Below, piece after piece: positions 1 to 64,000 of a DNA stretch of 64,000 nucleotides. Below the pieces are notes generated by a model, which saw only the letters and a list, made by a program, of their open reading frames with translations, did no database searches and was not told where the DNA came from. Position 1 is the stretch's first letter. Every line of letters begins with the position of its first letter. The DNA comes from Ignavibacteriaceae bacterium. GTDB taxonomy: Bacteria > Bacteroidota > Ignavibacteria > Ignavibacteriales > Ignavibacteriaceae. Both the position numbers and the translations under genes were made by a program. The DNA lies in the NCBI GenBank assembly GCA_020848375.1, contig JADLAF010000041.1, forward strand, positions 1-64,000. Reading direction: 5' to 3'.

Positions 1-1140
1 CGGATATATTACCGGCATCTGCAGTCCGAACTCCTCATATAATACAGAAACCTGAGCGAAATAGCTAACTTCTCCCGGACCGCCGACATAAAACGCTGTG
101 GAGAAAAGGAAATCCTGGCAGACTGGTCTCAATAAAACGTTCGGGCTGAAGAGTCCCGGGTTGTTTTCGATGGTGTTGAGCAGTTCATCTTTTGTGGCTG
201 CGAATTTTTTTCTTCTGAGGCGGAATCCGCCGTTCTCATCCGGTTCGAGCGCAAAGCGTTCATTATCCTGCTTCATGAAAAGATTGACCGGTCTGATTTT
301 CACCTGTGCATGATACTCCTCATCCAGTTTAGCAGAAACACGGATGAGTTTTTCCATGTGGGTGCGGTAGTTTTCAATCTCGTTTTTGAATACCGGTTTG
401 AGGAGTTCCTTTACACGAGGGTCTATCGGGTCGAAGATAATGAGTCCCTTCTCATCAAAGAGCTCAAACATGAGTGCCTTAAATGCTTCCTTAAAACTAT
501 TACCAGGGAAATAAGCGGAACGGAGCAACCCCATCAGACGTTCTTTAAAATCGGTGTTGCGCAGATTTTTGTCCAGCTCATCAAAGAGCTGATATATCTG
601 ATCGTCAAACCTGATTTCTCCCACGGTCATGCGTTTGTCTGGTCCGGCAAGTTCGGATGGATAGAGGAGTCGTACAGTCTGACCTGCCTCGTCAAAAATC
701 TGTACAAAATCCACTTCATCAATATCATGGTCATCCCCCTCAAGCCAGAAAAGTGGAATAAAGCTGTATTCAGGATATTCTGAAGCAAGCTGCTCGGCCA
801 GTTTTATAGAGGTAATAGTCTTGTAAAACGTATAGAGGGGTCCGCCGAACATCCCAAGCTGCTGCCCTGTGGTTACGAACAGGGTATTTTTTTTGTCCAG
901 AAGATTCAGGTTATGGAATGTCTTAAGCGATGGGGTTAATTTTTTATATTGGGAAGTAATTATTTGCTTAAGAGCGGCTGCATGCGGACGCTGTGCGGCG
1001 GCTATTTTCTGAAATAAAGCAGGGAAACTCTCCGCCTGGCGGTAATCCGCTGCAAAATAATTGCTTAATTTTTGATAATTTTCAATGTAATCTGTATAAA
1101 GTTTTGAAAAACCATCAATTTCAGAGAATTTTACAGGCAT
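1..1140 (-). CDS. bshC: Bacillithiol biosynthesis cysteine-adding enzyme BshC (partial, runs off left edge)
   Basis: Reverse-strand translation from ATG at 1140: MPVKFSEIDGFSKLYTDYIENYQKLSNYFAADYRQAE...FVTTGQQLGMFGGPLYTFYKTITSIKLAEQ...FIPLFWLEGDDHDIDEVDF..., open to position 1. The TGQQ.GlFgGPLyt and W.E.eDHD.dEv motifs are BshC-like. Not in the supplied ORF track (edge-truncated). Confidence 0.88.
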   Translation of the reverse strand, partial: MPVKFSEIDGFSKLYTDYIENYQKLSNYFAADYRQAESFPALFQKIAAAQRPHAAALKQIITSQYKKLTPSLKTFHNLNLLDKKNTLFVTTGQQLGMFGGPLYTFYKTITSIKLAEQLASEYPEYSFIPLFWLEGDDHDIDEVDFVQIFDEAGQTVRLLYPSELAGPDKRMTVGEIRFDDQIYQLFDELDKNLRNTDFKERLMGLLRSAYFPGNSFKEAFKALMFELFDEKGLIIFDPIDPRVKELLKPVFKNEIENYRTHMEKLIRVSAKLDEEYHAQVKIRPVNLFMKQDNERFALEPDENGGFRLRRKKFAATKDELLNTIENNPGLFSPNVLLRPVCQDFLFSTAFYVGGPGEVSYFAQVSVLYEEFGLQMPVIYP

Positions 1141-1243
1141 TATCCGGCTCTAATTTTTGAAAAACAATCCTGTAAATGTAACCAAATAGAATGACAGACC
1201 GAGCAGTCAGAACACATCCGAAACACTCTCCAGGGCGGGTTTT

Positions 1244-2218
1244 TTGAGATCTTTCGTTCAACAAATTCTCAGAAGTATCCCCCGCCATAAGGGAAAATGG
1301 ATTCTCGGAGTGAAACTTGTTGCAACCATCTGGTTAGTGAGCTTTCTTACCGGAAAGGTGGGAGGAGTTAATCTGTGGGAGGTAATAAAATCCGCCGATA
1401 TGGGTTTTATGGCCTTAGCCGTTCTGCTGATGTTCCCAAACATTACTCTTCAGTTTCTGAAATGGAAGTTCCTTGCCGAGCAGGTCATCAGGGCACGGGA
1501 AGACGCGGCGCTTGGTAAGGCATTTTTTATGGGGATTTTATTTGGTTCTTTTACTCCGGGGCGGCTTGGGGAGTACCTTGGCAGGAAGCTTGCCATGAAA
1601 GATGAAGGGTTGCTTGAAATTACCATCGTAACCTTTCTTGATAAGATATTTAATCTGTTTTTTGTGGCTGGCATCGGGGTACTCTCGCTCACTCTCTATC
1701 TGTACGTGACTATTGAAGTACCTGCACTGGCGGCAACTGCACTGTTTGTAACCATTGCTCTCCTTGTTTTCATGTTTATGCATCTGCTCATCAGCGATAT
1801 CTGGTGGAATAATGCAGTGGTGAAATATATCTCACGTTTCAGGTTTCTCAAACAATACCGTGAGCGTTTCCTGATTCTTAAGGATTTGGACAAAAGTCTT
1901 ATTAACCGTCTGATGCTTTTTTCAGGCGGGATATATATCATTATCCTGCTTCAGTACGCTATTCTGGTAATGTCATTCAGCGGAGAAATGGATTTTCTGA
2001 ACTACGTCTGGGGAGCTTCACTGTTCTTTTACACAAAAGCTTTTATTCCGGCGTTCACCTGGGGGGAGCTCGGTGTGAGGGAAGCGGTTTCAATTTTTTA
2101 CTTATCCTCATTCGGTCTTTCGGAAGCAGTCGGGTTTAACTCCTCATTATTTCTTTTTCTTATAAATATATTTCTTCCTTCACTACCCGGAATCTGGTTT
2201 CTGCTGAGAAACAAATAA
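1244..2218 (+). CDS. Lysylphosphatidylglycerol synthase TM-region / UPF0104 family membrane protein
   Basis: 324 aa, multiple TM segments, FTPGRLGEYLGR motif typical of the LPG_synthase_TM family. Confidence 0.75.
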   Translation: MRSFVQQILRSIPRHKGKWILGVKLVATIWLVSFLTGKVGGVNLWEVIKSADMGFMALAVLLMFPNITLQFLKWKFLAEQVIRAREDAALGKAFFMGILFGSFTPGRLGEYLGRKLAMKDEGLLEITIVTFLDKIFNLFFVAGIGVLSLTLYLYVTIEVPALAATALFVTIALLVFMFMHLLISDIWWNNAVVKYISRFRFLKQYRERFLILKDLDKSLINRLMLFSGGIYIIILLQYAILVMSFSGEMDFLNYVWGASLFFYTKAFIPAFTWGELGVREAVSIFYLSSFGLSEAVGFNSSLFLFLINIFLPSLPGIWFLLRNK

Positions 2219-3343
2219 ATGGATTACCTCATTCTTTCGGCGGGTATTCTGCTCATTTACTATTTTCTGTTTTTATTCCGGATATATCGGGGGTTGAAGA
2301 TTTTAAGAAAGAAGCAGAACAAAAAAACAGTAACTGCATTGGCAAAAGTTTCCGTTGTGGTTCCCTTCAGGAATGAAGAGAAAAATCTCTCCCGTCTTTT
2401 TTCATCACTTGAAAACCAGACTTACCCTCGTGAACAGTTTGAAGTGATTTTGGTTGATGATCATTCCAATGATAGTTCAATAGAAAAAATTAAATCCTGC
2501 ATGGGTAAACTTGATGTAAAACTTCTTCAACTGAAGCGTGACCAATCCGGTAAGAAAAGAGCAATCACTCTGGGTGTGTTAAATGCAGCAGGTGAAATTA
2601 TCGCTGGTACGGATGCTGACTGCGTTCATGCACCTGGCTGGCTTGAATCATTAGCGGGCGGATTTGATGATAAAACCGGTCTTGTAACAGGTCCGGTTAC
2701 ATTAGAGTCGGATGGTACTCTGGCACATCAGATGCAGATGCTTGAACACGCGGGGTTGTCACTTTCAGGAGCCGGGCTGATTGCAACGGGGCATCCGGTT
2801 ATTTGCAGCGGTGCAAACATCGCTTACAGAAAATCGCTGTTTGAAAAGATCAATGGGTTTGATTCAAAGAACACACTTACCTCAGGTGATGATGAACAGT
2901 TAATGCATAAAATCTATTACCGGGAGCGGCAGGGTGTTACATTTCTTCTCGATAAAAACTGCCTGGTTACAACCAGAGCCGAGAGCAGAGCAGGAGATTT
3001 CCTTCAGCAGAGAAGAAGATGGGCAAGCAAGAGCTTTAATTACCGTCCGCAAACAATACTACTGCTGACACCGCTCTTTCTATTTTTTGCGTGCCTGATC
3101 GTTCTTTTAATTTACGCAGTAACTTTCCCGGCAGTATATTTATCTGCGTTTCTTGTGATGCTGCTTGTTAAAACGGCGGCAGACTACGGAATCCTGTCTC
3201 AGGGAGTTCCCATATATATGAAAAAATTTGCTGCAGGGAGTCTGCTTATTGCTGAAATTTTGCACCCATTGTATATTGTTTTTTCTGTGTTTGCCGGAGT
3301 ATTTTCCGGCTTTAACTGGAAGAACAGGGTTCACAAAAAGTAA
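2219..3343 (+). CDS. Glycosyltransferase family 2, membrane-associated
   Basis: VSVVVPFRNEEKNLSRLFSSLENQTYP, DDHSND, GTDADC, QQRRRWASK (GT2 motifs); C-terminal TM helices. Confidence 0.88.
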   Translation: MDYLILSAGILLIYYFLFLFRIYRGLKILRKKQNKKTVTALAKVSVVVPFRNEEKNLSRLFSSLENQTYPREQFEVILVDDHSNDSSIEKIKSCMGKLDVKLLQLKRDQSGKKRAITLGVLNAAGEIIAGTDADCVHAPGWLESLAGGFDDKTGLVTGPVTLESDGTLAHQMQMLEHAGLSLSGAGLIATGHPVICSGANIAYRKSLFEKINGFDSKNTLTSGDDEQLMHKIYYRERQGVTFLLDKNCLVTTRAESRAGDFLQQRRRWASKSFNYRPQTILLLTPLFLFFACLIVLLIYAVTFPAVYLSAFLVMLLVKTAADYGILSQGVPIYMKKFAAGSLLIAEILHPLYIVFSVFAGVFSGFNWKNRVHKK

Positions 3344-3345
3344 TT

Positions 3346-3960
3346 ATGAAGCTGCCTGAATCTTTCATCGTACCTCCTGATTATATACGCAACCGGTTTA
3401 CAGAAACCATCTGGGAAACTACTGACGGATCTCTGCTTTTTACATTTGATGATGGTCCGTTTCCTGAAAGTACCGAGGTGATTTTAGAGTGGCTTGAAAC
3501 AAAAAGAATTCATGCTCTCTTTTTTGTTAACGGAACCGGGGACAGAGAGTGGATGAAAGAAATCGTACAGGGGGGGCACACTCTTGGAAATCATTTGTTT
3601 AATCATAGGCGTGCTTTGTTTATGAATGGGAAAGAAATTGAAGACTCCCTGCTCAGGACAAATCAAATTATTGAAGACATATCAGGCAAGGGATGTGAAT
3701 ATTTCCGTCCGCCTTACGGCATCCCTTTTGCGGGGATGGGCTCGATGATGAAAAAAACTGGGATGAAAATTATGATGTGGTCTCTGCTAAGCTGGGATTT
3801 CAGATACAACACCAAAAATGTATGCGAAATTATAAACCGGTATATATCGGCCGGTAAGATAATTGTATTCCATAATAATCTTCAGACTGTTTCAAAAATT
3901 ATTCCCATTCTTGAATATACTTCATTACAAATGGAAAAGCGTGGTCTGAGGTGCAGATGA
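3346..3960 (+). CDS. Polysaccharide deacetylase family protein (NodB-like)
   Basis: LLFTFDDGPFPESTEVIL, GNHLFNH, YFRPPYG motifs. Confidence 0.88.
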   Translation: MKLPESFIVPPDYIRNRFTETIWETTDGSLLFTFDDGPFPESTEVILEWLETKRIHALFFVNGTGDREWMKEIVQGGHTLGNHLFNHRRALFMNGKEIEDSLLRTNQIIEDISGKGCEYFRPPYGIPFAGMGSMMKKTGMKIMMWSLLSWDFRYNTKNVCEIINRYISAGKIIVFHNNLQTVSKIIPILEYTSLQMEKRGLRCR

Positions 3961-5057
3961 CCGGATATATGCCCGAGTTGATTCTGATTTCTGTTACGGG
4001 GCTTTACCTGCTGCTGATGTTGATTGCAATTTTTGGCTTACTGAAAAAACAGAAGGTCAGAGCACAGTATTCAGTTTTTGTTTCGGTGATAGTACCTGCC
4101 CGTAACGAAGCCGGAAATATTGGGAATTGTATAGAATCACTGCTCAAACAAAATTATCCGCCCCATCTTTATGAACTCATCATTGTGAATGACGGTTCAG
4201 AAGATCAGACGGCAGAAACAGTGCGTATTTATCAGCAGAAGGATAAAAGAGTCATCCTGCTTGACTGTCTGGCGGATAGTTTACTTCCACCTGGTAAGTC
4301 GCGCGCGCTCGAAACCGGACTCCGGGCGGCAAAAGGAGAAGTTATTTTTAACACGGATGCAGACTGTGACGTCTCAGAAGACTGGCTTTCTGAGACTCTG
4401 GCATTTTACAGTGATGAAATTTCAATGGTGAACGGGGTAACACTACCTGAAGGGGACGGCTGGTTTAACGGGGTTCAGACACTTGATTTTGCCTTTTTAC
4501 ACGGGGTCGCTGCCGGATTCTCAGGAGCAGGACTCCCGCTGGCGGGGATGGGGAATAATATGTCCTACAGGAAAGACATTTATCAGAAGACAGGCGGATT
4601 TGAGAAACTGGGGTTCTCAATTACAGAGGATTTTCAGCTTACTCGCGCGATTTTAAATATTGGGGGGCGAGTCAGACATATTGCTTCACACAAAACCTTA
4701 GTGGTCACAAAACCGGTTGATACGATTGGCGGACTTTACAGTCAAAAGAAGCGTTGGGCTGCCGGCGGGATTAAAAGTCCACCCTTTTTTTATCTTTTGT
4801 TTTTTGCTGCCTGGCTTGCTAATGTGGCGACTCTGATTTTTCCGTTCATTGGCGCAGGGGGCTGGCTACTGTTACCTGTTGTCAGGTTCCTGGCTGATTT
4901 CCTGGTTATCTGGATGGTAATGAAGAAGGTAAAAATATGGGGAAAATTGAGATATTTTCTCCTCTTTGAGTTATATTTGTCAGCTTATGTATTGATTTTT
5001 CCACTGATTATCCCTTTTTCAAAGGTTGTCCGGTGGAAAGGCAGAATCTTCCGTTAA
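3951..5057 (+). CDS. Glycosyltransferase family 2
   Basis: VSVIVPARNEAGNIGNCIESLLKQNYP, NDGSEDQT, NTDADCDV, QKKRWAAG; C-terminal TM helices. Confidence 0.88.
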   Translation: MQMTGYMPELILISVTGLYLLLMLIAIFGLLKKQKVRAQYSVFVSVIVPARNEAGNIGNCIESLLKQNYPPHLYELIIVNDGSEDQTAETVRIYQQKDKRVILLDCLADSLLPPGKSRALETGLRAAKGEVIFNTDADCDVSEDWLSETLAFYSDEISMVNGVTLPEGDGWFNGVQTLDFAFLHGVAAGFSGAGLPLAGMGNNMSYRKDIYQKTGGFEKLGFSITEDFQLTRAILNIGGRVRHIASHKTLVVTKPVDTIGGLYSQKKRWAAGGIKSPPFFYLLFFAAWLANVATLIFPFIGAGGWLLLPVVRFLADFLVIWMVMKKVKIWGKLRYFLLFELYLSAYVLIFPLIIPFSKVVRWKGRIFR

Positions 5058-5075
5058 TTTTTCAAACACTACTTA

Positions 5076-5915
5076 ATGATCAAAATATTCGTAGTCACAG
5101 TTCTTATTTACACAGGATTAAACCAGGGCACTTTTTCTCAAGACAAAACAACTTATTTCCCGCAGGGAATTTCTTTTAAGCCGCTCTATAGTAATCTTCT
5201 TGAAGCCAGAGCAGGCAGCTCATTTATGCTTGGTGAGAACCGGTTGCGGTTAGATATAGGTACCTCAGCAGATTTCCTGCTGATGAACTTCAAAGGCGGA
5301 GAAAAATTTTCCTTCGGAGGGGATTTCTTTACCTGGACCCGGTTAAGAAAAAATGATGATTTTAAGTTTCCTGTCATGGCAGTGGATTATTTATTTGGCT
5401 TAAACGCTTCCTATCTGTTTAAGATTGCTGATCGTGATGCCGGAGTTCGTTTCAGATTCAGCCACATAAGTGCTCATCTGGTTGACGGTCAGTTTGATGA
5501 TAAAGCGCTGCTCTGGCGTGAAGGTGAACTTCCGTTTGTTTACAGCCGGGAGTTTATCGAAGTTTTTCCTGCCGTTTACCTTAATCAGTCATTCCGGGTT
5601 TATGGGGGAGTTACGTATATATTCCATACTATACCGCAGGAAGTAAAGCCGTTCATTTTTCAGGTAGGGGCCGAAAAATATTTCAGTGAACTAAATCTGG
5701 GTTCAGTTACCCCGTTTCTTCTTTATGGATTTAAACTTGCGGGAAACTCTGCTTATACAGGTCATCAGAATATAACGGCAGGTGTCAAATTAGGCAGCAT
5801 TTCAGGAGGCGGACTTTCACTTTATTACAATTATATGTCAGGCAATAGTCTTCATGGTATGTTCTATTATAAACAGGAATCGTATTCTTCAGTCGGTTTT
5901 AACGTAGATTTATAA
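5076..5915 (+). CDS. Putative outer-membrane protein, DUF1207-like
   Basis: Signal-like N-terminus; FPQGISFKPLYSNLLEARAGSSF start and beta-rich C-terminal half; family assignment by memory. Confidence 0.5.
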   Translation: MIKIFVVTVLIYTGLNQGTFSQDKTTYFPQGISFKPLYSNLLEARAGSSFMLGENRLRLDIGTSADFLLMNFKGGEKFSFGGDFFTWTRLRKNDDFKFPVMAVDYLFGLNASYLFKIADRDAGVRFRFSHISAHLVDGQFDDKALLWREGELPFVYSREFIEVFPAVYLNQSFRVYGGVTYIFHTIPQEVKPFIFQVGAEKYFSELNLGSVTPFLLYGFKLAGNSAYTGHQNITAGVKLGSISGGGLSLYYNYMSGNSLHGMFYYKQESYSSVGFNVDL

Positions 5916-6913
5916 TGGAAGATTATCAGTCACAGGAGTATGACCGTTCAGCGGATGAAAAAAGGAAGCATAAGCAGGGGATATTTTATTCGCTGCTTTT
6001 ATTCAGTCTGACATTTGTCACAACAACATTTGCCGGAGTGGATTGGGTCGGCAGATCATCCTCTGTAATAGAACTTTCTGAGCTGTCAAAAGGACTCCCT
6101 TATTCACTTGCAATTCTTTTTGTTCTCGGTGTGCATGAGTTCGGTCACTATTTCGCTGCTATATATCATAAGGTCAAAACAAGTCTGCCGTATTTCATCC
6201 CCTTTTTGTCCTTTGAAGGGATATTCCTCAGTTTTGGAACCATGGGCGCGGTCATCCGCACACGTTCAGTTATATATACACGCAAAGCTCTTTTTGATAT
6301 CGGAGTTTACGGTCCCATTGCCGGATTTGCGGCCTGCCTCGGTGTCTATATATACGGCTTTATGACACTTCCCGGACCTGAATATCTTCTCGCCATACAT
6401 CCTGATTTCCTGTCGCCTGAGTACGGAAAGAATGCTCTCTCACTTGTGTTTGGTGATAACCTGATAACCATGATACTGCGCTCGGTTTTTGACAGACCGG
6501 GAGTGTTCATCCCTCCGATGTCTGAAATTTATCACTATCCGTACCTATGTGTGGGCTGGTTCGGGATGTTTGTTACATCAATGAACCTGATACCGGTCGG
6601 GCAACTGGATGGCGGTCATATCATCTATGGGATGTTTGGGTTGAGGAATCATAAAAAAATTGCGTCTGTGGCAATGATTTTTCTGATTATTATGGGAAGT
6701 CTCGGCGCGATCAGACAGTTTCTGTTACCTGAACTCACCATCGGCTGGGCTGGCTGGTTAGTCTGGGCCGGAATTCTTTATTTCGGCATTAAGGTGAATC
6801 ATCCCCCGGTACCGGATGACAGGCCGATTGATGCAAAAAGAATGGCTCTGGGGTATTTAGCCATACTGATATTCATTTTGACCTTTACACCAAGTCCGAT
6901 TTTAATTATATAG
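5915..6913 (+). CDS. Site-2 protease family / M50 membrane metalloprotease
   Basis: HEFGHY zinc motif and NLIPVGQLDGGH motif with TM helices. Confidence 0.88.
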   Translation: MEDYQSQEYDRSADEKRKHKQGIFYSLLLFSLTFVTTTFAGVDWVGRSSSVIELSELSKGLPYSLAILFVLGVHEFGHYFAAIYHKVKTSLPYFIPFLSFEGIFLSFGTMGAVIRTRSVIYTRKALFDIGVYGPIAGFAACLGVYIYGFMTLPGPEYLLAIHPDFLSPEYGKNALSLVFGDNLITMILRSVFDRPGVFIPPMSEIYHYPYLCVGWFGMFVTSMNLIPVGQLDGGHIIYGMFGLRNHKKIASVAMIFLIIMGSLGAIRQFLLPELTIGWAGWLVWAGILYFGIKVNHPPVPDDRPIDAKRMALGYLAILIFILTFTPSPILII

Positions 6914-6917
6914 CAGA

Positions 6918-7706
6918 ATGAAAAGAGTATTCTCATTACTTCTCCTCGCGACCGTCTATTTTGCTGGCTGCGATAAGGATTTCTCCGGGACAATTGACCC
7001 GCAGGCAGACTCGCCATCGGTAACCTCACTTTCAGCCATTGGAACTTTCATCAGAACCCCTGAAGATAGTGTAATAACGGTTAAACTACAACTTGCACAG
7101 TTTGGAAATGTTGCCACCGTTTGGGCTGAGGTTTATAATCCACAGAACATTAAGATAGCACCTTTTCCACTAACACTATATGATGATGGCAATACGCAGG
7201 TCGGAGATGCTGCAGCTTTTGACGGCATCTATACAAACCTTCTGATATTCAGTCAGACTCATCTGAACGGCAGCTATCGTATTGAGTATTATATATCCTT
7301 ACGGTCTGGTGAGTCAAGAAAAGCAGGTTCAGAAAGTTTTATTTTTAATAACGGAGCTGCAAATGTTGCACCTCTTATAAACCGGGTTATTGCGCCTGAT
7401 ACAATTACTGTAACCGGTGTATTTCCATTCATTCTGGCAGCCGAGGTTGCAGACTCAAACGGTGCGGGAGACATTGAAAGGGTTTACTTTCAGACATTCA
7501 GACCGGATGGCTCGACAAACGGGTTTCAGTTCGAAATGAATGACCGGGGGATTGAGGGGGATGCAACACCCGGAGACGGTATCTGGTCACGCGGAATTCA
7601 GGTTGACAGCACCAATCAAAAAGGTACGTATCGCTTTGAATTCAAAGCACGTGACAGAGGAAAATTAAACAGCACTCCGGTAAACTATTTTATTACGATC
7701 AGATGA
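6918..7706 (+). CDS. Predicted lipoprotein with Ig-like/choice-of-anchor-type repeats
   Basis: Lipobox-like YFAGC; repeated ...LYDDGNTQVGDAAAFDGIY / MNDRGIEGDATPGDGIWS motifs. Confidence 0.6.
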   Translation: MKRVFSLLLLATVYFAGCDKDFSGTIDPQADSPSVTSLSAIGTFIRTPEDSVITVKLQLAQFGNVATVWAEVYNPQNIKIAPFPLTLYDDGNTQVGDAAAFDGIYTNLLIFSQTHLNGSYRIEYYISLRSGESRKAGSESFIFNNGAANVAPLINRVIAPDTITVTGVFPFILAAEVADSNGAGDIERVYFQTFRPDGSTNGFQFEMNDRGIEGDATPGDGIWSRGIQVDSTNQKGTYRFEFKARDRGKLNSTPVNYFITIR

Positions 7707-9325
7707 ACCGAATAGCTTTATTATTTTTAATTATATATACGATAAATTACGCTCAGAGCGGACCCGGTAATTTTTATCTGCAGTCAGATGAGCAATTTGG
7801 CAAGTACTATCTTGATGAAAAACCGCTTTCGAACGGGATAAACGATCTTCTGGTGGTCGGAGATACTGTGTGGCTTGCTACAACAAGAGGACTCAGCCGG
7901 ACAACGGATAAAGGTGCAAGCTGGAAAAATTATTTCGGTACTGCCGAGTTTGGTTCTGAGAGTGTTACAGCCCTGGCTTATGACAAAGCGACAGGCACAA
8001 TCTGGGCCTCAACCGCGCATACCAGAGAAATCACTGGTCAGCGTCTGCCCGAAGGAAGCGGAATACGCGTCAGTTCTGATAATGGTGTTACCTGGCTGAA
8101 CATCCCTCAGCCGCTTGACAGTGAAACTGATACGGTGGAGATATACGGCGTGAATTCACTCCGGGCTTTGCCAGTTACGGTTGCAGTGCAGAATATCATC
8201 TATGATATAGCAATTACAAAGAATACTGTCTGGATTGCCGCTTTTGCTGGAGGGATTCGGAAAAGCAGAATAGACAGTCTCCTGGTTAACTCTTCCAGAA
8301 AATGGGACAGAGTTATTATTCCTCCGGACGGACTGAATGCAGTGCATCCGGATTCAGTATATAACTTTTGTATAACACCTGTTGCAGGCAGATTCTGCAG
8401 TGACAATAACCTTAATTACCGCGCATTTTCCATTATTGCCATTAATGACTCTGTTGTATATACCGGAACGGCCGGTGGTATTAATAAAACCAGGGATGCA
8501 TTACTTGCTGAGACGAGCAATAATCTCCGCTGGGAAAAATATAGCCATCAGAATCAGACCAATCCCATTAGCGGAAATTTTATTGTTGCAATGAACTATG
8601 CACATTCAACTAATACCCTGTGGGCTGCCACCTGGAAAGCTGAGGGAGTCACTGAATTTTACGGAGTGAGTGCATCTACTGACGGAGGAATGAACTGGAG
8701 TACCAGTCTTCGTGATGAAAAAGTTCACAATTTCACTAATTTTTCATCCCGCGTCATCGCTGCAGCGGATAACGGTCCGTTTCGTACTTACGATGGTGGG
8801 ATGTCATGGCTGCTTCCGGTAAACATAACTGATTCAGAAACAAAAATTAAACTTCAGACAACAGCGTTTTATTCTGCCGGTTATAATAACGGGGGTAATG
8901 AACTCTGGCTTGGTTCTGATGACGGATTGGTATTAAATACCGGTATTGGAGATCTCTGGCCGAACAACTGGAAAGTATTTTTTGCATCGCAGAAACTGGA
9001 ATCCCGGTCGGCAACATACGCGTTCCCTAATCCTTTTTCTCCCAAAGTTGAAACCTGTAAGATTAAATATTCAACAGGCGGTGCGAGGGCTGCTGTTACC
9101 ATAAGGATATATAATTCAGGAATGCAATATATACGGACCGTAATTCAGAATGCAGAACGGGGGGACGTAATTCACACCATTGATAAAAATGATCCCGCCG
9201 GGGTTATTGATTACTGGGACGGAAGGGATGACCAGGGGAATACGGTTGCTAACGGAGTCTATTTTTATACTGTAGAAATAAACGGCGGGGAAGCCCAGTT
9301 CGGAAAGATTATGGTGCTGCAATGA
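7703..9325 (+). CDS. Secreted propeller-repeat protein with C-terminal FlgD-like domain
   Basis: Signal peptide; repeated TxxGGINKT/SxDxGxxW-type repeats; C-terminus YWDGRDDQGNTVANGVYFYTVEING. Confidence 0.7.
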   Translation: MNRIALLFLIIYTINYAQSGPGNFYLQSDEQFGKYYLDEKPLSNGINDLLVVGDTVWLATTRGLSRTTDKGASWKNYFGTAEFGSESVTALAYDKATGTIWASTAHTREITGQRLPEGSGIRVSSDNGVTWLNIPQPLDSETDTVEIYGVNSLRALPVTVAVQNIIYDIAITKNTVWIAAFAGGIRKSRIDSLLVNSSRKWDRVIIPPDGLNAVHPDSVYNFCITPVAGRFCSDNNLNYRAFSIIAINDSVVYTGTAGGINKTRDALLAETSNNLRWEKYSHQNQTNPISGNFIVAMNYAHSTNTLWAATWKAEGVTEFYGVSASTDGGMNWSTSLRDEKVHNFTNFSSRVIAAADNGPFRTYDGGMSWLLPVNITDSETKIKLQTTAFYSAGYNNGGNELWLGSDDGLVLNTGIGDLWPNNWKVFFASQKLESRSATYAFPNPFSPKVETCKIKYSTGGARAAVTIRIYNSGMQYIRTVIQNAERGDVIHTIDKNDPAGVIDYWDGRDDQGNTVANGVYFYTVEINGGEAQFGKIMVLQ

Positions 9326-10317
9326 AAAAGTTTATTCTGAGCATGATTATTATGGCTGTATCTGTTATGGCTCAGCCACAAATGGAAAGAACTAATTCTG
9401 CACCGGGTGAGTTCTCACGTTACGGCTTCGGAGCAAGAGGTATAGCAATGGGGAATTCAATCTCCGCACTAAAATCTGGTAATCTGACTTCATATTACAA
9501 TCCTGCACTGGTTGTATTTCAAAAAGATAACCATACATCTCTTTCAGGCGCAGCACTCTCTTATGACAGAATGCTTAACTCATTAGGATTCACCCGAAGA
9601 TTTGAGTTTTTTGCAAAGGATGATACCTCTGAAAACAGAAAGCCCAGATCAACAGCCGGAATTTCTGCCGGAATTATAAATTTTGGAATTTCCGCAATTG
9701 ACGGAAGAGATAATCAGGGATTAAAGACAGAGGATTTGTCTGTCTCTGAAAACCAGTTCTTTCTTGCGTTTGCTAATAAATTTTCTGAAAAAATCTCTGC
9801 GGGGGTGGCAGTTAAATTCTATTATTATGATTTATATGACAAAGCCACAACAAACAGTCTGGGCTTTGATATCGGTATTGTATATACCTATTCGGATAAT
9901 CTCAGTTTTGCTGCGGTGATACAGGATATAAATTCATCATATAAGTGGGACACATCGGAGTTATACGGAAATTCAGGGACAACAACGACTGATCGTTTCC
10001 CCGTTGCTAAGAAGTTTAGTTTTGCATATAAATTTGCAGATTTACCAGTCTATATGACAGCGGAATATGAGTTTAACAACATGGAGAGAAAATTGCTTAG
10101 ATTCGGCGGGGAGTACAATATTATACCTGAGCTTACGCTAAGGGCAGGGTTAGATAAATGGCACATTAAAAACTCAGATGAGTCTTCATTGCCTTCATTC
10201 GGCTTTAGTTATAATTTTGAACTTGCAGGAATCCGCTCCGGAGTTGAATACGCAGTTTTGCCGGAACAGTTCTCCGGTAGTTTGCGCCACTTTTTTGGAA
10301 TCTCATTAAATTTTTAA
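9322..10317 (+). CDS. PorV/PorQ-like outer-membrane beta-barrel protein
   Basis: GFGARGIAMGNSISALKSGNLTSYYNPALV motif; signal peptide; terminal aromatic residue. Confidence 0.65.
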   Translation: MKKFILSMIIMAVSVMAQPQMERTNSAPGEFSRYGFGARGIAMGNSISALKSGNLTSYYNPALVVFQKDNHTSLSGAALSYDRMLNSLGFTRRFEFFAKDDTSENRKPRSTAGISAGIINFGISAIDGRDNQGLKTEDLSVSENQFFLAFANKFSEKISAGVAVKFYYYDLYDKATTNSLGFDIGIVYTYSDNLSFAAVIQDINSSYKWDTSELYGNSGTTTTDRFPVAKKFSFAYKFADLPVYMTAEYEFNNMERKLLRFGGEYNIIPELTLRAGLDKWHIKNSDESSLPSFGFSYNFELAGIRSGVEYAVLPEQFSGSLRHFFGISLNF

Positions 10318-10320
10318 CTG

Positions 10321-11208
10321 ATGAAAAATATTATTTTTATTCTTCTTATTTCCCTGAGTATTTATGGTCAGGATGCCGGTAAAACAGGTTTTGCAATTCT
10401 GAAACTTCCGGTAGGTGCGAGAAATGCTTCACTGGGTAATACTGGTGTTTCATCTTCCTCAGATGTTACCGCATTGTTTTATAATCCTGCTGCACTTAAC
10501 GAATCATCCACAGATGAACTTTTTATTTTTCATAATCAGTGGATACAGGGAGTGTCTTCAGAGTATTTTGCGGCAAAAACTTCCTTTTGGGGACTTACTG
10601 CAGCCACAGGGGTAAGTATCAGTTCGGTTAATGATATAGAAATCCGTCAAAAGCCGGGTGATGCAGAAGGTGCATTTGACTCACACGCTATGACTGTGAG
10701 TGTTGGTGCAGCATTTTCGCCTGCTCAAAACTGGCAGTCAGGAGTTACGATAAAATATCTTTATGAAGATTATCTTGCTGACCAGGCAGACGGATTTGCT
10801 TTTGATGTGGGTGGGGTTTATACTCTTTCAGGTTACCGTTTATCCGTGGCACTCAGCAATATAGGCAGTATGAACAATCTTAAGAATAATCCAACAAAAC
10901 TTCCTGCTTCGTTCAGAGCCGGGGTGAACCGGTTATTTAATGGTCTCTTCCCGCAGTTTGACCTTACCGCGAGTGCAGAGATTCAGCAGCAGCTCACTTC
11001 CGGTATTTTTGGTATCAATGCCGGCGCAGAGCTGACTTACGATAATATGTTTTCTTTCAGACTTGGCACACTTCCGCTTAATGAGTCAAATTACCTGACC
11101 GGCGGGTTGGGATTTCAACTCAGCGGTATTCATGTGGATTACGGGTTTACACCCTTTGCTGAAGATCTTGGTGCAGGACATTTAATTTCACTAAATTATC
11201 GTTTCTGA
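10321..11208 (+). CDS. PorV/PorQ family outer-membrane protein
   Basis: FAILKLPVGARNASLGNTGVSSSSDVTALFYNPAAL is typical of PorV/PorQ-family proteins. Confidence 0.8.
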   Translation: MKNIIFILLISLSIYGQDAGKTGFAILKLPVGARNASLGNTGVSSSSDVTALFYNPAALNESSTDELFIFHNQWIQGVSSEYFAAKTSFWGLTAATGVSISSVNDIEIRQKPGDAEGAFDSHAMTVSVGAAFSPAQNWQSGVTIKYLYEDYLADQADGFAFDVGGVYTLSGYRLSVALSNIGSMNNLKNNPTKLPASFRAGVNRLFNGLFPQFDLTASAEIQQQLTSGIFGINAGAELTYDNMFSFRLGTLPLNESNYLTGGLGFQLSGIHVDYGFTPFAEDLGAGHLISLNYRF

Positions 11209-12182
11209 TGGTATTTGAATATAAAAAGCTGAGTGAAACTGAACTAACTCCCGCTGAATGGGATGAGTTCGTAGAAAAATCTGACAATGGTACGATTTTT
11301 CACACACGCAAGTTTCTCTCATATCATCCCGAAGAAAGATTTGATGACTCATCACTCGTTTTCCTTAAGGATGGCAAACCTCTTTCTCTTCTGCCTGCGG
11401 TTGCCATTAACAGAAACGGAAAGAAAGTATTATCTTCTCACTCCGGTGCCTCCTATGGCGGATTTGTGTATAAAAATTTATTCAATTTAAAAGAAGCATT
11501 TACCGTTGTTGAGCAGACACTTGAGTTCGCAAAACAAAACGGTTTTAATGCAATACAGTTAACTCTGCCTCCGATTATCTATGCGTCGAGTTTTTCCAAT
11601 TATTTAGATTTTGCTCTCTTTAGAAATGGCTTTTCTTATCTGAAGAGGGAAGTTTCAAGTGTGGTTGAACTAAACGGAACAAGAGAGTCAATTCTAGCGA
11701 TGTATCGTCCCGAGGCCAGAACCGCTTTAAAAAAGGCACAGAGTTTGGGAGTTGAAATTTCTGAAACAGAACGCTTTGATGAATATTATGAAATTCTGAA
11801 AAAGAATCTGCGGATGCGTCATAACGTCAATCCGACACATACTCTCGAGGAATTAAAACGTCTGAAGCAAATGTATCCGGCCAGGATTCGCCTGTGGGGT
11901 GCATTTAAAGATGAAACACTTTTAGCAGGTGTCTGTAATTTTTCGGTCAATGAAAATGTGGTTTTAGCTTTTTATATAAGCCACGATGAAGAATATCAAA
12001 TGTACCGTCCGGTTAATCTGCTCTTTTTTGAAATTATGAACCGCTCTCGTGATGAAGGATTTAAATTTCTTGATTTTGGTATCTTCACTGTTAATATGGA
12101 ACCAAACTGGGGTCTGGGAAGATTTAAGGAAAACTTTGGTGCAAGGGGCATTTTCAGAGATACTTTTTATATAGAACTCTGA
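11208..12182 (+). CDS. FemAB/GNAT-like acetyltransferase
   Basis: GTIFHTRKFLSYH..., YRPEARTALKKAQSLGVEI, and C-terminal FLDFGIFTVN...LGRFKENFG pattern. Confidence 0.65.
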   Translation: MVFEYKKLSETELTPAEWDEFVEKSDNGTIFHTRKFLSYHPEERFDDSSLVFLKDGKPLSLLPAVAINRNGKKVLSSHSGASYGGFVYKNLFNLKEAFTVVEQTLEFAKQNGFNAIQLTLPPIIYASSFSNYLDFALFRNGFSYLKREVSSVVELNGTRESILAMYRPEARTALKKAQSLGVEISETERFDEYYEILKKNLRMRHNVNPTHTLEELKRLKQMYPARIRLWGAFKDETLLAGVCNFSVNENVVLAFYISHDEEYQMYRPVNLLFFEIMNRSRDEGFKFLDFGIFTVNMEPNWGLGRFKENFGARGIFRDTFYIEL

Positions 12183-13258
12183 TGCTCCGCATCCTGCATA
12201 TCGCTCCGCAGAATTATGCCGGTGTTCCTTACAGCTTTTATGAAATGCATAATGTCTGCGGTGACTATTCAAGAATAATTACACTCCACAAAAATCCTTT
12301 ACAGTTTTCTGAAGATATCTGCCTTGAGTTTCCGCTCCCGGTTTTTTCGGCTGCTAAGTACTGGCGCCGGAAAAAGGTTGAAAACTCTGAACAGAGAGAA
12401 ATTACCTATCCCCATTATTTTAAACCGGTCAATTTTGCTGAGAAGCTATATTTCTTTCTAAACGACTCATTCAGAAAACCGGCGGTAGAAAAAGTAATAT
12501 GTGATTATAAACTAAACTCGTTTGACATAATCCATTATGACGCCGGACTTGATTTTTACCGTTATCCGCATCAGGCCTTAAAGTGGAAAAAAGCAGGTAA
12601 AAAAATCGTATGCTGCTATTATGGTAGTGATCTTCGCCTGAGAGGGTTGATCAGAGAACTTGATGAAATCTCTGATCTTAATATCACGTCTGAATATGAC
12701 CACCTGAGAATGAAGGATGATCTCCACTATATATTTTATCCTTATTCAACGGCGGAACTCCCAAGGTCTCAGAAAAAGGAAGGGCAGAAAATAAAAATTG
12801 TTCATTCTCCCACAAACAGGAAATATAAGGGAACTGAGCTCATACTATCGGTAATTGATAAATTAAGGAAAGAAAGGGAGTTCGAATTTATCCTCTGTGA
12901 GGGAGTACCGCGTGGCGAACTATTAGAAATTAAAGTTGCTTGTGATATATCCATTGATCAGGTTGGCGGTAGTATGGGTGGGACGGGGTACGGTAAAGCT
13001 GGTCTTGAAACTCTTGGTATGGGTATTCCAACCATTACCAATATGACTGAAGATTATGAAAATTGGCTTCCAGAAAACCCCTTCGTGGTTGCTAATGACG
13101 GTACCGAGCTTTTTGAGCAGCTTATCCGGCTGATTGATGATGAGGTCTTTCGTCTGAATAAGGGGAAGGCAGGAAAGGTCTGGGTTGAGAAGTATCACTC
13201 CTTCGAGGCGGTAAATGCCGTTTTGAAGAAGCTGTATGAAAAAAAAGGGATAATCTGA
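12182..13258 (+). CDS. Glycosyltransferase (GT4-like)
   Basis: ILHIAPQNYAGVPYSF N-terminus; IVHSPTNRKYKGTELIL and GKAGLETLGMGIPTI motifs. Confidence 0.7.
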   Translation: MLRILHIAPQNYAGVPYSFYEMHNVCGDYSRIITLHKNPLQFSEDICLEFPLPVFSAAKYWRRKKVENSEQREITYPHYFKPVNFAEKLYFFLNDSFRKPAVEKVICDYKLNSFDIIHYDAGLDFYRYPHQALKWKKAGKKIVCCYYGSDLRLRGLIRELDEISDLNITSEYDHLRMKDDLHYIFYPYSTAELPRSQKKEGQKIKIVHSPTNRKYKGTELILSVIDKLRKEREFEFILCEGVPRGELLEIKVACDISIDQVGGSMGGTGYGKAGLETLGMGIPTITNMTEDYENWLPENPFVVANDGTELFEQLIRLIDDEVFRLNKGKAGKVWVEKYHSFEAVNAVLKKLYEKKGII

Positions 13259-14722
13259 ATGGGTAATAAGTCATCACTCGGTGCATCCACATTTCTTTAT
13301 ACAATAACCGGCTTTACAGTTAAAGGAATAAGTTTTTTGCTGCTTCCTTTTTATTCACATTTTTTCACTGCTGAAGAGTTTGGTGACGTCTCACTGATGA
13401 TGGCGGTTTTTGTTATAGCAGCAGTTTTCTTTCAACTGGGGATGCAAACTGTATTCCCTAAATTTTATCTTGAATACAAAGAACTTCATGGTTCAAAAAG
13501 TGTTCTCTCCCTTTTCTTTTTTCGGTATATCCTATGGGCTGCACTTTTATACAGTATTCTTTTTCTGTTTTCTGACAATATATCTCTGCTGGTTCATTCC
13601 AATACTGACTACGGAATGTATTACCGTATGCTTTTTCTTGCGGTCGCGGTTGAAACGATTAGCATGACCATAATCCAGTATTTCAGAGCCGAACAGAGGG
13701 CTCAGCATGTTGCTATGCTTCAGTTTGCGGCTACATTGGTTCACGTGGCAGTGCTTGTTTCATTGTTGCTCTACGGATTTAACAACATATTCTCTTTTGC
13801 GGCAGCGCATCTTGCTTCTCCGCTGCTGATTTTCCCATTAGGGGTTTTTCTGGCCCGAAATCAGCTATCACTCAAAACCGGTTCAATACCTCTTAGACCG
13901 ATATTCATCTTTGCTTTGCCGGTGGTTACCGGGGCTTTTTTTTCAACCCTGCTTGATGTTTCAGACAGATTTATTCTGCTCTATTTTATGAGCGAGGAAG
14001 AAGTAGGAGTTTATTCGTTTATGTACCGGATTGCTTTAGGGTTAAACGTATTTGTTATTGCATTCCGGACAGCATGGACTCCCGCAGGGATTGAACTTCT
14101 GAAGAGCGGTGGGTATGAGGCAAAATCTCAACAGGTATTCGTAAATTTGCTATATATACTGGTCATACTTTCACTTGTATTTCTTATAGTAAGCAAGACT
14201 GGATTTATTCCAATTCCCGGCTATGGACAGTTTTTTGCCGGCAATTTTGGCAGCGGTATTGAGCTGATCCCAATACTTCTGACGGCTTATATTTTCAGCG
14301 GATTGGTGTCATACTTTTCTATATATCCCTATTCGCTTGAGAAGGGTAACTATTTTCTTAAAATGGATTTAACCGGGATTCTCATAAACGCCGGACTAAA
14401 CTTTCTTCTCATTCCGTTAATTGGGATTTATGGGGCTGCATTTGCAACACTTTTTGCATTTTTTGCTGTATTCGTTTATATCAGCAGGGTATCACTACGG
14501 CATATCCCTGAAAAAATCATTATTTCTGATATTCTGAAACCTGTATTGGTTCTCATAACCGGATACATTTGCTTTTATACAGTAAAGAATGTTTTTCTTC
14601 TGACCGGTTTGCTGTTAGCCGGAATTTTTCTTCTTATTCTTCTCGGCAGAATCAGGTTATCCCTTCTTTCACCTCAGGGGCTACTCAAGGAATTCCTTAA
14701 CAAACCGGATAAGCTTTCCTGA
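13259..14722 (+). CDS. Oligosaccharide flippase family (Wzx-like)
   Basis: About 12-14 TM helices; FFTAEEFGDVSLMM and LLDVSDRFILLYFMSEEEVGVYSFMYRI motifs. Confidence 0.85.
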   Translation: MGNKSSLGASTFLYTITGFTVKGISFLLLPFYSHFFTAEEFGDVSLMMAVFVIAAVFFQLGMQTVFPKFYLEYKELHGSKSVLSLFFFRYILWAALLYSILFLFSDNISLLVHSNTDYGMYYRMLFLAVAVETISMTIIQYFRAEQRAQHVAMLQFAATLVHVAVLVSLLLYGFNNIFSFAAAHLASPLLIFPLGVFLARNQLSLKTGSIPLRPIFIFALPVVTGAFFSTLLDVSDRFILLYFMSEEEVGVYSFMYRIALGLNVFVIAFRTAWTPAGIELLKSGGYEAKSQQVFVNLLYILVILSLVFLIVSKTGFIPIPGYGQFFAGNFGSGIELIPILLTAYIFSGLVSYFSIYPYSLEKGNYFLKMDLTGILINAGLNFLLIPLIGIYGAAFATLFAFFAVFVYISRVSLRHIPEKIIISDILKPVLVLITGYICFYTVKNVFLLTGLLLAGIFLLILLGRIRLSLLSPQGLLKEFLNKPDKLS

Positions 14723-15793
14723 TTCTTTTTCCCAGTTGAAATGCTCTTTTACAGCACTGCGGGTATTTTGCGACTTCTGAATTAAATCCTTTTTATCGAA
14801 AGCAATTTTTGCTATCAGCCCGGCGGTTTCTTTTGGATCAATTGCATTTACCGTATATCCAAATTCATTCAGAGGTAACTCCTGTCTGAAAACTTTCAGA
14901 TTGTTATAAAGAACAGGTACTCCGAAGCTGAGAGATTCAAAGAGTTTAATGGGGATTGAATTATCATAAATGAAATTTTTCTCCCGCAAATCAATGAATA
15001 AGTCAATATCCTTGTAAATACTCTCCATCTCGCGATAGGGCTTCCAGGGCACGAAGGTAACCTCTGTTTTTTTGAGGGTGCTTATTTCATACCGGAAGAA
15101 ATTTTCATAAGCGACATCCTGGAATCTGACTGCCAGGCGGATTGAAAGTTCGATTCCGAAATCACTCTTCTCGATATACTTCAGGCATCGCAGAAGATTA
15201 TTTGCACCCCGTTCCGGAGAGATATATCCTGCAAAAAGAAGATTGAGATAACCCGGTCCGGTTGCAGAGTGTAAATATCTGAAATACCTTAAAACGGGAT
15301 AATATCCTATAATTTCAGATTTCTTCCGAAATATTCTGTACCTTTTCGATTTCCCTGGCTCACCGAAAATAAATCCGTCTGACAGAAATGAGCCGGTAAA
15401 ATTTACAATGGCATACATACCATAAAGCAACTGACGCAGAACCGGAGGTTTTCGGTAGGTTACATTTTCAGGGTACCACTCTGTTACGTCATATACTACT
15501 TTAGTGTAAGGCAGGTTTATTTTTGCTGCGAGCGCCATAAAGGGCTGACTGGCAATTACCAACTGCGGATTATGTTTCTTAAGCCGGGCAGAGACACCTG
15601 ACAGTTTTGAAACAAGTCCTTTCGCTGCAAGAAAACAGTCAAAGAAAACCCCCTCCCGATTCTCCTCTAAATCAGCAGTTGTGAGTATGATAATGACCCT
15701 GAAACCATTATCTTTCAGGGATAAAGAAAATTTTTCAAAAATTCGTTCATCTTCAGGCAGATGACCGGAGGAAAGAAGACAAACAGTTTTCAT
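14681..15793 (-). CDS. Glycosyltransferase (GT4/GT1-like)
   Basis: Likely start ATG 15793 (MKTVCLLSSGHLPEDERIFEKF); LLFAGYISPERGANNLL and PIKLFESLSFGVPVLYN motifs. The track ORF start (15880) lies inside the divergent neighbour. Confidence 0.8.
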   Translation of the reverse strand: MKTVCLLSSGHLPEDERIFEKFSLSLKDNGFRVIIILTTADLEENREGVFFDCFLAAKGLVSKLSGVSARLKKHNPQLVIASQPFMALAAKINLPYTKVVYDVTEWYPENVTYRKPPVLRQLLYGMYAIVNFTGSFLSDGFIFGEPGKSKRYRIFRKKSEIIGYYPVLRYFRYLHSATGPGYLNLLFAGYISPERGANNLLRCLKYIEKSDFGIELSIRLAVRFQDVAYENFFRYEISTLKKTEVTFVPWKPYREMESIYKDIDLFIDLREKNFIYDNSIPIKLFESLSFGVPVLYNNLKVFRQELPLNEFGYTVNAIDPKETAGLIAKIAFDKKDLIQKSQNTRSAVKEHFNWEKESGKLIRFVKEFLE

Positions 15794-15795
15794 AT

Positions 15796-16818
15796 ATGAA
15801 TCTTGAATTACACAGTAACAGGTTTTTAGTATGCAGACCAGACCGGCTGGGTGACGTAACTCTTTCCACTCCGTTTGCATCAGTTCTCAAGAATGCATTT
15901 CCTGAGAGTGAGGTTTATTATCTGGTCAGAGAGCGGACTGCTGCGTTGTTCGAAAATAATCCGTATGTTGATAAAATTATATTTTTCGAACCTAAAAATA
16001 GAAAAACAGAAACGATAATTTCACTGGTCAAAACTCTGAGACCAATGGGGGTTACCCATGCTTTCCAGTTAATTCCCAATGACCAGATTACCTATGCGCT
16101 TTTTCTTGCCGGAATTCCGTACCGGGCGGGAGTGGGGAATAAACTTTTTCAGTTTCTTACCAATACAAAAAGTGTGTACCGAAGGAAGTATGAACAGAAG
16201 AGAAACGAAGGCGACTACTGCCTTGACCACCTGCGGAAGATTGGAATCCCTGTTGAAAATCCTCTCCCTCGAATCTATCTGAGTGAATCAGAAAAAAAGG
16301 TAGTTGCTGAGAGAAAAGCAAGATTACTAAATGGTAAAAAGGCAATAATCGGGGTTCATGTAACCAGCGGGAACTCCGCCCCAAACCTGACCGCAGGGGA
16401 GTATCAGGTACTAATGGAAAAACTTTCTGCATCCGATGACCTGGTGGTTGTCAATACTGATCTTGATAAAATACACGGAACTGAGGATTTGGCGAAAGTT
16501 AATTATATTAACCGCGGAACCACACTGCGGGAGTCAATTCTGAACTATGCTCTTCTTGACTGGCTTATCTCTGCCAGCACCGGTCCCATGCACGTCTGTT
16601 CAGCATTAGAAGTTAAGACACTTTCACTTTTTTGTCCGCTTCCTGCCTGCGAACCCGCCTTATGGGGACCGTTAAACCAGGCGGCTAAGTTCATTCTTCC
16701 AGATGAAGGTTATTGCAGCAATATGTGCCCCGGCGATCCTCACATTTGCACTTTTGTTGGTAGCGGTGGTATTGACTCAGATAAAATAATTGCAACCTTA
16801 AGGCAGTTTCTTGAGTGA
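15796..16818 (+). CDS. Glycosyltransferase family 9 (ADP-heptose:LPS heptosyltransferase-like)
   Basis: FLVCRPDRLGDVTLSTPFASVLKNAFPESEVYYLV; STGPMHVCSAL motif. Confidence 0.85.
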   Translation: MNLELHSNRFLVCRPDRLGDVTLSTPFASVLKNAFPESEVYYLVRERTAALFENNPYVDKIIFFEPKNRKTETIISLVKTLRPMGVTHAFQLIPNDQITYALFLAGIPYRAGVGNKLFQFLTNTKSVYRRKYEQKRNEGDYCLDHLRKIGIPVENPLPRIYLSESEKKVVAERKARLLNGKKAIIGVHVTSGNSAPNLTAGEYQVLMEKLSASDDLVVVNTDLDKIHGTEDLAKVNYINRGTTLRESILNYALLDWLISASTGPMHVCSALEVKTLSLFCPLPACEPALWGPLNQAAKFILPDEGYCSNMCPGDPHICTFVGSGGIDSDKIIATLRQFLE

Positions 16819-17936
16819 AAATTCTTATTGCGCCTAATGCCTTTAAGGAATCTCTTTCAGCGTTTGAAATTGCTGACATTTTGCAAAAGCGATTTAACAA
16901 TATTGCTCCGGAATACAAATATCAAAACTTCCCTATCTCCGATGGTGGTGATGGGTTCGTAGATGTTCTCGCGTACAATAAAAGATTGGCAAAGTCGGTT
17001 TTCCGAACCAAATTGATAAATGGGTCTGAAGGGAATGTGGAGTATCTTTATGATGAGTCTGAAAAGGTGTTATTTGTAGAATCGGCCTCAGTTATAGGAG
17101 TTAAGCATATCCCGGTTAGTGAACGGAATGTATTCGACTATGATTCTTCCACGCTGGGAGCATATCTTTTTAACCTGCTCAACAGGTTTAAATCAGAAGC
17201 AAAAATGCCGGAAAGAATTGTCATTGGCGTTGGGGGCACGGCTACAATTGACCTGGGTCTGGGAGCATCAGCAGCTTTTACAGGGATCGAATTTGACTCG
17301 CCTATATTAAAAATGAATTCATTTGAACTAATGGAAAGTATTCAAAATAAGGCAGTTATGTCCTGTCAAGTAGAATTGGTTTTAGACGTTGTGGTGCCTG
17401 TGCTTGGCACAGTTGACATGCTTTCTGAATTCGGTGCCCAAAAAGCTCTAAAATGGGAGCAGACACCTACCCTCAAAAAACTGCTTTCAGAGTTGCTTTC
17501 TGAGATCCGCTTATCATCCGGAAGAGATTACCGGGGAGAATATTTGGGAGCAGGCGGAGGTTTGGCTGTTGGATTCGATTTTCTTAATCCGGGAGCCATA
17601 ATTACCCATTCCTCGGATTTTATCTGGAACTATCTTAATCTGAAAAGCATACTGCCCGAGACCGATTTAGTTATTACATCAGAAGGCCGGCTTGACAGGA
17701 CCAGTCTGTTGAATAAGGGAACTTCTGTCCTTCTCAATAAATGCCGGGAATACGGGAAAAGTCTCATAATAATCTGCGGTTCATCTGACGAGACAATACG
17801 CCGAGAGCTTGAAGGTGGCGGAATTACGGTTTTTGAACTAAAAGATTATTTTGAGGGGAGTATTATGGAGTCAGTTAGAAGAGTAGGGGAGGGACTTCAA
17901 AAATGTGTGGATGAGATAATATCAGGACTAAAATAG
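16815..17936 (+). CDS. Glycerate kinase
   Basis: MKILIAPNAFKESLSAFEIA, ISDGGDGF, GVGGTATIDLGLGA motifs. Confidence 0.9.
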   Translation: MKILIAPNAFKESLSAFEIADILQKRFNNIAPEYKYQNFPISDGGDGFVDVLAYNKRLAKSVFRTKLINGSEGNVEYLYDESEKVLFVESASVIGVKHIPVSERNVFDYDSSTLGAYLFNLLNRFKSEAKMPERIVIGVGGTATIDLGLGASAAFTGIEFDSPILKMNSFELMESIQNKAVMSCQVELVLDVVVPVLGTVDMLSEFGAQKALKWEQTPTLKKLLSELLSEIRLSSGRDYRGEYLGAGGGLAVGFDFLNPGAIITHSSDFIWNYLNLKSILPETDLVITSEGRLDRTSLLNKGTSVLLNKCREYGKSLIIICGSSDETIRRELEGGGITVFELKDYFEGSIMESVRRVGEGLQKCVDEIISGLK

Positions 17937-17989
17937 TGGCAATTTGGCTATTTTTACAGGTTGATTTTTTACCAATTCTCGTGTGAATA

Positions 17990-18829
17990 ATGAAAGAATA
18001 TCTTGATTTAGTCCGTCTCGTTCTTGAACAAGGTGAAAGAAAATTTTCTCGTACCGGGGTTGATACCCTGTCCTATTTCTCAGCACACTACCGGGTTGAC
18101 CTGGCAAAGGGTTTTCCTCTGCTTACCACCAAAAAGATGGAATGGAAATCACTTCTCCATGAGGTGCTGTGGTACCTGTCAGGTGACGATCATATCAGAA
18201 ATTTAAGGAAGCACACAAAAATTTGGGATGCCTGGGCTGATGAAAACGGAAAATTAGAAACTGCCTACGGCTACTTCTGGCGTAAATTTCCAAGCGCAAA
18301 GAAGAATGAGAAAGGGGTTTGGGAAGTGAGTGAAGTTGATCAGATTCGCTACGTGATTGATGAAATTAAGAATAAGCCATACTCACGCCGCTTAGTAGTA
18401 TCCGCCTGGGAGCCGGGGAATGCAACAACCAGCAAACTGCCACCATGCCACTATACGTTCGTGTTTAATGTGACCAATGGAAAACTTAACACCCACCTGA
18501 CCCAGCGGTCTGGTGATATTGCTCTGGGCATTCCATTTAATCTTGCAGCTTATTCGATCCTGACTCAAATCATTGCACAGGAAACCAACCTTGAGCTGGG
18601 TTATTTTTCTCACACCATAGTTGACGCGCATATTTATATAGCGGACAAAGGAAGCGCAACCGAAAAGTATGACCATCTTGATGGCTTAAAAAAACAGCTT
18701 GAACGGGAACCACTTCCGTTGTCTAAGCTGCATATTAAAAAGAAACCGATTGATGAGCTAACCTTCGAGGATTTTGAGCTTGCCGGATATCAGAGTCATG
18801 ACCGTATCAGATTTGAAGTAGCTGTCTGA
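17990..18829 (+). CDS. thyA: Thymidylate synthase
   Basis: LPPCHYTFVF active-site Cys region; QRSGDIALGIPFNLAAYSILTQIIAQ; TIVDAHIY. Confidence 0.97.
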   Translation: MKEYLDLVRLVLEQGERKFSRTGVDTLSYFSAHYRVDLAKGFPLLTTKKMEWKSLLHEVLWYLSGDDHIRNLRKHTKIWDAWADENGKLETAYGYFWRKFPSAKKNEKGVWEVSEVDQIRYVIDEIKNKPYSRRLVVSAWEPGNATTSKLPPCHYTFVFNVTNGKLNTHLTQRSGDIALGIPFNLAAYSILTQIIAQETNLELGYFSHTIVDAHIYIADKGSATEKYDHLDGLKKQLEREPLPLSKLHIKKKPIDELTFEDFELAGYQSHDRIRFEVAV

Positions 18830-18833
18830 TTAA

Positions 18834-21800
18834 TTGATACAGATTGCAGTGAAAAGATATTTTTGGTCAGTGTTATTTGTCATTTTTAGTTGTTTCACGG
18901 CGGAACACTTCCCGCAGGACTATACACTGCTTCACATTGACAATGAATCTGGTCTGCCCAGTAATCTTACAAAATCTATTGAAGCTGATTCGAGGGGGCT
19001 TATCTGGATTGCAACAGACGGCGGTCTCATCCGGTTTAATGGCAGAGATTTTGACAATTTCCAGTTTCAGTTCAATACGCGGTATGTTAAAGACCTCTTG
19101 AGCGATAAAAAAGGGGGAGTATTTGTTGCTTCTGACGAAGGCGCCGGATATATAACACCGAATCAGTTTAAGCCCGGTTTGCTGCTTCTTAATCACTCCT
19201 CTCCATTGTACTCAGAGAATGAACTCCATTATCCCAAGGAACTTTTTCTTGACAGTAAAGGAATCCTCTGGATATCAGATATCAATGGGGTGGCAAAACT
19301 TGAGAACGATAGCGTTAAAAAATATACTTTTAACTATAAGTATCATTCTAACAGTTTTTTTAAATCATTTGGATTTGGGGAGGTTGATGGAAATCTGTAT
19401 ATAACTTCCTGGCAGGGATACTTTTTTTATTATGACCGCACCAGGGACAGTATGATTTCGATTTTGTTGCCAAAATCAAATCAAGGTAAAATAATACATT
19501 CTTTTTTCTGTAAGGGGGATTCGCTTTTTCTTGGTCAGTCTGACGGGCTCTATCTTCTTAGGATAAATTCCTCTCATCAGATAACTGTAAGCCAGAAACT
19601 TTCACAAGTTAGCAGTGTGTCTTCATTGTATCATGATCAGGCAGGCAACCTGTGGTTTGGGACATACAACGATGGTATTTTCAGAATCGGAAAATCAGGC
19701 GTAACTGATTTTAGCCGGGAATTTCCCGACCTTAAGGGGATATCAGTAAAAGATTTTTACATTGATAAAGAGAACAGTGTCTGGATCTGCTCCGATGACG
19801 GTATTTTCATTTTGCAGGAAAAGTTTTTTAAAAATGTAACTATCACAGGTCTGACTTCACATAAGCGGGGCGGAATAAAGCAGATTTTTTCAAATTCATC
19901 AGGGAAAGTTTTTTTCTACGATAATGAGAGTATCTTCTTAATTCAAAAAAAGGATAATAACTATCAGGCAAAGAGAATTTTCAGTAAACCGGGCGTATCT
20001 ATTCTATATGCCGAGGCCGCAAATAGTGATGAACTCTGGATTTCTACAACTAAACAGCAGCTTCTCAGGTTTTCGGTAACTTCCGGGCAGGAAACACCTC
20101 TGCATCAATTAAAAGATGATCACTTTTATTCCTTATTTACCGACAGCAAAGGAAGGTTGTGGTCTTATCTTGCACGGAACAGATCAATAGCTGTAATTGA
20201 TAAAGAAAACGGCATTAGAAGTTATCCGATTGAATTTAACGACGTATTCTACATTAATGAGTTTGCTGAAACTGAAAATGGAGATTTACTGATTGCCTGC
20301 AACGCCAGGAATAACTTTTTACTCCGATTTGATGAAAGCAGTGAATCTTTAGTTTCTGTCTCTTCCGGATTTGCGCACGACTTTAAAACGATGCAAACAC
20401 TTGATATTCAGGTTGATAATGGCAGGGTATTACTTGCAACGGACAGAGGATTGCTTGAAGCAGTGGATAATCTTTCAGGAGTTAAAAGAATTAACACTCC
20501 AGGCGAGTATATTCCATCATCGATAATTAGCACAGAGAGTAAGGGACTCTGGGTTGGCACCGAGCAGGGGATTCATGTCTTTTTTAATGATGATTCACTC
20601 AGGTTTGACCGGTTTAGCGGGCTGCAAAGTTCATCAATAGTGAGAGGCGGGATTCTTGAAATAGCGGGCGGTGATATATACACAGCCAATGTAAACGGAA
20701 TTTCCGTCCTGACCGGACAAAAAATGCTTCTTCGAAAATCTATTACTCCTGTTCTTATTGGTATAAATTACCTGCTGGATGACGAGGAAATCAGGGTGGA
20801 TTCAGAAACAGAATTCCCCATTGGAAGCGGTGTCGGATTTAGCTTTAGTTCACCCGTATATCCTCCTGATAAAGTCAGGTACCGCGTAAAGATATCAGGA
20901 AACCAGGGTAGTGACTGGATATACACAAAGTTTCAGGGAATGTATTATCTGCCGAATTTACCTGCAGGCAAATATACTCTTTGGATCTCCGCCAAGGAGT
21001 CTGGCAGACTTTGGAGCGAGCCGCTGGTTTATTCATTTTCAATCGCTTTCCCGTGGTACAATTCGCCTTTCGTCATAATTGCAGGTTCATTTTTACTTAT
21101 TGGGGTAATTGTATTCGGAATAAATCTTTTTGTGGGTTATCGGCTAAAGCGGCTTGAAGAAAGCAGAATTACTCTCGAAGAGAAGGTTGAGGAAAGGACA
21201 AAAGCACTTCTTGAGGCAAAAAAGGAAGTTGAAAAGCTTTTAAATGATGCGATAAAGTCAAAAAGTGAAGTTGAGTTTGTTAACGAACAGATTAAAAAAC
21301 TGCTGGGAATAGCAGCGCACGATCTTAAGAGTCCACTCCAGTCAATACTCGGGCTTTCTCATCTTATTCAGGTAGAGGAGGAGATACATCCCGCAAAGGA
21401 GTACTCCCAGGTTATTGCCGATGCAGCAAACAAGATGCTCAGGCAGATAAATGAACTTCTCGAAACAGCCGTATTTGATATTACTTCAGCGGAACTGACG
21501 AGGGAGACTTTCGATTTGCGAGAGTTAATCATGGAAGTAACCGAGGCAAACCGCACCAGAGCTGAACAAAAGCATCAGAAAATAATAATTTCAGTCAAAG
21601 AACAACTGCCAGTTAATTCCTCACGCGACTGGCTGCTCCGCGCAATTGACAATCTGGTCAATAATGCCGTTAAGTACTCACCAGCTAATAAGAATATCAA
21701 TTTAAAGGCATGGAAAGATAATCATACAGTATATCTTACCGTTTCTGATGAGGGTCCCGGGTTTAGCGCGACCGATATCAAAAATCTTTTTGTACGATTT

Positions 21801-21974
21801 AAACGACTCTCTGCCCGGCCGACAGGCGGAGAAAGTTCAACCGGTCTTGGGCTTGCACTTGTTAAAGAAATGTTGAACGCTTTAGGGGGTGATATTTCGT
21901 TAACGCAGAGTAGCGCCGGCGGAGCAGAATTCACCATTCGGCTGAATCTGCACAAGGAAGCTCTTTCAGCATGA
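18834..21974 (+). CDS. Large sensor histidine kinase: two-component-regulator propeller, Y_Y_Y-like domain, TM, HisKA, HATPase
   Basis: Propeller repeats (GLIWIATDGGLIRFNG, GNLWFGTYNDGIFRIG); HisKA IAAHDLKSPLQSILGLS; HATPase DNLVNNAVKYSPAN, DEGPGF, STGLGLALVKEM. Probable TTG start at 18834; no receiver domain seen. Confidence 0.88.
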   Translation: MIQIAVKRYFWSVLFVIFSCFTAEHFPQDYTLLHIDNESGLPSNLTKSIEADSRGLIWIATDGGLIRFNGRDFDNFQFQFNTRYVKDLLSDKKGGVFVASDEGAGYITPNQFKPGLLLLNHSSPLYSENELHYPKELFLDSKGILWISDINGVAKLENDSVKKYTFNYKYHSNSFFKSFGFGEVDGNLYITSWQGYFFYYDRTRDSMISILLPKSNQGKIIHSFFCKGDSLFLGQSDGLYLLRINSSHQITVSQKLSQVSSVSSLYHDQAGNLWFGTYNDGIFRIGKSGVTDFSREFPDLKGISVKDFYIDKENSVWICSDDGIFILQEKFFKNVTITGLTSHKRGGIKQIFSNSSGKVFFYDNESIFLIQKKDNNYQAKRIFSKPGVSILYAEAANSDELWISTTKQQLLRFSVTSGQETPLHQLKDDHFYSLFTDSKGRLWSYLARNRSIAVIDKENGIRSYPIEFNDVFYINEFAETENGDLLIACNARNNFLLRFDESSESLVSVSSGFAHDFKTMQTLDIQVDNGRVLLATDRGLLEAVDNLSGVKRINTPGEYIPSSIISTESKGLWVGTEQGIHVFFNDDSLRFDRFSGLQSSSIVRGGILEIAGGDIYTANVNGISVLTGQKMLLRKSITPVLIGINYLLDDEEIRVDSETEFPIGSGVGFSFSSPVYPPDKVRYRVKISGNQGSDWIYTKFQGMYYLPNLPAGKYTLWISAKESGRLWSEPLVYSFSIAFPWYNSPFVIIAGSFLLIGVIVFGINLFVGYRLKRLEESRITLEEKVEERTKALLEAKKEVEKLLNDAIKSKSEVEFVNEQIKKLLGIAAHDLKSPLQSILGLSHLIQVEEEIHPAKEYSQVIADAANKMLRQINELLETAVFDITSAELTRETFDLRELIMEVTEANRTRAEQKHQKIIISVKEQLPVNSSRDWLLRAIDNLVNNAVKYSPANKNINLKAWKDNHTVYLTVSDEGPGFSATDIKNLFVRFKRLSARPTGGESSTGLGLALVKEMLNALGGDISLTQSSAGGAEFTIRLNLHKEALSA

Positions 21975-22465
21975 AGATAATTATCATTGCTGCGGTTGCA
22001 AAAAACAATGTAATTGGCAGAGCTAATGGCGATCTTCCATGGCATCTGCCAGATGATTTTAAACACTTTAAGGAGACTACATTAGGATATCCGGTTATCA
22101 TGGGGCGAAAAACATTTGCTGCATTAGGCAAACCATTAAAGAACCGCTTAAACATTGTTATAACTCATAAAATGGAATTGCTCCCGACTTCAGAAGGAAT
22201 TACCATTGTTCATTCTGTAGAAGAGGCATATAAAAAAGCCGGTGAAAGTGGTCTCGAAAAAGCATTTATTATTGGTGGCGGTGAGATATACAGGCAATCA
22301 CTTAAATCTGCGGATATACTGATTCTTTCACACCTGAATTTTGAAGCAGAAGGGGAAGTCTATTTCCCCAAATTTGACCGTGTTCAGTGGAATATATATA
22401 AAACGGATGAACGGGAGAAATTTACGATAACGTATTATGAAAGAAAAGCAGCAGCAGATGAGTAA
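21971..22465 (+). CDS. folA: Dihydrofolate reductase
   Basis: IIIAAVAKNNVIGRANGDLPWHLPDDFKHFKETTLGYPVIMGRKTF; FIIGGGEIYRQ. Confidence 0.96.
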   Translation: MKIIIIAAVAKNNVIGRANGDLPWHLPDDFKHFKETTLGYPVIMGRKTFAALGKPLKNRLNIVITHKMELLPTSEGITIVHSVEEAYKKAGESGLEKAFIIGGGEIYRQSLKSADILILSHLNFEAEGEVYFPKFDRVQWNIYKTDEREKFTITYYERKAAADE

Positions 22466-24329
22466 AATAACCATACTGCCTGAGAATCTCTCAAAAAAAA
22501 TAGCAGCAGGTGAGGTCGTACAGCGGCCAGAGTCGGTGGTTAAAGAATTGATGGAGAACTCTATTGATGCAGGGGCTGCCACAATTGAACTCCTGATTAA
22601 AAGAGCCGGAAAGCAGCTTATTCAGGTCATTGATGACGGGGAAGGAATGAGTGAGGAGGATGCAATCCTTTGTATTCAGAAACATGCCACCAGCAAACTT
22701 AAAACTGAACTTGATCTTGATGCTATTAAAACACTGGGCTTCAGAGGAGAAGCACTCTCAGCAGTAAGTGCAGTTGCTCAGGTAGAAATTAAAACCCAGA
22801 CTGTGGATGATAAAATCGGGACGAGTCTGCGTATTGATGAACAGGGGGATATTTTTCTTGAGAAAGGTTCTTTTGCAAAAGGGACATCAATTTCCGTAAA
22901 AAATCTTTTTTATAACGTTCCTGCGCGCAGAAATTTTCTTAAGACCGATACAACAGAATTAAAGCACATTGTTGAGACATTTAACCGTCTGGCACTCGGT
23001 TATCCGGAAATACACTTCAAGTTATATATTGATGACGACCTTGCTCTTGATTTTACCCCGTGTTCATTAGCTGAACGAATGGATCAGGTGTTTATTGATA
23101 AAGTTTCAGATGCAGTAATCCCGGTAAAGGAAGTTACTGATTACATAACTCTGACCGGATATATAGGTAAACCATTTTTACTGAAAAAGAACAGGGGAGA
23201 TCAGTATCTTTTCCTGAACAAACGGTTTGTAATTTCCAGACAAATGAACCATGCAGTTTTTTCTGCGTATGAAAACGTAATGGAAAAGGGAGAGTATCCG
23301 TTCTTTGTTCTCTTTCTGGAAGTTGACTACTCTAAAGTTGATGTAAATGTTCATCCATCAAAGCTTGAAATTCGTTTTGAGAATGAGAAAGACATATATA
23401 CTTTTATTCTGGCCGTGGTCAGAAAGGGGCTCAGCAATTTTGATCTGGTGCCAAACGCCGGCTTCACCAAACCGCTTGGAGAAACTGAGCGAATTGGAAT
23501 TGACAATTACACACCGGTGAACAGGGATGATTTTAGTGACAGACCTGCTGCGCAGTCACGCGAAAAAGATTTCAGCCAGCCGCGTCAGCAGTCACCCCTA
23601 AGCGAAAAAGAAATCGATTTGCTCTTTGGTAAAATTGATAAAGAATTAGAGGGCTCACCGGTCAGAGAGTCATTTAAGGAAATTGAGAGCGGCGTTAGGT
23701 CGCCCCAGCAGAACCAGGAATCAAGAACTCAGACGGCAGGGGGCGGAGAAAAACTCAGTGGCGGATTTATTGTACAACTCAGTAATAAATATATACTTGC
23801 CCAGGTTAAAACCGGTTTAATGATCATTGATCAGCATGCCGCTGACGAAAGAATCCGTTACGAGGAAGCACTACATCTTTTCAAAGAAAGTTCTCCGTTT
23901 TCCCAGTTGTTGGTTTTTCACAAAACAATTCAGATGAATCCGGGTAACTTTGCTCTTGCCAGGGAATTGTCTGATTATCTTGAGCGGCTTGGTTTTGCGA
24001 TAAAGTTTTTTGGCGGTAATACGGCAGTAATTGAAGGAGTGCCGGCTGTGGTGAAAGAGGGGGAGGAAGAAAAAACGCTGCTGAACATACTTGAGGAGTT
24101 TTACCGGAATCAGCAGGAAAAAAAAGTGCTGGACATGACAGATAATCTGGCTAAATCTTACTCCTGCCATACTGCAATCCGAACAGGTGACCGCCTGAAC
24201 GAAAGCGAAATGAGAGCACTTATTGACCGGCTCTTTGCCACCCAAATGCCCTACGTTTGCCCGCATGGCAGACCCATTTTAATGAAGATTTCAATTGAAG
24301 AGTTTGATCGCAGATTTGGCCGTACCTAA
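22458..24329 (+). CDS. mutL: DNA mismatch repair protein MutL
   Basis: ITILPENLSKKIAAGEVVQRPESVVKELMENSIDAGA; C-terminal DQHAADERIRYEE and CPHGRP motifs. Start set at the internal ATG 22458. Confidence 0.96.
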   Translation: MSKITILPENLSKKIAAGEVVQRPESVVKELMENSIDAGAATIELLIKRAGKQLIQVIDDGEGMSEEDAILCIQKHATSKLKTELDLDAIKTLGFRGEALSAVSAVAQVEIKTQTVDDKIGTSLRIDEQGDIFLEKGSFAKGTSISVKNLFYNVPARRNFLKTDTTELKHIVETFNRLALGYPEIHFKLYIDDDLALDFTPCSLAERMDQVFIDKVSDAVIPVKEVTDYITLTGYIGKPFLLKKNRGDQYLFLNKRFVISRQMNHAVFSAYENVMEKGEYPFFVLFLEVDYSKVDVNVHPSKLEIRFENEKDIYTFILAVVRKGLSNFDLVPNAGFTKPLGETERIGIDNYTPVNRDDFSDRPAAQSREKDFSQPRQQSPLSEKEIDLLFGKIDKELEGSPVRESFKEIESGVRSPQQNQESRTQTAGGGEKLSGGFIVQLSNKYILAQVKTGLMIIDQHAADERIRYEEALHLFKESSPFSQLLVFHKTIQMNPGNFALARELSDYLERLGFAIKFFGGNTAVIEGVPAVVKEGEEEKTLLNILEEFYRNQQEKKVLDMTDNLAKSYSCHTAIRTGDRLNESEMRALIDRLFATQMPYVCPHGRPILMKISIEEFDRRFGRT

Positions 24330-24399
24330 GGGCAGTGTAATCAAAGTTTTTTATTCCCTTACTGCTCATTAACTTTGCATCAATTAAAAAGAGGAATTC

Positions 24400-26055
24400 G
24401 TGAGTACCCCAGAGTATTTTAAGAAAAAGGAAGATTTTGACCAGAAACTTGAAGCATCCAAGGAAATAGGCCTAAAATGGACAACCGTTTCGGGAGAAAA
24501 AGTTGACCCCTTTTATGGACCTGACCGGTTAGAAGGATCAGATTATTTGCGCGATTTGAGTTTCCCGGGGGAGTTTCCCTTTACCCGAGGCATTCACCCA
24601 AACGGCTACAGGGGTAAACTCTGGACAATGAGGCAATTTGCCGGATTCGGAACACCGGAAGATACAAACCAGAGATTTCATTATCTGCTTAATCATGGTC
24701 AGACAGGATTATCAGTTGCGTTTGATCTTCCGACTTTAATGGGCTGGGATGCTGATGCGCCATTAAGTTCAGGCGAAGTAGGACTTTGCGGAGTTTCAAT
24801 CTCTTCATTAGAGGATATGGAAATTTTGTTTGATAAAATTCCTCTTGAAAAAGTTTCATCCTCCATGACGATCAACTCACCTGCGGCAATGATTTTTGCA
24901 TTCTACCTTGCTGTTGCACTAAAACAGGGTGTTGATTTTAAGAATCTCAGAGGAACACTTCAGAATGATATACTTAAGGAATATATTGCCCAGAAGGAAT
25001 ATATCTTCCCACCACGTCCTTCGATGAGAATTATCATAGATATGATCGAATACTGCACGCATGAAGTTCCGCAGTGGAATCCGGTTTCAGTGAGCGGATA
25101 CCATATTCGTGAAGCAGGGTCAACCGCTGCTCAGGAACTGGCATATACCTTAGCCGATGGTTTTGCGTATATAGAGGCAGCAATAGAACGAGGAATTCCG
25201 GTAGATGATTTCGCTCCGAGAATTTCTTTCTTTTTTAATTCTCATCTTGATTTCTTTGAAGAAATTGCAAAGTTCCGTGCCGCCAAACGTATATATGCAA
25301 AACGTATGAAAAACAAATATGGCGCAAAAAATCCCAGGTCCTGGTGGCTGCGTTTTCATACACAGACAGCGGGATGCACACTTACAGCCCAGCAGCCGGA
25401 GAATAATATTGTTCGTACCGCGTATCAGGCCCTGGCAGCAGTGCTTGGAGGAACTCAATCCCTTCACACCAATTCAATGGATGAAACTCTTGCTTTGCCA
25501 AGTGAGAAAGCAGTAAAGATTGCTCTGCGAACCCAGCAGTTAATTGCTTTTGAAACTGGTGTAATCAATACCGTTGACCCGCTTGGTGGAAGTTACTTTA
25601 TTGAAGCAATGACCGACAAAATGGAAAAGCAGGCAGAGGCGATTTTTGTAGAGATAGACTCACTGGGCGGTGTAATCGAAGCGATCGAAACAGGATACTT
25701 CCAGAAACAAATTGCAGATGCCGCATACCAGTATCAAAAAGAAGTTGATAAAAAAGAAAAGATTATTGTCGGTGTTAATGAGTTTGTTGAGCAGGGCGAA
25801 AAGGTAGAAATTCCGCTTCTGACAGTCTCAAAAGAAGTTGAAGCCAAGCAGGTTGAACGTCTTCGTGCGCTCAAGGCCTCCAGGAATCAGGATGACGTTG
25901 CACGGTCAATTCAGGAAATTAAGTCTGCCGCAGTTGACGGCAGAAATCTTATGCCTGTATTTGTGGAAGCAGCAAGAAACTATGTAACACTCGGAGAGAT
26001 GGTTGAAGAGCTGCGCGAGGTGTTCGGTATATATCAGGAAACAGCAGTTTTCTGA
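24400..26055 (+). CDS. Adenosylcobalamin-dependent acyl-CoA mutase large subunit (MCM/ICM family; ICM-type active-site residues)
   Basis: [76 protein letters not shown]; 551 aa; no B12-binding domain; GTG start. Confidence 0.9.
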
Positions 26056-26060
26056 TTACC

Positions 26061-26525
26061 ATGTACAGAAACTTCACATTGCTCATTCTTGGGTTTACGC
26101 TCCTTAGCGGATGTACTTCGAGGGAGAGCAATTCTGATCCTCATTTGCCGCTTTGTGTGATTGACTCATTCGAGGTGTGGCACAACCTTATGCCGGGCGG
26201 TTCTCCGGCCCTCTATTTTACTTCAGTTGTGAAATTGGAGCGGAACTCTGACTCGATGCATGATTCTATAAACATTGAGAAGGTTTCACTTTACTATGGG
26301 GAAACTGAAGCAGCCAATTTCAAAGTTTTGCGTACTGATATTTCGGGAGAGTATCCTGATAGCGTGCAGTCTGAGTGGCTTATATATCGCCTTGTACCTG
26401 AGCAGGGTTTTGACGGATTCAATCCGGTATCTTATGAAAATTATACAGCACTGGTTACACTCGCTGGCGGTTTTGGTCGCTTATCGATTAAACGGACTGG
26501 GATTGAAATCCAGAAGGTGTATTAA
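26061..26525 (+). CDS. Hypothetical lipoprotein
   Basis: N-terminus MYRNFTLLILGFTLLSGCTSRES (lipobox). Confidence 0.6.
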   Translation: MYRNFTLLILGFTLLSGCTSRESNSDPHLPLCVIDSFEVWHNLMPGGSPALYFTSVVKLERNSDSMHDSINIEKVSLYYGETEAANFKVLRTDISGEYPDSVQSEWLIYRLVPEQGFDGFNPVSYENYTALVTLAGGFGRLSIKRTGIEIQKVY

Positions 26526-27740
26526 TTGGGACAGGATATAGTTCTCCTTATTGTCTTAATTCTGATGAGCGGATTTTTTTCCGGAACTGAGATGGCGTAT
26601 CTTATTTCAAACCGCATTAAGGTTGAATTAAGAACAGGAAACCGTTCTTTTGCCTCGCGCAGTTCTAAGTACTTTTTTGATCATCCGGAAGTATTTTTTT
26701 CTACCGTCTTGATTGGCAATAATATAGTAAATATCTCTTTTGCATCAGTGAGTGCTGTGGTCCTTGTTGCAGCATTTGGTCTGAGTGAGTGGCAGGTATT
26801 GGTTGTTTCTTCTGTCCTGCTTTTGCTTTTTGGTGAATTGATACCCAAATACCTGGCCGGCGAGATTCCGCACACTCTCTATCTGCTTTTTTCAGCACCC
26901 TTAAAAGTTATTTCAATCGCATTTTCACCATTAGTTGCTTTTACCTCAACAGTCTCGCGCAAGGTTATCGGGAAAACCGATACCAGTTCACAGAACGTTA
27001 TGGGCAGGGAAGATATCCTGCTTCTGGTGCGGGAATCTCTCGGACAGCAAAATCAGGACGATCAGCAGTCGAGAATTATCAAGCGGATATTCGATCTAAA
27101 GGAAACACGAGTTTATGAAGTGATGAGACCAAGGACTGAGATTGCAGGGGTTGAATTAGATACTCATCTTGATATTGTTTTGAAAATGTTTGCTGAGACC
27201 GGATATTCCAAGCTTCCGGTTTTTGAAGATACTCTTGATGATATAAAGGGCATTGTTTATGCATTTGATTTGTTTACCAACCCTGACAGTCTTTCTGATG
27301 TAATCAGAGAGGTTCCTTTTGTACCTGAAACAAAATCCTGCATTGAACTGCTGAATGAAATGATGGCAGAAAAATACAGCATTGCGATAGTAATTGATGA
27401 ATTCGGAGGTACAGCGGGTCTTGTTACACTCGAGGATGTTCTCGAAGAAATGTTCGGAGAAATAAGGGACGAGTATGACACGGAAGATTCCGTGCTGAAA
27501 AAGATTAAAGAAGATTCCTACCTGATGAGCGGAAACGTTGAACTTGACCATATTACAGATAAATTCGGAATTACGTTTACTCAGGGTGACTATACAACAC
27601 TTTCCGGATATATAACTTCAACTACCGGCCGGATTCCTGAGCAGGGCGAAATATTGCGTATCGGGCAGTATCAGTTTAGCATAGTTAAAGCTAATAAAGT
27701 GAGGATTGAATTTATCCGTCTTAGAATTATGGAAGATTAA
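26526..27740 (+). CDS. Hemolysin-family / CNNM-CBS-CorC transporter-associated protein
   Basis: N-terminal DUF21-like TM region; MRPRTEIAGVELD; IAIVIDEFGGTAGLVTLEDVLEEMFGEI. Confidence 0.9.
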   Translation: MGQDIVLLIVLILMSGFFSGTEMAYLISNRIKVELRTGNRSFASRSSKYFFDHPEVFFSTVLIGNNIVNISFASVSAVVLVAAFGLSEWQVLVVSSVLLLLFGELIPKYLAGEIPHTLYLLFSAPLKVISIAFSPLVAFTSTVSRKVIGKTDTSSQNVMGREDILLLVRESLGQQNQDDQQSRIIKRIFDLKETRVYEVMRPRTEIAGVELDTHLDIVLKMFAETGYSKLPVFEDTLDDIKGIVYAFDLFTNPDSLSDVIREVPFVPETKSCIELLNEMMAEKYSIAIVIDEFGGTAGLVTLEDVLEEMFGEIRDEYDTEDSVLKKIKEDSYLMSGNVELDHITDKFGITFTQGDYTTLSGYITSTTGRIPEQGEILRIGQYQFSIVKANKVRIEFIRLRIMED

Positions 27741-28138
27741 TGACTGACAAAACTATCATTGTATTTGACGGGGTTTGTAATTTTTGCAATTTCTGGGTTA
27801 ACTTTGTAATTGCAAGGGATAAGTCCGATAAATTCCGTTTTGCTTCACTGCAAAGTGAGATCGGCACAGAAATAGCGAAAGAGGCAGGCATTGATGCTGC
27901 TGATCCAGATTCATTTATTCTCAGGCATAGAGGTAAATTTTTTACCCGCTCTTCAGCCGGTTTGATGGTTGCCCGTGAACTTGGATACCCGCTGAAAATG
28001 CTTTACCCCTTCATGATTCTGCCACAATGTCTCCGTGATTTTGTTTATAACCTAATCGCTAAAAACCGGTATAAATTATTCGGAAAATCCGAGGCCTGCC
28101 GTCTGCCTTCACCCGGAGAACGGGCTAAATTCCTTTAA
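27740..28138 (+). CDS. DCC-family thiol-disulfide oxidoreductase (DUF393)
   Basis: IIVFDGVCNFCNFWVNFVIARD; FRFASLQSE. Confidence 0.88.
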   Translation: MTDKTIIVFDGVCNFCNFWVNFVIARDKSDKFRFASLQSEIGTEIAKEAGIDAADPDSFILRHRGKFFTRSSAGLMVARELGYPLKMLYPFMILPQCLRDFVYNLIAKNRYKLFGKSEACRLPSPGERAKFL

Positions 28139-28171
28139 GGGAGCTTGTTCCTTCCTTGTCTCAGAGGGTAA

Positions 28172-29356
<1,185 letters not shown>

Positions 29357-29368
29357 GGTATATACTAC

Positions 29369-29668
29369 ATGAAAATACTTATCGCCCAGCAGGCACAGGA
29401 CCCAACAGGAAATCTCATAAGCACCATCGTTATGTTCGGTGCTATATTTGCAATTTTTTACTTCATGGTAATGAGACCACAGCAGAAAAGAGCAAAAGAA
29501 AGAGAAAAGATGCTTTCAAACGTTCAGAAGGGTGACAAAGTTGTTACCAGCGGCGGACTTCACGGAACCGTTGCCGGCATGGAAGACAATTTCATCATTC
29601 TGCAGGTGAGTGATAACGTAAAGCTGAAATTTGAAAAAGCAGCAATCACCACTGTTCTCAGCAAATAA
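29369..29668 (+). CDS. yajC: Preprotein translocase subunit YajC
   Basis: FAIFYFMVMRPQQKRAKEREKMLSNVQKGDKVVTSGGLHGTV. Confidence 0.93.
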   Translation: MKILIAQQAQDPTGNLISTIVMFGAIFAIFYFMVMRPQQKRAKEREKMLSNVQKGDKVVTSGGLHGTVAGMEDNFIILQVSDNVKLKFEKAAITTVLSK

Positions 29669-29682
29669 TATCCTGGTATCTC

Positions 29683-30903
29683 ATGTTCAGCAGTATCGAA
29701 GAAGCAATTGAAGATTTACGGTTGGGGAAAACTATCATTATCATTGATGATGAAGATCGTGAAAATGAGGGGGATTTTGTCTGTGCTGCTGAACTGATAA
29801 CGCCTGAAACCGTTAACTTTATGATAACAGAGGGGAAGGGACTCCTCTGTGTTGCAGCGGCAGACTCAGTGCTCGACCGAATAGGTATTCCATTAATGGT
29901 GGGGAGCAATTCAGCGCTTCACGGCACACAGTTCACCGTTTCGGTCGATGTTAAGAAAAACACCACAACTGGTATATCAGCAGCAGACCGCACAACGACA
30001 ATCAGAAAACTTGCTGATCCCAGTGCCACGAGAGAAGATTTTGGAATTCCGGGACATATTTTTCCATTAAGAGCAGCCGGTTATGGCGTTCTTAAAAGAT
30101 CCGGTCATACTGAAGCCGTTGTTGATCTCTGCCGCCTTGCGGGACTTCAACCAGTCGGTGCACTTTGTGAAGTTCTTAACACGGATGGCTCAATGGCGCG
30201 CACACCTGAGCTGCTGAAACTTGCCGAAAAACATACTTTAAAAGTTGTTACCGTACATCAGTTATTTGAGTACCGGTTAAGAACTGAGTCTATTATCAAA
30301 AAATTGCTGGATATAAAACTCCCGACAGAGTTTGGTGTTTTTCAGGTTCACCTGTATAAATCACTTTTAGAAGAAAGAGAACATCTTGCCTTTGTAAAGG
30401 GGGATATATCTGGCAGCGAACCAGTACTGACACGCATCCACTCAGAATGTCTTACCGGTGATGTATTTCACTCAATGAAATGCGACTGCCAGCAGCAACT
30501 TCAAAAATCATTTGATGTCATCAATGAGACCGGCAGAGGAATACTTATCTATCTGAGGCAGGAGGGAAGGGGCATAGGACTGGTTAACAAACTCCTCGCA
30601 TACAGATTGCAGGAGGAGGGCAAAGACACCGTAGAAGCAAATCTTGCTTTAGGTTTTAAGGCAGATGAAAGAAATTATGCTTCAGCGGCTCAGATACTTA
30701 AAGAGCTCGGAGTAAAAAGTGTTGATCTGCTCACAAACAATCCTGATAAGATAAAAGCTCTGCAGAAGTTTGATCTCAATCTCCATCAGAGAATTCCGCT
30801 TGAGATAGTTCCTAACTCAGTGAATATCAACTATCTCCGCACAAAGAGGGATAAGATGGGCCACTTAATATTACAGGAAGAATTCCAGGATAAAACAACA
30901 TGA
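29683..30903 (+). CDS. ribBA: Bifunctional DHBP synthase / GTP cyclohydrolase II
   Basis: IIIDDEDRENEGDFVCAAE (RibB); HSECLTGDVFHSMKCDCQQQL and RQEGRGIGL (RibA). Confidence 0.95.
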   Translation: MFSSIEEAIEDLRLGKTIIIIDDEDRENEGDFVCAAELITPETVNFMITEGKGLLCVAAADSVLDRIGIPLMVGSNSALHGTQFTVSVDVKKNTTTGISAADRTTTIRKLADPSATREDFGIPGHIFPLRAAGYGVLKRSGHTEAVVDLCRLAGLQPVGALCEVLNTDGSMARTPELLKLAEKHTLKVVTVHQLFEYRLRTESIIKKLLDIKLPTEFGVFQVHLYKSLLEEREHLAFVKGDISGSEPVLTRIHSECLTGDVFHSMKCDCQQQLQKSFDVINETGRGILIYLRQEGRGIGLVNKLLAYRLQEEGKDTVEANLALGFKADERNYASAAQILKELGVKSVDLLTNNPDKIKALQKFDLNLHQRIPLEIVPNSVNINYLRTKRDKMGHLILQEEFQDKTT

Positions 30904-32216
30904 AAAAGTTATTGGTGTTCTTTTTTGCACTTCTTTTCGCAGTTTCGGTATTCCCCCAAAAGAAAAGAGTAATGGTTGCCAAAATTGACGGCACTATTGA
31001 TCTCGGACTTGCTCCGTTTGTTTCCAGGGTGATTAATGAAGCTGAAGAAAAGAAATATGACGCGGTTATTTTTGAAATAAACACCTTCGGCGGAAGAGTT
31101 GACGCAGCAACACAGATTAAAGATGCAATAATTGAGAGCAATGTTCTCACTATCGCGTTTATTAACAAACGGGCGATTTCAGCGGGTGCACTGATCTCAA
31201 TTTCCTGTAAAAAAATTGTTATGGCCAAAGGTTCATCAATAGGAGCAACTACGGTTGTTGATGAAGGGGGTAATAAAGTTTCTGAGAAGTATCAATCTTA
31301 TATGCGCGGAGAGATGAGAGCCACCGCGGAGCGGAACGGAAGACGAACTGATATAGCCGAGGCAATGGTTGACGAACGGGTTGTAGTGGAAGGTCTTGTG
31401 GATAGTACAAAATTGATAACCCTCACAACTGAAGAAGCCGTTAAATGGGGTTATTGTGATACCGTGGCTAATAGTATGAAAGAAGTATTAGCTGCTTTTA
31501 ACCTTGAGGGAGCAGAGATTACTGTTGCTTCAGCAAACTGGGCGGAAGAAATTGTCAGATTTATCAATAATCCGGTGATATCATCCCTGCTCATCATGCT
31601 TGGACTTGTAGGTCTTTTTACTGAAATTAAAACTCCGGGCTGGGGTATTGCAGGTACTATAGGTATTCTTGCACTTGCAGTGTTTTTCGGAACATCGTTT
31701 ATATTGCAGCTTGCAAGCAGTATCGAAATTATTTTATTTATTGTGGGTGTTATTCTCCTGGCACTTGAGATTTTTGTAGTCCCTGGTTTTGGATTTACCG
31801 GAATCGGAGGTATTGTATTGATTATTGGTTCAATTTTCTTTTCACTCTTTGATGGTGAAGGTTATTATGATTGGGATATACTCAATATGGCAATAATTCA
31901 ACTTGCAGCAGCACTCTTTGGCGGATTGATTCTTATCCTCCTGATATTTAAGTTTCTGCCGAAGTCAAAAACATTTGATCAATTTGTTCATCATATAGAG
32001 GAAAAAGCTGACAAAGGTTTTACTTCAGGTGGTGATTACACCCACCTGGTTGGTATGGAAGCAGTTACTGTGACTGATCACAGACCTGCCGGAGCGATTA
32101 AAATCGGAGATCAGAAATATGATTCCATTTCTGACGGAGAATTCATTGACAAGAACAAAACGGTTAAGGTAGTCAGGACTGAAGGGGTTAAAATAGTTAT
32201 TAAAACGATCGAATAA
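30900..32216 (+). CDS. NfeD-family membrane-bound serine protease (ClpP-class)
   Basis: NTFGGRVDAATQIKDAI; NKRAISAGALISISCKKIVMAKGSSIGATTVV; C-terminal NfeD TM and OB-like region. Confidence 0.88.
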   Translation: MKKLLVFFFALLFAVSVFPQKKRVMVAKIDGTIDLGLAPFVSRVINEAEEKKYDAVIFEINTFGGRVDAATQIKDAIIESNVLTIAFINKRAISAGALISISCKKIVMAKGSSIGATTVVDEGGNKVSEKYQSYMRGEMRATAERNGRRTDIAEAMVDERVVVEGLVDSTKLITLTTEEAVKWGYCDTVANSMKEVLAAFNLEGAEITVASANWAEEIVRFINNPVISSLLIMLGLVGLFTEIKTPGWGIAGTIGILALAVFFGTSFILQLASSIEIILFIVGVILLALEIFVVPGFGFTGIGGIVLIIGSIFFSLFDGEGYYDWDILNMAIIQLAAALFGGLILILLIFKFLPKSKTFDQFVHHIEEKADKGFTSGGDYTHLVGMEAVTVTDHRPAGAIKIGDQKYDSISDGEFIDKNKTVKVVRTEGVKIVIKTIE

Positions 32217-32231
32217 CCAGGGTATAAAAAC

Positions 32232-32270
32232 AAAAAGCCCCATCACACTCATGGTGTGAAGGGGCTTTTT
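32232..32270. terminator. Bidirectional intrinsic terminator between convergent genes
   Basis: aaaaagcccc-a-tcacac-tcatg-gtgtga-a-ggggcttttt: near-perfect long stem with T-tract on both strands. Confidence 0.93.
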
Positions 32271-32287
32271 CACTTTAAGGATATGTG

Positions 32288-33349
32288 CTACTTTACAAGC
32301 TGAAGAATGTTTGTCGTGTTTGTTTTTTGCTTTCTCTTCGCGCTGCTGAACGGCGCTCCGGGAGGAGCTTTCATATCAAGTTCGACAGTAAGCGTTGTGG
32401 AAGTCTTTGATTTTTCAAACACACCTTTACCAATATTGAAATAAAGTTTTCCGCTTCCGGAATAACCAGTGTTCTTCATTGAAATACCATTTGATTTTGC
32501 TTCTGGGGCCAGTTCAGATTTACTGATCAACGATGCATCAATCACGGCGTAGGTATTATCACCGGATTTTTCAAATGATGCAAGCTTAAAACCGTGTGTA
32601 TTCTGAATGGCGAATATCTGGAAACTTGCTGGCTGCTGTGGGAAATACCATGTTGAGTCCTTGGCAACTTTCGCTTCAGGTAGTTTTCTAAACAACTGCA
32701 TAACGACAGGCCTTAAAGCACCATCAGTTATATCCTGTATAAATGCCTGCTTTTGTTCAGCATTTATTGAGTCTTTCATTTTGCGGAGTTCAATAATTTT
32801 ATCCGCAATTTTTGTCGTTCTGTAAAGTTCAGCGATATTTCCGTGTCTGTCAATACGGGCATTGAATGGATTATTTATTAATGCCTGGTATTCAAGGAAG
32901 CGATCTTCAACCGAAGTATCATTCTTCGTGCTTGATAAAAACTTATATTTTTCCTCATTAAAACTGCCTTCAACAGCAACTTCCTTAAAGGTGAAACTCA
33001 GTTCCATAGTTTTATCAGCTTCAAGTTCTTCAACCTTCACTTCAATGAGGTAAGAGATCTGCTGCTTTGCTCTCATCTCCTGAACGGTATCGGTCCTGAG
33101 AGACTGTAACTCATCGGTTATTGATGTCAGTTTATAGAGGAACGTATTGCCTTTTTGTACATTGTAACTAAGATCAAACTCTGAAAACGAATTGTCAGTT
33201 ACGGGTGTACCCTTAATCTCTGAAGTATCAACTGTCAGAATATCGGTTTCGGCAGTTTTCGGTGCATTTTCCTTTGAGTCACAGCCGGTGATCAACGTAA
33301 TAAAGGTAAACGTTATAAGGGTTAAAAATAAATTTCTTAACTTATTCAT
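32288..33349 (-). CDS. Hypothetical lipoprotein (DUF6263-like)
   Basis: FTFITLITGCDSKEN lipobox; LSYNVQKGNTFLYKLTSI...; family name from memory. Confidence 0.6.
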   Translation of the reverse strand: MNKLRNLFLTLITFTFITLITGCDSKENAPKTAETDILTVDTSEIKGTPVTDNSFSEFDLSYNVQKGNTFLYKLTSITDELQSLRTDTVQEMRAKQQISYLIEVKVEELEADKTMELSFTFKEVAVEGSFNEEKYKFLSSTKNDTSVEDRFLEYQALINNPFNARIDRHGNIAELYRTTKIADKIIELRKMKDSINAEQKQAFIQDITDGALRPVVMQLFRKLPEAKVAKDSTWYFPQQPASFQIFAIQNTHGFKLASFEKSGDNTYAVIDASLISKSELAPEAKSNGISMKNTGYSGSGKLYFNIGKGVFEKSKTSTTLTVELDMKAPPGAPFSSAKRKQKTNTTNILQLVK

Positions 33350-34583
33350 AAAGAAGATATCCCTTTTTAAGGTTATTAAAATTTTCTAATTCCTGCTGCC
33401 AGGAGTTATATATCTGTTCAGGGTCTTCACCGCTTTTCAGCCGTGATTGTAAATCGCTCTTGCCTGAGAGAATGGCAAAACTCTTTTCTCTGAAGGTGAA
33501 TTCAGAAGGATGCAGTTTTATAACATGATGCAAAATTCTTAGAGTGAGAAGGATTGGGTCAGATTTCAAATTCTGTTGCGGTGTAATTTTGATACCCTTA
33601 CACTCCACGTCCTTGTGCTTCGGTTTTGTAACTGCATTTTTAATTTCAACGGGGGTATAAGTTACCGCCTCAAATGAAATATCCGGATAATCGTATTTTT
33701 TCAATTCAGTCAGAAGTTTTTCATTATCAAGATACGGTGCGCCAAAAAGAAGGAAAGGGTAGTAGGTTCCGCGGCCTTCAGAAAGATTTGTTCCCTCGAA
33801 TAGGCATGTTCCAGGATACATAAGTATGGTTTCGGGTGACATGATATTAGGGGAGGGCTTAATAAAATTCTTTGTAGTAACTGACAGGGGAGAGTCATAC
33901 CTGTAATTTTGCATAGTAATTACAGTAAGATCAGTTGACTTGTCAATGATCATTTCCCCGGCATAGTATTGAGCAAGTTCACCGATAGACATACCATGAG
34001 CAACAGGTATAGGGGCAATGCCGACAAAGCTGGTGAGACCGGTATCTCTCACAGGACCAAAACTACCCATGAATGCAATCGGATTAGGTCTGTCAAGCAC
34101 GATAACTGGTATATTGTTTTCAGCGGCGGCTTCAATAGTGTAATAGAGAGTTGAGATATAAGTATAAAACCGTGCGCCAACATCTTGAATGTCAAAAATC
34201 AGAAGATCAACACCATTCAACATTTCTTTAGTCGGTTTTTTGTGTTTACCATAAAGCGAAAACACAGGGACACCGGTTTTTGCATCAACTGAGTTGCCAA
34301 TAGTCTCACCTGCTGAAGCCTCCCCTCTGATACCATGTTCAGGTCCGAAAAGTGCAGTCAGCTTTGCATAGGGGGCAATACTGAAAAGGGAATCTGCAAG
34401 ATGTGTTCCGTTCTTAAAAACGGCGGTGTGGTTTGTAACCAGACCAATGTTTTTTCCTTTAAGTAAATCTTTCTTCTCTGAAAGAAGACGATCAGCACCT
34501 GTAATGATATCATTATTCTGTGCTATTGTACAGCTCGTCAGAAAAACAAATACCGTGGTTACAAAAAGGGAGCGCATGGTCAT
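33342..34583 (-). CDS. DUF1343 / NamZ-like exo-beta-N-acetylmuramidase family protein
   Basis: KNIGLVTNHTAV, LFGPEHGIRGEASAGE, LLIFDIQDVGARFYTYISTL motifs. Start trimmed to ATG 34583 because the track ORF overlaps ndk. Confidence 0.85.
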   Translation of the reverse strand: MTMRSLFVTTVFVFLTSCTIAQNNDIITGADRLLSEKKDLLKGKNIGLVTNHTAVFKNGTHLADSLFSIAPYAKLTALFGPEHGIRGEASAGETIGNSVDAKTGVPVFSLYGKHKKPTKEMLNGVDLLIFDIQDVGARFYTYISTLYYTIEAAAENNIPVIVLDRPNPIAFMGSFGPVRDTGLTSFVGIAPIPVAHGMSIGELAQYYAGEMIIDKSTDLTVITMQNYRYDSPLSVTTKNFIKPSPNIMSPETILMYPGTCLFEGTNLSEGRGTYYPFLLFGAPYLDNEKLLTELKKYDYPDISFEAVTYTPVEIKNAVTKPKHKDVECKGIKITPQQNLKSDPILLTLRILHHVIKLHPSEFTFREKSFAILSGKSDLQSRLKSGEDPEQIYNSWQQELENFNNLKKGYLLYE

Positions 34584-34599
34584 ACGCTCCCTAAGGGTG

Positions 34600-35016
34600 T
34601 TATAATAATTCATTGCGCGAAAAGAAATGTGATATTTCAAGTGCTGCATTTTCATCAGAGTCGGAGCCGTGAACCGCATTCTCCGCTTTTGATCCTGCAT
34701 AAAGCTTTCTGATGGTTCCTGATTCTGCCTGAGCCGGATCAGTAGCCCCGATCAGTTTTCTAAAATCAGCAACTGCATTTTCTTTTTCAAGTGCGATTGG
34801 TACAACCGGACCTGAAATCATGAAATCAACTAATTCACCATAGAAAGGTCTTTCTTTGTGAACTTCATAAAACGCCTGAGCAGACTCTTTGCTCATACGC
34901 ATTAGTTTCATTCCTTTAACTGTGAATCCGGCTTCAGTAATCTGAGCTATAATCTTTCCGACAACATTTTTTCTGACGCCATCAGGTTTAATGATGGCAA
35001 GGGTTCTGTTTGACAA
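34600..35016 (-). CDS. ndk: Nucleoside diphosphate kinase
   Basis: [39 protein letters not shown]. Confidence 0.96.
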
Positions 35017-35034
35017 TGTATTATTTCCTTTCTT

Positions 35035-36069
35035 CTATTTTTTCTTGCTTACTTTTTTAACTGTTTTTTTCGCCACCGCAACCAGTTTCTTTTTCGTGGT
35101 TAGTTTGGCAATGCTTTTTTTGGCTGCTGCTTTTTTAACTGGAGCCGCTTTTTTTGCTGGGGCAGCTTTCTTTGCAGGAACTTTTATTTTTGCGGAGAGT
35201 GCTTCGAGAGCTTTTTTCATGGTGACCCCCATATCAGCCGGACTTTCAACAACTTTGATGCCGGCTTTTTTCATAACGCTCATTTTTTCTGCTGCGGTAC
35301 CTTTTCCGCCAGAGATGATTGCGCCGGCATGCCCCATTCTTCTTCCGGCAGGTGCTGTTCTTCCTGCGATGAATCCGACGACAGGTTTCTTAACAAATTT
35401 CTTTATATATGCTGCTGCTTCTTCTTCCGCACTTCCTCCAATTTCACCAATCATGATGATACCATGGGTGTCAGGGTCTTCATTAAAAAGTTTTACTATC
35501 TCAGCAAACTTTGAACCTATTACCGGGTCACCACCAATGCCAACACAAGTTGACTGTCCAAGACCAACATCAGTTAATTGCTTAACTGCTTCGTAGGTTA
35601 ATGTTCCGCTTCTTGACACAACTCCAATTTTCCCTGCTTTGTGAATAAAGCCGGGCATTATACCAACCTTTGCCTGACCGGGGGAGATAACGCCCGGGCA
35701 ATTTGGTCCGATCAGCACAACTCCTTTGTCTTTGATATTATGATATGCTTTTATCATATCAGCGGCTGGAATACCTTCAGTAATGCAAATGACTACTTTT
35801 ATTCCTGCCTCGGCTGCTTCCATAATTGCATCAGCAGCAAAAGCCGGGGGAACAAAGATGACGGAAGTATTTGCCTTCGCATAGGTTACTGCATCTTTTA
35901 CAGTATTATATACGGGAACACCATTAAAGGTTTCACCGCCCTTACCGGGGGTTACTCCTGCAACGACGTTTGTTCCATAATCCAGCATCTGCTCGGTATG
36001 GAAAGATCCTTCTTGTCCTGTGATACCCTGGACAACAAGACGGGTTTTTTTATTGACTAATATGCTCAT
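35035..36069 (-). CDS. sucD: Succinate-CoA ligase alpha subunit with Lys/Ala/Pro-rich C-terminal extension
   Basis: [60 protein letters not shown]; then 51-aa tail [25 protein letters not shown]...KVSKKK. Confidence 0.95.
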
Positions 36070-36092
36070 TGAGTCCTCTGTTGATTATAATC

Positions 36093-37511
36093 TTATAATT
36101 TATTGAAATTCATTGCTGCCTGAAGTATATATTCTTCGTTAAACTGATCCGCGAGTAACTGAATGCCGACCGGCAGGCCGTTTTTAGCTTTTCCGGCGGG
36201 AATATTCATTGCCGGAATACCTGCAAGATTTGCAGAAGTTGTGTAAATGTCACTTAAATACATCTCGAGGGGGTTATTATTCTTTTCTCCGATTTTGAAA
36301 GCAGTCCCCGGGGTTGTTGGAGTAAGAAGCAAATCAACCTTTGTGAAAACTTTCCGGAAGTCAGATGCGATTTTCTGTCTGACTTGTTGTGCTTTGCGGT
36401 AATAAGCATCATAATATCCTGAAGAGAGAACGTAGGTGCCGAGCATAATTCTTCTCTTCACCTCTTTGCCAAACCCGGCAGTACGGGAAGATACATACAT
36501 CCCTGCCGGGTCACGTGATTCTTCGTTTCTGTAACCGTAACGCACACCATCGAAGCGTGCAAGATTGGAGGATGCTTCTGCAGTAGCTAATATATAATAA
36601 ACTGCTATAGCGTATTGGGTATGGGGGAGTGATACCTCAATTACAGAATGTCCTGCCTTTTTCAGAAGGGAAGCAGCTTCATCCACTTTCTCTCTGATTT
36701 CAGGATTGAGGTCCTCAGTTAGATATTCCTTCGGCAATCCGACAGTAAATTTTTTCTTTTCGTGAAGAACCGGATAAACTCCGGTAATCTGTCGTGTAAC
36801 AGAAGTTGAATCTTTTTCATCGTACCCTGAAAGAACATCAAGAAGAAGTGCACTGTCTTCAACGGAACGGCTGAAGGGACCGACGGTATCAAATGAAGAA
36901 GCAAATGCAGTCAGACCATATCTTGAAACACGTGAGTAGGTCGGCTTCAGTCCATAGATACCACAGAAAGAAGCTGGCTGGCGGATTGATCCGCCGGTAT
37001 CGGTTCCGAGTGAAGCATCACACATATAAGCAGCGACTGCAGCAGCAGAACCGCCGCTTGATCCTCCGGGTACGTAATCGGTATTATGCGGGTTCTTCAC
37101 CGTGCCGAATGCAGAATTTTCATTTGAAGATCCCATCGCAAATTCATCACAGTTGGTCTTACCGATGATAACTGCATCTTCATCAAGAAGTTTTTGCACA
37201 GAAGTGGCTGTATAAACAGCTTTAAAATCTTTGAGAATATTGGAACTGCAGGTGAGAGTCTTATCCTTAATTGAAAGCACATCTTTAACTGCGATAACTG
37301 CTCCTGCGAGTTTTCCGTGTCGGCGAGATTTAATTTTATATTCAATTGCTTCAGCGACAGATAGTGCATCTGATTCAAATACCTCCGTGAAAGCATTGAT
37401 ACTTGCAAGTTCTCTGATACGGCTGAGATAAAAAGAAACATTCGCCAAGAGAGAAAGTTTACCGCTTCTAATCAGTTCCTGTTTTTCAGAAATTGTTCTG
37501 TAAGGGAGCAA
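36093..37511 (-). CDS. gatA: Asp-tRNA(Asn)/Glu-tRNA(Gln) amidotransferase subunit A
   Basis: Amidase signature PGGSSGGSAAAVAAYMCDASLGTDTGGSIRQPASFCG; SAFGTVKNPHN; GYRNEESRD. Confidence 0.93.
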   Translation of the reverse strand: MLPYRTISEKQELIRSGKLSLLANVSFYLSRIRELASINAFTEVFESDALSVAEAIEYKIKSRRHGKLAGAVIAVKDVLSIKDKTLTCSSNILKDFKAVYTATSVQKLLDEDAVIIGKTNCDEFAMGSSNENSAFGTVKNPHNTDYVPGGSSGGSAAAVAAYMCDASLGTDTGGSIRQPASFCGIYGLKPTYSRVSRYGLTAFASSFDTVGPFSRSVEDSALLLDVLSGYDEKDSTSVTRQITGVYPVLHEKKKFTVGLPKEYLTEDLNPEIREKVDEAASLLKKAGHSVIEVSLPHTQYAIAVYYILATAEASSNLARFDGVRYGYRNEESRDPAGMYVSSRTAGFGKEVKRRIMLGTYVLSSGYYDAYYRKAQQVRQKIASDFRKVFTKVDLLLTPTTPGTAFKIGEKNNNPLEMYLSDIYTTSANLAGIPAMNIPAGKAKNGLPVGIQLLADQFNEEYILQAAMNFNKL

Positions 37512-37522
37512 TTGATCTACCG

Positions 37523-37732
37523 TTACCCTTGGTTCTTGGTGTTGTCTTTGGGTTTGTCTTCGGTGTCCATTGATTTCTTAATTTCGGTTTCAACATCTGA
37601 CATGGACTTTTTAACTTCACGCAGCCCTTTGCCGAAACTGCGGAGAATTTCAGGCAGTCTTTTGGGTCCGAAAACAAGTAATATTACCAGCCCGATGACT
37701 ATTATTTCACCGGTTCCAATGTTAGAAAACAT
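37523..37732 (-). CDS. Twin-arginine translocase TatA/TatE family subunit
   Basis: GTGEIIVIGLVILLVFGPKRLPEILRSFGKGLREVKKSMSD. Confidence 0.9.
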   Translation of the reverse strand: MFSNIGTGEIIVIGLVILLVFGPKRLPEILRSFGKGLREVKKSMSDVETEIKKSMDTEDKPKDNTKNQG

Positions 37733-37734
37733 AC

Positions 37735-37920
37735 TTATTTATCTTTAATTTCTTTTTTTGATTCATCTGAATCGCTATCAGCAGGATCTTTCACTGCTTT
37801 TTTGAACTCCTTAATACCTTTACCGAGTCCCTGCGCTAGTTCCGGAATTTTTTTAGCTCCAAATAAAAGCAGGATGATTCCAACGATGATGAGTATTTCT
37901 GTAAAACCAAGATTAGGCAT
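37735..37920 (-). CDS. Twin-arginine translocase TatA/TatE family subunit (second copy)
   Basis: [41 protein letters not shown]. Confidence 0.9.
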
Positions 37921-38632
37921 GCTGCACCTTTTTCTCTGAAAGTGAATTAATAACCGAGGCGAATAGTGTCAGTCCATCTGCATTACCCAGCAGGATATCC
38001 GCGTTTCTTTCCGGATGAGGCATCAGACCGAGTACGTTTCCCTCAGCATTGATGATTCCGGCGATATTGTTTATGGAACCGTTAGGATTTGCTTCTGCGC
38101 CGGTAGTTCCTTTTATATCTGAATATCTGAACAAAATTCTATTTTCTTTTTCTAATGTATCAATAACTTCTTTTGGCGCGGTATAATTTCCTTCACCGTG
38201 CGCGATCGGAAAGTTTACCACCTGTCCTTTTATATATCCAGATGTAAAAATTGAATCATTCTGTTCTACGCGAAGATTCTGATCAGAGCAAATAAATTTT
38301 AGTGAACTGTTGTTGTTAAGCGCTCCGGGGAGCAATCCTGATTCGCAGAGTATCTGAAAACCATTACAGATTCCGATGATGACTGTTCCTTCTGAGGCAG
38401 CATTCTTTACTGACTGCATAACCGGGGAAAGACCGGCAATTGCCCCTGAACGCAGGTAGTCACCATAGGAAAAACCGCCCGGGAGTATGATCAGATCAAA
38501 ATGACGGTTGAACGTATCTTTATGCCATATATATTCAGGTGATACCATTTCGAACTTCGTGAGTGCAGCAAAAGCATCATGATCACAGTTCGAACCGGGG
38601 AAAACAACAACGCCTGCTGAGATGCTGCTCAT
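37913..38632 (-). CDS. purQ: Phosphoribosylformylglycinamidine synthase subunit PurQ
   Basis: [56 protein letters not shown]. Start at ATG 38632. Confidence 0.95.
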
Positions 38633-38877
38633 AGTTTTTGAAGGTGAATTTGAAACTCTTCCATGACCGGATTTGCAAGAAGCTTTGAGCAAAAATCATT
38701 TGCAACTGACCGTGCCTCCTGTTCGTCCTCAGTATTAACCGTAAAGTCAATTTGCTTGTTAACCCTTACATCAGTTATGCCTGAGTACCCAAGTAGTCTG
38801 GCACCCTGCTCAACTGCCTTACCCTGGGGGTCTAATATGGATTTCCTTCTTTTTACAAACACCTGAACTGAGTACAC
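38629..38877 (-). CDS. purS: Phosphoribosylformylglycinamidine synthase subunit PurS
   Basis: [42 protein letters not shown]; adjacent to purQ. Confidence 0.93.
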
Positions 38878-38881
38878 GCTT

Positions 38882-39619
38882 CTACCTCTCTGATAGTTCT
38901 GATTTACTATGTGGAGCTGATAATTTATAATACATCTCTCTGAAAATACCGAAGAGAATTACGAAAATGAAGAAATAAAAGATCATTCCCGCCCCCAAAA
39001 AAATCGTAGTGACCAGACCTGCCAGTAAAAAAAGAAAATGGAATGGCTTATCCTTAACACCTTCAACCGAGAATTTTGGAAGGGTTTCATATTTAATTCG
39101 GCTGATCATAAGAAGAGACAGAATGAGTACAAGAGGAAACGACCAGATAGTGTACTCCTCCCGGATCAGACCGGCATTTTCGCTAAGGAAAATGAATGAT
39201 GCCAGTGTAATAGCTGAACTCGGTATTGGCAGTCCGCTGAAACTTTTTTTGTCGTAATCGGTGATCTCGAAATTAAAGCGAGCCAGCCGAAAACCACCAG
39301 CGAGCAGCATAGTGGAGGAGAAAATGATGCCCCAGATACCGAATTTTTCAAATACTGCATGATAAATCAAAAAAGAAGGGGCTGCCCCGAAGCTGATAAC
39401 ATCTGCCAGTGAATCGAGTTCAACGCCGAATTCACTTCCGGATTTGAGAAGCCGTGCACTTAAACCGTCCAATGCATCAAGAATGGCAGCAATAATAATT
39501 ACCCAGGCAGCATCACGAAATCTTCCATTTGCGGACAAAATAAGGGAATAAAACCCCATAAACATACTCAGCAGAGTAAAGAAGTTAGGAATAAACCTGC
39601 GGTACGCCTGGTTTTTCAT
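38882..39619 (-). CDS. pssA: CDP-diacylglycerol-serine O-phosphatidyltransferase
   Basis: ALDGLSARLLKSGSEFGVELDSLADVISFGAAPSFLIY CDP-alcohol phosphotransferase signature. Confidence 0.93.
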   Translation of the reverse strand: MKNQAYRRFIPNFFTLLSMFMGFYSLILSANGRFRDAAWVIIIAAILDALDGLSARLLKSGSEFGVELDSLADVISFGAAPSFLIYHAVFEKFGIWGIIFSSTMLLAGGFRLARFNFEITDYDKKSFSGLPIPSSAITLASFIFLSENAGLIREEYTIWSFPLVLILSLLMISRIKYETLPKFSVEGVKDKPFHFLFLLAGLVTTIFLGAGMIFYFFIFVILFGIFREMYYKLSAPHSKSELSER

Positions 39620-40272
39620 TGAACCGGCTTTTCTGCCCTAAAGAGAACGGTTTCTCCGGCTCTGACGATATCACCGACCTTTATCTGAGAGGAAAACCCC
39701 TGACCAACCCAAACGTCAACCCGGCTTCCGAACTTAATCATTCCAAAGCGGTTACCCATACTGACCTGCTCTCCCTGTTTGAGGTCATAAACTATTCTAC
39801 GGGCAACAAAACCGGCTACCTGAGTAAAAAGGACTTTGCCGAGGTGTGAGTCTATGGCAATTTCTGAGCGTTCATTGACCTCAGAGGCCTTATCCTCGAA
39901 TGCGGCTATATACTGCCCTTTATGGTATTTTACGTAATTTACCGTCCCATCAACAGGAATACGGTTTACATGGACGTTAAGCGGCGACATAAAAACAGAA
40001 ATCTGGGTCGCTTTACCTTTGATAAAACCGGGTTCTTCTACTTCCTTTATAATAATAACTTTACCATCGGCTGGGGAGACAATCACATTTTTGTCTGCCG
40101 GGGTAGTCCTTTCGGGGTCACGGAAAAAATTAAGGGTAAAAACAGTCAGGAGACCGGTAAATACAAAAAGGGAATATTTGAGAATTGGATTTGCCGTCCA
40201 GATACCAGCTAGTATCAGGATAAAACAAAGGGCAAAAACCACTCCCATGGTTGAATAGCCGTATTTTGTCAT
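39616..40272 (-). CDS. psd: Phosphatidylserine decarboxylase family protein
   Basis: NFFRDPERTTPADKNVIVSPADGKVIII; SPLNVHVNRIPVDG; FGMIKFGSRVDVWVG. Confidence 0.93.
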   Translation of the reverse strand: MTKYGYSTMGVVFALCFILILAGIWTANPILKYSLFVFTGLLTVFTLNFFRDPERTTPADKNVIVSPADGKVIIIKEVEEPGFIKGKATQISVFMSPLNVHVNRIPVDGTVNYVKYHKGQYIAAFEDKASEVNERSEIAIDSHLGKVLFTQVAGFVARRIVYDLKQGEQVSMGNRFGMIKFGSRVDVWVGQGFSSQIKVGDIVRAGETVLFRAEKPVQ

Positions 40273-40602
40273 CTGCCTTTCCGGAATTAAAAAAAAGTAA
40301 TACGAAAGTTAATTAACCGGCAGGTAAGAATGAAACGCCCTGTGCTGAGACCCTGACGATTCTTTGAGCATCAGAAGGGATGGCGTTATCTCCTTTTCTT
40401 CTCCCTTGAAGAATTTTTGAACAAAATAATGATTTGTCTCATTATTATTCCCCGAAACATTCCTTTTTTTCTTGACTGATTAAATGATTTTACCTAATTT
40501 ATAACAGAGTATTTTGTCCGATTTAATCGCGCTTTCACCTTAAGCAAATCGGCAAAAAAACAGGAATTTTGTAAGTCGTTGAACTTTAAAGGTAAAACTT
40601 AA

Positions 40603-41475
40603 ATGAAGAACTCTCTAAAATATAGTACAGTGTTTCTGTTACTTTTTTTAACTACACCTGAATATCTCTATTCACAATCCGGGGACCAGTTGTTTTTGAG
40701 TAACTGCCGTGCCTGCCATACAGTTGGCGGTGGTAAACTTGTCGGACCTGACTTAAAAGATGTTACAACCAGGCGGACTGAGCAGTGGCTACTTTCTTTT
40801 ATTAAATCTTCCCAAACGCTTATTAACAGCGGCGATAAAGATGCAGTTGCACTTTTTAACGAATACAATAAAGTCCAGATGCCCGATCAGAACCTGTCTG
40901 AAGCCCAAATCAAGGACATACTTGCTTATATAACTAAGGAAAGCCAAAGTGCCTCAACAACCAATGTAGTTGATAAGGGAGAATCAATTAAACATCCTGT
41001 TATCGGCAAATCACTGGCAGAAGCCAACAGGGATGATATAAACACCGGGAAAGAGTATTTTGAAGGAACGATCAGATTTGCCAACGGCGGTCCTTCTTGT
41101 ATTAGCTGCCATAATGTAGATCATGCTGATATGATTAGCGGCGGATTGTTTGCAATTGATCTTACACTTACAGTTTCACGGTTAGGACCTACCGGCGTTC
41201 ATGCGATGATTACAAATCCCGGATTCCCTGCGATGAAGACCTCTTTTCAGAATAATTCAATTACTCCTGAAGAAGCATTCTATTTAACAGCTTTTTTAAT
41301 GAAAGCAAATAGTGATTCTGAATTTGGTGTTGTTAAAAACTCTTCAGGGTTTTTATTTAATACAGGGTTGATGGGGTCTGCCTTCTTATTTATTGTTTTC
41401 GGAGGTATTTGGTGGGACAGAAAACGGAAATCGGTAAATCACGATATTTTCAAAAGACAAATTAAATCAAAGTAG
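40603..41475 (+). CDS. Di-heme cytochrome c (NarC-like position) with C-terminal TM
   Basis: Two CxxCH motifs (NCRACHTVGGGKLVGPDL and CISCHNVDH); signal peptide; C-terminal hydrophobic helix; immediately upstream of narG. Confidence 0.88.
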   Translation: MKNSLKYSTVFLLLFLTTPEYLYSQSGDQLFLSNCRACHTVGGGKLVGPDLKDVTTRRTEQWLLSFIKSSQTLINSGDKDAVALFNEYNKVQMPDQNLSEAQIKDILAYITKESQSASTTNVVDKGESIKHPVIGKSLAEANRDDINTGKEYFEGTIRFANGGPSCISCHNVDHADMISGGLFAIDLTLTVSRLGPTGVHAMITNPGFPAMKTSFQNNSITPEEAFYLTAFLMKANSDSEFGVVKNSSGFLFNTGLMGSAFLFIVFGGIWWDRKRKSVNHDIFKRQIKSK

Positions 41476-41490
41476 TAAAGGTATTCTAAG

Positions 41491-44400
41491 ATGAGTTGGA
41501 TTCAAGATATCATTTCTCCCGAAACCAGAAAATGGGAAGAGTTTTACAGAAACCGCTTCCAACATGATAGAATTGTCAGAAGCACTCACGGTGTAAACTG
41601 CACTGGCGGCTGTTCATGGCAAATCCATGTTAAAGACGGTATAGTTGTATGGGAAACTCAGCAGATTGATTATCCTTTACTCGAAGGGAACCTGCCCCCT
41701 TATGAACCACGCGGCTGCCAGAGAGGTATTTCCTTTTCCTGGTATCTTTATTCACCACTTAGGATTAAATACCCGCTCATCCGCGGTGCTCTGATTGATC
41801 TTTACAGAGCAGAAAAAGAAGCCACCGGTGATCCTATGAAGGCGTGGGAAAATATTCAGAATGATCCCGAAAAAAGAAAACGCTATCAGAAGGCAAGAGG
41901 CAAGGGTGGTTTCCGCAGAACTACATGGGACGAAGTGCTTGAACTGATGTGTATTGCTAATTTATATACCGCAAAAAAATTCGGACCAGACAGGGTTATC
42001 GGGTTTTCACCGATTCCGGCAATGTCTATGCTCAGTTACGCTGCCGGCTCCAGATTTTTACAGCTTTTTGGCGGAGTAAATTTAAGTTTCTACGATTGGT
42101 ACTGTGATCTTCCAAATGCCTCCCCTGAGATTTGGGGAGAACAAACAGATGTTTGCGAAAGTGCAGACTGGTTTAACTCAAAGATGACCGCCGTCATGGG
42201 TGCAAATCTTAATATGACAAGAACCCCTGACTGTCACTTTTTCGCTGAGTCCAGGCACAATGGGACCAAAGCCGTGGTACTTTCACCCGATTTGAATATG
42301 CCCGCAAAATATGCTGATCAGTGGATACCTCTTCATGCCGGAAGTGACGGAGCTTACTGGATGGCCGTTACTCACGTTATCCTGAAAGAGTTCCATTATG
42401 AAAAGAAAACGCCTTACTTCCTTGATTATGTTAAGCGATATACTGACAGCCCACTATTGGTTGAACTTGTAAAGGAGGGAGATGAATATCGTCCGGGAAA
42501 ATATCTGCGTGCTAACAGAATTGAAAAGTACAAGGGTGCTGAAAACGGCGAATGGAAATTTCTGAACTATGACGAGAAAACCGGAAATCTGGTTATGCCG
42601 AAGGGAAGTGTCGGGCACCGCTGGGATAAAGAGACCGGTAAGTGGAATCTAAAATACGAAGATGGTCTTGATGACTCAGGATTTGAACCCGTACTAACTC
42701 TGCTGGATAACAAAGATGATGTAATAAAAGTTACTATAGATGATTTTGCTTATGACAAAAAATTTGTTCGCGGTGTTCCGGTAAAATATGTATCAACTCA
42801 TGACGGTCAAAAAGTTGCTGTAACTACTGTTTACGATTTGATGTTTGCTCAATATGGTATCAGCCGCGGGCTCGAAGGGGAATACCCTGTAGATTATACT
42901 GATAAAGATCAGTCTTACACCCCTGCCTGGCAGGAAATTTTCACCGGAGTTGATTCAAAAACTGTAATTAACTTTGCGCGCGAGTGGGGGAACACCGCTG
43001 ATGCAACCGGCGGAAAATGTATGATAATTATTGGTGCAGGTATCAATCACTGGTATCATAACAATCTGATGTACCGTGCCGGAATAATGGCGTTAATGTT
43101 GACCGGCTGTATTGGCAAGAACGGCGGTGGTCTTAATCACTATGTCGGTCAGGAAAAACTGGCTCCGTCAGACTCATGGGGAACAATTGCGATGGCGAAA
43201 GATTGGCATCCTGCCTCACGTCTGCAGCAGGCCCCTATCTGGCATTATATAAACACCTGTCAGTATCGTTATGACGGATATTTCAACAAATATAATAAGG
43301 TCCCCGATAATGATTTAACCCGGGGTCATCATGCTGATTTGATATACAAATCAGTAAGAATGGGCTGGATGCCTTTTTATCCACAGTTCAACGTGAACCC
43401 TCTTGAACTTTGCAAGGAAGCAGTTGACAACGGCGCAAAAAATGATGATGAAATTAAAAAATATGTTCTTGATAAATTAAAGAACAAAGAAATAATGTTT
43501 GCCGCCGGTGATCCTGATGCTGAAGTTAACCATCCGCGTGTTTGGTATATATGGCGCGGCAACGCTATCATGGGAAGCATGAAAGGGCATGAATATGCTT
43601 TGAAGCATTATCTCGGCACCCATTCAAACACCATAGGAAAAGATGTGGTTGACGAAAAACCTGCCGAGGTAAAATGGCATGAAATCGCGCCGCAGGGTAA
43701 GATGGATCTGGTTGTTGATCTCAACTTCAGAATGGATTCCTCTGCTCTGTATTCAGATATTGTTCTGCCGGCAGCTTCATGGTATGAAAAGGCAGATATG
43801 AACAGTACAGATTTACATTCGTTCATTCATCCACTTTCTGCAGCTATCGCACCGGTTTGGGAATCCAAAACAGACTGGGATATATTTAAGCTGATAGCTG
43901 AAACCACAAGCAAGCTCGCGAAAAAATATTTTAATGAAGAGCAGGTTGACATCACAACTGTTCCTCTTTCGCATGACGGACCAGATGAAATAACCCAGCC
44001 GACTATAAAAGACTGGTATATGGATGAATGTGAACCTGTCCCTGGTAAAACCACGCAAAAATTAGTTGTTACCAGGCGAGATTACACAAAACTTTATGAG
44101 AAATATATCACACTTGGTGAAGACGCTCGTAACAAGGGGATGAATGCTCATGGTAATCATTATATGTGCGAAGATATGTATGATGAAATGATTGCTTCAC
44201 CTCACTTCCCGGTTGAAAAGATTGACGGAAAAGTTTATCCTTCTCTGAAAGAGGATATTTCGGCGTGCAACGCGGTTCTTCATCTTTCATCACTGACCAA
44301 TGGAGAGTTAACTGTCCGTGCTTATAAAAATATGGAAAAGAAGACCGGTCTGACACTTGCAGACCTCGGAGAGGGAAGCAAAGATGTGCGGATAACCTAT

Positions 44401-45111
44401 GCTGATCTTCAGGCGCAGCCAAGAAGATATAATAACTCGCCAGTCTGGTCTGGTCTTATGACCGATGGGCGTGCTTACTCGGCATTTACTTATAACATCG
44501 AACGGCTGGTACCTTTCCGGACGTTAACCGGCAGACAGCATCTTTATCTTGATCATGAGATGTATATTGCTTTCGGTGAAAATCTTCCTACCTATAAGCC
44601 GTCACCCAAACCGGAGGTTTACGGTGATCTCCGCGAGACTCTGAAAGGCACAAGTGCAAAAGTGCTTAACGTACTCACTCCTCACGGAAAGTGGCACATT
44701 CACTCTACGTATATGGAAAATCTGAGGATGTTAACACTTTCAAGAGGTTGCGAACCCTGCTGGTTAAGTGAAATTGATGCACAAGAACTCGGTATTAATG
44801 ATAACGATTGGGTTGAGGTGTACAACGATCATGGTGTTTTCTGCACCAGGGCAGTTGTTTCCTCCAGAATTCCAAAAGGAGTGTGCATTGTATATCACGT
44901 TCCTGAAAGAACAGTCACTGTGCCGAAGTCTCAGGTAAGAGGAAACAAACGTGCGGGCGGGCATAACAGTTTTACCCGTATTCACTTAAAACCGAATCTG
45001 CTCGCAGGCGGATATGGTCAGTTCAGTTTCCACTTTAACTACTGGGGACCGACAGCAGTTAACCGTGACACACATGTTGTAGTTAAAAAAATGGATAAAG
45101 TCGTATTTTAG
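41491..45111 (+). CDS. narG: Respiratory nitrate reductase alpha subunit
   Basis: [77 protein letters not shown]; 1206 aa. Confidence 0.97.
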
Positions 45112-45220
45112 AAAAACTTTAGACTTTGTCATCTGACGGTTAAATTTTTTTTTTACTTGTCGGATGGAAGTGTAAAGAATGAATTAAGTAAATTTTTGAC
45201 AATTAAATAAAATAGCAATC

Positions 45221-46768
45221 ATGGACATCAGATCTCAAGTATCAATGGTATTTCACCTGGATAAGTGCATTGGCTGCCACACATGCTCTATCGCCTGTAA
45301 GAATATCTGGACAGACCGCAAAGGTGCTGAATATATGTGGTGGAACAATGTCGAAACCAAACCTGGTACTGGTTACCCTACTAAATGGGAAGACCAAGGT
45401 ATCTATAAAGGCGGTTGGGAGAAAAACGGCGATTCGATTTCACTCAAAGGTGCCGGTAAATTCAAAGGATTGTTTAATATATTTCACAATCCGCATCTGC
45501 CGGTTCTGGATGACTACTACGAGCCATGGACCTATAAATATACTGATCTGATTGAATCTCCTGAAGGTGATGACCAGCCGACAGCCAGACCAGTTTCATT
45601 GATTACCGGCAAGCCAATCGACATTAAATCCGGTCCGAACTGGGATGACGATTTGAGCGGCTCCCCTGATTACGCAAGGCAGGATCCTAATCTGGAAAGT
45701 CTTTCGCCCGGTGAAAGAGAAGCTATGTTTCAACTTGAAAGAATGGCTTTTTATTATCTGCCTCGAATTTGTAATCATTGTCTGAATCCAGCGTGCGTGG
45801 CATCCTGCCCTTCAGGTGCAATTTACAAACGCGGAGAAGACGGCGTGGTCCTTATCAACCAAAAAGTCTGCCGTGCCTGGAGAATGTGCGTAACTGCCTG
45901 CCCGTATAAAAAATCTTATTACAATTGGAGCACCGGAAAATCGGAGAAATGTATTCTGTGTTATCCGCGTCTTGAGGCAGGATTAGCACCGGCTTGTATG
46001 CACTCATGCGTTGGCAGAATCCGATATCTGGGTGTCATGCTTTATGATGCAGACAAAGTGCAGGAAATAGCTGCGAGCGATGGTGATTTGGTTCAGAATC
46101 AGTTAGATATGATTCTTAATCCATTTGATGAAGAGATAATTAAAGCAGCAAAGGCGAACGGAGTAGCAGACAGCACTATCAAAGCAGCACAAAATTCTCC
46201 GGTATATAAATTTGTTAAGGAGTGGGGTATTGCCCTTCCTTTGCATCCTGAATTCAGAACATTGCCTATGCTTTTCTACGTTCCGCCATTGCTCCCGGTT
46301 ATGGCCTCAATTTCTGAAAAGAACAATAAAGCTCAGTCTGAGCAGTTAGATCCGATCGCAAAATTCTGGGATGATCAGTGGCTCTATGATACTTCAACAG
46401 AAGAAATCTGGGGAAGTGTTGATCAGGTTCGTTTCCCGATGAAATATATGGCCAGTCTTTTCACTAATGGTGATGAAGAAAAGGTTAAAGATGTTATCAG
46501 GAAATTAATGGCAGTCAGAATCCACCGCAGAGGAAAGACGGTCGGAGATATTGATTCAGTAAAAGTTGAAAAAGTTCTTTCTGACACCAGAATGAGCGCG
46601 GATACTGCTGATGAAATTTACTACCTGACTTCACTTGCTAAATTTGATGACAGATTTGTAATTCCGCCTGCACACCGCGAGCAGGCGTTTGAGATGCTCG
46701 AGCATACCTCTGATATGAAGGGTGCAACCGGTTTCGGATTTAAAGAAGCACCCTCAAGAGGGATGTGA
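45221..46768 (+). CDS. narH: Respiratory nitrate reductase beta subunit
   Basis: FHLDKCIGCHTCSIACKNIWTDRKGAEYMWWNNVETKPGTGYP; CNHCLNPACVASCPSGAIYKR; CRAWRMCVTACPYKK; CILCYPRLEAGLAPACMHSC. Confidence 0.97.
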   Translation: MDIRSQVSMVFHLDKCIGCHTCSIACKNIWTDRKGAEYMWWNNVETKPGTGYPTKWEDQGIYKGGWEKNGDSISLKGAGKFKGLFNIFHNPHLPVLDDYYEPWTYKYTDLIESPEGDDQPTARPVSLITGKPIDIKSGPNWDDDLSGSPDYARQDPNLESLSPGEREAMFQLERMAFYYLPRICNHCLNPACVASCPSGAIYKRGEDGVVLINQKVCRAWRMCVTACPYKKSYYNWSTGKSEKCILCYPRLEAGLAPACMHSCVGRIRYLGVMLYDADKVQEIAASDGDLVQNQLDMILNPFDEEIIKAAKANGVADSTIKAAQNSPVYKFVKEWGIALPLHPEFRTLPMLFYVPPLLPVMASISEKNNKAQSEQLDPIAKFWDDQWLYDTSTEEIWGSVDQVRFPMKYMASLFTNGDEEKVKDVIRKLMAVRIHRRGKTVGDIDSVKVEKVLSDTRMSADTADEIYYLTSLAKFDDRFVIPPAHREQAFEMLEHTSDMKGATGFGFKEAPSRGM

Positions 46769-46772
46769 TTTT

Positions 46773-47432
46773 ATGAAACTCAATCCCTCAAATTATAATT
46801 CTATTGCCGCGATCTTTGAATATCCGCAGGAGGATTATAAAGAGAAAATTGAAACAGTATTAATGCTGCTTCAGAACGATTATCCGGATTTGGTTGAAGC
46901 ATTTCAATTATTCTCTGATTTCGTTTCCAGATCATCCCGGACTGAAATCGAAGAAATCTATACACGCACTTTTGATGTACAGGCAATTACCACCCTGGAT
47001 ATCGGGTATGTGTTGTTCGGAGATGACTATAAGCGCGGTGAGCTGCTTGCTAATCTTTCGCGCGAACAGCTTGCGGCGAAGAACGAGTGCGGCACCGAAC
47101 TGGCAGATTTCCTTCCGAATGTACTTCGTCTTCTGCCCAAAATGGAGGATGATGTGCTGCGTTTAGAACTTGTGCAGAAGATAATACTGACTTCGCTCAC
47201 AAAAATTGTCTCTGAGTTCGATGAAAAGAAGATTGACAAGAAGAATCAGGTTTATATGAAGCACCATAAAACTATGATAGCAGATTCCGAAGAGTTTAAG
47301 ACTATCTATGTTAAGCCACTGATGGTTACCAAAAAACTAATTCAGAAGGATTTTAAGATAGAATGGGTTGATGAGGATATAACTCTGGTGAATTTTACGA
47401 ACCAGTTAGCTAATGAAATAAAATTGTTTTAA
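46773..47432 (+). CDS. narJ: Nitrate reductase molybdenum cofactor assembly chaperone
   Basis: Position in operon; FDVQAITTLDIGYVLFGDDYKRGELLANL. Start at ATG 46773. Confidence 0.9.
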   Translation: MKLNPSNYNSIAAIFEYPQEDYKEKIETVLMLLQNDYPDLVEAFQLFSDFVSRSSRTEIEEIYTRTFDVQAITTLDIGYVLFGDDYKRGELLANLSREQLAAKNECGTELADFLPNVLRLLPKMEDDVLRLELVQKIILTSLTKIVSEFDEKKIDKKNQVYMKHHKTMIADSEEFKTIYVKPLMVTKKLIQKDFKIEWVDEDITLVNFTNQLANEIKLF

Positions 47433-47450
47433 TAAGGATAGAATACTATT

Positions 47451-48179
47451 ATGACCTGGTTATACAACTTTTTATTTATCGCTCTGCCTTATGTGGCTTT
47501 GACCGTTTTTCTCATAGGAACAATATACAGATACAGAGGAACGAAGTTCAAATTCTCTTCTCTGTCTTCCGAATTTTTGGAAGGTAAGAAATTGTTCTGG
47601 GGTTCGGTGCCTTTTCACTGGAGTATTATTATTTTATTCTTCCAGCATTTGACTGCCTTTTTATTACCTGATGCTATACTCTTGTGGAATGCTCAGCCGT
47701 TGCGGCTACTGATTCTTGAAGTCAGCAGTTTTATTCTCGGAATTACTGCTTTCGTAGGTTTGTTCTTTTTGATTTTCAGAAGAACTACAACTTCGAGGGT
47801 TCGGGCAGTTACAACAAGTATGGATTTAATTCTTGAAGGCATCCTGTTTATTCAGATATTCTTAGGACTCTGGGTTGCGTACGGATATAGATGGGGGTCA
47901 TCCTGGTTTGCCTCAGCGCTGTCTCCTTACTTAAAATCAATCTTTTATCTTAATCCTCAGATTGATGTTGTAGCGGCAGCACCGCTTGTTATACAGCTTC
48001 ATATAGCACTTGCTTTTGTTATAGTACTTCTGGTACCTTTTACAAGATTAGTACACTTACTTGTTTATCCGCTCGCTTATCTATGGAGACCCTATCAGCG
48101 TGTGATGTGGTATTGGAACAAGGATAAGATCAGAAATCCCAAAACTCCTTGGACGTTATTTCCGCCAAAGAATAATTAA
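47451..48179 (+). CDS. narI: Respiratory nitrate reductase gamma subunit
   Basis: Multi-TM with conserved His; RVRAVTTSMDLILEGILFIQIFLGLWVAYGYRWGSSWFASALSPY; LVPFTRLVHLLVYPLAYLWRPYQ. Confidence 0.94.
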   Translation: MTWLYNFLFIALPYVALTVFLIGTIYRYRGTKFKFSSLSSEFLEGKKLFWGSVPFHWSIIILFFQHLTAFLLPDAILLWNAQPLRLLILEVSSFILGITAFVGLFFLIFRRTTTSRVRAVTTSMDLILEGILFIQIFLGLWVAYGYRWGSSWFASALSPYLKSIFYLNPQIDVVAAAPLVIQLHIALAFVIVLLVPFTRLVHLLVYPLAYLWRPYQRVMWYWNKDKIRNPKTPWTLFPPKNN

Positions 48180-48196
48180 TTAGTAAATATTTTATT

Positions 48197-49687
48197 ATGA
48201 ATCAGGAGATTACTGGCAAATCTTATCTGATGCTAACCCTAAATACATTAGGGTTTATGATTTGTTTCGCGGCATGGACGATCAATGGTGTGCTTGTGGC
48301 TTACCTTGTTGACAGTGGCATTTACAAATGGAGTAATGTTGAAGTCGGCTGGCTGCTCGGGCTGCCAATTCTCTCAGGCGCAATACTAAGATTTCCGGTT
48401 GGGATGCTGACCGACAAATTCGGCGGGAAAACCGTTTTCACTGCATTATTGTTCTTTTGCTCCATTCCTATGTTTTTGCTTGCCTATGCAAACAGTTTTT
48501 TGATATTTGCCGTTTTAAGTCTGATATTCGGTCTGACCGGTGCTAGTTTTGCCTGCGGAGTGGCCTACACATCACTTTGGTTCCCAAAAAATAAACAGGG
48601 TACAGCTCTCGGAATTTTTGGTATTGGAACGGTTGGAACCGCACTAACTACACTGCTTGCACCTTCATTGTTAATGTATTTAACTGATGACGGAGTAAAT
48701 CCTGATGGATGGAGAACGTTGCCGCAGATCTATGCTGGTGCATTAATATTAACCGGTCTCCTGTTTCTGTTCCTTGCAACCAATAAAAAACCTGAAAAGA
48801 AAAAAACTATAAAAGAGCTGATGCTTCCCTTGAAGGAAATTCGGTTGTGGAGATTCGGACTTTATTATTTTCTTGTGTTTGGCTGTTTTGTTGCATTCTC
48901 ACAATGGCTGGTGCCGTATTATGTAAATGTCTATTCAATGCCTTTAGTAACTGCCGGTTTTCTTACATCTGCATTTAGTTTTCCCGCCGGTTTATTCAGA
49001 GCAATTGGCGGGTGGCTTTCAGATAAATATGGACCACGCAGGGTCATGTATCGTGTGTTTGGCGCTTCTATCATCCTGACTTTTCTGTTAATTTTTCCGA
49101 GGATGGAAGTGTATTCACCTGGTTCAGGCGTTACTGCGCCTGTTAGCGGTAAAGTTTCTGCCGTTGATGACACTAGTGTGATGGTGGGCGAATCAAAGGT
49201 TTTATATACAAAGCGCGATCCCTCGACAATACATGAAAAAGATCTCACATTGGTTTTCCCTGTAATTGAAGGATGGCATGAACCAATAGTTAATGTTGGC
49301 GATGAGGTCAGAAAAAAAGAATTGCTTGCCCGCGGCGTTACAAGAATATTTTTTCAGGCCAATGTTTGGATTTTTACCGGTTTAGTGCTTCTGATCGGAT
49401 TGGCCTGGGGAATAGGGATGGGGGCTGTATATAAATTTATACCGGAATATTTTCCAAATGACATTGGAGTTGTTGGCGGTATGGTAGGAGTGCTTGGCGG
49501 TCTGGGAGGTTTCTTTAGTCCGATTTTCTTCGGTTATCTGTTAAGTTTTTCCGGAGTCTGGACATCAAGCTGGGTGATGATGCATATACTTTCGATTGTA
49601 TGTTTGGTCTGGTTTCATCTTGTTGTGACGAGAATGCTTAACCGAAGATCACCGGAACTTCAGACCCGATTTGAAACCGCTGACTAA
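48197..49687 (+). CDS. narK: MFS nitrate/nitrite transporter with inserted soluble domain
   Basis: About 12 TM; GLTGASFACGVAYTSLWFPKNKQGTALGIFGIGTVGTALT; C-terminal GGMVGVLGGLGGFFSPIFFG; about 83 aa insertion at codons 301-383. Confidence 0.92.
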   Translation: MNQEITGKSYLMLTLNTLGFMICFAAWTINGVLVAYLVDSGIYKWSNVEVGWLLGLPILSGAILRFPVGMLTDKFGGKTVFTALLFFCSIPMFLLAYANSFLIFAVLSLIFGLTGASFACGVAYTSLWFPKNKQGTALGIFGIGTVGTALTTLLAPSLLMYLTDDGVNPDGWRTLPQIYAGALILTGLLFLFLATNKKPEKKKTIKELMLPLKEIRLWRFGLYYFLVFGCFVAFSQWLVPYYVNVYSMPLVTAGFLTSAFSFPAGLFRAIGGWLSDKYGPRRVMYRVFGASIILTFLLIFPRMEVYSPGSGVTAPVSGKVSAVDDTSVMVGESKVLYTKRDPSTIHEKDLTLVFPVIEGWHEPIVNVGDEVRKKELLARGVTRIFFQANVWIFTGLVLLIGLAWGIGMGAVYKFIPEYFPNDIGVVGGMVGVLGGLGGFFSPIFFGYLLSFSGVWTSSWVMMHILSIVCLVWFHLVVTRMLNRRSPELQTRFETAD

Positions 49688-49741
49688 TTTTTGTTCTTTG
49701 ACTTATTGAAAAAAACTATTCTCTGAGATAAACTGTGTGGG

Positions 49742-50839
49742 CTACTCTGTGTCCTGTTTTGGTTGCAGCAAATTGAATTGCACTAAAACAGTCTTCAGGA
49801 AACCGATGAATGCCCCGGTCCAGGCGATAAGTGCAATGTAAATAAAATATTCGGGCACGCTGTCAAGAAAGTGCATATCGAGTGCATCTGCCATACGGAA
49901 TGTTGCCGCGGTGTACATTCCAAGCGGAAAAACAGCCCCCCAATAGAGTGGATCGTATCGGAGCTTAAATTTCTTGTATAGATGTCTCCAAATTGCCAGT
50001 ATAAAAAGCATTGGTATCCACCAGGTTCCTGTCACCCAAAAGAATATGGTGAATCCTTTTAGAAATGGAATCATTGATTCAAGAAATGGTGCATGAATCT
50101 CAGAAATCAGCAATGAGCCGGCAAGTGTTGAAATTGCCATTGCACCCATATTAATCCAGTATGGCGGAGAAAGATCTCCAGGTGAAAATTTAAAGAATGT
50201 GTACCGGTAAAAAATTAGAGAGATCATCCAGATATAGAGCATTCCGCCCCATAACCACATGCAGAGTGCCAGGAAGTTCATCTGTAATTTATCGGGTTGC
50301 TGCAGATCGGCGGCCAGTAGAGCACTGAGAACGGCAATCGCCTGAGTAGCAACAACAGCTAATAACCAGGCACCTGTTATTCCTTCGTTTAAGGCAGGTT
50401 TTTCTTCTTTGACCGTGAAACCAGTAAATATTGTGTAGTTTAAGACTACCCAAAGGAATAAACCAACTGACCAAAGAAGGAAGGCAGTATTATAGTCCTT
50501 ATAGATGATGATGAATTGACTGCCTAGAATGCAGGAAGCCGCAACGGTTGTAAAAAAAGCCGGACCTTTCTGATGATCAATAAGGTCTTTGAAAAAAATG
50601 ATTCGACAGAGATAAATTCTAAGAAATGTTAAAACCCAGAGCGAGACATAGAACCAGCAGTTTAACCAGAAGAGCAAAAGTGCAATGGTTTGCATACCTA
50701 AAAGGTGGCATGAGATTGAAACTATACCGGTTGACATCACCATTGCAAAATAGGCAGGATGTAAATTCCGTGCCGTCTCTTTTAGCCGCCCGCTAAACAT
50801 CGCGGTGTAAGTCTCATTACTTTGATTGTTTTTATTCAT
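49742..50839 (-). CDS. TDT family transporter (TehA/SLAC1-like)
   Basis: LHPAYFAMVMSTGIVSISCHLLG; about 10 TM; WWGAVFPLGMYTAATFRMADAL-like C-terminal motif. Confidence 0.82.
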   Translation of the reverse strand: MNKNNQSNETYTAMFSGRLKETARNLHPAYFAMVMSTGIVSISCHLLGMQTIALLLFWLNCWFYVSLWVLTFLRIYLCRIIFFKDLIDHQKGPAFFTTVAASCILGSQFIIIYKDYNTAFLLWSVGLFLWVVLNYTIFTGFTVKEEKPALNEGITGAWLLAVVATQAIAVLSALLAADLQQPDKLQMNFLALCMWLWGGMLYIWMISLIFYRYTFFKFSPGDLSPPYWINMGAMAISTLAGSLLISEIHAPFLESMIPFLKGFTIFFWVTGTWWIPMLFILAIWRHLYKKFKLRYDPLYWGAVFPLGMYTAATFRMADALDMHFLDSVPEYFIYIALIAWTGAFIGFLKTVLVQFNLLQPKQDTE

Positions 50840-50926
50840 TTACAATAACAAATTAAGAATTTTGTTGTAACTTTCACAAGTTAATCAAACAGTATGTAAT
50901 TCACGTAAAAAAATATACATAATCTT

Positions 50927-51091
50927 TCTCCGAGCCGGTTTTTCTAAGGCAGAAACGCTATGAAAATCCAGCCGTTAGGGTAAGGTTGGAAACGAACTTA
51001 CCTGCCATTCACAGAAATGTGAACTTTTGCAAAGGAGAGTTGAAAAAAAGAAATTTATTTCTTTCTTTGACCTGCCTCCGTGCAGGTTTTT
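50927..51091 (+). promoter_or_regulatory. Candidate structured 5' leader (riboswitch/attenuator-like) upstream of DoxX-family gene
   Basis: Nested and tandem complementary arms: TCTCC 50927-31/GGAGA 51034-38; AACGCT 50954-59/AGC(C)GTT 50970-76; GGTAA(G)GTT 50979-87/AAC-TTACC 50995-51002; TTCACA-GAAA-TGTGAA about 51008-51023; then a terminator-like hairpin ACCTGC-CTCCGT-GCAGGT plus T-tract. Confidence 0.55.
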
Positions 51092-51094
51092 ATT
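51070..51094 (+). terminator. Terminator-like hairpin in leader of DoxX gene (possible attenuator)
   Basis: ACCTGC(51070-75)-CTCCGT-GCAGGT(51082-87) followed by tttttattt. Confidence 0.6.
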
Positions 51095-51124
51095 TGACTT
51101 TTAACTAATCTATATGAGGTTATC

Positions 51125-51553
51125 ATGAATCAATACAAAAAAATCACCGACTGGCTTAGTGCTCATTCCGATCTGGCGTATCCTTTTATAAGGATTTTTC
51201 TTGGTGTGGCTCTGCTTATCCGTGGTGTAATGCTCTTAATCAATCCTGAAGCATTAACACAGCTTGAAGGTGCCAGTCAGTTCTACTGGTCATTTTCTTA
51301 TGTTATAATCCTGCATATCATTGGCGGTATAATGCTTGCCATAGGGCTGGCAACCAGGATCGCGGCACTATTGCAGATACCGGTGTTGTTCGGAGCAGTC
51401 TTCTTTATTCACCTTAAGCAGGGATTAGTGGTTGTAGAGCAGTCATTTGAACTTTCCGTTCTGGTGCTTGTTTTGTTAACTGTTTTTTTCCTCTTCGGAG
51501 GCGGGGGAATGTCCTTTGATGAGGTGCTCGCGCGAAAGAAAGCCGGCAAATAA
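51125..51553 (+). CDS. DoxX family membrane protein
   Basis: 142 aa, 4 TM; FIRIFLGVALLIRGVMLL; LHIIGGIMLAIGLATRIAALLQIPVL. Confidence 0.8.
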   Translation: MNQYKKITDWLSAHSDLAYPFIRIFLGVALLIRGVMLLINPEALTQLEGASQFYWSFSYVIILHIIGGIMLAIGLATRIAALLQIPVLFGAVFFIHLKQGLVVVEQSFELSVLVLVLLTVFFLFGGGGMSFDEVLARKKAGK

Positions 51554-51579
51554 AAAAAACCGAATGAAAAATTCGATTC

Positions 51580-51612
51580 AATATTTCGGATGAAGTTCCC
51601 GAAATATTTTTA
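51580..51612 (+). terminator. Intrinsic terminator downstream of DoxX gene
   Basis: AATATTTCGG-atgaagttc-CCGAAATATT perfect 10-bp stem followed by T run. Confidence 0.75.
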
Positions 51613-51668
51613 AAAATTCCAAAGTTAAACTATAATAATGATAAATAAAATAAAACAGGAAAACCTTG

Positions 51669-52409
51669 ATGGGTACATTACTCGATACAAATAAAACAAT
51701 CGGACAAATAGTTAAAGATGATTTCCGGGCAGCCGAAGTTTTCAAGAAGTTCGGAATAGATTTTTGCTGCGGCGGTAAAATCACAATAGATGAAGCATGC
51801 GCCAGTAACTCTATTAATAAAGAGGAACTAATGTCTCTGCTTGAAACCAATTTAAGCAAAGCAGCAGGAAGCAATGCGCAGAATTTTAAGGATTGGGAGC
51901 CCGATTTTCTGACAAACTACATTATAAATGTTCATCATAAATATGTTAATGATAATCTTACCCTCTTATATGAGTTCACCCAGAAAATAGCTTACGTCCA
52001 CGGTCAGAGACATCCTGAATTGTTGAAAGTTGCGGAGAATTATGCTGCTGTTGCTCAGGAGTTGAGCAACCACATGATGAAGGAAGAGAGAATTCTTTTT
52101 CCGTACATTATACAATTATATTCAGCTTACAAAAAGCAGGAACCCGCCACGGAATCACCGTTTGGGAGCATTCGCAATCCGATCAAAATGATGGAAATGG
52201 AGCACGAGAATGCTGGCGGCCTGCTAAAAGAGATGCGGGAAATAACTTCAGATTATACATTGCCGTACGATGCATGTAACACATATACAGTAACATTTAA
52301 AAAGCTTGATGAATTTGAAAATGATCTTCATCAGCACATTCATCTTGAAAACAATATCCTTTTCCCCCGTGCTATTGAAATTGAAGATGAAATGCAGGGA
52401 GTAAAATAA
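51669..52409 (+). CDS. ric: Iron-sulfur cluster repair di-iron protein (Ric/ScdA/YtfE-like)
   Basis: N-terminal ScdA domain IVKDDFRAAEVFKKFGIDFCCGGKITIDEAC; hemerythrin-like H/E motifs (HHKYV, EERILFPYI, EHENAGGLL, HIHLENNILFPRA). Confidence 0.92.
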   Translation: MGTLLDTNKTIGQIVKDDFRAAEVFKKFGIDFCCGGKITIDEACASNSINKEELMSLLETNLSKAAGSNAQNFKDWEPDFLTNYIINVHHKYVNDNLTLLYEFTQKIAYVHGQRHPELLKVAENYAAVAQELSNHMMKEERILFPYIIQLYSAYKKQEPATESPFGSIRNPIKMMEMEHENAGGLLKEMREITSDYTLPYDACNTYTVTFKKLDEFENDLHQHIHLENNILFPRAIEIEDEMQGVK

Positions 52410-53089
52410 TGCCAATGGAGTTTAATACTATCGGTGGGGCAGATCCTCTGAAAAGGTTTGTTGAGAAGGAAGGCGATGAAGAATTTTCGCCGATGAATCC
52501 ACCGGATGCTTACGCACCTCCGGCACTTGAGGACATGAGTGCTGATGAAATGGACGAAGTGCTTCACCGATTTATAGATGAACACAACAAGTGTCTGAAA
52601 AAAGTTGATTCTTTTGAGCAGGCGTTAAACAGAATCAGGGAAGAAGGTTTTGGCGCTCACAAAGAAGTAAGTAATTCGTTATCCGATTTCTTTGAGTTTG
52701 TAGATAATAACGTCACCAAACATAATATAAAAGAAGAAAAGATACTTTTCCCGTTGTTGCAGCAAAGATATTTTGAGACCGGCGAACATAGCCAGGGAAG
52801 TGTACAAAAAACTGCTGTTGATATGCTCGAAGATGACCATGTTAAATTTATGCAGCTTGCGGCAATAACGTTCACACTGCTTGGATTAGCAGGAAGACTG
52901 CCTGATCAGTCGTCCCGCTTAGTAGTTCTTGATTTTGCCCTGGAGCAGGGGAAGATGCTGGCTGAGATGCTGCGGCTACATATTTTCCGGGAGGATAAAA
53001 TTGTTTTCCCCTTCGCACAAAAGAACCTTTCTGCCGAAGAATTTTCGGAAATAAAAATCCGGATGGATGAGTACGAAAAAAGGAGTTAG
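52409..53089 (+). CDS. Hemerythrin-domain protein
   Basis: FIDEHNKCLKKV, HNIKEEKILFPLL, EDDHVKFMQL, HIFREDKIVFPFA. Confidence 0.82.
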   Translation: MPMEFNTIGGADPLKRFVEKEGDEEFSPMNPPDAYAPPALEDMSADEMDEVLHRFIDEHNKCLKKVDSFEQALNRIREEGFGAHKEVSNSLSDFFEFVDNNVTKHNIKEEKILFPLLQQRYFETGEHSQGSVQKTAVDMLEDDHVKFMQLAAITFTLLGLAGRLPDQSSRLVVLDFALEQGKMLAEMLRLHIFREDKIVFPFAQKNLSAEEFSEIKIRMDEYEKRS

Positions 53090-53298
53090 AAAAATATGAA
53101 TGACAACTATTTAATACTGTTAAAAGAACTATATATTTGTTTACATCATAATTTTATCACAGCGGTCTGTGAAGACTCTTTTTACGTACGCTCATCAATG
53201 CATTCCCGGCATTCTTAAGGTCTGATTGCGGTTTTTTGATTCAGAATTACAACTCTTTAAATAAGAGTTCCCGGATAGAAAAAAAAGATATAAAGACT

Positions 53299-53622
53299 AT
53301 GAGTGAGTTACCAAAAAGATATAAAAAGTTCATGGATACCTTCCCTGATGTGGGTGAGGCATACAAAAAGCTGGGGGATGCAGTTCATCAGGCAGGTCCG
53401 CTCGATGAAAAGTCGCGGGCATTAATAAAGCTGGCTATTTCTGCCGGGGCAAGACTTGAAGGGGCTGTTCATGCACATGCGCGTAAAGCCCTTGATGCCG
53501 GATGCACAGAGGATGAGGTACGGCAGGTTGCATTATTGTCGCTTCCGACCATCGGGTTTCCCTCAATGATGGCGGCGTTAAGCTGGATTGATGATATCAT
53601 TGGAGAGGGTAATGCTTCATAA
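53299..53622 (+). CDS. Carboxymuconolactone decarboxylase-family protein
   Basis: MSELPKRYKKFMDTFPDVGEAYKKLGDAVHQAGPLDEKSRALIKLAISAGARLEGAVHAHARKALDAGCTEDEVRQVALL; start at ATG 53299. Confidence 0.85.
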   Translation: MSELPKRYKKFMDTFPDVGEAYKKLGDAVHQAGPLDEKSRALIKLAISAGARLEGAVHAHARKALDAGCTEDEVRQVALLSLPTIGFPSMMAALSWIDDIIGEGNAS

Positions 53623-54136
53623 CGTCTTTGAACTATTTCTTTCATTTTTGAAAGTTGGATCATTTTCTTTTGGCGGAGCATATTCTCTCATCCCGCTGAT
53701 TGAACGAGAAGTTGTTGAGAATAATTCCTGGCTGAATCATGAGGAGTTTATCCGCGTGCTTGGAATGGTGGAAGTGTTTCCGGGGGCTATCTCTATTAAA
53801 TTTGCAACATATACTGGTTATAAAGTAGCAGGTGTTTTTGGAGTACTTGCCGCTAATCTGGGAAATGTGATTGCCCCCGCTGCGCTGATATTGGCTGCGA
53901 TTTTTTTCTCATCACATTTTGAAAAAAATGCTATGGTTCAGAAAGCATTTACGGGGGTGAAATTTTCAATAATAGGCATGATCGCCGCAATTATGTATAA
54001 GTATGCGGTTAAAAATTCATTGGACCTTACCAGTGTAGCTTTCCTTCTTCTGGGAGTTGTACTAATTATTTTATTCAACCTGCATCCGGCCTACGTAGTT
54101 CTTATTTCGGCTGCTGCTGCACTAATAGTTTTATAG
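53612..54136 (+). CDS. Chromate transporter family, single (half-size) CHR domain
   Basis: FELFLSFLKVGSFSFGGAYSLIPLIEREVVENNSWLNHEEFIRVLGMVEVFPGAISIKFATYTGYKVAG; only one domain. Confidence 0.88.
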   Translation: MLHNVFELFLSFLKVGSFSFGGAYSLIPLIEREVVENNSWLNHEEFIRVLGMVEVFPGAISIKFATYTGYKVAGVFGVLAANLGNVIAPAALILAAIFFSSHFEKNAMVQKAFTGVKFSIIGMIAAIMYKYAVKNSLDLTSVAFLLLGVVLIILFNLHPAYVVLISAAAALIVL

Positions 54137-54139
54137 CGT

Positions 54140-55141
54140 GTGATACAGTTAGTAGATAAATTTGAACGAGTCCATGATTACCTGAGAATTTCTCTCACGG
54201 ATAAATGTAACCTCAGATGTCTTTACTGTAACCCTGATGGTGATCTTGAAAAACTCTTACACTCTCAGATTTTATCTTATGATGAACTTACAAGGTTAAT
54301 CAGAATATTTGTGAGTCGGCTTGGAACAAAAAAGATACGATTAACCGGAGGTGAGCCGCTTGCCCGCAAAGACATTGTTAAATTCTTTGAAACATTGTCT
54401 CAATTTAAGAAAGAGAATCCTTTTCAACTTTGCGTGACAACTAACGGAACACTGCTGGAAGATAAAATTGAGCAGTTAAAGCATCATGGACTTGATAAAA
54501 TTAACATATCGCTCGATTCTTTACAGAGAGAGCGATTTGAAAAAATAACCGGGCAAGACTCTCTTGAAACAGTTTTGCGCTCGGTTGATCTTGCCGAATC
54601 ACTTGGTTTTACGCCGGTAAAAATCAATGTGGTTGTAATGAGGGGAATAAACGATGATGAAGTCCTTGACTTTATTGAGTTCGCGAAAGATCGTATGATC
54701 AATATCCGGTTTATTGAGTTTATGCCTTTCAGTGAGAACAAGTGGAGTGAAAATTCTTTTATCAGTTACCAGGAATTAAAAAATATAATTTCAGAGAGAT
54801 ATGAACTGAAGGAATTACATCATGAAATTCAGCGAGTGGCAAAAGATTTCAAAATTCAAAATCATAAAGCAACGGTCAGCTTTATAAGTTCGATTTCAAA
54901 TCATTTTTGCGGAAGCTGCAATCGTTTACGGATTACTTCTTCGGGCAAACTGAAATTATGCCTTTTCACTCCGATTAATGAGGAACTTGATTTGAGGAAG
55001 CTGTTGCGCAGTCCAGGTGTTTCAGATGACGAAATCGTCCGTTTTATTAATAATTCCCTGGACAGAAAAAACTTCCAGCATCCTGATGTAGGAGAATTAC
55101 TAAAATTAGAAAAAAACAATATGCTGGCAATTGGCGGATAA
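54140..55141 (+). CDS. moaA: GTP 3',8-cyclase MoaA
   Basis: RISLTDKCNLRCLYCNPDG radical SAM; RLTGGEPL; C-terminal FCGSCNRLRITSSGKLKLCLF. Confidence 0.96.
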   Translation: MIQLVDKFERVHDYLRISLTDKCNLRCLYCNPDGDLEKLLHSQILSYDELTRLIRIFVSRLGTKKIRLTGGEPLARKDIVKFFETLSQFKKENPFQLCVTTNGTLLEDKIEQLKHHGLDKINISLDSLQRERFEKITGQDSLETVLRSVDLAESLGFTPVKINVVVMRGINDDEVLDFIEFAKDRMINIRFIEFMPFSENKWSENSFISYQELKNIISERYELKELHHEIQRVAKDFKIQNHKATVSFISSISNHFCGSCNRLRITSSGKLKLCLFTPINEELDLRKLLRSPGVSDDEIVRFINNSLDRKNFQHPDVGELLKLEKNNMLAIGG

Positions 55142-55142
55142 G

Positions 55143-55622
55143 ATGAAAAAGTTTTCTCATATTGACTCTGACGGAAAAGCATCCATGGTTGATGTCTCTG
55201 GTAAGGTGACTTCAATTCGAACGGCAGAAGCCGAGGCAACAGTAAATGTAACAAAAGAGCTTTTATCTTTAATACAACAGAATCAGATTGCAAAAGGGGA
55301 TGTCTTTTCAACTGCAAGAATAGCAGGAATTCAGGCGGCAAAATTAACTGCCGGGCTGATACCTCTTTGCCACAATATATTTATCTCAAAAGTTGATGTT
55401 GATTTTCAGGTTGATGAGATTTCAAATACAATAAAGATACAATCTTTCTGTAAGACAGAAAGTCAGACGGGTATTGAGATGGAAGCACTTATGGCAGTTT
55501 CTGTTGCCGCTCTCACAATTTATGATATGTGCAAAGCAGTTGATAAAGGAATTTTTATAAGTAAAATTAAGCTGCTCTCCAAAACCGGAGGAAAGAGCGG
55601 AGATTATCTGGACAAAGTATAG
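55143..55622 (+). CDS. moaC: Cyclic pyranopterin monophosphate synthase MoaC
   Basis: FSHIDSDGKASMVDVSGK; AGIQAAKLTAGLIPLCHNIFISKVDV; GIEMEALMAVSVAALTIYDMCKAVDK. Confidence 0.96.
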   Translation: MKKFSHIDSDGKASMVDVSGKVTSIRTAEAEATVNVTKELLSLIQQNQIAKGDVFSTARIAGIQAAKLTAGLIPLCHNIFISKVDVDFQVDEISNTIKIQSFCKTESQTGIEMEALMAVSVAALTIYDMCKAVDKGIFISKIKLLSKTGGKSGDYLDKV

Positions 55623-55666
55623 TTTAGTTTTCTCAGTAATTAGTGTTATACCACGAAAGGAATATA

Positions 55667-56161
55667 ATGAATATACAGAACGAAAGCAGTTTAGCAGAAG
55701 GAAATCTGGAGACAGGAAACACCTGCGGAAGAATTACCGCAATATCCATTAGCAAAAGGAAGGGTATTCCGAAAACAAATATTGACCAGGCAAAGTTGAT
55801 AGAAAATCATGGAATTGAAGGGGATATCCATGCAGGTAACTGGCATCGGCAGGTAAGTTTTCTTGGTTTGGAAAGTATAGAGAAAATGCGTCAAAAAGGT
55901 CTGCCAAATTTGCGTCCAGGCGCTTTTGCTGAAAACTTAACTACTGAATTTCTTGATCTGCCGCAGCTTGAAATTGGAACAAGAATCAGGATTGGAAATG
56001 AAGCAGAACTGGAAATAACCCAGATAGGTAAAGAATGCCATGACAAATGTGCAATTTTTGTTAAAGTCGGAGATTGTGTTATGCCGCGCGAGGGGATATT
56101 TGCTAAAGTAATTAGCAGCGGAGATATAAAGGTTGATGATAAAGTTGAAATAATCTCCTGA
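55667..56161 (+). CDS. MOSC-domain protein
   Basis: GRITAISISKRKGIPKTNI; HGIEGDIHAGNWHRQVSFLG; RPGAFAENLTTE; IGKECHDKCAIF. Confidence 0.88.
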   Translation: MNIQNESSLAEGNLETGNTCGRITAISISKRKGIPKTNIDQAKLIENHGIEGDIHAGNWHRQVSFLGLESIEKMRQKGLPNLRPGAFAENLTTEFLDLPQLEIGTRIRIGNEAELEITQIGKECHDKCAIFVKVGDCVMPREGIFAKVISSGDIKVDDKVEIIS

Positions 56162-56165
56162 AACA

Positions 56166-57368
56166 ATGCTCAATTATTCTGATGCATTACGCATTGTTTG
56201 TGATGAATCCTCAAAAATAGAGACATCTGTCGAAAAAGTCCATATTCTTCAGTCAGTGAACAGAATTCTGGCGGAAGATGTCTATTCTGATATAAATCTC
56301 CCTCCCTTCAATAATAGTGCGATGGATGGCTATGCGTTCTGCTATTCAGATGTTCGGAAATGGAAATTGATCGGGGAAATTTCGGCCGGAAATTATAAAG
56401 ATTACATCCTTTCCCCGGACGAAACGGTTCTGATTACAACAGGCAGCAAACTACCTGACTCTGCGGACTCAGTTGTTCCTCTTGAAGATGTTGAGATTTC
56501 GGATAGTTTTATTTGTTTAAAGGATAATGTTAAAATTAAGCGGGGCATGAATGTCCGGTTATGTGGCAGCGACTTAAAGAAAGATCAGGTGGTAGTTCAT
56601 AAATACACTAAAATAAATCCTCAGGTAGTTGCTGCGCTTGCCTCTTGCGGAATGGAACAGGTTAAAGTTCTGCAAAAGCTGAAACTTGCTATATTAACTA
56701 CAGGTGACGAACTGGTTCCTGTTTCTCAGAAACCGACAGGAGATAAAATACGAGTATCAAATTCTTACGCTCTCTCGGCGGCTGTAACAGAATTACATCA
56801 ATCTGCAGACTTGCTCGGAGTAGTTAATGATGATAAAAGTAGAATTAAAGAACTTATTTCTGATGCTCTTCACAAAGAGTGCGATTTCCTTATAACAACA
56901 GGAGGAGTTTCAGTTGGCAAATATGATTTTTTGATTGAGGTCTTTTCTGAATTAAAAATAGAAGTTCGATTCTGGAAAGTAAATATCAAACCAGGCAAGC
57001 CAATTGTTTTCGGTGTCTATCAAAAAAATGAGAGGAAAATATTAGTATTTGGCCTTCCGGGAAATCCTGTCTCCTCACTTGTCAATTTTCAGATATTTAT
57101 CAGGCCTGCGATTGCAAAAATACTTCATCAACAAGATAGCGCAAAGATTTCGGCTTTGCTGCTCAACGGTTTAACAAAAAATGACACGAAACGTCATTTT
57201 TTAAGAGGGGAATTAGTCAATGAAAATGGTGAATGGAGGGCTACTCCATTTTCCTCGCGATCATCGGGTGATTTTGCGGAGATGAGCAAATCAAATTGCC
57301 TGATTGAAATTCCGGAGCATATTATGAACGCAAAACAAGGTGATGTAGTTGAATGTTTACTGATATAA
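56166..57368 (+). CDS. moeA: Molybdopterin molybdenumtransferase MoeA
   Basis: NLPPFNNSAMDGYAF; ITTGSKLPDSADSVVPLEDVE; TGDELV; TTGGVSVGKYDF; FGLPGNPVSSLVNF. Confidence 0.95.
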   Translation: MLNYSDALRIVCDESSKIETSVEKVHILQSVNRILAEDVYSDINLPPFNNSAMDGYAFCYSDVRKWKLIGEISAGNYKDYILSPDETVLITTGSKLPDSADSVVPLEDVEISDSFICLKDNVKIKRGMNVRLCGSDLKKDQVVVHKYTKINPQVVAALASCGMEQVKVLQKLKLAILTTGDELVPVSQKPTGDKIRVSNSYALSAAVTELHQSADLLGVVNDDKSRIKELISDALHKECDFLITTGGVSVGKYDFLIEVFSELKIEVRFWKVNIKPGKPIVFGVYQKNERKILVFGLPGNPVSSLVNFQIFIRPAIAKILHQQDSAKISALLLNGLTKNDTKRHFLRGELVNENGEWRATPFSSRSSGDFAEMSKSNCLIEIPEHIMNAKQGDVVECLLI

Positions 57369-58000
57369 CTGGTATCATCCTTGCAGGCGGAAAAAGCACA
57401 CGAATGGGGCAGAATAAATCTTTCTTAAAGATCAATAATGAAACCATTATTGAGCGCACACTTTCACTGATGAATAGGAATTTCAAAGATGTAATTTTAA
57501 TTACAAATTCACCAAAAGAATATAATTTTTTAAATATTCCGATTTTTGAGGATATCATAAGAGGGAAAGGTCCGCTTAGCGGTATCCACTCCGGACTGGT
57601 TAATTCACCGTCAGAAAAAAATTTCATCGTCTCATGTGATATACCGCTGATTGATTCTGGGATAATTAAATTTATCACAAATTATCCATCCGAAGATTTA
57701 ATTAAGATTTCCCGTGCTGACGGTTATATACAGCAGCTTTGCGGAGTTTATTCAAAAAAAGTTATTCCTTTAATTTGCGAAATTTTTGATTCAGGACAAA
57801 ATGAGACCGTGCGGATAGAAGATCAAAAAAAAAGGAAGTGTGAGGTTCTGTCTGTTGTTAAAAGAGCAAACGGTAAAATCATCGAAATTGAGACCGAATA
57901 TCCAGGGTATAGGAAACATTCATTTGTAAATATGAACAGAGCTGAAGATTATAGTTTTGTTCTGGAAATAGTCGACAGTTATAGTCAAATGGGGGATTAG
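57353..58000 (+). CDS. mobA: Molybdenum cofactor guanylyltransferase MobA
   Basis: ITGIILAGGKSTRMGQNKSFLKINNETIIER; GPLSGIHSGL; SCDIPLID. Confidence 0.92.
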   Translation: MFTDITGIILAGGKSTRMGQNKSFLKINNETIIERTLSLMNRNFKDVILITNSPKEYNFLNIPIFEDIIRGKGPLSGIHSGLVNSPSEKNFIVSCDIPLIDSGIIKFITNYPSEDLIKISRADGYIQQLCGVYSKKVIPLICEIFDSGQNETVRIEDQKKRKCEVLSVVKRANGKIIEIETEYPGYRKHSFVNMNRAEDYSFVLEIVDSYSQMGD

Positions 58001-58333
58001 TTAGGTGACCGGCGGGTAAATTAATAGTTTGAGGAGTTTTTTTGCAGAGAATCAGAAAATCACTACATCTGAATTCGTCCTGATTTGAATTCTACTGATT
58101 GGGATAGGAAAACGACAAGTTTCCAGACTTGGGTCACCCTTCATAATTCTAACCGAAATCCTGAATTCCATTATGATAACATTTACCTGACCTGACGAGG
58201 AGATAAATTTCCTGACTGATTGGTCAGGTACCCCAAAATCTATTACCTCACACTATTTGGGTTCTGTATAAGACAATTCAGATGAGTATATTTTGAATTC
58301 AATTTTAAATTATTGACAGACTGAAAGGACGAT

Positions 58334-58669
58334 ATGAAAGGCGGATTCCCTGGAATGCCCAATATGATGAAGCAGATTCAAAAAATGCAGGAAGATATGG
58401 CTAAAGCGCAGCAGCAGCTTGGCAATCTGACCGTTAGCGAGGAAGCCGGCGGGGGTATGATTAAAGCCACGGTAAACGGTAATAAAGAACTGATTTCATT
58501 GGTAATTGACCCCAGCGTGATAAATGCTGATGAAAAAGAAATTCTTGAAGACTTGGTGGTTGCCGCTGTTAATAAAGCGATTGCCTCCGCGACCAAACTG
58601 GCTGAAGAGGAGATGCAAAAGGTTACAAAGGGGATGCTCCCTCCGGGGCTTAATATCCCTGGATTCTGA
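58334..58669 (+). CDS. YbaB/EbfC family nucleoid-associated protein
   Basis: NMMKQIQKMQEDMAKAQQQLGNLTVSEEAGGGMIKATVNGNKELISLVIDP; next to recR. Confidence 0.94.
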   Translation: MKGGFPGMPNMMKQIQKMQEDMAKAQQQLGNLTVSEEAGGGMIKATVNGNKELISLVIDPSVINADEKEILEDLVVAAVNKAIASATKLAEEEMQKVTKGMLPPGLNIPGF

Positions 58670-58671
58670 TC

Positions 58672-59268
58672 TTGATAGCCGAACCTCTCCAAAAGATGAT
58701 TGAGGAATTTTCGAAATTCCCCGGTATTGGAAAAAAATCAGCACAACGGCTTGCTATGTACCTTTTTCGTAGCAAGGATCAGGATTTTCAAAAATTTGTA
58801 GATGCTGTAGTCGCTCTGAAACGCGATCTTCATTCGTGTCAGATTTGCTATAATATAACAGAAAAGGCAATCTGCTCAATCTGTGGCAGTGAAAAAAGAG
58901 ATAAATCTGTAATTTGTGTGGTCGAGGAGGCGTCTGACATACTGCATATTGAGAGAGCGAACGAATTCCGAGGGGTGTATCATGTTCTGGGGGGAGTGTT
59001 AATGCCATTGAAAGGGATTTACAAGGAGGAGCTACGAATTCAGGAGCTGCTTGAGAGGGTGAAAACAGGCAATGTGCTGGAAGTAATTCTGGCACTGAAC
59101 CCTGATACAGAGGGGGATACAACCTCCCTTATGCTCATGAAGGAATTAGAAAGATTTCCGCTTAAAGTAACTCGGCTGGCACGGGGAATACCTATCGGGG
59201 GAGATCTGGAGTTCTCTGATGATGCCACAATTGGTCGTGCAATGGCTGGTCGGATAACTGTTAAATGA
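58672..59268 (+). CDS. recR: Recombination mediator RecR
   Basis: LQKMIEEFSKFPGIGKKSAQRLAMYL; CQICYNITEKAICSIC; Toprim VVEEASDILHIE; ALNPDTEGDTTSLML. Non-ATG start. Confidence 0.96.
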   Translation: MIAEPLQKMIEEFSKFPGIGKKSAQRLAMYLFRSKDQDFQKFVDAVVALKRDLHSCQICYNITEKAICSICGSEKRDKSVICVVEEASDILHIERANEFRGVYHVLGGVLMPLKGIYKEELRIQELLERVKTGNVLEVILALNPDTEGDTTSLMLMKELERFPLKVTRLARGIPIGGDLEFSDDATIGRAMAGRITVK

Positions 59269-59286
59269 CTGGTTTTTGATCTCGAA

Positions 59287-59916
59287 ATGAAAATCCTATG
59301 CAGACCAATATTGACTATTGCTTTGACCTCGAACTCGCTCAAAAGGATTAGCTTTCTTTTATTTTTTCAATTGTTTGCCAGTGGTTGCGGATTGTTTGAT
59401 GTGAGGGATTCGGAACAACCCATAAATCCACGGAGTACATCTCAGTTTGCTACTTCTTCAGATATGCTGATTAACAACTTTATCACGGCCGTAAGGGAGA
59501 TGAATGCGGATAATTATACTTCTAATTTTGCAGATTCAGTTAATTCGGGATTTAGTTATGTTTTTTCCCCTTCTTCAAACGCGGCTCTGGTTTACCCGGT
59601 TTTTTCGGGGGTGTGGGGCAGGGAAGAGGAAAACCGGTATTTCAGAAATTTCATTACTGAACTCAGTGCTGAAAGGAAAATTGGAATCACCCTTACGGAC
59701 TCTGTGGTGAATCGTTATGGTGATAGTGCTCTGTTTATTTGTAAATATTACCTCACCGTACCGCCGTCTGTTAATTTGCCCCTTTTAACTTACTCAGGTG
59801 AAATGCGACTCAGGATGAAGGTCAATAAGAATCTGATTTGGGAAGTCTTCCATTGGGAGGATTATAAAACCACATCAAACCCTAGCTGGAGCGACCTTAA
59901 GGGTGAAAAGTATTAA
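59287..59916 (+). CDS. Hypothetical lipoprotein-like secreted protein
   Basis: FLLFFQLFASGCGLFDVRDSEQP lipobox-like; shares WGREEE motif with the next gene. Confidence 0.55.
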   Translation: MKILCRPILTIALTSNSLKRISFLLFFQLFASGCGLFDVRDSEQPINPRSTSQFATSSDMLINNFITAVREMNADNYTSNFADSVNSGFSYVFSPSSNAALVYPVFSGVWGREEENRYFRNFITELSAERKIGITLTDSVVNRYGDSALFICKYYLTVPPSVNLPLLTYSGEMRLRMKVNKNLIWEVFHWEDYKTTSNPSWSDLKGEKY

Positions 59917-60415
59917 AACACTACTCTTCGGTTTTCTGATTCTGTTAATTTCCAGCGGCTGTGAAAACCCGTTCGCGCCGCGGATTTCTTCAAATGAGCA
60001 AACCGGATCGGGTCTTTTTTCAGACCAAAAAACAATTGATGGTGTTTTTCGTAACTTGCAATATGCCTATAGTCTTAAAGATACACTTTACTATGGTCCC
60101 CTGCTTGATCAGGAGTTTACCTTCACTTATCGTGACTACGATCTCGGTTTTGATGTAACCTGGGGACGGGAGGAGGATCTCCGAACCACCTCAGGGCTAT
60201 TTGGAAATTCTGAGAGACTTGATCTCATCTGGAATAATATTATAACTTCAAGCGAGGATAGCATCTCAGCGCTGATTGTAAGAGGATTTAACCTTACGAT
60301 TACATTTAACCCGTCTGATATTGTCCGGATTGATGGCCGGGTGAATCTTTTGTTGAAAAAAAATGAGTCGGGAATCTGGAAAATTGTTAAATGGATTGAT
60401 GAATCTAATTTGTAA
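59903..60415 (+). CDS. Hypothetical lipoprotein
   Basis: MKSIKTLLFGFLILLISSGCENPFAPR; GTG start; shares WGREE motif with previous gene. Confidence 0.6.
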   Translation: MKSIKTLLFGFLILLISSGCENPFAPRISSNEQTGSGLFSDQKTIDGVFRNLQYAYSLKDTLYYGPLLDQEFTFTYRDYDLGFDVTWGREEDLRTTSGLFGNSERLDLIWNNIITSSEDSISALIVRGFNLTITFNPSDIVRIDGRVNLLLKKNESGIWKIVKWIDESNL

Positions 60416-60418
60416 TAT

Positions 60419-61270
60419 ATGTTTTTACTAAAAGAACTAATCAAATCAGTCAGATATACCTCAACAGGTTTTGTGTTTTCGATTCTGACTTCTATCTTCG
60501 GACTGCTCTTACTTTATGTCACCTTGGTGGGGATGCAGGTCCCGGAACTTCTTTCAGAAAAACTTTCCCATTCTTTCAAAATGACTCTTTTTCTGAAGGA
60601 CGGTCTTACTGAGCCGGAAATTACTGAACTCCAAAATCAGATTTCTAATGAAGATTTTATTGCTCATGCTGAATTTCTTAGTAAATCTGATGCGGCAAAA
60701 CTTTTTAAGAATAAAACCGGTGAGGAGTTTGGGGTAATTCTGTCCGAAAATCCGTTACCTGCATCATTTCGACTTACTTTACTGTCAGGAACTGATCCTG
60801 CTCAGATTGAGATGATCAGAGGAGTTCTGCAAAAATTTCCAGGTGTGGAAGAGGCGGTTTTTGAGGGGGAGCTTTACCTTATGCTCTATACCATTATTCA
60901 GAAAATTAACCGGCTGCTGCCATATTTGACCATACTGCTGCTGATAGCAGCTTTTTATCTGAATTACAGTACAACATCCCTCAGTCTGGAAAAAAGGCGT
61001 GTTGAGACAAGCATTATGATGTTGGTTGGGGCTACCACTGGTAAGATAAGGACTCCTGTGATATTTTACAGTCTTCTGATAGCAATCTTATCCTCTGTCT
61101 CATCAGGACTGCTAATTTACCTGGCTGGCAGGTATGCCGAAGGTCGGATAGAATTTCTGCCCCCAGGGTTCCTCTTATCCTATGATGTTTTATCCGTTTG
61201 GGCAGCTTCAGGACTCGGGATTGGTTTACTCAGCGGTTTGCTATGCTCAGCAAAGGTCAAACTACGTTAG
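60419..61270 (+). CDS. ftsX: FtsX-like cell division permease
   Basis: Four TM topology with large extracytoplasmic loop; SFKMTLFLKDGLTEPEITELQNQI; SLEKRRVETSIMMLVGATTGKIRTPVIFYSLLIA. Confidence 0.85.
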   Translation: MFLLKELIKSVRYTSTGFVFSILTSIFGLLLLYVTLVGMQVPELLSEKLSHSFKMTLFLKDGLTEPEITELQNQISNEDFIAHAEFLSKSDAAKLFKNKTGEEFGVILSENPLPASFRLTLLSGTDPAQIEMIRGVLQKFPGVEEAVFEGELYLMLYTIIQKINRLLPYLTILLLIAAFYLNYSTTSLSLEKRRVETSIMMLVGATTGKIRTPVIFYSLLIAILSSVSSGLLIYLAGRYAEGRIEFLPPGFLLSYDVLSVWAASGLGIGLLSGLLCSAKVKLR

Positions 61271-61365
61271 TAATGTCCGGCAGGTCACAAAAACAGTACA
61301 TCCTTTTGAGGTTCAGGGCATTTTAACTATCTTGCAGATTCATTTTCCAGGAGTATTTTTCATTA

Positions 61366-61887
61366 ATGACAAGCAGAAATAGAAGCGTTTTTCTGTTGCT
61401 TGTGTTGTTCTATTCAGTGCAAACGTTAGCTCAGGATCAAAATACAATAATTGGCAGCCCATTGAATAACCGTATCCAGAGTCAGGGTGCATATTACGAT
61501 TATTCAAACCCGGAAGCCATCAATATAAAAGTAAATATATGGGGTAGCGTTAGATTCCCGGGGCAGTACCTTGTGCCTCAGACGCTTAATGTTATTGAAC
61601 TTATCACTCTGGCAGGCGGGCCAACTAATGATGCCCGGCTCGATGAAATAAGATTATACAGGATGAAGCAGGATTCAACTTACGATATTATTCCGCTCGA
61701 CTATAACAACGTACTCTGGGGTCAGGATAATCTAAGTATAAATAAAGTTATGGGAGTTTTGCCTGGTGATGTACTGGTTTTCCCCGGTGAACCACGATGG
61801 TATCTTAGAGACTATCTTTCTCTCGGATTTTCAACGTTATCGGCGTTAGTTTCAGTAACGCTTTTAATTTATCAGATAACCAAGTAA
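61366..61887 (+). CDS. SLBB-domain secreted/membrane protein (polysaccharide-export associated)
   Basis: Signal peptide; INIKVNIWGSVRFPGQYLVPQTLNVIELITLAGGPTNDARLDEIRLYR (SLBB); C-terminal TM. Confidence 0.8.
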   Translation: MTSRNRSVFLLLVLFYSVQTLAQDQNTIIGSPLNNRIQSQGAYYDYSNPEAINIKVNIWGSVRFPGQYLVPQTLNVIELITLAGGPTNDARLDEIRLYRMKQDSTYDIIPLDYNNVLWGQDNLSINKVMGVLPGDVLVFPGEPRWYLRDYLSLGFSTLSALVSVTLLIYQITK

Positions 61888-61899
61888 GGGATTTTTTAT

Positions 61900-64000
61900 T
61901 TGAAACCGAATAACTTTATAAATGAGACGGAAACTCTTAGTCTGAAGGATTATCTGAATATTATCAGACTTAATCTGTTTCCAATACTTCTTATCACGCT
62001 CACTACTCTTACTTTTTCTATTATCTACGCGGTCACCGCCCGGAACATATATACGTCCTCTGCATCGGTAAAAATATCGCAGGCGAAATCAAATATCCTG
62101 GAAGCCCCGTTCTTTATGGAGTCTTCCGGATTCGGAAATGACCGGATAATTGCCAATGAAATTGAAGTTCTTAAGAACTATGATTTCAGAGAAGGAGTAG
62201 CCATCGCTCTGATTGACAGTTTTAAGAAATATAATGACCCCGATAGATTTGCTATTCTTCTTCAGTCATCAGAAAGCGGAGTTCCTCCACAGCTTATAAC
62301 TCTTCCCAGACTGACAGAGCGTCTAGCTTCAGTCACAATTGAACAGAAGAGGGGACTTGATATCGTTCAGATCAAAGCAGAATCACCTTCCGCCTGGGAA
62401 GCATCACTGATAGCAAACACCTACGCTTCGGTTTACTTCAATTATGATCTTGAATTCAACCGCAATCAGTTAACAATTATCCGAAACTTTCTGGAGGATC
62501 AGCGGAAAGACAAACTAAATGAACTGAATGCTTCTGAAGATATTTTAAAATCATATCAGCAGCAGGGGGGGATAATTGTCCTCGAAGAACAGGCCTCTCA
62601 GTTGGTTGGGCAGCTTTCCCAGTTTGAATCTCAGAAGGGAATGGCTGAAATTGAGCTTATGGCTTCAGACAAAACACTCAGGAAACTTAAAGAAGAACTT
62701 GAAAAACAGGACCCTGAAGCAACCGCATACATTGAGAGTTTCTCATCTGAATCATATCTCAAAACTCTGCAAAACGAAATTGCAAAACTTGAACTGAGCA
62801 GAGACCTGGTTACGCAGAACAATAAATCAGGTTCAAATCTCCAGTTGATTGAAGATTATAACAGAAAGATTAATAACCTTAAAGAGAAGCTGAACGAAAA
62901 GATTACGGTATATAAAGCCGGTGCGCTTGCTTCCACACCTGCTGAAATAAAAGTTGCTCTGCAAAAAATTATTGATGAAGATATCAGGAATTCTTCTTTA
63001 AGAATTACCATCCAGCAGCTTGGGATAATTATAGCAGAACTTGAAAAGAAATTTAACATCCTGCCGGGAACCGCGATCGAACTCGCGCGGCTGCAGAGAA
63101 AAATGCAGTCACTTGAGAAACTTTACGTGCTGGTTGAAGAAAAGTATCAGGAAGCTGTAATCAATGAGCAGTCCCAGGCCGGAAAAGTTATCGTGGTTGA
63201 AAATGCCAGACCTTCCGATACACACAGTAAGCCAAACCGCATTCTTATCATAATGATTGGCCTTGTGATGGGGCTTGGAGTTTCAGTCGGTTACGTCTTC
63301 ATGAAAAACTATTTTGATAATACTGTTAAGACTCCCGAAGATATTCAAAAGAGAGGGGAAAACGTTCTTGCATGGATACCGCAGATTGAAAGCCAGGTTA
63401 CCGCAAATGGACAGAATGAGTTTGAGTTCATTGTCGCAAAACGTCCGGATTCAATTCCAAGCGAAGCATTCAGAGCACTCAGAACCCGTATTCAGTTCAC
63501 AAGGGTTGATTCAAACAGCTTTAAGACACTCCTGATTACCTCATCCGCACCATCAGAAGGTAAGACCATGATCTCCGGAAACTTAGCCGGAAGCATTGCT
63601 CAGGCAGGTAAGAAAACAATTATAGTTGACTGTGATCTGCGTAAGCCGCGTATGCATAATTTCTTTAAGACAAATAGATTCCCAGGAGTGGTTGATTATT
63701 TGTTTGGGCAGACAACATTTGAGGAAATTGTCAGACAGTCCGAGATTCCTGATCTTCATTTCATTACAGCGGGCACTATTCCGCCAAATCCGTCAGAAAT
63801 TCTTGGCTCAGATAAAATGAGAGAATTTTTGGAGATGCTGAAAGGAAAGTATGATCTTGTAATAATTGACTCACCGCCGATTATTGCAGTTTCCGATTCA
63901 GAAATTCTTTCTCAGTTTGTTGATGCTACCATGCTCGTGGTTTCAGCAAATACCACAGAGCTTGAACTGATGGAAAAAGCGCTTGGGATCATCAAAAAAG
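61900..64000 (+). CDS. Polysaccharide biosynthesis tyrosine autokinase (Wzc-like), partial at right edge
   Basis: Open frame from TTG 61900: LKPNNFINETETLSLKDYLNIIRLNLFPILLITLTTL... (Wzz domain), coiled-coil, LLITSSAPSEGKTMISGNLAGSIAQAGKKTIIVDCDLRKPRMH (Walker A/A'), YDLVIIDSPPI (Walker B). Not in supplied ORF track (no stop in window). Confidence 0.9.
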   Translation, partial: MKPNNFINETETLSLKDYLNIIRLNLFPILLITLTTLTFSIIYAVTARNIYTSSASVKISQAKSNILEAPFFMESSGFGNDRIIANEIEVLKNYDFREGVAIALIDSFKKYNDPDRFAILLQSSESGVPPQLITLPRLTERLASVTIEQKRGLDIVQIKAESPSAWEASLIANTYASVYFNYDLEFNRNQLTIIRNFLEDQRKDKLNELNASEDILKSYQQQGGIIVLEEQASQLVGQLSQFESQKGMAEIELMASDKTLRKLKEELEKQDPEATAYIESFSSESYLKTLQNEIAKLELSRDLVTQNNKSGSNLQLIEDYNRKINNLKEKLNEKITVYKAGALASTPAEIKVALQKIIDEDIRNSSLRITIQQLGIIIAELEKKFNILPGTAIELARLQRKMQSLEKLYVLVEEKYQEAVINEQSQAGKVIVVENARPSDTHSKPNRILIIMIGLVMGLGVSVGYVFMKNYFDNTVKTPEDIQKRGENVLAWIPQIESQVTANGQNEFEFIVAKRPDSIPSEAFRALRTRIQFTRVDSNSFKTLLITSSAPSEGKTMISGNLAGSIAQAGKKTIIVDCDLRKPRMHNFFKTNRFPGVVDYLFGQTTFEEIVRQSEIPDLHFITAGTIPPNPSEILGSDKMREFLEMLKGKYDLVIIDSPPIIAVSDSEILSQFVDATMLVVSANTTELELMEKALGIIKK

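Follow-up and report, generated by a model that had tools for sequence, protein, structure and literature searches.

A Moco-riboswitch leader with an intrinsic terminator ahead of DoxX, Ric, hemerythrin and moa genes in an Ignavibacteriaceae bacterium

Genes of the locus

The window, i.e., the whole 64,000-nt stretch that we analysed (contig JADLAF010000041.1 of an Ignavibacteriaceae bacterium), contains nar genes, a SLAC1-like gene on the opposite strand, and a run of genes that begins with DoxX and ends with mobA.

40603-49687, plus strand: cytochrome c, narG, narH, narJ, narI and narK (Pfam; NarG, TIGR01580, 1444.9 bits)
49742-50839, minus strand: SLAC1-like gene, bordering the leader upstream
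51125-51553, plus strand: DoxX-family membrane protein, the first gene behind the riboswitch (PF07681, E 8.8e-10)
51675-52409, plus strand: Ric (YtfE-type) iron-sulphur repair di-iron protein (TIGR03652, 256.5 bits; cut-off, 204.7)
52409-53089, plus strand: hemerythrin HHE-domain protein (PF01814, E 1.5e-10)
53302-53622, plus strand: carboxymuconolactone decarboxylase-like (AhpD-like, CMD) protein (PF02627 and synteny)
53612-54136, plus strand: half-size chromate-transporter family protein (PF02417, E 9.9e-42)
54140-58000, plus strand: moaA, moaC, MOSC-domain protein gene, moeA and mobA (Pfam)

The Ric protein contains ScdA_N and Hemerythrin domains (Pfam). The intergenic region between the SLAC1-like and DoxX genes is 285 nt long (50840-51124), as stated in a preliminary description of this DNA, and is called the leader below. 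The molybdenum cofactor (Moco) biosynthesis genes moaA, moaC, moeA and mobA lie downstream of the riboswitch, with other genes coming first. The hemerythrin and CMD genes are separated by a gap of 212 nt (53090-53301), in which a weak hairpin (53157-53172) is followed by a T-run; because of this gap and its weak terminator-like hairpin, moa may be transcribed from a promoter of its own, and the gap may contain either such a promoter or a terminator inside the operon. Our sequence scan also gave promoter-like sites inside the operon. A search of the gap revealed no relic of a second Moco RNA.

Assignment of the leader to the Moco riboswitch class

The leader RNA belongs to a known class, the Moco riboswitch RF01055. 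The preliminary description had not assigned the leader to a known class and had offered Moco as a hypothesis; the hypothesis was borne out by a cmscan score nearly twice the Rfam gathering score of 36 bits.

50916-51053, plus strand: Moco riboswitch aptamer, P3-lacking form (RF01055, cmscan 68.3 bits, E 2.4e-14)

The match spans positions 1-135 of the 135-position model and is the sole above-threshold Rfam match in the leader; matches to RyhB and mir-1252 fell below the threshold and were dismissed as chance. According to our genome scan, it is also the single RF01055 match of the genome. A covariance model (R1) built from 23 related leaders, with the window left out, placed the aptamer at 50924-51043 (88.3 bits, E 2.9e-20), and its runner-up place in the 64-kb window had an E value of only 0.2. 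Alignment with the relatives showed that the conserved positions of the window aptamer were intact. Folding energy was rejected as evidence for an RNA, as the z-score of -1.71 was not significant (9 of 200 shuffles folded equally well); homology and covariation were decisive in showing that the leader is more than chance. The class, the terminator platform and the existence of P3-lacking members are already known; what this leader adds is the set of genes that follow the switch and a case that runs against the rule linking P3 to the ligand.

Stems, tetraloop and covariation

The following stems were mapped in the aptamer.

50926-50931, plus strand: P1 5' strand UUCUCC, pairing with GGAGAG at 51034-51039
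50934-50972, plus strand: P2 (50934-50944/50962-50972), with compensatory change in 7 of 9 pairs
50978-51003, plus strand: P4, with compensatory changes in 6 of 7 distal-helix pairs
51004-51030, plus strand: P5 (GC 51004-51005/GC 51029-51030), with GC/CG exchange among relatives
51034-51039, plus strand: P1 3' strand GGAGAG, of which GGAG (51034-51037) may alternatively pair with CUCC (51076-51079)

Several of these elements had been seen before the class was recognized. The closing stem TCTCC/GGAGA is P1, in which CTCC/GGAG is invariant across the aligned relatives. The middle hairpin is P4, with the stem GGTAAGGTT/AACTTACC (50979-50988/50993-51002); however, its loop is the GAAA tetraloop at 50989-50992 and not GGAAACG. 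A motif match located the GAAA receptor within P2 (CUAAG 50944-50948/UAUG 50959-50962), and both the P4 tetraloop and the P2 receptor of RF01055 are present in the window. The hairpin TTCACA-GAAA-TGTGAA does occur, at 51008-51023, and we read it as a species-specific extension of P5, missing from several relatives. The proposed hairpin AACGCT/AGCCGTT could pair but is incompatible with the covarying P2. There is no P3 between P2 and P4: P2 is followed by CGUU-AGGG, and P3 is deleted in the model alignment.

Covariation among homologous leaders, which the preliminary description had asked about, was found in 14 aligned leaders that share the subtype of the window leader. Standard pairs filled 94% of the alignment cells, compared with 82.9% in shuffles and 38-50% in slid structures, and compensatory (both-side) changes occurred in 13 of the 27 pairs, a count equalled by none of 500 shuffles. 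A compensatory exchange in P5 divided the aptamers into two subtypes, CUGCC/GCAAAGG (G-type) and CUCCC/GGAAAGG (C-type), in a proportion of 13 to 9; the window aptamer is G-type, a type in which CCTGCC at the P4/P5 junction is near-invariant. The window leader shares P1, P2 with the GAAA-tetraloop receptor, the GAAA-looped P4, P5 and a location upstream of moa genes with the published P3-lacking Moco group, some examples of which also have a downstream terminator (PMC2408646). It differs from that group in that the riboswitch is separated from the moa operon by the DoxX, Ric and hemerythrin genes, and in that its genome shows no tungsten enzyme.

Terminator and alternative folds

A candidate promoter and an intrinsic terminator flank the aptamer.

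50873-50900, plus strand: candidate promoter TTCACA-16-TGTAAT (named by resemblance in sequence, 10 of 12 consensus matches; the promoter type of the phylum may differ)
51069-51091, plus strand: intrinsic terminator GACCTGC-CTCCGT-GCAGGTT with U-tract (pair probability 0.95-0.98)

The hairpin itself occupies 51069-51088, with the previously described core ACCTGC-CTCCGT-GCAGGT at 51070-51087, and the U-tract follows; 37 nt separate this core from the DoxX ATG at 51125. The terminator stands directly 3' of the aptamer and ahead of the first gene, as expected of a riboswitch platform, and none of 60 shuffled versions of this stretch scored as well. Of the 17 G-type leaders, 16 had a terminator behind the aptamer, as did 11 of the 15 C-type leaders; among the G-type leaders its position is conserved, and the sequences differ.

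The full-length fold accommodated the aptamer and the terminator together (P1 0.86, terminator 0.95), and this compatibility points to OFF-switch geometry. The P1 probability was 0.91 for the aptamer alone, 0.17 for a transcript extending to the end of the terminator loop and again 0.86 for the full transcript; in the transcript ending at the loop, P1 was predicted to be open, with GGAG 51034-51037 paired to CUCC 51076-51079. This opening did not go beyond composition, since 60% of matched shuffles opened P1 equally. Over 23 leaders, the mean fraction was 0.36 versus 0.5, a weak excess that came mostly from C-type leaders and to which the window leader contributed nothing. An antiterminator formed by the P1 3' strand was therefore rejected as a conserved mechanism, because the shuffle control attributed much of the signal to composition. 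As the P1-opening fold of the window leader does not exceed the shuffles, its antiterminator is only a candidate, and a P1-opening switch geometry is plausible in the computed folds. Without an effective antiterminator, the terminator would act constitutively. In five G-type relatives (G237, G149b, G189, G074 and G403), 8-9 nt of the P5 3' strand are complementary to the terminator; the window leader has no such complementarity.

A different competition had been proposed in the preliminary description, in which ACCTGC at 51000-51005 captures the terminator 3' arm GCAGGT (51082-51087). The repeat is indeed an exact duplicate of the terminator 5' arm (51070-51075), and its 6-nt complementarity reaches into the foot of P4 as well as the P5 5' strand; this copy belongs to the near-invariant CCTGCC of the P4/P5 junction. 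However, compared with the fold containing both aptamer and terminator, the resulting fold was less stable by 4.2 kcal/mol and had an ensemble probability of 0.001, approximately 10% of shuffles did as well, which puts the complementarity at the chance level, and the pairing was not kept in the relatives, whose terminators lack CCTGCC. GGCAG, the further partner suggested for the terminator 5' arm, is present at 50948-50952, but this pairing lay 4.9 kcal/mol above the minimum and was also rejected. We regard this competition as very improbable, whereas the broader proposal of a ligand-controlled attenuator is supported by the family match, the covariation and the conserved terminator position.

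Gene order in the relatives

Among the genomes sampled, RF01055 was detected in 22 of 398 for the phylum and in 16 of 81 for the family. G-type RNAs precede genes for CMD, the half-size chromate transporter, MoaA, MoaC, the MOSC protein, MoeA and MobA in approximately 16 related genomes, although some of these operons are without one or more of the genes. The chromate-transporter gene (PF02417), a candidate oxyanion (molybdate) transporter gene, is found in most G-type moa operons. By synteny, CMD is typically the first gene behind the riboswitch, and in most relatives the first gene begins 50-210 nt past the aptamer match; in the window, CMD begins 2.2 kb from the riboswitch because the DoxX, Ric and hemerythrin genes intervene. 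In the accessible text on the Caldithrix abyssi Moco RNA (PMC5317091), the locus likewise comprises moaA, moaC, moeA and MOSC genes, includes a predicted MFS molybdate transporter, and is described with no mention of Ric or hemerythrin genes.

Two relatives, G149 and G455, carry nar, Ric, hemerythrin and CMD-chromate transporter-moa genes on one contig, as the window does, and G149 also has DoxX. The order in G149 is narH-J-I-narK-DoxX-Ric-radical SAM-hemerythrin-riboswitch-CMD-moa, and in G455 the contig with nar, Ric and moa carries SLAC1 as well. The place of the riboswitch differs: it lies between hemerythrin and CMD in G149 and before DoxX in the window, whereas no Moco RNA was detected in G455. 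G305, a genome of the same genus that is 98% complete and consists of one contig, lacks the riboswitch together with narG, Ric and moaA. These gene orders make the parts look like a single nitrate-respiration island, and we infer the direction of change, namely that the riboswitch came to precede the NO-repair genes. In 53 other genomes, no convincing Moco RNA turned up at a distance of up to 8 kb from Ric (the best, L033, had an E value of 0.016), and linkage of the two elsewhere was rejected.

The rearrangement of genes between the riboswitch and the moa operon would also fit a vestigial or constitutive leader, in which the terminator acts independently of a ligand or the genes run from internal promoters. 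A terminator unlike those of the relatives, an alternative fold within the range of the shuffles and the promoter-like sites in the operon point the same way. Decay, however, should erode features such as the intact conserved positions and high score of the aptamer and the terminator that beats all shuffles (compare G074, below), and we consider a vestigial leader unlikely.

Proposed regulation

We propose, with a probability of roughly three in four, that the Moco-family aptamer and the terminator constitute an OFF transcription attenuator heading a composite operon of DoxX, Ric, hemerythrin, CMD-like, chromate-transporter-like, moaA, moaC, MOSC, moeA and mobA genes. When plentiful, the molybdenum cofactor would bind the folded RNA (P1, P5, and P2 and P4 docked by their GAAA tetraloop-receptor contact); P1 would then be closed, the terminator would form, and transcription would end near 51091. 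When the cofactor is scarce, P1 would open, GGAG could pair with CUCC of the terminator loop, and the polymerase would read through into DoxX-Ric-hemerythrin and, if transcription continues, into the moa genes. Given a promoter upstream of the aptamer and no dominant promoter inside the operon, the position of Ric and hemerythrin would put them under the control of the cofactor level. Cofactor-dependent gene control by this leader is thus something that we infer from the sequence.

The Moco RNA of Escherichia coli moaA, which represses when Moco is present (PMC2408646), is of the same aptamer family and likewise has Moco biosynthesis genes downstream; the same cofactor repression would be expected here. 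The E. coli RNA has P3 and a ribosome-site platform (PMC2408646), whereas the window leader has an intrinsic terminator and no P3. Riboswitch-linked termination (PMC12121620) and Rho-dependent termination (PMC7815308) have been reported at E. coli moaA.

How switching NO-repair genes off by the cofactor would be adaptive is not obvious. An ON switch, in which the cofactor favours read-through and the NO-repair genes rise once nitrate reductase can assemble, would be physiologically sensible for Ric and hemerythrin beside nar, and none of the first three genes has a biosynthetic role. The compatibility of aptamer and terminator in the computed fold (0.86 and 0.95) and the downstream moa operon, which is in keeping with feedback repression of the E. 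coli kind (PMC2408646), argue against it and make an ON switch quite improbable. For the OFF attenuator, a rationale may be found in MoaA, which contains two [4Fe-4S] clusters (PMC10845959): NO from nitrate respiration may damage these clusters, lowering the cofactor level and releasing the repair and synthesis genes. The requirement of MoaA for the two clusters is a plausible reason for joint control of repair and synthesis, and iron-sulphur chemistry is a possible physiological link between a cofactor switch and stress repair. From the gene order, it seems that stress-repair genes can be drawn into the set behind a cofactor riboswitch.

Molybdenum or tungsten cofactor as the ligand

P3-lacking RNAs were proposed to sense the tungsten cofactor (Regulski et al. 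2008, PMC2408646) because tungsten-related genes occurred in 17 of the 19 organisms with such RNAs in that survey. Reviews give the tungsten cofactor (WCo) as a separate ligand, citing the 2008 paper (PMC9971707, PMC7266159), and the rule (with P3, molybdenum; without P3, tungsten) rests on its co-occurrence table. As the window aptamer lacks P3, the same RNA might bind the tungsten cofactor, and the switch would then report the supply of tungstate and not of molybdate.

The gene content argues otherwise. NarG, encoded near the riboswitch, was the only Moco-dependent enzyme that our profile scans found in this genome (assembly 89% complete). The other PF00384 matches, C249 (563 aa) and C245 (1052 aa), are by size and profile coverage probably NuoG-like and alternative-complex-III subunits without Moco, and neither xanthine-dehydrogenase-type nor sulphite-oxidase-type proteins were found in the 89%-complete assembly. 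The 32 genomes examined (31 riboswitch-bearing genomes and G305) contained no AOR and no WtpA over the cut-off. Four PBP_like_2 proteins, including both of this genome, matched PstS models, and none matched a tungstate binder; for this genome, in which one of the two matches was below the cut-off, this was an indirect check for TupA. The tungsten transport and enzyme genes expected of the P3-lacking subgroup were accordingly not found here, within the 89%-complete assembly and the indirect TupA check. P3 was absent, by inspection, from 26 of the 32 leaders.

With NarG as the sole Moco enzyme found and neither AOR nor WtpA detected, the gene content makes the molybdenum cofactor the likelier ligand, and the tungsten cofactor appears rather improbable. 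Tentatively, and at somewhat less than even odds, we suggest that the P3-lacking RNAs of this clade sense the molybdenum cofactor, that the absence of P3 is no mark of tungsten, and that the window switch also gates NO and iron-sulphur repair. The failure to find AOR or WtpA in genomes with P3-lacking aptamers questions the P3 rule, which is directly testable with a P3-lacking RNA beside narGHJI and 25 further P3-lacking leaders without AOR or WtpA.

Other Moco RNAs among the relatives

The C-type RNAs L091, L092, L095, L097, L098, L099, L101, L117 and L108 precede genes for two small membrane proteins (approximately 200 and 182 aa) and a TonB-dependent receptor. The small-membrane-protein pair of G125 had no Pfam match, and the pair is fused in G423. 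Since ModA was absent from 27 of the 32 genomes, this set may represent an undescribed uptake system for molybdate or a molybdate chelate under Moco control. G149 has both subtypes (L091 and L104) on one contig, approximately 20 kb apart, with the G-type ahead of moa and the C-type ahead of the membrane-protein/TonB genes; the G-type copy of this genome carries insertions in P4 and at the site of P3. In L107 (G074), a repeat-like inverted sequence, TCATTCCCGCGCAAGCGGGAATC, replaces the 5' part of the aptamer, and this is probably a broken riboswitch before an otherwise intact moa operon. L100 (G237) is a normal Moco RNA except for an insertion of more than 100 nt in the loop of P2.
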